Part shown: one piece after another, positions 1 through 27,100 of the stretch
Layout: each line of letters begins with the position of its first letter
How positions within the stretch are numbered: position 1 is the first letter of the stretch
Virus record (IMG/VR): IMGVR_UViG_3300025425_000131
Coordinates: 1 to 27,100 of that record
Direction: 5' to 3' (one strand)
Length of the DNA: 27,100 bases
Source of the DNA: a virus
Notes under the pieces: model-generated
Databases searched by the model: none
Told to the model about the DNA's origin: nothing
Seen by the model: the letters and a program-made list of their open reading frames with translations, nothing else
Made by a program: the position numbers and the translations under genes

Positions 1-2
1 AA

Positions 3-71
3 AGATGCGAAAGCGCGATAAAAAAAGTGTATAGCATTATTTCAATCCGAGTCCTAGACGGACAAGTATAA
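3..71 (+). CDS. Possible 3' end of an upstream gene
   Basis: One frame is open from the left edge to a TAA at 69-71, giving 22 residues that end in VLDGQV, 12 bases before the small terminase start. The other two forward frames stop at 21 and 34. The fragment is too short to identify and could be chance; a gene ending just upstream would fit the tight packing of this genome. The same stretch holds overlapping dyads (see the finding on 46-63). Confidence 0.2.
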   Translation, partial: RCESAIKKVYSIISIRVLDGQV

Positions 72-83
72 ACACCCTAAAAA

Positions 84-671
84 ATGCGTCTAACAAAGGC
101 AGAATTTGCCCGAAAATATAAATTGAACCTAGACACTGTTCGAAAACACGTACAGCGTAAAAAGCTAGTTGAAACAAACCGTTTGATTTATGAGGATTTA
201 GATATTAATGAGCAGTATATTGAAAGGCGGCTATCTGAAATAGATGGTGTTTTAGATATTTCGGAAAGTGTCCAAGAGCGCGAGGTAAGCGATAAGGAAA
301 AAGCGGTAGAGATTAAAAAAAATAAAAGCCTCGATACTTTACGAACTGAAAAGATAAAAGCTGAGATTGAGAAGTTGGAAATTGGCAACCAGAAAGCGAA
401 AGGAGAATTAGTCCCTATTGAATTAATTATCCCGTTGTTTGTCCAGTATAGCAAGTCAATGATGACAGCTTACAAGAATGCAACTGAGAATGTTTTAGTA
501 GAAATTGGGCATAGGAAAAGTTTAAGCCGAGAAGAAAAGGCAGATTTAAAAACTCAATTTGTTAGGATCATAAATTTAGCAACCGATGAAGGTGCTGAAG
601 ACACTCAAAGAAGTATTGGTAAAATAGTAATGGATTATTCTAATAAACGAGGGGTGGGAGAAAGTAAATAA
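84..671 (+). CDS. terS: Terminase small subunit (Nu1-like)
   Basis: This 195-residue protein probably recognises the phage packaging site and loads the large terminase. The N-terminus (about residues 3-30, TKAEFARKYKLNLDTVRKHV) reads as a helix-turn-helix in which the second helix carries TVRKHV, the usual place for DNA contacts. The middle (residues 50-105) is highly charged and likely helical or coiled coil, and the C-terminal half is helical, as expected for an oligomerising small terminase. Length is close to lambda Nu1 (181 residues). The assignment rests mainly on the N-terminal helix-turn-helix and on lying directly upstream of an unmistakable GpA-type large subunit. The ATG at 84 follows an A-rich leader without a clear Shine-Dalgarno, as is normal in Bacteroidota. 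Confidence 0.78.
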   Translation: MRLTKAEFARKYKLNLDTVRKHVQRKKLVETNRLIYEDLDINEQYIERRLSEIDGVLDISESVQEREVSDKEKAVEIKKNKSLDTLRTEKIKAEIEKLEIGNQKAKGELVPIELIIPLFVQYSKSMMTAYKNATENVLVEIGHRKSLSREEKADLKTQFVRIINLATDEGAEDTQRSIGKIVMDYSNKRGVGESK

Positions 672-680
672 TACACAGAT

Positions 681-702
681 AAAGCCTTTTTTAATTGGCT
701 TT
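681..702. other. Small inverted repeat after terS
   Basis: AAAGCC (681-686) and GGCTTT (697-702) can pair around a 10-base T-rich loop, 9 bases after the terS stop. No T-run follows on the plus strand, so it is not a convincing terminator; it may be a processing or stability hairpin, or chance. Confidence 0.3.
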
Positions 703-735
703 GAGGTGTAGTTATTTATTGAAAAAATAAAAAAT

Positions 736-936
736 ATGACTGGAGAGAAATACAGCGACGATAAGAATTTAAAAAGTACAGATTGCACAACAGTAGAAAT
801 ACTTTCTGATTCTATTTTTTTGTTTTTTTATATAGTTAAGATTACGTTTAGCGATAATGAAAATACTAAATATAAATTAATGAGTTTTATTTCCTTAAAT
901 AATTGGATTGCAATCTGCAATAAAAATATTAATTAA
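736..936 (+). CDS. Small hypothetical protein between terminase genes
   Basis: This ORF encodes 66 residues in the 267-base gap between terS and terL. It has a hydrophobic stretch around residues 28-38 (IFLFFYIVKITF) flanked by polar sequence, so a single membrane segment is conceivable. It ends 2 bases before the terL start, which fits co-translation. Against it: base composition is more AT-rich than its neighbours, no family is recognisable, and the start lies in plain A-rich sequence. An alternative is that the gap is a leader carrying regulatory or cos-related elements. It is reported as a weak candidate. Confidence 0.33.
   Translation: MTGEKYSDDKNLKSTDCTTVEILSDSIFLFFYIVKITFSDNENTKYKLMSFISLNNWIAICNKNIN
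907..921. promoter_or_regulatory. Perfect ATTGCA-N3-TGCAAT dyad upstream of terL
   Basis: A perfect 6+3+6 inverted repeat ends 17 bases before the terL ATG. It overlaps the 3' end of the doubtful 66-residue ORF. It could be an operator or a small hairpin near the terL ribosome-binding region. It shares the TGCAA core with the 17-bp palindromes at 7314 and 22346, but half-site order and spacing differ. Confidence 0.25.
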
Positions 937-938
937 TA

Positions 939-2939
939 ATGGATTACCTAAAACAACTCACAGAAATAATTGAATCAACCAAAGTTCATATTTCTACACT
1001 AAAACCATCTGAATGGTATGAGGCAAATATGGTTATGCCTTTAGGTTCAGCTTTTCCAGGGCCGTACAGATATTCGAAAACGCCATATCATAGAGGCATA
1101 ATTGATTGCCTTTCTGAAGACCATCCAGCTCACACTATTGCAGTGATGAAGGGAGCACAAATTGGAGTAAGTGCGGGAGTTCTTACCGCCTCGGTTGGAT
1201 ATATTATTGCGGAGAATCCAGGTAATACTTTATTCTTAACTGGTCATGCTGAATTGTCAAAAGAAGCGGTTACAAAAATTGATCAAATGATTGATAATTG
1301 TGGTATTCGAAATTTGATTCGTCCGAGCGTAATGAGGAAGAAAAACCAAAAGACAGGCGATACAAATATGAGCAAAGAGTTTGCTGGTGGTTCTGTTGTT
1401 ATGGGGTCATCAACAAATCACAATTTACTTAGACAGAGGGATATTCAATTTGCTATTGTTGATGATTTTGACGCGGCAAAGAAAAGTTCAAAAGAAGCAG
1501 GATCAACGACTACTTTAATTGAGCAACGGACAGCGGCGTATGCAACAAAACGAAAAGTTTTTTATGTGAGTACGCCACAGTTGAAAAACCAAAGTAATAT
1601 TGAGCCAGTTTATTTATTGGGCGATCAAAGAAAATACCATACACCTTGCCCTTGTTGTTCTAGTTTAATTACTTGGGAATGGAACATAAACTCAAATTTA
1701 GACTCAAAGCAAAAAGCGGGCATTACTTGGAAAACTGATGAAAGCGGAAAATTGATTGAAGGTTCGGTAGGATATATTTGTCAGGAATGCGGGGAGTTAT
1801 TCGACGACAAAGAAAAGACAGCGATGTTAAATTCTGGCCAATGGATAGCAACGGAAAAACCAAGTCAATCAGGATATTATTCTTTTCACATTAGCGCACT
1901 TTATGCTCCTACTGGAATGTTTGACTGGGCGCACTATGTTCGTCAATGGATAGAATGCCATCCTCCAAATCAAGAGCCAGACCGCGCTAAATTAAAAACG
2001 TTTACGAATGTAGTATTAGGCGAAACGTATGAAGAAGAAGCTGTAGAACTAAAAGCCTCTGAACTTCAAAAAAGACAAAGGGCTTATGAAATAGGTGTTA
2101 TTCCTGAAAAGTTAAGCATTCGAGATGGTAATGGTAAAATTGTTTTATTGACTTTTGCGAGTGATTTAAACGGTAAAGAAGACGATGCGCGGTTTGATTA
2201 TGAGGTTGTTGGTTGGTCAGAAAGTGGAAGTAGTTATTCAATTGAGCACGGTAGTATCGGTACTTTTATTCCACGGGAGGGAGACAAAAAAGCAGATAGA
2301 GAATATTGGACGTATAGACATGGGAGCAATAAGTCTATTTGGCCGAAAGTAAACGAGATTTTAAGCCGTGTATTTTTAACAGATACAGGTAGGCAAATGA
2401 AAATTTTGATCGGTGGAATTGATGCGGGTTACTTAGACAAGTATGTTTTCCCTTTTGTCGATAATACGAATCACATGATTTTTGCATTGAAGGGAGATAT
2501 ACAAGCGAAATATACTTTAAATACTAAGGATAGCAGGTTTTTTAAACAGTCAGCAAGCCACGGTAAAATGTACCTTCTTGAGTCGAATATTATTAAAGAT
2601 GATTTAGCGGCTCGAATGGGTTTGAAGTGGAATCCAGAAATTCATGAAAGCCAAATGGCGGGGACGTTAAATTTTCCACAATCAAATAAAGGGCTTTACC
2701 AGTACAATAATTTTTTTAGTCATTTTGAGGCGGAAAAACGAGTGCCAGATTATGATGGAATTGGAGAGGTGCGCGGGTTTAAATGGGAGAAGAAAAACAG
2801 TATAGTCCAAAATCACTTGTTCGATTGCCATTGCTACAACATGGCTATTAAATCAATCTTTATAGATTTGTTTTGCAAGTCGGCTAAGATTAAAAATGGT
2901 GTTTGGCAAGATTACGTTGATGTTATTCTAAAGAAATAA
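939..2939 (+). CDS. terL: Terminase large subunit, GpA family
   Basis: The 666-residue protein is the ATP-driven packaging motor and nuclease that cuts concatemeric DNA and pumps it into the prohead through the portal. Visible layout matches phage GpA (lambda gpA, 641 residues): a deviant Walker A at residues 69-78 (VMKGAQIGVS), Walker B at about 171-177 (FAIVDDF), a coupling motif YVSTP at 209-213, a zinc-ribbon-like insert with cysteines at 237, 239/240, 281 and 284, and a C-terminal nuclease domain with acidic residues in FASDLNG (D409) and GGIDAGY (D495). The family mostly cuts at cos sites, which is inference here. The terS gene lies upstream. Unlike lambda, the next plus-strand structural genes are tail genes, and the portal gene lies about 16 kb away. 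Confidence 0.95.
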   Translation: MDYLKQLTEIIESTKVHISTLKPSEWYEANMVMPLGSAFPGPYRYSKTPYHRGIIDCLSEDHPAHTIAVMKGAQIGVSAGVLTASVGYIIAENPGNTLFLTGHAELSKEAVTKIDQMIDNCGIRNLIRPSVMRKKNQKTGDTNMSKEFAGGSVVMGSSTNHNLLRQRDIQFAIVDDFDAAKKSSKEAGSTTTLIEQRTAAYATKRKVFYVSTPQLKNQSNIEPVYLLGDQRKYHTPCPCCSSLITWEWNINSNLDSKQKAGITWKTDESGKLIEGSVGYICQECGELFDDKEKTAMLNSGQWIATEKPSQSGYYSFHISALYAPTGMFDWAHYVRQWIECHPPNQEPDRAKLKTFTNVVLGETYEEEAVELKASELQKRQRAYEIGVIPEKLSIRDGNGKIVLLTFASDLNGKEDDARFDYEVVGWSESGSSYSIEHGSIGTFIPREGDKKADREYWTYRHGSNKSIWPKVNEILSRVFLTDTGRQMKILIGGIDAGYLDKYVFPFVDNTNHMIFALKGDIQAKYTLNTKDSRFFKQSASHGKMYLLESNIIKDDLAARMGLKWNPEIHESQMAGTLNFPQSNKGLYQYNNFFSHFEAEKRVPDYDGIGEVRGFKWEKKNSIVQNHLFDCHCYNMAIKSIFIDLFCKSAKIKNGVWQDYVDVILKK

Positions 2940-2952
2940 CGTGGAGCTAAAT

Positions 2953-2976
2953 AATGCGCTCTTTGGCGTTTTATTT
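2953..2976 (+). terminator. Weak candidate terminator after terL
   Basis: AATGC (2953-2957) can pair with GCGTT (2966-2970), with one G-T wobble, followed by a T-rich run ending at 2976. The stem is short, so this is a modest candidate. It lies 13 bases past the terL stop, where terminase transcription would be expected to end before the opposing cassette. Confidence 0.38.
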
Positions 2977-3013
2977 CAGCGGATGTTAGATTCTTTTAAA
3001 TTAACTAAAAAAG

Positions 3014-3040
3014 AAATGTAACGTTAAATGTAAGATTTGT
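3014..3040 (+). promoter_or_regulatory. Possible promoter with AAATGTAA direct repeats
   Basis: AAATGTAA occurs at 3014-3021 and 3026-3033, a 12-base period, and the second copy runs into TAAGATTTGT (3031-3040). That resembles the TAAAATTTGT core at 7358 and 22390, with TA, three bases, then TTTG. The ATG at 3055 is 14 bases downstream. It is a plausible promoter for the short ORF at 3055; the evidence is motif similarity only. Confidence 0.33.
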
Positions 3041-3054
3041 AAAATATACGGACT

Positions 3055-3219
3055 ATGAAAAAACCATACTTAACACAGTTTGAAAGACAACTGATAACGA
3101 TAGGAACATTAACAGGTGACTGCGCTATGTTAAGACTTAGATTTAAACAACTCGAAAAGGCTATCATTAAAAGTACACGATGTAGTGCATTTTATAAATT
3201 CTTACATAATGTTATTTAA
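3055..3219 (+). CDS. Short hypothetical protein (54 residues)
   Basis: The ORF starts MKKPYLTQFERQLITIG and ends FYKFLHNVI. It is rich in helix-forming residues, basic, and amphipathic in the middle (MLRLRFKQLEKAIIKS). No family was recognised. Its stop (3217-3219) overlaps the stop of the convergent glycosyltransferase gene (3216-3218), and a promoter-like box lies 14 bases before its start. Small basic helical proteins beside accessory cassettes are often regulators, but nothing here proves that. It fills most of the 276-base gap after terL. Confidence 0.45.
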   Translation: MKKPYLTQFERQLITIGTLTGDCAMLRLRFKQLEKAIIKSTRCSAFYKFLHNVI

Positions 3220-3971
3220 AAAAACTGGTTATCAACCTCAATTAGTTTCCTTCCTTGAAAGTAGGTAATTGAATCACCTAGTTTTGCATTTTGATATTCT
3301 AAAACAAACTGATTTACCTGATCTTTATTCCATCGAACAGAAGCCGCTGCATTTCTGAATTTGTTTTGAATATCAATGCGAATCATTGAGAAGTGGTGCA
3401 TCATTATTTGTTCGTGCGTAAAAACATAGTAAGAAGTGCAAGTGTTTAATTGAATTGCAGGATCAACGCGAACTGGATAGTCATTTCTAGGCTCAATTAT
3501 AGTATTTGCGTGTAATTTGCAGATAAAAGGCATAAAATAATCTTCTATTGGGTCAACTCTCCACGTTACACGCTTGTAATAAGTGTACATAGCGGTAAAT
3601 GTAACGTCTAAATTATTTGTTTTGCAGTGTTTTTTAGCCTTAATGAACTCCTTTTTATTGTAAAAATGATCAGTAGCTGAAAAGAAAAAGTGAGTCGACT
3701 TCAACGATTTAGCGTATTCAATCATTAAATTATGTTTGTTTCGCTCGTTTTGCTTAGTATTTAGCTTTAAATCAGGTGTAAATTCAACTAAAAAAACCTT
3801 TTTACCTTTAATGTTCTTTACAAAAGGCTCTATTTTTTCGCTTAATTCGCCTTTATTAGACAGTTTTTGCCAGCAAATAACCACAAAACCAACATTTTGG
3901 TAAATTTGTTCTATAGATTGGATTAATAATTCTTCACCATTCCAAACAGAATAAAGGGCGGCTAATTTCAT
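3216..3971 (-). CDS. Putative glycosyltransferase (GT-A-like), last gene of glycan cassette
   Basis: This 251-residue protein begins LAALYSVWNGEELLIQSIEQI, the nucleotide-sugar-binding first strand and helix seen in many GT-A-fold glycosyltransferases and phage relatives. A FFFSATDHFY segment at about 96-104 sits where the metal-binding DxD-type motif would be, although the acid pattern is incomplete. A later MHHFSMIRIDI segment (about 190-201) is histidine-rich and may be part of the acceptor or metal site. There is no signal peptide or membrane segment, so it would act in the cytoplasm. Its start overlaps the acyltransferase stop by 4 bases (ATGA), showing translational coupling in the five-gene minus-strand operon. 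Family membership is inferred from fold-like motifs and neighbours and is less certain than for the two upstream glycosyltransferases. Confidence 0.6.
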   Translation of the reverse strand: MKLAALYSVWNGEELLIQSIEQIYQNVGFVVICWQKLSNKGELSEKIEPFVKNIKGKKVFLVEFTPDLKLNTKQNERNKHNLMIEYAKSLKSTHFFFSATDHFYNKKEFIKAKKHCKTNNLDVTFTAMYTYYKRVTWRVDPIEDYFMPFICKLHANTIIEPRNDYPVRVDPAIQLNTCTSYYVFTHEQIMMHHFSMIRIDIQNKFRNAAASVRWNKDQVNQFVLEYQNAKLGDSITYFQGRKLIEVDNQFF

Positions 3972-4483
3972 TTTATTGATTTTGCTGGATTTCCGTAAAC
4001 TATAGAGTTTGCTTCAGTGTTTTTTACCACAGCAGAGCCAAGCCCAATTAAAGTGTTTTCTCCTACCTCAATGCGATTCCTAACCGTAACGCCTAACTTT
4101 ACTTTAGCTCCGTTGTTAATGGTTGCAAATCCTCCAATTATAACGCCCGTGCATATTTCGCAATTATCATTTATTACAACATTGTGCCCAATATGAGAAT
4201 GAGCCATTATAATATTATCAGAACCAATTACTGTTTTATGTTCTTTTTTAAAAGGCCGCTGAATAGTCACCATTTCACTAATCACATTATTGTCTCCAAT
4301 AACTACAAGTCCGCTAAACTCATTTTGTTTTTTTCCTCGTATTTCTCCGTTCGATCCAATTACAGAATAAGCACCTATAGTATTATTCTTACCCATTGTA
4401 ACATTGGGATAAATTATTGCGGTGTCGTGGATTTGGTTTGAATTATCAAATCTTGAGTATTCGTTATAAATATCTTGTTGCAT
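3968..4483 (-). CDS. LpxA-like left-handed beta-helix acyltransferase
   Basis: The 171-residue protein is built almost entirely of hexapeptide repeats (for example IGAYSVIG, VVIGDNNVI, VVINDNCEI, IEVGENTLIG), the signature of the left-handed beta-helix acyl/acetyltransferase fold. H97-I-G-H100 matches the HIAH segment of LpxA, where the second histidine is the general base. The C-terminus ends with the typical YGNPAK turn. The likely role is transfer of an acetyl or acyl group to a sugar or nucleotide-sugar, in the cytoplasm as a trimer. At 171 residues it is shorter than LpxA (about 260) and lacks the C-terminal helical domain, so a small sugar-modifying enzyme is likelier than genuine LpxA. 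Its start overlaps the amidotransferase gene by 20 bases. Confidence 0.85.
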   Translation of the reverse strand: MQQDIYNEYSRFDNSNQIHDTAIIYPNVTMGKNNTIGAYSVIGSNGEIRGKKQNEFSGLVVIGDNNVISEMVTIQRPFKKEHKTVIGSDNIIMAHSHIGHNVVINDNCEICTGVIIGGFATINNGAKVKLGVTVRNRIEVGENTLIGLGSAVVKNTEANSIVYGNPAKSIK

Positions 4484-5786
4484 GATTTACCCATTGTTTA
4501 TTGGTAAAATGAGGATTAGAAAAGCCCCTTTTTTTTCCGTGTTTAACTTTAATGTCTAATTCTGAAATGTCTTTTAAAATTCGTTTGTTATTTAGGTATT
4601 TGTCTGGTAAAGATAGCGCAAAATCTACAAAATCATTATCCAATAAAGGAAAGCGAGTTTCCATAGTGTGAAATCCCGCCATTCTATCTTCGACAACTAA
4701 AACAGCTTTTAAAAATAACCAATCATAGTCCTTGTGTGTAATATCGTGAGTTTTACCTAGCAAATCAGTTCTTTTGATTACCTCGTTTATTGGTTTGTTG
4801 TAACGGTGTGTAAATCCGTTAAAAACTTCATCACCTCCAGCGCCAGAATAAATAACCGTTGAAAATTTAGAGGCAAATTCAGTCAATGCAAAATTAGTGT
4901 AGCAACTACCCGCTTTTAAATCATCCAACGCGTTAAAAACTTTTTCAGAATACTCTTTTTCTAAATCATTATTACAAATAATTGTGTAGTGCTTGCTTTT
5001 TGAGTTTAGCTTTATATTTTCAATTTCGGATAAGTCGTTAAGGTAGTCAACGGAAAAGCAATATTTTGGATTTATATTTTTTGCGATTATTCCGCTGTCT
5101 ATTCCACCGGATAAAAAAACGCAATCGTTTAATTCTGTTTTATTCCGGCTAATTGATAAATCAAAAAGCCTTTTTAATTCAATTTTTGCTGCAGTGTATG
5201 ATATTTCTATTTTATCTGGTTTTGGAAAAGGCAAACAATCGACACGCGTAACGTTTTTGTAAATTGTGTTTTCAGTCATAACACCTAGAGAATAATTCCA
5301 ATCTAACAAAGCATCGTTATCAATTTCAAGATTAACAACTGCTTTAATTCCTTTTAATTCGCTGCAAATAAATGTAGTGCCATTTTCAGTGTATTTGTAT
5401 AGTTGTTTAATTCCGTAGCGGTCAGTAAAATAATGAATGCTCCCGTTGTGATAAATTACAGCAAAAAAACCGTTTAATTCGTTTAGTTTTTCTTCTCCAA
5501 ATTGATCAATAAATTTAGTTAGTAATTCGGTGTCATTGCTTGCTGGTAAATTATATTTTTCCGATAATTCTACCCAGTTTGAAATGTAGCCATTTAGCCA
5601 AAGCATTATACCGTTACAAACAAAAGGTTGATTATATTGATTAGTTGTAATTGGTAGATGTGCGAATGTAACGGTTAAGTTATCGACGGTCGTAGTGCTT
5701 GATTTAATACCGCGATGTTGGATAGCATTACCCATTTTATTTGAATCTTTACGAGTCCCATTAATAACCGCAGCTATTCCGCACAT
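4464..5786 (-). CDS. Asparagine-synthase-type glutamine amidotransferase
   Basis: This protein has a class II glutamine amidotransferase domain followed by an ATP-dependent synthetase domain. The reading frame extends two codons upstream (ATG at 5790-5792), but the third codon is also ATG and gives MCG, placing the catalytic cysteine at residue 2 as the family requires; that start (5786) is chosen. Visible motifs: C2, HRG at 24-26, NG at 65-66, NDTE at 84-87, the pyrophosphate loop SGGIDS at 226-231, and SGAGGDE at 314-320. At 440 residues it is shorter than housekeeping AsnB (about 550). Homologues in O-antigen clusters amidate sugar acids, and the surrounding glycosyltransferases make that role likelier than asparagine synthesis. 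It overlaps the upstream gene by 13 bases. Confidence 0.88.
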   Translation of the reverse strand: MCGIAAVINGTRKDSNKMGNAIQHRGIKSSTTTVDNLTVTFAHLPITTNQYNQPFVCNGIMLWLNGYISNWVELSEKYNLPASNDTELLTKFIDQFGEEKLNELNGFFAVIYHNGSIHYFTDRYGIKQLYKYTENGTTFICSELKGIKAVVNLEIDNDALLDWNYSLGVMTENTIYKNVTRVDCLPFPKPDKIEISYTAAKIELKRLFDLSISRNKTELNDCVFLSGGIDSGIIAKNINPKYCFSVDYLNDLSEIENIKLNSKSKHYTIICNNDLEKEYSEKVFNALDDLKAGSCYTNFALTEFASKFSTVIYSGAGGDEVFNGFTHRYNKPINEVIKRTDLLGKTHDITHKDYDWLFLKAVLVVEDRMAGFHTMETRFPLLDNDFVDFALSLPDKYLNNKRILKDISELDIKVKHGKKRGFSNPHFTNKQWVNHATRYL

Positions 5787-6670
5787 AAGCAATAATTGAA
5801 TTTGTTTGTTATTATTTCCGAATTAATAAATTGAGTATTCGGCCACAGCTCAAAAGGTGTCATATTTGTACTGGATTTAATATCCAAAGCAAATAATTTG
5901 GTTTTTTTGAGAGAAAAAACAGAAATATTAAGGGATGTTGTATCCAAAGTCATCTGCATAGAATTATCTAATACGCGGTTATCTTTATTTTTCCATGGAT
6001 TCCAATTCCAAATATCCATCATTTTGGCATTAATTAATCTTGCCGCTCCTACAGTGTGGCCTTTTCTTCTTTCGTCTTTATATCCACCCCAATATGCCGC
6101 CTTTTTTGTAACAGTGTCGTAAAAGTAAAAATCCGATAAGCCAACAAAATCATAACCCTCTCTTACTCGTTTAATGTATTCCTTCAATAATTTCGGGGTG
6201 ACAATATCATCAGAGCCAACGCAAAGAACATGAGTGCATTGTAATTTTTTAGCTTGCTGGGCGGTGGTATTCATTTTAGATGCTAATGGGTGGTTAGGCG
6301 TTTCAATGTAAAAATATCCGTATTTCTCAACCATTAAACGCGATTTATCACCCTCACTTCCTGCAATTATTGGGACTATTTGAAGCCCGTTAACTAATTT
6401 TAAAGCCTCGATACCTTTTGCGAACATTTCAAAAACTTCTGGACGCTGCCAAACTCCTGTAATTATTGCTAACTTTATTTTTCCAGTAAAAGGAACTAAC
6501 GGATCTTTATTCAGCCCATTTTGGTAATCATCAAATGATTGAATTTGCTTAGTAATTAATAAGTGGTCAATTGTATTGGGAAGAAATGCAGCATCGGTTA
6601 GAATGTCGCCTTTATGGTAAATGATGCGCCTATAACCTTTCAATTCTTTAGCATTAACAATATATCTCAT
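5774..6670 (-). CDS. Glycosyltransferase with an N-terminal domain shared with a head protein
   Basis: The 298-residue protein has two parts. Residues about 63-180 look like a GT-A glycosyltransferase: IKLAIITGVWQRPEVF gives the first strand and helix, IVPIIAGSEGD the second strand, and LCVGSDDIVTP (149-159) contains the DxD-type metal site S153-D154-D155. An aromatic region around 183-197 (YFYDTVTKKAAYWGG) may bind the acceptor. Residues 1-40 are not part of that fold; they align without gaps to the N-terminus of the gpFI-position head protein (24944-25255), sharing GDI, D, F, P and I at fixed spacing. That suggests a small docking or accessory domain. Start and stop overlap the neighbouring genes by 4 and 13 bases, so it is translated within the cassette operon. 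Confidence 0.82.
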   Translation of the reverse strand: MRYIVNAKELKGYRRIIYHKGDILTDAAFLPNTIDHLLITKQIQSFDDYQNGLNKDPLVPFTGKIKLAIITGVWQRPEVFEMFAKGIEALKLVNGLQIVPIIAGSEGDKSRLMVEKYGYFYIETPNHPLASKMNTTAQQAKKLQCTHVLCVGSDDIVTPKLLKEYIKRVREGYDFVGLSDFYFYDTVTKKAAYWGGYKDERRKGHTVGAARLINAKMMDIWNWNPWKNKDNRVLDNSMQMTLDTTSLNISVFSLKKTKLFALDIKSSTNMTPFELWPNTQFINSEIITNKFNYCLCAE

Positions 6671-7314
6671 TTAAAGTAGTTTGTGTAAAATTTGAAGCTT
6701 TCCAAATCCATATTATTAGCAAGCAAATTTATACCGTTTTTGTTGATGTACCTATCCATTCTAGTTTTGTGGTTGCGTCCGCCACAAAGCCCTTCACCGT
6801 GTTTAATTCCTAAACAAATATGATTTTTAGGCTCAAAGGTTTTTTTATTTTGGATTGTTTGCCAAATATGAATATCAGTGTACACTTCATTATCATCACA
6901 CCATTCAAATTTTAGATTTGGCTTAATAACGGTGGACATTGCCGAGCTTCTTAGTTTGTGATTCATTGTAAACCAAGCATTTATTCTTAAATGATAGTAA
7001 ATGGTGTAATTAGTTCCGAAAATATCGGGGCGGTTGTTTAACTCCCAATTAGTAACCATTTCTTCTAGGTAATTGGGGGCGTACCAATCATCATTTTCAA
7101 TGAGTGCTATTAAGTCAAACTTAATAGAGTGGTTGTTAATGAACTCATATCCTTTTCTATATCTTTTCGTTATGTCTGGTTTTTCGTCCGTTGGTTCAAA
7201 GTTGACAATATGAATTAATTCAGGTTTTAAAGTTTGATTTTCTAACATTCTTAAACAGTTCTTTAAGAACTCTGGTCGGTCATTTCTATCGGGAATAATT
7301 ACGGCTACTTTCAT
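6667..7314 (-). CDS. Family 2-like glycosyltransferase, first gene of glycan cassette
   Basis: The open frame extends upstream to 7425, but the family fold begins at MKVAVIIPDRNDRPEFLKNCL, so the ATG at 7312-7314 is taken as the start (215 residues). The extra upstream codons run across the divergent regulatory region. MKVAVIIP is the first strand of a GT-A domain, and LIENDDWYAP (71-80) carries the N74-D75-D76 metal and nucleotide-sugar motif followed by the usual aromatic and proline. The substrate cannot be told. It is the first gene of a minus-strand operon of five overlapping genes; its start codon abuts the 17-bp palindrome at 7314-7330, so initiation and transcription may both be controlled there. 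Its stop overlaps the next start by 4 bases. Confidence 0.85.
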   Translation of the reverse strand: MKVAVIIPDRNDRPEFLKNCLRMLENQTLKPELIHIVNFEPTDEKPDITKRYRKGYEFINNHSIKFDLIALIENDDWYAPNYLEEMVTNWELNNRPDIFGTNYTIYYHLRINAWFTMNHKLRSSAMSTVIKPNLKFEWCDDNEVYTDIHIWQTIQNKKTFEPKNHICLGIKHGEGLCGGRNHKTRMDRYINKNGINLLANNMDLESFKFYTNYFK

Positions 7315-7330
7315 TGTGCAAATTGCATAA
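7314..7330. promoter_or_regulatory. 17-bp near-palindromic operator candidate, copy 1
   Basis: TTGTGCAAATTGCATAA is a dyad with a perfect TGCAA-N-TTGCA core and AT-rich flanks. Its first base is also the last base of the complemented start codon of the minus-strand glycosyltransferase, and it lies 70 bases before the sheath ATG. The same element occurs at 22346-22362 with only the central base changed. An additional half-site-like GGTGCAAAA is at 7344-7352. The likely role is binding a dimeric regulator acting on the divergent transcripts. Confidence 0.65.
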
Positions 7331-7355
7331 ACTAGGTTTAAAAGGTGCAAAATAA

Positions 7356-7367
7356 TATAAAATTTGT
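7356..7367 (+). promoter_or_regulatory. Candidate promoter core for the tail module
   Basis: TATAAAATTTGT lies 25 bases after the palindrome and 32 bases before the sheath ATG. An identical 12-mer stands at exactly the same distance from the second palindrome (22388-22399). It resembles the Bacteroidota -7 box (TAnnTTTG) with one extra base between TA and TTTG. No matching -33 TTTG is obvious, which would fit dependence on an activator. Confidence 0.55.
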
Positions 7368-7399
7368 CGTTCAAAGTAGTAATACTAAAACTTTTTTTC

Positions 7400-8920
7400 A
7401 TGGCAACAAGTACCGCAGTAGGCACAGAGCGAGTTAGTAGAATAGTAGGTTATAAGCTGAAGAAAGGCGACTTTTCTACCAGTTCTCCAAATCTACCCCA
7501 GCGAATAGCAATTTTTGCAGAAGCAAATCACGCAAACCAAGGAACATTAGACACTGACGGTAAAGAGATCACTGATGCTCAAACAGCGGGAAGTCTTTAC
7601 GGTTATGGTTCTCCGATTTACAACATAATGCGAATTTTACGACCTTTAAGCGGTGGTGGAATTGGCGGAATACCAACAATAGTATATGCACAAGCGGCAG
7701 CAGATGGCGCTGCATATAAAGTGTTAGAAGTAACGCCAACAGGTACAGCAACAGCAAACGGAACGCACTTTTTAAAAGTAGCTGGACGAGATTCTGTAGA
7801 TGGTGAAGTTTATGCTTTGAATATTGCTAAAGGCGACACAACAGACGCAATCACACAGAAAATAGAAGACGCAGTTAATAATGTATTAGGTTCACCATTT
7901 ATAGGGACAAGTACTGATTATGAAGCAACCTTAACGAGTAAATGGAAAGGCTTAACAGCTGAAGACTTAAGCGTAACAGTAGACGTTGGAGATAATGCAC
8001 TTGGGTTAACTTATGCAGTTGCAAGCACTTCTACAGGAGCAGGTACACCAAGCGTAACAGCAGCATTAAATCAATTTGGAAACGAATGGGTAACAATTGT
8101 TGTTAATAGTTACGGTACTGTTTCAACGGTTATGGATGCTTTGGAATCTTTTAACGGTATTCCAAATCCAGACACCCCAACAGGAAGATATACAGGAATA
8201 GTAATGAAGCCTTTTATCGCCTTAACTGGTTCGGTTGCTGACAACCCAAGCACAATTACAGATGCAAGGTTAGACGATGTAACTATTGCTATTTGTCCAG
8301 CGCCATTGAGTAAAGGCTTGCCAATGGAAGCAGCAGCAAATGCAGCATTGTTATTTGGTAAAACAGCACAAAACACCCCTCAATCAGATATTGGCGGAGC
8401 AAGTTATTCGGATATGCCGACACCTATCAGCATCGGGTCAATGTCTAGTTATGATAGTCGAGATTCTTTTGTAAAAAAGGGATGCTCAACTGTTGATTTA
8501 GTTTCTGGAAGATACCAAGTTCAAGATTTTGTTACAACTTACCACCCAGTTGGGGAGGTAGTTCCTCAATATCGCTTTTGCAGAAATCTAATGCTAGATT
8601 TCAATGTGAGATATGGTTACTATTTACTTGAATTAATCAACGTGGTTGATCATGTAATTGCAGCTAATGACGACACTGTAAATGCTCAAAATGTTGTAAA
8701 GCCTAAACAATGGTTGCAGGTTGTAAAATCTTACGCAGCTGATTTAGGAGTTCGAGCGTTAGTAGCTGATGTTCCATTTATGCAAGATAGTATAACGGTA
8801 GCAATTAGCACAACTAACCCAGATAGGTTAGAGACATTTTTTAGATATAAAAGAACTGGTATTGCTCGAATAGCTTCTACGGATGCTGAGGCTGGTTTTA
8901 ATTTTGGTACAAACGATTAA
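7400..8920 (+). CDS. Contractile tail sheath protein (Mu gpL-like)
   Basis: The sheath protein polymerises around the tail tube and contracts to drive it through the host envelope. The frame opens at a TTG (7364), but the ATG at 7400 gives the normal start MATSTAVGTERVSRIVGYK and a 506-residue protein, close to Mu gpL (495). Recognisable features are the N-terminal RIAIFAEANH strand, the YGYGSPIYNIMRIL segment, a repetitive Thr/Ala-rich insertion domain (about residues 110-235), and a conserved C-terminal part with VVDHVIAANDD and FRYKRTGIARI. A tube gene follows after 10 bases, the usual sheath-tube order. It is the first gene of the long plus-strand tail operon. Confidence 0.93.
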   Translation: MATSTAVGTERVSRIVGYKLKKGDFSTSSPNLPQRIAIFAEANHANQGTLDTDGKEITDAQTAGSLYGYGSPIYNIMRILRPLSGGGIGGIPTIVYAQAAADGAAYKVLEVTPTGTATANGTHFLKVAGRDSVDGEVYALNIAKGDTTDAITQKIEDAVNNVLGSPFIGTSTDYEATLTSKWKGLTAEDLSVTVDVGDNALGLTYAVASTSTGAGTPSVTAALNQFGNEWVTIVVNSYGTVSTVMDALESFNGIPNPDTPTGRYTGIVMKPFIALTGSVADNPSTITDARLDDVTIAICPAPLSKGLPMEAAANAALLFGKTAQNTPQSDIGGASYSDMPTPISIGSMSSYDSRDSFVKKGCSTVDLVSGRYQVQDFVTTYHPVGEVVPQYRFCRNLMLDFNVRYGYYLLELINVVDHVIAANDDTVNAQNVVKPKQWLQVVKSYAADLGVRALVADVPFMQDSITVAISTTNPDRLETFFRYKRTGIARIASTDAEAGFNFGTND

Positions 8921-8930
8921 AAAATAAGAC

Positions 8931-9335
8931 ATGGCAGTTGGTGGAGACATTACAGAAATTACTTATAGTCACCCTACATTGGGAAGTGGGGTTATTTTCC
9001 CAAAAGCGGCTGAAGATTCAACATATGATTTAGGCGGTTTTCGCTCTGGAGACGATGTTAATATGGTTGATGGTGGTGGAAACATGATTACTCAATTAAG
9101 CCGCGCGCGATGGTCTTTTGAGGTACTTTGCACAGCTGACATGGTTACAGCTGAAACAATTGAAGCTATTACAGCAATGGCTGGAAGTACTGAATTGGCA
9201 GAGTGGACTTTTTCAAACATAAATGGAACTATTTATGCAGGAACAGGTCAACCAGTTGGAGATGTTCAAATGAATGGCAACGCTTCTAGTTTTACATTAA
9301 AAGTAGCAGGCGGAGGAAAATTAACGAAACAATAA
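8931..9335 (+). CDS. Tail tube protein (Mu gpM-like)
   Basis: This 134-residue protein forms the stacked hexameric rings of the inner tube through which DNA is ejected. It is small, glycine-rich and beta-rich, with a central WSFEVLCTADMV strand, and it begins right after the sheath gene and ends just before the chaperone gene, the position of Mu gpM (118 residues). Typical tube features are the loop rich in Gly and Asp (YDLGGFRSGDDVNMVDGGGN, about residues 32-51) and the C-terminal strand FTLKVAGGGKL. Sequence motifs for tube proteins are weak, so the call rests on size, beta character and position. Confidence 0.88.
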   Translation: MAVGGDITEITYSHPTLGSGVIFPKAAEDSTYDLGGFRSGDDVNMVDGGGNMITQLSRARWSFEVLCTADMVTAETIEAITAMAGSTELAEWTFSNINGTIYAGTGQPVGDVQMNGNASSFTLKVAGGGKLTKQ

Positions 9336-9347
9336 AATAAACACACA

Positions 9348-9752
9348 ATGAAAGTTGAAAAGGGAATAGCAACACAAGAGGTAAACGAGTGGTTAGAATT
9401 TAAACGAGTATCTGAAAAGAAAAAAGAGGCTAGAGCCGAAGAAATTGAAAGTATAATTTCGGAAGTTGAAGAAGGTAATTTGTCAGTAGATGATAAGTTT
9501 AATTTGAATTATAGTTTAAAATTTCCTATTGAAGATTCTGAGGGAAACGAAATGGATCAGATTTTGTCATTTAAAGCAAGGTTAAGATCAAACGAATTAG
9601 ACCCATATTTAAAAGGTGTAAAGGGTGCTGATGTTGATGGTAGACTCAGGGCATATATTTGTGCTTTGACTGGCAAAAACAGTCAGATTATAAAGAAATT
9701 AGATACTGAAGATCATTCTATTTGCGCTTCAATTGCCCTTTTTTTCTTGTAG
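9348..9752 (+). CDS. Tail assembly chaperone, unshifted form (gpG-like)
   Basis: The 134-residue short chaperone is predicted to coat the tape measure during tail assembly together with a longer frameshifted form. It is acidic and helical at the N-terminus (KKKEARAEEIESIISEVEEG), with a core built around LNYSLKFPIEDSEGNEMDQILSFKARL. It lies between the tube and tape measure genes, the diagnostic place for such chaperones in siphophages and myophages. The zero frame ends at TAG 9750-9752, 3 bases after a T-TTT-TTC slippery run, so its last residues (ALFFL) are the frameshift window itself. Confidence 0.85.
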   Translation: MKVEKGIATQEVNEWLEFKRVSEKKKEARAEEIESIISEVEEGNLSVDDKFNLNYSLKFPIEDSEGNEMDQILSFKARLRSNELDPYLKGVKGADVDGRLRAYICALTGKNSQIIKKLDTEDHSICASIALFFL

Positions 9753-9925
9753 AGAATGCTTTTGAAGTTAGTGTAGATGTTGTTTTTAAAACACTGGTAC
9801 GGGCGCGCAATTGGACGCCCGATGTGTTAAGTTCTTTGTATTTAGATGATTTAGATTATAAAGGAATAATATACTGGTATCAAGACGTTTTACACGAAAT
9901 TGAGGCCAGTAAGGTAAAAAAATAA
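9348..9925 (+). CDS. Tail assembly chaperone, -1 frameshifted form (gpGT-like)
   Basis: The second reading frame (from about 9722 to TAA at 9923-9925) has only a TTG as an upstream start, embedded in the first gene, but is continuous with it by a -1 slip at 9740-9746. The fusion is about 192 residues: 133 from the first frame, then LVENAFEVSVDVVFKTLV and onward to EASKVKK. The extension is helical with the WYQDVLHEIE pattern typical of the T domain that contacts the tape measure. The stop overlaps the tape measure ATG (TAATG). This conserved arrangement makes a programmed frameshift much likelier than a sequencing error. Confidence 0.85.
9740..9746 (+). other. Slippery heptamer for -1 ribosomal frameshift
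   Basis: T-TTT-TTC fits the X-XXY-YYZ rule in the zero frame, with codons TTT (9741-9743) and TTC (9744-9746). After slippage both tRNAs read TTT. The zero-frame stop follows one codon later, and the -1 frame stays open to the tape measure gene. Confidence 0.82.
9790..9828 (+). other. GC-rich hairpin downstream of the frameshift site
   Basis: CGGGCG (9800-9805) pairs perfectly with CGCCCG (9816-9821) around a 10-base loop, and AACAC (9790-9794) pairs with GTGTT (9824-9828) across a small internal loop. Such a GC-rich stem is conspicuous in this AT-rich genome. It begins about 44 bases after the slip site, farther than the usual 5-9 bases, so a stimulatory role is uncertain. Confidence 0.42.
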
Positions 9926-11880
9926 TGGGCGTTACTTCAACAGTTTCAACAAAATTTACAGCGATAGATAAGTTTTCGGCTAAAGTATCGAAAATGTCAA
10001 GGGCTACACAGACTTTTGCAGCAAAGGCAGAAGTTGGAGTAGCAAGAGCAAATCGTGCGTTTAGAAGCATGACATCTCCTTTACGGTCACTTTCAAGGCA
10101 GTTAGGCCAGCTGGGCTTAGTTCTAGGAATCACAGCAGTAATATCAGTAATTGGAGGCGCTATTAATGTCTTTAAAGACTTTGAACAGGCAAATGCTAAT
10201 CTATCGGCTGTTATGTCGTCGGCAACAGCTCCGCAATTAGCAACGTTACAAGCGGATGCCGAGAGATTAGGCGGAACAACGGCCAAAACAGCAACTGAAG
10301 TAGTTGGATTACAAGAAAGTTTTGCGCGTTTAGGCTTCCCAATGGCCGATATTATAAACATGACTGAAGCAACTATTTCTGGGTCAATTGCTATGCGTGG
10401 AGAATTAGCAGATACGGCTGAGTTGGTTGGAGCTGTTGTTAAAACTTTTGACACATTTGGGTCAATTGATGCTCCAAATATTATTGATAAAATGACTTTA
10501 GCGACTCAAAAAAGTGCTTTAAACTTTGAGAAGTTGCAAAAAGCTTTACCGATAGTCGGTGGAGCTGCTAATGCAGCTGGGATTTCATTTGAATCAACTG
10601 TAGGATTACTTGGAAAGTTATCAGATGCGGGAATAGATGCAAGTAGTTCGGCTACAGCCTTAAGAAATATATTTATTGATAGTAAGGCTAAAGGGCATGG
10701 ATATGAACAAATTTTAGAAAACATACAAAAAAACCAAGATAAACTAACGGCCTCAAACGATGCTTTTGGCAAGAAAACAGCAGTAAGCGCTTCTATTCTG
10801 GCGAATAAATTGCAAGAAGCAAAAAAACTAACAAAAGACCTTAGTAATGAGACATTATTTATGGGAGCTGCTCAAAAAGCAGCAGAGAAACAACAAGCGA
10901 CTTTAGGCGGTGCGCTTACCCTTTTGAGTAGTGGTTATGATGGTTTTATTTTATCATTGGAAAACGGAAACGGTGCTTTTTCAACAACATTAAAAAATAT
11001 TACACAAGTAGCAACAGATATGCTTTCGATGGCTTCTGGTACGGATGTGGCATCAAAAGCAACAACGGAACATGAAAAGAAGGTGGCTAAATATGCAGAA
11101 ATAGCATTGACATTATCTAAAATAATCTTGCTTATTGTGGGTGGAATGATAGCGTTTAAAATAATACTACTAGTAACTTCAGTATTGATGGCAGCATACA
11201 ATATAGGCTTAGGAATAATGGGGGCGTTAAGCGGCACTGCTTCGATTGCAATTGGAGGAAATGCCATCGCGCTTGGAGCCTATAAAATAGCTTTAGGCAT
11301 TTCAACAGCTGCACAATGGTTGTTTAATGCAGCAATGTCGGCTAATCCTATTGTATTAACGATTATTGCAATATTGGCTTTAATTGCAATAATTGCAATA
11401 GTTGTTACTTATTGGGATGATTGGGGCGCGGCCGTGTCATTTATGTTAGGGCCGATTGGATTAGTAATTTCAATTATTCAATCACTTAGAAGAAATTGGG
11501 ATATGATTGGAGATGCCTTTACAAATGGTGGCTTTTTATCAGGCATTTTAGCGATAGGAAAAGCACTACTTGACGCGGTATTAATGCCAATCCAGCAGAT
11601 TTTAGAAATAGCTTCAAAGATTCCAGGAAGTATGGGTGAGTTTGCAGCAGCGGGAGCAGAACAAATAAATACTTTTAGATATGAAATGGGAGTTAATACT
11701 GGTACGGTAGCCGATCCCAAAGGCGCTGAACGTGACGCGTTAACTCAAACTATTAATAAAAGTAATTCAACAAGAAATGAACTATTAATAAAAGACCAAA
11801 CAGGGAGGGCCGAACTGTCTGGAGATGCCGAAAATAATATAGGTATATTTTTACCTTCAAACATGGGCTTTCAATCATAA
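9925..11880 (+). CDS. Tail tape measure protein
   Basis: The 651-residue protein sets tail length and is ejected ahead of the DNA. The first 60 residues are polar and basic, followed by a hydrophobic segment (about 62-80) and the tape-measure core: FKDFEQANANLSAVMSS, then SALNFEKLQKALPIVGGAANAAGISFE and ALRNIF, which match the conserved region of TP901-type tape measures. Strong hydrophobic stretches lie at about 392-435 and 472-497 and could insert into the host membrane on ejection. At the usual ~1.5 Å per residue, the tail would be roughly 100 nm (inference). The start shares one base with the chaperone stop. Confidence 0.93.
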   Translation: MGVTSTVSTKFTAIDKFSAKVSKMSRATQTFAAKAEVGVARANRAFRSMTSPLRSLSRQLGQLGLVLGITAVISVIGGAINVFKDFEQANANLSAVMSSATAPQLATLQADAERLGGTTAKTATEVVGLQESFARLGFPMADIINMTEATISGSIAMRGELADTAELVGAVVKTFDTFGSIDAPNIIDKMTLATQKSALNFEKLQKALPIVGGAANAAGISFESTVGLLGKLSDAGIDASSSATALRNIFIDSKAKGHGYEQILENIQKNQDKLTASNDAFGKKTAVSASILANKLQEAKKLTKDLSNETLFMGAAQKAAEKQQATLGGALTLLSSGYDGFILSLENGNGAFSTTLKNITQVATDMLSMASGTDVASKATTEHEKKVAKYAEIALTLSKIILLIVGGMIAFKIILLVTSVLMAAYNIGLGIMGALSGTASIAIGGNAIALGAYKIALGISTAAQWLFNAAMSANPIVLTIIAILALIAIIAIVVTYWDDWGAAVSFMLGPIGLVISIIQSLRRNWDMIGDAFTNGGFLSGILAIGKALLDAVLMPIQQILEIASKIPGSMGEFAAAGAEQINTFRYEMGVNTGTVADPKGAERDALTQTINKSNSTRNELLIKDQTGRAELSGDAENNIGIFLPSNMGFQS

Positions 11881-11883
11881 GTT

Positions 11884-12444
11884 ATGGATTTAACGATTTA
11901 CGAAACAGGAGGGGGTGGGGATTTAGTTTTACAAGGCAATAACTTGGAAACCACTAATTCACTGTTTAATATGCCTTATTTAGGTCTATTTGGAGGAAAT
12001 GTAGAAGCTTCAACACCTACAGCAAGGCCAGCTAATGAGCAGGCTTTTGATTATTGGGGTAATGCCTTATTAATGCCTAATAACATTGATATTCAATACA
12101 ACTCAATAACCGAAAAAACTTTAAATGAAACGAGCTTAAATAGTGCAGGAAGGATTAAAATAGAACAAGCAGTAAGAAAAGATTTAGCTTTTATGTCTGA
12201 TTTTGCAGATATTACTGTAGCCGTATCAATTACGGGAATAGATAAGTTGAAAATATTAATAAACGTACAGGAGCCAACCAACAACCAAAACAGAGACTTT
12301 GTTTATATTTGGGACGCGACAAAAGGAGAAATTATTGATCAGCAATTAGCTGGAATGGATTTTAATTCTACTCGCTGGCTTTTAGATACAGGAGTTTGGA
12401 ATGATAATTCAATTTGGGTAGATACTAATTTTTGGATAGATTAA
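11884..12444 (+). CDS. Baseplate wedge protein, Mu gp46-like (gpW/gp25 role)
   Basis: The 186-residue protein resembles the Mu gp46 family: N-terminal DLTIYETGGGGDLVLQGNNL, a LETTNSLFNMPYLGLFGG segment, a WGNALL turn, then a helical KIEQAVRKDLAFM part and two strands (ITVAVSITGIDKLKILINVQ). That pattern corresponds to the T4 gp25-like wedge component that nucleates sheath assembly. The last 25 residues add a tryptophan-rich tail (VWNDNSIWVDTNFWID), a short repeat of the W-x-D type. It follows the tape measure directly, whereas in Mu the hub genes come first. Confidence 0.78.
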   Translation: MDLTIYETGGGGDLVLQGNNLETTNSLFNMPYLGLFGGNVEASTPTARPANEQAFDYWGNALLMPNNIDIQYNSITEKTLNETSLNSAGRIKIEQAVRKDLAFMSDFADITVAVSITGIDKLKILINVQEPTNNQNRDFVYIWDATKGEIIDQQLAGMDFNSTRWLLDTGVWNDNSIWVDTNFWID

Positions 12445-12445
12445 A

Positions 12446-12973
12446 ATGGCAACAATAGAAAACGGGGAATCAGCCCTTTCAGTAAGAAGTAAATTAAATG
12501 TAAATTTAGCTGCACAAGAAGCAAACACAACTAAATTGGCAGACATTGAAGCGGATGCCGAGGTTAACCCCACGAATGCGGAAACAAAAACAGCTTATGA
12601 AGCTAACGCTAACACAAATGCATTTACCGATGCAGATAGTGATAGATTAGATTTAGCTGATATATCTATAGGAAGGGCATACATGGTGACTATTGATGTA
12701 TCTAGTAGCATATCGGTTACAGGAGGATATAATACATTTATAGGCACTATGGTTTGGACGGACAGCGGTACGGGGGAATATACTCTGACAAGTGGAAGTA
12801 GTGAGTTTTCGTTATCCAATACAATGGTATGTTTAGTTGGTAATTCAAATGCAACTTTTGGAATTACAATTGGAACATCTGCAATTGTTTTGACTGCTTA
12901 TAATTCTTCAGGAGTTGCAGCGGCCAATTTATTTACAGCTCTTAAAATAGAGGTAAAAAATTATAATTCATGA
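12446..12973 (+). CDS. Fibre-like baseplate protein
   Basis: The 175-residue protein has an N-terminus typical of phage fibre and neck-appendage proteins (ATIENGESALSVRSKLN), followed by a linker (ETKTAYEANANTNAFTDADSDRLDLAD, about residues 46-72) also seen before receptor-binding parts. The C-terminal ~100 residues are Gly/Ser/Thr-rich and probably a beta-sandwich. A short trimeric side fibre or decoration of the baseplate is likely. It is inserted between the gp46-like and gp47-like wedge genes and overlaps the latter by 4 bases (ATGA), so it is co-translated with wedge components. The binding target is unknown. Confidence 0.65.
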   Translation: MATIENGESALSVRSKLNVNLAAQEANTTKLADIEADAEVNPTNAETKTAYEANANTNAFTDADSDRLDLADISIGRAYMVTIDVSSSISVTGGYNTFIGTMVWTDSGTGEYTLTSGSSEFSLSNTMVCLVGNSNATFGITIGTSAIVLTAYNSSGVAAANLFTALKIEVKNYNS

Positions 12974-14151
12974 TAACTATACCGACATTAAAAGAGATAT
13001 ACGATGATGCAATTAGTTCTTTAGAGACTAATTTAGGAATCAATATTCCTACTTTTGGAAAAAATATATTTAGACCATTGGCGGCCGTTCAAGCTGCAAA
13101 ATTAAAGCTCTATTATTTACTACTTGCAAAAGTTCAAAAGAATATTTTTGTTGATACGGCTGACCCCGTAGCTCAAGGCGGTACATTGGAGAGGTTCGGA
13201 GAGGTAAAGCTAGGAAGGCCACCAAACCCAGCAGTAGCAGGTCAATACACTTCAACGGTAACAGGTACAGTTTCCGCTGTAATTCCAGCACAAACAACTT
13301 TTAAAAGTGATGATACAAGTAGCGCACCAGGATATTTATATATTTTGGATATTGCCTATACAATGACATCAACAAGCGAATCAATAACACTTCGAGCTTT
13401 AACAGCTGGGGCTGTTTCAAAACTTTCAATTAGTGACACCTTAACAGCCACTGCACCGATTTCAAATGTGGATAGTTTTGCAACTGTTACCGCTGTTTTT
13501 GTGGAATCTTTAGAGAGCGAAGGAATCGAAGTTTATAGACAGCGAATCATTGAAGCATATCGAGCAGAACCTCAAGGAGGCGCTGCGGTTGATTATAGGC
13601 TTTGGGCAAGCGATGCACAAGGTGTAAAAAATTCTTATCCATACGCAAAAGCAGGGCAAGATGGTATAATTGATTTGTACGTTGAGGCAACCACTACAGA
13701 TAGTTCAGATGGCAAGGGAACGCCAACATCTGGAATATTAACAGCGGTTGAAGATGTTGTGGAATTAGACCCAGACACCACTTTGCCAATGAATGAACGA
13801 GGGAGGAAACCATTAGGAGTTTATCAAGTTAACTATTTACCGATTTCAATAATTGACATTACTATTCAAATTACAGGCGGGAGTTATACAACCGATCAAG
13901 AAACATCTATAAAAAGTGCTTTAGTTGAGGCAGTTAATTTAGTTCGTCCATTTATTACAGGTGCTGATGTGGTTGCAGATAAAAACAATATTTTAGATAA
14001 TAATAAAACTGTTTTTGTAATCCAAAGCACTGTGCCAAGCGTTGCATTTACAGGTATATCAATAACATTTAATTCTGTAAGTTTAACCACTTACTTATTT
14101 AATAACGGTGAAATACCTAATTTAGCATCTGCTAATATTACTTATGCTTAG
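12970..14151 (+). CDS. Baseplate J-like wedge protein (Mu gp47-like)
   Basis: The 393-residue protein matches the baseplate J/gp47 family, the equivalent of T4 gp6 that forms the wedge ring. Visible hallmarks are the N-terminal TLKEIYDDAISSLETNLG helix, TLERFGEVKLGRPPNPA (about 74-90), a beta-rich middle with VIPAQTTFKSDD, the conserved YRQRIIEAYRAEPQGGAAVDYRLWA segment (about 191-215, the family's most typical stretch) and a C-terminal ferredoxin-like repeat (ITIQITGGSYTTDQETSIKSAL). Length is close to Mu gp47 (about 360). It overlaps the next gene by 8 bases. Confidence 0.9.
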   Translation: MITIPTLKEIYDDAISSLETNLGINIPTFGKNIFRPLAAVQAAKLKLYYLLLAKVQKNIFVDTADPVAQGGTLERFGEVKLGRPPNPAVAGQYTSTVTGTVSAVIPAQTTFKSDDTSSAPGYLYILDIAYTMTSTSESITLRALTAGAVSKLSISDTLTATAPISNVDSFATVTAVFVESLESEGIEVYRQRIIEAYRAEPQGGAAVDYRLWASDAQGVKNSYPYAKAGQDGIIDLYVEATTTDSSDGKGTPTSGILTAVEDVVELDPDTTLPMNERGRKPLGVYQVNYLPISIIDITIQITGGSYTTDQETSIKSALVEAVNLVRPFITGADVVADKNNILDNNKTVFVIQSTVPSVAFTGISITFNSVSLTTYLFNNGEIPNLASANITYA

Positions 14152-14845
14152 TAAAATTCAACGTCTCACAAAGTCTTTATTTCCTACAGGAAGGGTTTGG
14201 CGAATTGTTCCGGGTGGAATATTTGACAAAATACTTTCTTCATTTAGCTCAATTGAATCTACAGCGTTAGATGGGGCGATGAATGTTTTGGATGTTATAT
14301 TACCAGACAACGATAATTTTACCGCGCAAGATGCTACAGATTGGGAGGTTAGATTGGGATTGATTACTAATTTAAGTTTAAGCTTGGAGGATAGAAAACA
14401 GGCTATAATCAGGAAAATGAATCATCCCGGAACAATAAAAGCGCGTCAAAATTACAGGTTTTTAGAACGAGAATTAAGGAATGCAAATTTTGATGTTTAT
14501 GTTTATGAAAATATATTTTCAGATGGTTCTGGCGGATTAGAAACAAGAACACCTGAAGCTGTTATAGGCTCGAATACAGGATCAACCGAAGCGCAGTTAG
14601 GAATGAATCAATTGGGAGAAGCCCAATTAGGTACTGCATACCTAAATAAAGCTGTTTGGTCACTCGATAGAAAAGATCAATATTTTGATGCAGGAACACT
14701 ATTGAGAAGAACTTTTTTTATTGGTGGTAATCCTTTGGGCACATTTGCAAATGTTGACGCAACAAGAGAAATTGAGTTTAGAGAATTAATTATGAAGGTT
14801 AAACCAGCGCAAACAGTTGGCTGGTTGTTAGTAAATTATATATAA
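14144..14845 (+). CDS. Baseplate/tail-tip protein, Mu gp48-like (DUF2313)
   Basis: The 233-residue protein shows the pattern of Mu gp48/YmfQ: LFPTGRVWRIVPGGIFDKIL near the N-terminus, then ATDWEVRLGL (about 64-73) and EDRKQAIIRKMNHPG, an alpha-helical core. It probably caps the wedge and links it to tail fibres. A short repeat (EAQLGMNQLGEAQLG, about 145-160) sits in a linker before the C-terminal part FRELIMKVKPAQTVGWLLVNY, which is also typical of the family. It directly follows the gp47-like gene, as in Mu, and its stop overlaps the next start (TAATG). Confidence 0.82.
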   Translation: MLSKIQRLTKSLFPTGRVWRIVPGGIFDKILSSFSSIESTALDGAMNVLDVILPDNDNFTAQDATDWEVRLGLITNLSLSLEDRKQAIIRKMNHPGTIKARQNYRFLERELRNANFDVYVYENIFSDGSGGLETRTPEAVIGSNTGSTEAQLGMNQLGEAQLGTAYLNKAVWSLDRKDQYFDAGTLLRRTFFIGGNPLGTFANVDATREIEFRELIMKVKPAQTVGWLLVNYI

Positions 14846-15459
14846 TGGCTAGAGATATATTAGATTTAGATAACGTTGAATTAGCTGATACTGATTACCC
14901 TTACGGAAGGGTAAAGGATATTAGCGCAGCGGGTGCAGGCGATGGAACACCTGTAAATGAGGCAATGACAGGCGATGTTTTGCAGTTCTTCAATAAATTA
15001 ATGGCAGAAGGAGGCGTTACCGCTAATGGTCTTCCAGATAACAATTATTCAGGATTTCAATTTTTCGAGGCGTTGGAAGGTTTAATTCCAGAAATTAAAT
15101 ATAGGGGTGTTGTTGAATATTCCGATGGGAATAATTTACCATTAACTGTTATTAGTGGAACTAATAATGTAGCATCGTTTACAAAAGCAAACATTCAAAT
15201 TAATATAACTTCTAATGCTTTTGCTGACAATATTGTTAGTTTTGGGAGTGATATGCCTATAGGCACTAGAATTAAAATACTAACAAATAACGGGGTAAAC
15301 CCAGTTAATTACTTAATAAACTCAACGACATTGGGAGGCTTTCCGCCACTAAGAAAAAACAATGTAACAGCAAATAATACAGGATTTTCAACTGCTCCAT
15401 ACCAAACATTCACAGCGACTCGAATGAATGATTGTTGGGCAATAGAAGACGACACATGA
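14845..15459 (+). CDS. Tail fibre or fibre-adaptor protein
   Basis: The 204-residue protein starts with DYPYGRVKDISAAGAGDGTPVNEAMTGDVLQFF, a head-to-fibre adaptor motif common in tail fibres, followed by GGVTANGLPDN and FFEALEGL. The C-terminal half is beta-rich (NIQINITSNAFADNIVSFGS) and may form a small trimeric tip or carry a separate receptor-binding protein. It lies right after the gp48-like gene, where Mu-like phages place their fibre gene. It is much shorter than typical receptor-binding fibres, and a longer fibre gene begins at 26376, so it may be an adaptor. Its stop overlaps the next start by 4 bases. Confidence 0.68.
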   Translation: MARDILDLDNVELADTDYPYGRVKDISAAGAGDGTPVNEAMTGDVLQFFNKLMAEGGVTANGLPDNNYSGFQFFEALEGLIPEIKYRGVVEYSDGNNLPLTVISGTNNVASFTKANIQINITSNAFADNIVSFGSDMPIGTRIKILTNNGVNPVNYLINSTTLGGFPPLRKNNVTANNTGFSTAPYQTFTATRMNDCWAIEDDT

Positions 15460-16199
15460 TTTTAAACGTTGACACACATAACACGGTTAGGATGACTAAC
15501 AAATTGGAGAAGCTGCATCGTTCAGCTTTTCCCGTGGCAGTGCGTCAAACATTAAATAAAGCGGCGTTTAATACAAAGAAAAAAAACCTGCTATCAGTAA
15601 CCAATAAAACTTTCACGAATAGAACAAAGAGTTTTTTTAAGGCTAATAGTAGGGTTTTCATGGCAAAGGGCTTTAACGTACGTTCAATGGTTTCTGAAGT
15701 TGGAATGGTTGAAGGAAGGTTAAAAGGGTCGAATAATTACGCGGTTAAAGATTTAGCCCAACAAGAAAGAGGGGGAAGTATTAAAGGACGTTCTTTTATT
15801 CCTATTTCAGTTGGTGCTAGAATTGGAAAATCTTACGGTAAAAATGTAAGAAAAGCACAACGGATAAGCACTGTTAATAATCTTGTAAAGGCTAAAAAAG
15901 CAAACGGAAAAACAAAAGGACAAAGATTTATTCAATCGGCTGAAAAAGCTGGAATAGGTGGGCGATTGTTAACAGAAAAAACAAGAGGTAAACAGTTTAT
16001 TTTTGAAATCCGAGGAATTAAAAATTCTGGTAAAAACAGAATAAAGGCCGTTCCAATTTATTCTTATATTAAAGGGCGTTCTGTAAAAGTACAGCCTACT
16101 AAATTTATGGAGCGTTCAGGTGATATTTCAGGGCGGCAAATGGATAAGTTCTACCAACAAGAAGGACAGAAACAAATTAATAGATTAATGGCTAGATGA
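15456..16199 (+). CDS. Minor tail / tail completion protein (gpZ-like)
   Basis: The ATG at 15456 overlaps the preceding stop (ATGA) and gives 247 residues; the frame also opens at a TTG 24 bases upstream, which is less likely. The protein is very basic. FPVAVRQTLNKAAFNTKKK (about 25-43) and a late YSYIKGRSVKVQPTKFM segment resemble the lambda gpZ family, in which a conserved Asn-x-Ala helix precedes basic linkers and a C-terminal VPxxxxFM-type segment. gpZ-type proteins act at the tail's head-proximal end during completion. Its place in the middle of baseplate genes is unusual. Similarity is by pattern only. Confidence 0.55.
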   Translation: MILNVDTHNTVRMTNKLEKLHRSAFPVAVRQTLNKAAFNTKKKNLLSVTNKTFTNRTKSFFKANSRVFMAKGFNVRSMVSEVGMVEGRLKGSNNYAVKDLAQQERGGSIKGRSFIPISVGARIGKSYGKNVRKAQRISTVNNLVKAKKANGKTKGQRFIQSAEKAGIGGRLLTEKTRGKQFIFEIRGIKNSGKNRIKAVPIYSYIKGRSVKVQPTKFMERSGDISGRQMDKFYQQEGQKQINRLMAR

Positions 16200-17425
16200 G
16201 TTGGTTGGATAGGATAGATAGCGGTATAAGTATAACGACTGGAGATAGTAAGGTTTTCACCCCCTTATGGAAACCAACAAGTAAAAATTTAGATTTTAAT
16301 ATTTCGGAATTTAACTTTCAAAATGTTGCTGGAACATTAGTTAATCGAGGCGAGCCAAAAGGCAGAAAATTTCCAATTGAAATATATTTTATCGGTGATG
16401 ATAATATTGAAAAGTCGCTCGAATTTGAAGAAAGCTCAAAAGACAAAAGGGCGTGGGTAATTTCGCATCCTTATTATGATGATATTCTTGTTCATCCAGT
16501 ATCATTAAATTTCGATAATAACAAATACAATTCAACCAAAATAACAGGGGTTGTTCTTGAAACTTTGAGCGATATTTATCCAAAAAGCACATTAAACCAA
16601 GTAGACACAATAGCACTTTTAAAAATAGAGTGCGATGAAGATATGGCGCAGGATTTCGCGACCACTATACCAGCTCCAAAAGCAGCTACAGTTGCAAGCA
16701 TGGATGAAGTAACGAATGATCAATATAACGCATCGAAATTAATAATAGTTGATACCACAGATGCAGAAGATTTTAGAGGCGCATTAAGCGAGGCAAGTAG
16801 TGCAATTGATGTGGCTACTGTTGCTCCATTAATGGCAATGAAAAAAATGCAATCAGTTTTAAGCTATCCAAGCCAATTTAAACTAAAAGCGCAAAACAGA
16901 ATAAACCAATTAGAAAGTAATTACACAAGATTAAGAGGATCAATAGCCAGCTTTACAGATAGGTCATCAAAGTTTTTATTTGAAGGTCAAGGAGGCACAA
17001 TAATAAGCGCAATGTCTTTTGCTGCATCAACACCTGAAGAAGGTGATTTTACTAATCGTGCAGATGTGATTTTAGTTATTGAACAAATAACAAGTACTTA
17101 TAATCAATATTTAATTGATTTAGACTCTTTGCAGACAAATAACAACGGGAACGAGGAAAGTTATATTCCAAATGCAGCAGGAATAGAAGCACTAGCAAGA
17201 ATTTATAATTACACTTTGGCGAATTTACTCCAAATTGCAATAAGCGGAAAGCAAGAACGCTCGTTAATATTGTCAAGTTACTCAAATGCTATAATTTTGA
17301 CACATAGATTTTACGGCCTTGAAGAAACAGATCAGAATTTAGAAAATTTTATCAATCAAAACCAAATTGGTATTAATGAAATGCTTGAGATTAAAACAGG
17401 AAGAAAAGTAATATATTACGTGTGA
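16196..17425 (+). CDS. Mu gpN-like tail/DNA circularisation protein
   Basis: The 409-residue protein has the N-terminal domain of the Mu gpN family (residues about 35-115), with GRKFPIEIYFIGDD, a short spacer, then WVISHPYYDDILVHPVSLNFDNN, matching the family's 'R-x-HP(Y/F)-x-D' pattern. The rest is helical and Ala/Ser-rich (DFRGALSEASSAIDVATVAPL) and contains LKAQNRINQLESNYTRLRGS. In Mu this protein lies at the tube-baseplate junction, and the 'circularisation' label is historical. It overlaps its neighbours (ATGA, GTGA). Length is shorter than Mu gpN (491). Confidence 0.75.
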   Translation: MSWLDRIDSGISITTGDSKVFTPLWKPTSKNLDFNISEFNFQNVAGTLVNRGEPKGRKFPIEIYFIGDDNIEKSLEFEESSKDKRAWVISHPYYDDILVHPVSLNFDNNKYNSTKITGVVLETLSDIYPKSTLNQVDTIALLKIECDEDMAQDFATTIPAPKAATVASMDEVTNDQYNASKLIIVDTTDAEDFRGALSEASSAIDVATVAPLMAMKKMQSVLSYPSQFKLKAQNRINQLESNYTRLRGSIASFTDRSSKFLFEGQGGTIISAMSFAASTPEEGDFTNRADVILVIEQITSTYNQYLIDLDSLQTNNNGNEESYIPNAAGIEALARIYNYTLANLLQIAISGKQERSLILSSYSNAIILTHRFYGLEETDQNLENFINQNQIGINEMLEIKTGRKVIYYV

Positions 17426-18477
17426 TTTTAAAGATAAACGATAGAATAAGAAATACGCAAGTTAAGTTCTTTAATTCGCTTGATGTTACTTTGGCTTACG
17501 ATAGTGTAGCCTCTGTATTTTCGTTTGATTTTTATTTTGATCCAGAAGATCAGAAGTTAATTGATTTAGCTTGTATAGGACATTATCACTTAGTAACAAT
17601 TGAAGATGAGGGTGACTTACTTTTAACAGGTGTTATTTTAAACGAAAGTTTTTCTTCGAGTGCTACTCGTAAAATGGTTAAAATTACGGGCTACTCATCA
17701 ACGGGTGTTTTGGAAGATTGCCAGATACCAACTAGCCTATATCCACTTCAAAATGATAAATTAACATTAGCCGAAATAACATCAAAACTTTTAAAGCCAT
17801 TTGAATTGTCTTACACCGTAGATTCGAGTGTTTCAAGTTTAGTAAATAGCACCTATGACACAACTACGGCAAACGAAAGCCAATCAATCAGAAGTTATTT
17901 AAGCGATTTAGCAAGTCAGAAAAACATAATACTCACCCATACAACGGAGGGAAAATTACTCTACACTAGAGCAACCACGAATAAAAAACCAATTTTAGAA
18001 TTAGATGAGTCTGGTGCAGATATTTCAATGAATTTAACCTTCAACGGTCAGGGAATGCACAGCGATATTACTGTCATGAAACAAGCCAGTGCTGAAGGTG
18101 GTAACGCTGGAGAATCAACTGTTAAAAATCCTTTTGTCCCCTATGTTTATAGACCAATGGTTAAGGTGCAAAACAGCGGGAACGATAACGACACAGAGCT
18201 TGCAGCAAAAAACATATTAGCCAAAGAATTAAAAAACTTAAAGCTAACTATTACTTTAAATAGTTGGAGAGTAAATGGAAAAATAATTACACCCAATAAC
18301 ATTGTTTCAGTTAAAAACAAAGAAATATACATTTTTACCAAAACTCGTTTTTTTATTGAAAGCGTCCAATTAAAAGGAACAACAGAAGCGCAAACAGCGG
18401 TTTTAAATTGCTATCTTCCATCAGTGTACGATGGTTCAACGCCAAAGTATATCTTTGATCATATTAACTTACATTAA
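17422..18477 (+). CDS. Baseplate hub protein (Mu gpP / T4 gp27-like)
   Basis: The 351-residue hub protein probably forms the trimeric ring joining tube and spike. It starts with GTG at 17422 overlapping the previous TGA, giving MILKINDRIRNTQVKFFNSLDVTLAYDSVASVFSFDFYFDP, the first tube-like domain of the gp27 family. ITGYSSTGVLEDCQIP (about 92-107) is the family's 'GYS...LDxxxP' segment, followed by TLAEITSKLLKPFEL and SYLSDLASQKNIILTHTTEGKLLYTRA, also characteristic. It sits between the gpN-like gene and the spike, as in Mu. The stop shares one base with the spike start. Confidence 0.83.
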   Translation: MILKINDRIRNTQVKFFNSLDVTLAYDSVASVFSFDFYFDPEDQKLIDLACIGHYHLVTIEDEGDLLLTGVILNESFSSSATRKMVKITGYSSTGVLEDCQIPTSLYPLQNDKLTLAEITSKLLKPFELSYTVDSSVSSLVNSTYDTTTANESQSIRSYLSDLASQKNIILTHTTEGKLLYTRATTNKKPILELDESGADISMNLTFNGQGMHSDITVMKQASAEGGNAGESTVKNPFVPYVYRPMVKVQNSGNDNDTELAAKNILAKELKNLKLTITLNSWRVNGKIITPNNIVSVKNKEIYIFTKTRFFIESVQLKGTTEAQTAVLNCYLPSVYDGSTPKYIFDHINLH

Positions 18478-19007
18478 TGAACATTACTAAAGTCATATCT
18501 ACCAGCATAAAAGAAGGCGTTCGATTTATTAAATTATTGAGATTTGGAAAGTCAGACGTGCAAGAATGTAGAGAAATTGCACCTTTTGGAATTGACAGCA
18601 ATAGCCCGAAAGATATGATTGCTATATACTCACCAACTCAAGAAAAGGGAAAATCAATTGTAATTGGGTATATTAATAAAAACCAATTAGCGGATATTGG
18701 AGAACTACGGATGTATTCCACAGATTCAAATCAAGTAGAAAAATTCTTTTTGCATTTAAAAAATGACGGCACAGCCGAATTTGGCGGTAATTCAGATTTT
18801 ATGGTTAGATACAATGCTTTGGAAACGGGCTTTAATTTGCTAAAAACAGAACTCAACGCAGCGGTTACAATATTCAATTCACACGTGCACCCATATACTG
18901 GGTTGGTGGTTGGTACTTCAGGAAATACAGCGCCAACGGTAACACCTGGCATTCCAGCAGTAGCAACAATTACAGCAGCAAAAATTACAGAAATAAAAAC
19001 CTTATAA
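18477..19007 (+). CDS. Baseplate spike protein (Mu gp45 / gpV-like)
   Basis: The 176-residue spike tips the tail tube and pierces the outer membrane. Residues about 28-80 give a small OB-like barrel (REIAPFGIDSNSPKDMIAIYS, KSIVIGYINKN), the domain shared by gpV and gp45. The later part is beta-rich and ends in NSHVHPYTG, where H136-V-H138 corresponds to the HxH motif that coordinates an iron ion at the tip of gpV/gp45 spikes. A threonine/alanine-rich tail follows. It comes immediately after the hub gene, as in Mu. Confidence 0.8.
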   Translation: MNITKVISTSIKEGVRFIKLLRFGKSDVQECREIAPFGIDSNSPKDMIAIYSPTQEKGKSIVIGYINKNQLADIGELRMYSTDSNQVEKFFLHLKNDGTAEFGGNSDFMVRYNALETGFNLLKTELNAAVTIFNSHVHPYTGLVVGTSGNTAPTVTPGIPAVATITAAKITEIKTL

Positions 19008-19008
19008 A

Positions 19009-19314
19009 ATGGCTGAATACGATAGAGCATCATTATACATAATGTCACGCACAACTTTAGCGGCTAAAATAGTTGCTATTGATGCCATTATTTCAGCTTT
19101 AGAATTAAAGGCGTTAGATGCGGCTGCAAATGAAGATATTACAGAGTATTGGCTTGACGATGGGCAGACTAAAATAAAAGAATTATACAGAGGCACGGCT
19201 GGAATTGCTGCTTCAATTTTAGCTTTTGACCAGTTAAAACAAAGGTACGTTAACAAGTACAATGGAAGAGCAAGAAGATTAGTGCCATCAAAAAACATCC
19301 CAAATAGAAGATAA
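19009..19314 (+). CDS. Small head-tail connector candidate (gpW position)
   Basis: The 101-residue protein is mostly helical (TLAAKIVAIDAIISALELKAL, then IKELYRGTAGIAASILAFDQLKQRYVNKYNG) and ends in a basic tail. It lies one base upstream of the portal gene, the place occupied by lambda gpW (68 residues), which plugs the portal after packaging. The paired-helix pattern of about 80 residues with YRG between the helices recalls small gpW-type or related joining proteins, but no motif is decisive. The gene begins 1 base after the spike stop, so it joins the tail operon to the head operon. Confidence 0.5.
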   Translation: MAEYDRASLYIMSRTTLAAKIVAIDAIISALELKALDAAANEDITEYWLDDGQTKIKELYRGTAGIAASILAFDQLKQRYVNKYNGRARRLVPSKNIPNRR

Positions 19315-20909
19315 TGAGTATACTAGATAATTGGAAAGAGTGGACCGGGGTTACTTCAAAAAAAGAAGAAATCAAAGAAGAGCTTAGAGCGGAAATTAAA
19401 GCTGAAGTTCAAAACGTTTCCAGCGGATTTGGATATACCGGCGGATGGACATTTAGCTTTGACGGTGAAAAGAATCTAGGCGAAATGGGGGAGCCTAAGC
19501 ACTATGTTTTGGAACATCAAAGGCTCAGAACTAGATCATGGCAATCGTACCTAGAGAATGAAATAACTCAAACTATTATAGGGAGATTTACCACTTGGGT
19601 AATTGGAGCGGGGTTAAAATTGCAAGCAGAACCAAATGTGAAATTTTTAAAGCAGGAAAAAATAAACCTAGATTTTAATAATTTTTCCGAGTCAATTGAA
19701 GAGCGGTGGAAAGTTTACGCAAATAGTAAAATTGGAGATTATCGAGGCCAAAGCACGCTAAATAAAGTAATGAATACTGCATTTAAAAACGCATTGTTAG
19801 GTGGTGATGTTTTGGTTGTTTTGCGTTATGTAAATAAAAACCTGACAGTTGAATTAATTGATGGGGCATATTTAGGCACTCCACGACAACACAAAGGGAA
19901 AAACAAAATAATTAACGGAGTTGAAATTGATAAAACTGGCAACCATATTGCCTATCATATTAAAACTAAAAGTTTTGAAACCGAAAGAATAGTTGCATAC
20001 GGTGCAAAATCTAAACGTAGAATGGCCTATTTAATATACGGTCAAGAATACCGTATGGATGATTTTAGAGGCATTCCAATTATATCTACAGTATTAGAAA
20101 CATTATCCAAATTAGATAGGTATAAAGAGGCAATGGTTAGCGGTGCAGAATCACGAGCTAAAATAGCCTATTCAATTGAACACGGCGTTACAAGTACAGG
20201 TGAAGATCCTTTTGCAGATAGAATTGCCACGGCTTTTAATCCAACTTCAAAAGATGATTTACCTATAACAATAGATGGAAAGGAATTGGCAGACCAGACA
20301 ACTGTTAGCGTTGGAAATACTGCGGTAAATATGCCAAATGACTCAAAGCTAATAATGCACGATTCAAAACAAGAATTAACATTCGAAGAATTTTACAAAG
20401 TTAATTTCGATTTAGTTTGTGCAGCTATTCAAATCCCGCCAAACGTTGCGAAATCTAAATATGATGATAATTTCTCAGCAAGTAGAGCGGCGTTAAAAGA
20501 TTGGGAGCACACGCTGAATGTTGAGCGTAAAAAGTTTTCCGATCAATTTATTCAGCCTATTTATGATCTGTTTTTAGAGATTCAAATATTGACAAATAAA
20601 ATACAAGCACAAGGATATTTAACAGCGTTGCAGAATAAGGATGAAATGATTTTAAGCGCATACCGTCAAAGTAGATTTGTAGGAGCAACAGTGCCACATA
20701 TTGACCCGCTGAAAGAGGTAAATGCTGAGCGAGCTAAATTAGGAGCTCTAGGTGGTAATATACCATTAACAACTGTGGAACGCGCTACTGAAGCTTTAAA
20801 TTCTGGAGATAGTAATTCTAATATGCAAAAATTTGCTGAGGAATTTACAGAATCTAAAACTTTAAAATTGGTTGATGAGCCAGTAGCACCAATTACAGTA
20901 AAAGAATAG
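19314..20909 (+). CDS. Portal protein (lambda gpB-like)
   Basis: The 531-residue portal forms the dodecameric ring at one capsid vertex through which DNA enters and leaves. Length matches lambda gpB (533). Characteristic parts are the N-terminal YVLEHQRLRTRSW segment, a conserved WVIGAGLKLQ strand, GGDVLVVLRYV (about 162-172), the EYRMDDFRGIPIISTVLETLSKLDRYKEA region (about 243-272), and the C-terminal AAIQIPPNVAKSKYDDNFSASRAALKDWEHTLNVERK (about 370-406), the family's best-known stretch. A strong bidirectional terminator follows after 15 bases and separates it from the second accessory cassette. In lambda the protease gene would come next. Confidence 0.93.
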   Translation: MSILDNWKEWTGVTSKKEEIKEELRAEIKAEVQNVSSGFGYTGGWTFSFDGEKNLGEMGEPKHYVLEHQRLRTRSWQSYLENEITQTIIGRFTTWVIGAGLKLQAEPNVKFLKQEKINLDFNNFSESIEERWKVYANSKIGDYRGQSTLNKVMNTAFKNALLGGDVLVVLRYVNKNLTVELIDGAYLGTPRQHKGKNKIINGVEIDKTGNHIAYHIKTKSFETERIVAYGAKSKRRMAYLIYGQEYRMDDFRGIPIISTVLETLSKLDRYKEAMVSGAESRAKIAYSIEHGVTSTGEDPFADRIATAFNPTSKDDLPITIDGKELADQTTVSVGNTAVNMPNDSKLIMHDSKQELTFEEFYKVNFDLVCAAIQIPPNVAKSKYDDNFSASRAALKDWEHTLNVERKKFSDQFIQPIYDLFLEIQILTNKIQAQGYLTALQNKDEMILSAYRQSRFVGATVPHIDPLKEVNAERAKLGALGGNIPLTTVERATEALNSGDSNSNMQKFAEEFTESKTLKLVDEPVAPITVKE

Positions 20910-20924
20910 ATTGGAGGTTGGATA

Positions 20925-20962
20925 AAAAAAGCCCTTCTAATTAATTTTAGAAGGGCTTTTTT
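20925..20962. terminator. Strong bidirectional terminator
   Basis: A perfect 16-bp stem (20925-20940 with 20947-20962) closes a 6-base TTAATT loop, with A-runs on the left arm and T-runs on the right. It would stop the plus-strand portal transcript and the minus-strand accessory cassette alike. Confidence 0.92.
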
Positions 20963-20990
20963 GTTCGGACGTTGTAAACAATTAAAAATA

Positions 20991-21179
20991 CTACTTAGGT
21001 TGTCTAAATTTAAGCCTTACCCTTTCATTATTCCTATATGTTAATGATGTTAATTCCCATCCGTTGCGTATTTCTGCATTTATGATGCTTAACATACTAA
21101 TATGCACATAATCAATTTCTTTCCTTTTGTATTTCATTTCCGTATTTTTAAAAGATTTACAACAATGTTTAAAATGCAT
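20991..21179 (-). CDS. Small GWEL-motif protein, possibly DUF4177-like
   Basis: The frame from ATG 21179 gives 62 residues; a second ATG at 21137 gives a 48-residue protein beginning MKYKRKEIDYVHISML, which may be the better start. The segment IINAEIRNGWELTSLTYRNNERVRLKFRQP has the shape of DUF4177-type small proteins: a helix ending in an N-x-x-x-x-G-W-E-L turn, then two strands ending in F-R-Q-P. Function of that family is unknown. It is the last gene before the bidirectional terminator on the minus strand, and a hairpin (21183-21205) lies just upstream of the longer start. Confidence 0.5.
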   Translation of the reverse strand: MHFKHCCKSFKNTEMKYKRKEIDYVHISMLSIINAEIRNGWELTSLTYRNNERVRLKFRQPK

Positions 21180-21182
21180 TAA

Positions 21183-21205
21183 AACGCCATTTTACATTAG
21201 GCGTT
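21183..21205. other. AACGCC/GGCGTT hairpin before the GWEL-motif gene
   Basis: AACGCC (21183-21188) and GGCGTT (21200-21205) form a 6-bp stem with an 11-base AT-rich loop. On the minus strand it would fold in the leader 3 bases before the longer start codon (21179), so it could be an operator, or could hide that start and favour the ATG at 21137. Confidence 0.4.
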
Positions 21206-21244
21206 AGCAACAATAAAAAAGTGCATAACACGTAATAAAATAAA

Positions 21245-21330
21245 TAAGGTGGGCGGCACAACGCAGACTTTCAACTGTAAGCCTATTTTAATTGTGTTTA
21301 AAGTTGCAACTCTCACCTAAACCCACCTTA
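21245..21330. other. Element closed by a 9-bp inverted repeat; possible structured RNA
   Basis: TAAGGTGGG (21245-21253) pairs perfectly with CCCACCTTA (21322-21330), enclosing 68 bases that include a perfect AGTTGCAACT palindrome (21301-21310 region), a small CAG/CTG hairpin (about 21263-21276) and an unpaired CACCTAAA stretch. The size and closing stem recall a tRNA, but neither strand gives proper D, anticodon and T arms. It lies in the gap between the GWEL-motif gene and the T9SS gene. A small non-coding RNA or recombination remnant is possible. Confidence 0.35.
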
Positions 21331-21349
21331 CTACTTATATTACCATTAG

Positions 21350-22009
21350 TTAATACAGTACTAACCTATTCCAATTATTATTTACCTTTAAGAAGTAAAC
21401 GCCGCTGTCAAATTCCGAAAGGTTTATTTCTGTTTTCCCTTTGATAATAATTTCAATCAAAACATTTCCGCTTAAATCAATCAATGAAATATTAGCTGTT
21501 GAATAATCCAACGTTAAAAAATTATTCACTGGATTAGGAAAAAAAGAACCAACTACTTTATTTTCATTAATTGAGTTTGGCCTATCAATTGGCTTTACAA
21601 TTTCGGTAGTATCTTCTGGCATTTTAAAACCACCAACAAACCAAAAATTTGATCTAAGTAATTTATTAAGACTTTCACATTTATCATCAAAACCGATAGA
21701 GGTAACATTTAATAAACTATCGTTGAATTTAAAATTCAAGGTATTCCGCACAAATGGCGTTGAGTCTTTGCAGCCGTGGCTACTTGTTTCTAAGCTCATA
21801 ATTGTATCAAAGCCATTCCATGTGATAGAGTGATGGCCTCTATATACTAATTCGGAATCATTGCTAATTGTTACTGTATCGGCTTTGAAAATCATCGTGT
21901 AATTAATGGCGGTGTCTGTTTTATTCGCTCCATACCATTTTAAAGTTTTCAGGTTTATTTGTCCAAATCCTAAAATTGGCATTAAAAGTAAAAGTGTAAT
22001 TGTTTTCAT
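21350..22009 (-). CDS. Exported protein with T9SS type A sorting domain
   Basis: The 219-residue protein has a signal peptide (MKTITLLLLMPILGFGQ, residues 1-17) and a C-terminal domain (about 152-219) with all marks of the T9SS (Por) type A signal: FFPNPVNNFLTLDYS, ISLIDLSGNVL, then TEINLSEFDSGVYFLKVNNN and the ending NRLVLY. It should cross the inner membrane by Sec and be moved to the cell surface or medium by the host's type IX system. The middle part (18-150) is beta-rich with two cysteines (C80, C111) and matches no enzyme family that could be recognised. Such a signal in a phage gene is unusual and points to a lysogenic-conversion (moron) function. The ATG overlaps the stop of the upstream 56-residue ORF (ATGA), so the two are co-translated. 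Confidence 0.88.
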   Translation of the reverse strand: MKTITLLLLMPILGFGQINLKTLKWYGANKTDTAINYTMIFKADTVTISNDSELVYRGHHSITWNGFDTIMSLETSSHGCKDSTPFVRNTLNFKFNDSLLNVTSIGFDDKCESLNKLLRSNFWFVGGFKMPEDTTEIVKPIDRPNSINENKVVGSFFPNPVNNFLTLDYSTANISLIDLSGNVLIEIIIKGKTEINLSEFDSGVYFLKVNNNWNRLVLY

Positions 22010-22176
22010 TGTTCGTTGTTTTTAGTTATTAAGTCTTTGTGCTTTTCTTCTATTCGTCGTAAAATTATCTTTGTCACGTTGCCCAATGTTTTATCGGTAT
22101 TAAAAGACATTACTCTTATGTTTTCGTGAAGTAATTCAGACACTTCAATTAGAATTGAATCAGGCTTTCTTTTCAT
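22006..22176 (-). CDS. Small ribbon-helix-helix-like protein (56 residues)
   Basis: The ORF, shorter than usual gene-finding limits, reads MKRKPDSILIEVSELLHEN and ends TKNNEQ. A strand (SILIEVS), a helix (ELLHENIRVMSFNT), a turn with Gly-Asn (LGN) and a second helix (VTKIILRRIEEKHKD) give the order of a ribbon-helix-helix DNA-binding fold. Its stop overlaps the T9SS gene's ATG by 4 bases and its start overlaps the upstream 60-residue gene by 17, so it lies inside a coupled operon. Function is not shown; autoregulation or an antitoxin-like role is possible, though no toxin gene is seen. Confidence 0.62.
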   Translation of the reverse strand: MKRKPDSILIEVSELLHENIRVMSFNTDKTLGNVTKIILRRIEEKHKDLITKNNEQ

Positions 22177-22342
22177 AATCGGTAGTTACTCTTTTGTCAA
22201 ATTCTTTAATCACATTTTTGCCCTCAACTTTTACAAGTGAATTTAATCCAACCTCCAGAGTATTGGTTATTGTTTCTAGGTTTTTGATTAGTTGGGGAGA
22301 TAATCCGCTAACTAAAATTTGTTTCCTTTTCTTACTATTCAT
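22160..22342 (-). CDS. Small ribbon-helix-helix-like regulator candidate (60 residues)
   Basis: The protein begins MNSKKRKQILVSGLSPQLIKNLETI. A basic N-terminus, a strand (QILVSGLS), a first helix (PQLIKNLETITNTLEV), a Gly turn and a second helix (SLVKVEGKNVIKEF) follow the ribbon-helix-helix plan of small dimeric repressors. It is the first gene of the minus-strand cassette and begins 4 bases from the 17-bp palindrome at 22346-22362, the natural arrangement for autoregulation. The plus-strand frame overlapping it (22194-22412) has no other support. DNA binding is inferred from fold pattern and position. The second copy of the palindrome beside the glycan cassette is a possible further target. 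Confidence 0.6.
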   Translation of the reverse strand: MNSKKRKQILVSGLSPQLIKNLETITNTLEVGLNSLVKVEGKNVIKEFDKRVTTDYEKKA

Positions 22343-22345
22343 TCA

Positions 22346-22362
22346 TTGTGCAATTTGCATAA
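22346..22362. promoter_or_regulatory. 17-bp near-palindromic operator candidate, copy 2
   Basis: TTGTGCAATTTGCATAA differs from copy 1 (7314-7330) only at the central base, which the dyad leaves free. It stands between the divergent minus-strand regulator gene (start 22342) and the protease gene (22405). A consensus-like minus-strand -7 box at 22367-22374 would place that transcript's start at or inside the palindrome, the expected position for a repressor site, while for the plus strand it lies upstream of the promoter core, as for an activator. Confidence 0.67.
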
Positions 22363-22366
22363 AAGC

Positions 22367-22374
22367 CAAATATA
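22367..22374 (-). promoter_or_regulatory. Minus-strand -7 box of Bacteroidota type
   Basis: The minus strand reads TATATTTG, an exact match to the Bacteroidota -7 consensus TAnnTTTG. No clear -33 TTTG is visible. Transcription from it would run into the regulator and T9SS genes, with the start point falling in the palindrome. Confidence 0.5.
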
Positions 22375-22387
22375 TAAATATTAAATG

Positions 22388-22399
22388 TATAAAATTTGT
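22388..22399 (+). promoter_or_regulatory. Candidate promoter core for the capsid module
   Basis: TATAAAATTTGT is identical to the sequence at 7356-7367 and stands the same 25 bases from its palindrome. It precedes the protease ATG by only 5 bases, so the transcript would have a very short or no leader if the box is used as a -7 element; the exact start point is uncertain. Confidence 0.5.
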
Positions 22400-22404
22400 T
22401 GCTA

Positions 22405-23391
22405 ATGAGTGAAATTTACCTATACACAGATTTTTACAGATTTACAGCTGAAGAATTTGCGCGTAATTTAGATAAAACTAAAGGCGAGGCAACGGTTGTT
22501 AGGTTGTATTCTAGCGGTGGAAATCCACAAGCAGGATATACAATGTTAGCTAAAATGGCTGAACATGGTAAAGTAACTTTAAAAGTTGATGGCTACGCAG
22601 ATAGTATGGCGGCTTTTATGTTGTGTTATGCTAACGGTAGCGAATGTTTAGACATATCTACTTTTACTTTTCATCGCGCAGCCTATCCTGAATATGTTGA
22701 AACAGATGCAGCAATGTTAACAGAACTTGCAAACATTAACGCTTTTTTACGTAAAGGTTTTGAAAACAAAATAGACGTTGAGAAGTTTGAAGAATCAACA
22801 GGAACATCAGTTGATCAAATGTTTTCAATGGATGGCCGTATAGATGTCACTTTGTCGGCTGAACAAGCAAAAGAAGTCGGGCTAATTGAAAGAATTAATC
22901 CTGTAACCGATGTAATGCTTCAAGCAATTAGCAAAAACCAAGCAATTGAAGCGTCAACACTTGCCAAAAGAGTTGAAATAAAAGCTGAAGCTCCAAAAGC
23001 TAAAGCACCCGAAACAGAAAAAAAGCAAATCATTAGTAAATTAAATAAGATGGATATTAATAAACTACGCTCTGAAAATTTAGAGTTGTTTAACGAAGTC
23101 GTTGCATTAGGAGTAACGCAAGAGCGCGATAGAGTTGGCTCTTTCATGGCGTTTGCTGACGTTGATATTGAAGCAGTGACAAAAGGCATTGTAGAAGGTG
23201 GAGAACTAAGCAGAACGTCAATGGCTGAGTTCACACGAAAAGCAATGAGTGCGGAAACGGTTAAGAAAATCGAAGATGACGCTGCCCCAGAAATCGTGAA
23301 GGACGAAATCAAAGCTGAAGACGAAGGAAAAGATAAAATCGAAGCCTTTTTAGCTGAGTCAAGAAAAACTTATTTAAAAACTGAAAAATAA
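22405..23391 (+). CDS. Head maturation protease (ClpP/S14 type) fused to scaffold
   Basis: The ATG at 22405 is preferred over an upstream TTG at 22396. The 328-residue protein starts with a ClpP-like serine protease domain (about 1-170): oxyanion-type SSGGNP (36-41), the nucleophile in GYADSMAAF (S67), the histidine in TFHRAAYP (H90), and the third acid probably D147 in GRIDVTLSAEQAKEVGL. A charged linker (about 185-210) leads to a helical scaffold domain (SENLELFNEVVALGVTQERDRVG, then a Glu/Lys-rich tail). The role is to shape the prohead and then cleave scaffold and itself, like lambda gpC/Nu3. An in-frame ATG at 23050 could make scaffold alone. It follows the divergent regulatory region and its stop overlaps the next ATG. 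Confidence 0.88.
   Translation: MSEIYLYTDFYRFTAEEFARNLDKTKGEATVVRLYSSGGNPQAGYTMLAKMAEHGKVTLKVDGYADSMAAFMLCYANGSECLDISTFTFHRAAYPEYVETDAAMLTELANINAFLRKGFENKIDVEKFEESTGTSVDQMFSMDGRIDVTLSAEQAKEVGLIERINPVTDVMLQAISKNQAIEASTLAKRVEIKAEAPKAKAPETEKKQIISKLNKMDINKLRSENLELFNEVVALGVTQERDRVGSFMAFADVDIEAVTKGIVEGGELSRTSMAEFTRKAMSAETVKKIEDDAAPEIVKDEIKAEDEGKDKIEAFLAESRKTYLKTEK
23050..23391 (+). CDS. Possible internally started scaffold (Nu3-like)
   Basis: An in-frame ATG at 23050 follows the A-rich leader TTAAATAAG and would give a 113-residue protein starting MDINKLRSENLEL, exactly at the border between the linker and the helical scaffold domain. Lambda makes its Nu3 scaffold from such an internal start in gene C. 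The location and domain boundary are seen; use of this start is inferred. Confidence 0.45.
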   Translation: MDINKLRSENLELFNEVVALGVTQERDRVGSFMAFADVDIEAVTKGIVEGGELSRTSMAEFTRKAMSAETVKKIEDDAAPEIVKDEIKAEDEGKDKIEAFLAESRKTYLKTEK

Positions 23392-23834
23392 TGAGTACAG
23401 TAACAACACCTTTGAATAACTCAAATTCGCAGTTTAACAACTACGATATAACCAAAATCTTTGTTTTAAGTAACCGCTACGATTCGGCTAACTTTACAAA
23501 TGATACCTATGAATCAATTACCCTTACAATGGGGTCAGTTGTAGGTCGAGTTAATTCTACAGACGAAATAGCGCTTTTAACTTCTGGAGCTTCTGATGGT
23601 TCTCAATTTCCAATTGGAATATTAGCAGAAACAATTACAGTGTTAGCGGGCGTAACAGCATCTCTTTCTTTTTGTGTTGATGGCGACGTAGCAACTTCAC
23701 AGCTTTTATTCCAAGGCTCTGATGTTTTAACTACCGTTATTGATGGAAAAACGTTAAGAGATAGAATTGGTAGCGATACCGTAGGAGTTAATTTGGTTGG
23801 CGGTACTGAGCTAACAGCATTTGATAATCAATAA
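23391..23834 (+). CDS. Head decoration protein (gpD-like)
   Basis: The 147-residue protein probably forms trimers that cement the expanded capsid. It has the family's beta-tulip pattern: SITLTMGSVVGRVNSTDEIALLTSGASDGSQFPIGILAE (about 43-81), matching 'hxhxxGxVhGRh...SxGSQxPxGhh', then VLAGVTASLSFCVDGDVATSQLLF and KTLRDRI. It is longer than lambda gpD (110 residues), with an extra N-terminal stretch. It lies between protease and major capsid genes, the lambda order. Confidence 0.85.
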   Translation: MSTVTTPLNNSNSQFNNYDITKIFVLSNRYDSANFTNDTYESITLTMGSVVGRVNSTDEIALLTSGASDGSQFPIGILAETITVLAGVTASLSFCVDGDVATSQLLFQGSDVLTTVIDGKTLRDRIGSDTVGVNLVGGTELTAFDNQ

Positions 23835-23845
23835 AAAGAAAAAAA

Positions 23846-24892
23846 ATGAGTAACATTAGCAGTCAAGATGCGCGTAACCTTATGACTAAGGAGCTTGCAT
23901 CTGTTTACAAAGAGAAGAACACGCCCACAGCCTTTTTAAGGTCATTTTTTCCATCAGTGGAAAAAGGGTCTAAAGAAATTTCAATAGAAGTTGAAAGAGG
24001 CAAAGAATTAGTTGCTGTTGACGTTGTGCGAGGCACAGAAGGAAACAGAAACACATGGAGTAGAACAATGGAGAAAATCTTTGTTCCGCCTTATTTCCGT
24101 GAATATTTTGATGCAACTGATTTAGATGCATATGATAAAATGTTTGGTCAGGGTGAAATTAGTTATAATAATTTCGGGTCATTTATTAATTCAGCATCTG
24201 AAAAACTAGTTCAGTTAACTGAGAAAATTGAAAGATCTTACGAGTTACAATGTGCTCAGGTTTTTGAGACAGGAATTGTCACAATTAACAAGGGTACAAA
24301 CATTGACTTTAAGAGAAAAGCAGCTTCTTTAGTTGATTTGTCTGGAACTCCTTGGACAGCGGCAAACGATCCTTTTGCTCAAATAGAAGCAGGATGTGCA
24401 TTTTTAAGAACAAAAGGAAAAATGCAGGGCAACATGGTCAATATGTTACTTGGTTCAGAGGCTATTACAGCTTTGTTTAATAATGCTGATTTTAAAGAGC
24501 AGGCAAACAGCCGAAGAATGGATCATGTAAGCATTAGAATGCCTCAAAAAGAGTCAGTTGGTGCAACTTCACACGGTGTTATTTCTTGCGGAGATTATTT
24601 AGTCGCTATTTGGTCTTATCCTGAATATTACGATACTGAATCATCAGCAAACAATTCTTATTTAAACACTAAGAAAATGGTTTTGATGCCAGAAAAAACT
24701 AAGTTCCAGTTAACATTTGCGGCAGTGCCTCAATTGATTGATGGCGGTGGTGTAAACACAACTGCAGGAGCTTACAGATTTGGAGATTATAGAGATATGA
24801 GAAATCATACACATATCTTTGATGTAAGATCAGCGGGGATAGCTATTCCAGTTGCAGTAGATCAAATTTATACAGCTCAAGTAGTAGCATAA
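23846..24892 (+). CDS. Major capsid protein (lambda gpE-like)
   Basis: The 348-residue protein builds the icosahedral shell and is close in length to lambda gpE (341). The pattern of the gpE family is visible: TAFLRSFFPS (about 28-37), EISIEVERGKELVAVDVVRGTEGN, FVPPYFREYFDATDLDAYD, the helix REYFDA...RSYELQCAQVFETGIV, and late QLTFAAVPQLIDGGG. It follows the decoration gene after 11 bases. A terminator lies directly after its stop, suggesting that transcription of the following minor proteins is reduced. Confidence 0.92.
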   Translation: MSNISSQDARNLMTKELASVYKEKNTPTAFLRSFFPSVEKGSKEISIEVERGKELVAVDVVRGTEGNRNTWSRTMEKIFVPPYFREYFDATDLDAYDKMFGQGEISYNNFGSFINSASEKLVQLTEKIERSYELQCAQVFETGIVTINKGTNIDFKRKAASLVDLSGTPWTAANDPFAQIEAGCAFLRTKGKMQGNMVNMLLGSEAITALFNNADFKEQANSRRMDHVSIRMPQKESVGATSHGVISCGDYLVAIWSYPEYYDTESSANNSYLNTKKMVLMPEKTKFQLTFAAVPQLIDGGGVNTTAGAYRFGDYRDMRNHTHIFDVRSAGIAIPVAVDQIYTAQVVA

Positions 24893-24898
24893 TTTAAT

Positions 24899-24931
24899 AA
24901 GGGGGTTTATTAATTAAACCCCCTTTTTTTT
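24899..24931 (+). terminator. Rho-independent terminator after major capsid gene
   Basis: GGGGGTTTA (24901-24909) pairs with TAAACCCCC (24915-24923) around a TTAAT-type loop; two more A-T pairs extend the stem, and eight T bases follow (24924-24931). It lies 6 bases after the capsid stop and would lower expression of the head completion genes. Confidence 0.88.
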
Positions 24932-24943
24932 AAAACACACAAA

Positions 24944-25255
24944 ATGGATTATCTAGTAAAAGCGTTAAGTCTTGGTGGTTTGGGAAATAAGATTTTCAAA
25001 AGCGGAGATATAGTTTCGGATGTTAATTTTCCACCTGGAAATATTGGGAATTTAATTGAAGGTAATTTTTTAGAGCCTCTTGAATCGATTGAGGTTACAA
25101 GTGAATTTGAAAAACTGGTAACAGAAATCTCACAAGAACCAGAAACACTTGAATATTCAGATATTACAACAAAAGAATTAAAAGTTATTTTAGATTTGGA
25201 AGGTTCAAAACTTTCAAAAAAAGAACTTTACAAGATATATAAGGAACTCGATTAG
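24944..25255 (+). CDS. Head protein in gpFI position, with N-domain shared with a glycosyltransferase
   Basis: The 103-residue protein has two parts. Residues 1-40 (GDIVSDVNFPPGNIGNL) align without gaps to the N-terminus of the glycosyltransferase at 5774-6670. The C-terminal part (about 73-103, TTKELKVILDLEGSKLSKKEL) is a small helical domain of the kind found in lambda gpFI's N-terminus (KDELIARLRSLGEQL), which helps packaging by engaging the terminase or prohead. The gene occupies the gpFI place, between major capsid and the gpFII-like gene. A packaging or head-completion role is therefore likely. Identity of the N-terminal domain is unknown. Confidence 0.58.
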   Translation: MDYLVKALSLGGLGNKIFKSGDIVSDVNFPPGNIGNLIEGNFLEPLESIEVTSEFEKLVTEISQEPETLEYSDITTKELKVILDLEGSKLSKKELYKIYKELD

Positions 25256-25287
25256 CATTTTCCTTTTTGCTGGTTGTGTGTTGGGAT

Positions 25288-25317
25288 GGGGCTGGTGGAA
25301 ATTAGCCCTTTTCTTTT
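25288..25317 (+). terminator. Moderate terminator before the gpFII-like gene
   Basis: GGGCT (25288-25292) pairs with AGCCC (25304-25308) around an 11-base loop, followed by TTTTCTTTT. The stem is only 5 bp, so termination would be partial. It is followed by the ATG at 25329 after a short A-run. Confidence 0.55.
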
Positions 25318-25328
25318 AGTAAAAAAAT

Positions 25329-25706
25329 ATGAGTACATTAGATAGAGCAAAAACAAGCATTCAAAGGATAACAAGCAACTCTAATGGGTTTGCTCGTTCT
25401 ATGGTTTTTACAGCTCCAGATACAAGTACCGTTACTGTTAAGGGATTACACACAAAACATTATTTAGGAATAGACGAAGAGGGGGCGGCGGTAAACTCAA
25501 AAACAGCTTATGTTTCAGTGAGTGAACAGCTTTTTATTGATGCAGGTTTTTCAATAAGAGATGCGGAGGGTGAGGTTAATTTAGACGCGTACAAAGTGGC
25601 CGTTGCCGATTCAACAGGATCAACATTTAATTACAGAATTGCCCAATATTTTCCAGATGAAACTATTGGATTAATCGTTTGTTTTTTACAAGATTATGCC
25701 GATTAA
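25329..25706 (+). CDS. Head-tail joining protein (gpFII-like)
   Basis: The 125-residue protein is beta-rich (RSMVFTAPDTSTVTVKGLHTKHYLGID, then TAYVSVSEQLFI and FNYRIAQYFPDETIGLIVCFL) and matches the pattern of the phage head-tail attachment family that includes lambda gpFII (117 residues): a leading helix, 'F-x-A-P-D-x-S' and the closing 'Y-x-h-x-x-x-x-x-D-x-x-G-h-h' strand. It should finish the head by making the surface that receives the tail. Its stop overlaps the next gene by 11 bases. Confidence 0.68.
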   Translation: MSTLDRAKTSIQRITSNSNGFARSMVFTAPDTSTVTVKGLHTKHYLGIDEEGAAVNSKTAYVSVSEQLFIDAGFSIRDAEGEVNLDAYKVAVADSTGSTFNYRIAQYFPDETIGLIVCFLQDYAD

Positions 25707-26373
25707 CGGAATTATACCAGCACAGAATTTTAAAGTCGTTCGCGATAAAATCGGAGCTATTATAGCACTTGAATTTGCTAATCAATATACTTTAACAAGT
25801 GACCCTGATTATCATTTGAGTACAAGTATAGGAAGGTCAACACCTATTGACCATTCAGAGATGCCTTTTATCAATATCCTAACAGGCGCAATGAGTTTGG
25901 ATAGTCAAGATTTGGGAGCCAGCGACAATACCGTGACCTTTTATGTTGATTTTTACGCAAAAGCAAAAGCAACCAGTGATAATCTTGCAGACATTAACGC
26001 TGAGACTATACTGTTAAAATTAATTGGAACAGGAAGAGCTATTTTAGAAAATCCAATTTACAAAACTTTAGATTTTGCTGCCGGAACGATAATGAATAGG
26101 CACGTCACTAATATTGATGTGCGAGATCCGCAAAACTTAAAAGATTCTGTAGTAACCATGAGCGGCAGATTAACTTTCGTGGTTAGAATGATTGAAACAA
26201 CTCAATTATTAGATGGTGATTTGATTACTCAATATCGAACACAAGTAAAAATGAGTGATACAGATTTTGGTTATGAATGGCAGAATTACACGCAAACGAA
26301 TAACATAAATGCACTAAATGGAGATAATTTGGTTTCATTTAGTGATGATAATTTGAAAACATTTAACGAATAA
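25696..26373 (+). CDS. Tail terminator / completion protein
   Basis: The 225-residue protein probably caps the tail tube and joins it to the head, the role of lambda gpU and Mu gpK. MPFINILTGAMSLDSQDLGASDNTVTFYVDFYAKAKA (about 56-92) resembles the terminator fold, with two long strands flanking a short acidic loop, followed by a helix (DINAETILLKLIGTGRAI) and more strands. It follows the gpFII-like gene as in lambda. Length is greater than the usual 130-160 residues because of an extra C-terminal ~55 residues. Confidence 0.62.
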   Translation: MPINGIIPAQNFKVVRDKIGAIIALEFANQYTLTSDPDYHLSTSIGRSTPIDHSEMPFINILTGAMSLDSQDLGASDNTVTFYVDFYAKAKATSDNLADINAETILLKLIGTGRAILENPIYKTLDFAAGTIMNRHVTNIDVRDPQNLKDSVVTMSGRLTFVVRMIETTQLLDGDLITQYRTQVKMSDTDFGYEWQNYTQTNNINALNGDNLVSFSDDNLKTFNE

Positions 26374-26375
26374 AA

Positions 26376-27100
26376 ATGGCTGATAAGAATATAAGCGAAT
26401 TTGTAGAAAATTCAACACGAGCAGACGCTCAAATTATATATATCGGAGTGCCTTCAGGAGCTACTTTTACCGATGCATTTATGACAATGGGCAACGCAAT
26501 TGATGGACTTCAAGTAACATCAGAAAAAGCCGCTGCAAATGGATATGCTTCACTCGGTGCGGATTCAAAGATACCAGTTGCACAACTTCCAGCGATTTCA
26601 ATAGTTGATTATTTAGGAGTGGCCGCTAATCAGTCTGCAATGTTATTGCTAACAGGTGAAAAAGGTGATTTTTGCGTAAGGACGGACACAGGTACAAACT
26701 TCCAAATAATCGGAGATGATCCCACAGACGTATCGGATTGGTTACAAATGAGCTACCCAACGGCACCAGTTACAAGCGTTAATTCTGCATCGGGAGTAGT
26801 TGTTTTAGATGCTGATGATATAGCGGAAACAGCAACAAGGCTTTATTTAAACGCAACTACTCAGACATTAACGGGAAATAAAACGGTAGATGGCACACTA
26901 ACAGCAACGGGATTAATTACAGCCGATTTAATTAAAGCAGCTCGACCAGTTGGCACAATATTAACATCCAGCGCAAATTTAGAATCAATTCCTGTAAATA
27001 CTTTTTATGATGTTAATGCAAATGGCGGAGCTATTGTAATAACGGTAACGGACCAAGCAAACACAGATTTTGCAATTGGTTCGGAATGGGAATTTAGCCC
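26376..27100 (+). CDS. Tail fibre protein, N-terminal part (cut by window end)
   Basis: The frame starts MADKNISEFVENSTRADAQIIY and runs open to the right edge (241 codons). A motif common to phage fibres is plain: NGYASLGADSKIPVAQLPAISIVDYLGV, followed by LTGEKGDFCVRTDTGTNFQIIGDDP and VNSASGVVVLDADDI. These are adaptor and shaft segments that precede receptor-binding domains. The remainder (ETATRLYLNATTQTLTGNKTVDGTLTATG) is of the trimeric beta-shaft type. It is the probable main receptor-binding fibre; its tip lies outside the window. It starts 2 bases after the tail terminator gene. Confidence 0.8.
   Translation, partial: MADKNISEFVENSTRADAQIIYIGVPSGATFTDAFMTMGNAIDGLQVTSEKAAANGYASLGADSKIPVAQLPAISIVDYLGVAANQSAMLLLTGEKGDFCVRTDTGTNFQIIGDDPTDVSDWLQMSYPTAPVTSVNSASGVVVLDADDIAETATRLYLNATTQTLTGNKTVDGTLTATGLITADLIKAARPVGTILTSSANLESIPVNTFYDVNANGGAIVITVTDQANTDFAIGSEWEFS

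Follow-up and report, generated by a model that had tools for sequence, protein, structure and literature searches.

A Phage Gene for a Predicted Type IX Secretion Cargo Protein in an Antisense Unit between Portal and Protease Genes

Results

A Phage-Encoded Cargo Protein with Two Sorting Signals

The viral record IMGVR_UViG_3300025425_000131 of IMG/VR (complete, 27,100 bases, class linear), referred to below over its whole length as the window, encodes a small protein with an N-terminal signal-peptide-like segment and a C-terminal sorting domain (CTD) of the type IX secretion system (T9SS). The profile matches of this domain, its modeled fold, the overlap of the gene with a phage-conserved neighbor and the structural genes on both sides support its assignment as a phage gene for a T9SS cargo protein. 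Export by the T9SS is strongly predicted and would put the protein on the cell surface or outside the cell; a part in superinfection exclusion is the least certain element of our reading. The direct results behind this reading are the gene, the domain, the overlap, a terminator, the conservation of the regulator slot, and the absence of the cargo from relatives. The cargo gene and its parts are as follows.

21350–22009, minus strand: T9SS type A cargo gene, an open reading frame of 219 amino acids (PF18962, 42.9 bits; TIGR04183, 42.6 bits)
21959–22009, minus strand: signal-peptide-like N-terminus MKTITLLLLMPILGFGQ, residues 1–17 (sequence and hydropathy)
21560–21958, minus strand: body, residues 18–150, with two cysteines and without a Pfam match or detectable relatives
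21353–21559, minus strand: T9SS type A C-terminal sorting domain, residues 151–219 (profiles, alignment, model, and fold matches)

The reading frame agrees exactly with the original prediction in the list of open reading frames and in translation, and it is intact, with 219 codons and both sorting signals; its GC content is 31%, compared with 34–40% in the core genes. The N-terminus MKTITLLLLMPILGFGQ combines a lysine with a leucine-rich core that ends in ...FGQ, with a hydropathy peak of 2.76 per residue over 10 residues. The signal peptide proposed there fits a predicted Sec signal peptide in hydropathy and layout, the two features from which it is predicted, and the signal peptides of viral T9SS proteins, such as MKKLLLILLLLPIFSFGQ in the IMG/VR contig L106, share both.

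Both T9SS domain profiles exceeded their curated cut-offs at the C-terminus: PF18962 of Pfam (E=5.9e-11, residues 157–213, profile positions 2–66 of 75; cut-off 27 bits) and TIGR04183 of NCBIfam (E=4.5e-11, residues 157–212, profile positions 2–61 of 72; cut-off 23 bits). Within the 27.1-kb record, PF18962 matched the cargo only. The domain shows the motifs FPNP (157–160), a DLSG loop (178–181), GVY (203–205), and a terminal strand RLVLY (215–219), and the alignment shows that the invariant residues P158, N159, P160, G181, and Y205 are all retained. G181, within IDLSGN, is the glycine of loop L-beta3-beta4, a column invariant across 18 CTDs; in RgpB this glycine is essential (PMC11285876). The motif C-t of CTDs is a terminal strand with a conserved lysine (PMC11285876). 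The cargo ends in NRLVLY, where R replaces the conserved K, and the preceding loop is about four residues short. Twenty-four CTDs from metagenome-assembled genomes (MAGs) of putative hosts have a comparable last strand, mostly with K ahead of hydrophobic residues, and judged by this comparison the end of the cargo CTD follows the normal pattern except for R in place of K.

An AlphaFold2 model of the CTD, computed from an alignment with 17 other viral CTDs, has a core pLDDT >90 and confidently predicts an Ig-like beta-sandwich resembling solved T9SS signals. The top twenty Foldseek matches to this model include the CTDs of RgpB (7pq4) and NucA (8glk), mirolase (8qb1), and RemA (8gl6), the translocon-bound NucA CTD with a TM of 0.67 to the model; the E-values for T9SS CTDs are modest (0.007–0.03), and other Ig-like folds rank alongside. 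Sequence matches in the PDB include the CTD substrate 8glj and the lipase 7pzj, whose PNP-type C-terminal region is the part aligned. The domain had been described as a full type A signal: the domain itself is borne out by the profiles, the fold, and the PNP, G181, and GxY positions, but "full" overstates it, given the short last hairpin and the R for K.

The body comprises about 133 residues (about 15 kDa), is rich in N, T, and S, and is still without a family, as it was in the original prediction, after profile, plasmid, phage, and Bacteroidota genome searches. It has no match in Pfam, including the enzyme, carbohydrate-binding, and adhesion families, and no relatives in plasmids or phages. 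A first draw of 395 Bacteroidota genomes gave no match at E<=0.001, and in later draws, with the limit at E<=0.05, the matches amounted to 19 of 395 and to 19 of 396, equal to the chance expectation; the best-covering match in these draws is not a coherent homologue. The whole protein has no relatives in IMG/VR, and in INPHARED it gave one weak match, to the CTD only. The structure prediction suggested for residues 18–150 was run as a single-sequence AlphaFold2 model of the full protein, in which the body has a pLDDT <50; its fold is not usable and was left out of the fold search.

An Antisense Unit at the Portal–Protease Junction

The cargo gene is flanked by structural genes and stands in a short antisense unit with the following features.

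19314–20909, plus strand: portal protein gene, flank (PF05136, E=8e-40; phrog_21, E=1e-57)
20925–20962, no strand assigned: bidirectional intrinsic terminator AAAAAAGCCCTTCTAA-N6-TTAGAAGGGCTTTTTT at the boundary of portal gene and antisense unit (inverted repeat, folding)
20991–21179, minus strand: small open reading frame of 62 amino acids, possible last gene of the antisense unit (sub-threshold match to DUF7584 only)
21232–21343, minus strand: hairpin 3' of the cargo gene with arms AAGGTGGG / CCCACCTT (fold z about -3; inverted repeat I2)
22006–22176, minus strand: RHH2, 56 amino acids, overlapping the cargo start by ATGA (translation)
22160–22342, minus strand: RHH1, ribbon-helix-helix-like, 60 amino acids, first gene of the antisense unit, overlapping RHH2 (profile match)
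22343–22404, minus strand: divergent intergenic region with a Bacteroidota-type -7 box TATATTTG (22367–22374, minus strand; sequence)
22405–23391, plus strand: head maturation protease gene, ClpP type, flank (PF00574, phrog_2976)

A gene for major capsid protein E (PF03864, E=8e-18) follows downstream of the protease gene. The placement of the cargo among phage structural genes therefore holds with respect to the portal, protease, and capsid genes around it, but its strand is opposite to theirs. RHH1 alone has no family match, and it is found at E=2e-8 by a profile built from 12 two-domain antisense proteins of relatives; within the RHH group, the CopG-like repressor family phrog_7325 is matched by 6 of 15 proteins, and the best match to Pfam RHH_9 is 5e-8. 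Through this group profile, RHH1 can be assigned by homology to the ribbon-helix-helix (CopG/Arc) families. A toxin–antitoxin reading of the RHH genes with the cargo is disfavored because the cargo bears two export signals.

The terminator is a perfect 16-bp inverted repeat with A and T runs on its flanks; its folding energy is -25.5 kcal/mol on one strand and -21.9 kcal/mol on the other, with z about -7 for both. A search against Rfam returned sub-threshold matches only, mostly at this hairpin, and PADLOC detected nothing. At the other end of the unit, the TATATTTG box is placed some 25 nt ahead of RHH1; since the window has no more boxes of this type than chance would give, it is weak evidence for a promoter. 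A near-perfect 14-bp inverted repeat at 24896–24928, right after the major capsid gene, is a further possible terminator. From the gene order, the overlaps, and the two-way terminator, the antisense unit appears to be self-contained and to converge with the structural operon, and its expression may be timed apart from that of the structural genes.

Related Phages and the Empty Site

A first scan for portals yielded two relatives, L002 and L003; both have RHH1 and RHH2 at the equivalent junction and lack the cargo, with RHH2 homologues of 41% identity (E=7e-6); judged by gene content, this junction is a natural empty site. An initial portal scan of genome contigs gave no match. Portal and protease are both present in 79 related loci; an RHH-like gene stands at the junction in 59 of these and is antisense in every case, which is a striking conservation. 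These genes have one or two domains (e.g., L014:7992–8315, L042:11488–11829, and L048:11593–11883, all minus strand) and usually end about 3 nt away from the stop of the portal gene; in the window, the added cargo widens this distance to 1,257 nt. The PF18962 domain was found in none of 83 related viral records, many of which are fragments, and the cargo is therefore an addition. Its absence from the site in relatives is that of an add-on of the moron type, as far as sequence comparison goes.

Other genes also use this junction. Sense-strand genes occupy it instead in L011, L019, L021, L018, and L004, some of them lysis-like by inspection, such as small membrane proteins and, in L004, an M15-type peptidase; the junction is thus a general cargo site, since sense-strand genes can replace the antisense gene. 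In L082, an extra antisense gene of 103 amino acids (11489–11800, minus strand) lies 3' of the RHH gene, in the position of the T9SS cargo, and has no evident signal peptide and no Pfam match. A tyrosine integrase was found in 3 of 22 longer relatives, including L007 and L008, the closest by portal identity.

Between terminase and tail sheath, the window has another antisense block (3216–7425, minus strand). Two of its genes resemble GT2-type glycosyltransferases, one a hexapeptide acyltransferase, and one an asparagine synthase; a further gene is unassigned. The GT2b gene has homologues in L087, L029, L046, and L047 that are likewise antisense. The glycosyltransferase-type genes of this block are consistent with an alteration of surface sugars.

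Host Range and Dependence on Type IX Secretion

The window phage is best explained as a phage of Bacteroidota with a contractile tail and as a distant relative of Ficleduovirus (FCV-1, V156, and others), with which it shares contractile-tail modules and a portal of 41% identity. FCV-1 differs in that it has no T9SS domain and its junction is occupied by small genes in a sense block, together with an M15 peptidase. The named portal relatives infect Flavobacterium and Cellulophaga. All four Bacteroidota MAGs with binned relatives of the phage encode many CTD proteins (from 22 to at least 150 each), so that T9SS-positive hosts are likely for the phage group; it should be noted that binning with a MAG is no proof of a host. 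Resistance of F. columnare to phage V156, which is a portal relative of the window phage, maps to the T9SS and gliding genes sprA, gldM, gldK, and gldN (PMC9233685). This related phage thus depends on surface features made by the T9SS, and a phage-made T9SS substrate would therefore be well placed to alter that surface.

Discussion

Possible Roles of the Exported Protein

We propose, tentatively and with slightly less than even confidence, that the cargo is an accessory ("moron"-type) gene in a separate antisense unit whose exported body alters the host surface against other phages. RHH1, RHH2, and the cargo, perhaps with the 62-amino-acid open reading frame, would form a unit with its own start region between portal and protease, with a CopG/Arc-like regulator inside it and the two-way terminator insulating it from the structural operon. 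The protein would cross the inner membrane by Sec, and the host T9SS translocon would recognize its CTD and export it; the CTD would probably be removed, and the 15-kDa body either anchored on the cell or released. Sec export, CTD recognition, and release or surface anchoring follow from membership in the T9SS family (PMC11285876). The body would then most likely lower the adsorption of further phages, by receptor masking or superinfection exclusion. Nothing in the body favors receptor masking over another surface role, because its sequence is an orphan and its model has a pLDDT <50. Points against this proposal are the single known copy of the cargo, the short last hairpin of the CTD, and the R for K.

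The exported body might instead be an enzyme, binding protein, or adhesin that aids the infected cell or phage spread, through polymer breakdown, attachment, or slime and mucus. Other phage T9SS cargoes are of this kind, namely an endoglucanase, a GH39 enzyme, and a PA14 protein (PMC7468147), and the viral T9SS protein of L106 carries a MAM domain; but a body of about 133 residues in which Pfam recognizes no such family makes this a rather unlikely role. A bolder form of our own proposal, in which the body represents a new small surface protein family that is delivered by the T9SS under a phage RHH regulator, remodels the T9SS-dependent surface that the phage group needs, and so blocks rival phages, is unlikely as a whole.

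The gene could also be a recently captured host gene that is carried as a passenger, expressed or not, and has no function for the phage. Its one occurrence in the clade, its low GC content, and the lack of a homologue showing selection all suit such an origin, whereas the intact frame with both sorting signals, the overlapping start, the organized unit with its terminator, and the absence of a close bacterial donor from about 395 genomes per draw argue against it, and we regard it as quite unlikely. We consider it improbable that a small, abundant T9SS substrate serves to jam or occupy the SprA/PorV translocon and so to reduce the display of T9SS-dependent receptors. The very small size of the cargo and its atypical terminal hairpin would suit such a role, as would the resistance to a related phage that follows T9SS loss (PMC9233685); the CTD, however, retains its loop glycine and terminal strand as in exportable cargoes, and hosts hold tens to more than 100 CTD proteins per genome. 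Competition for the translocon would need high expression because host CTD proteins are so numerous.

T9SS CTD genes are overwhelmingly bacterial, which is what speaks for bacterial DNA misjoined to a phage contig; this hardly credible source is contradicted by flanking phage genes arranged as in L002, by the overlap of the cargo with RHH2, whose homologues lie at the L002/L003 junction, and by the phage-conserved RHH1 upstream. Phages use Ig-like domains on their capsids, and the Ig-like DUF3244 fold ranks beside T9SS CTDs in Foldseek, but a place for the protein in the virion or periplasm, with a CTD-like domain that is only an Ig-like fold and no export signal, is very improbable in view of profile scores well over the cut-offs, the PNP and D-x-x-G motifs, the predicted N-terminal signal peptide, and a position antisense to the structural operon.

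Our preferred reading, an exported protein that alters the surface against other phages, suggests that the virus would redecorate the surface of its Bacteroidota host. In the literature searched, we found no experiments on a phage-encoded T9SS substrate. Whether phages rewrite the host surface via type IX secretion is directly testable in Flavobacterium johnsoniae, because the cargo is small, its sorting signals are intact, the regulator unit is compact, and a relative is blocked by host T9SS mutations.

Comparison with Known Type IX Cargoes

Host T9SS type A cargoes such as RgpB, NucA, RemA, and mirolase have the same Ig-like CTD with a D-x-x-G loop and a basic terminal strand, but these are chromosomal genes with known bodies, whereas the body of the phage cargo is without assignment.

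The survey for similar cargoes in phages that the original prediction called for returned T9SS domains in viral records of INPHARED, IMG/VR, and BFVD. Searches of INPHARED with consensus CTDs found type A domains in seven records, including genomes of 634 and 735 kb, and type B domains in three, including a 642-kb genome; BFVD contains further phage proteins annotated as T9SS CTD. These huge or uncultured phages (LR745206, LR756501/2/3; BFVD A0A6J5L910 and A0A6J5M064) resemble the window phage in carrying a CTD in a phage genome, but they are 634–735 kb or unplaced, and their comparison with the window cargo concerns the CTD alone. For IMG/VR, a consensus probe was used in a restricted pattern scan because the first CTD alignment was too diverse for scanning; it gave at least 39 contigs with a T9SS CTD, a lower bound within which 5 of the 39 have a phrog_2 terminase and several have no PHROG match. 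Among the IMG/VR contigs, L124–L127 and L131–L132 encode a cargo of about 530 amino acids with a signal peptide and a CTD, as here, but with an unrelated body and in an unrelated phage group; that of L124 has a major head protein gene (E=6e-68) within 5 kb, and the record has a terminase. L106, L111, L123, L094, and similar contigs encode large T9SS type A proteins (854–1118 amino acids) whose genes are co-stranded with a run of small genes after open reading frames of 454–965 and about 360 amino acids, an arrangement resembling a structural module. The scanned neighbors in L106 and L123 have no PHROG match, so these contigs may belong to an undescribed virus group.

Gut phage contigs with BACON domains likewise have T9SS sorting domains beside head genes; they differ in their BACON tandem repeats, and the accessible part of that report describes no regulator unit (de Jonge et al. 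2019, PMC6949934). Cryophage also encodes T9SS type A cargo, for which superinfection exclusion was suggested (Bellas et al. 2020, PMC7468147); both the phage-encoded cargo and the exclusion idea are thus previously published. Cryophage is, like the window phage, a Bacteroidota phage with T9SS type A sorting domains and variable accessory genes, but at 76 kb it encodes three cargoes with recognizable domains (endoglucanase, GH39, and PA14) (PMC7468147), whereas the window phage has a contractile tail and a single 219-amino-acid protein with an orphan body in its portal–protease antisense unit. Particular to the window phage are this orphan body and the RHH-linked, terminator-bounded site in which its gene is found.
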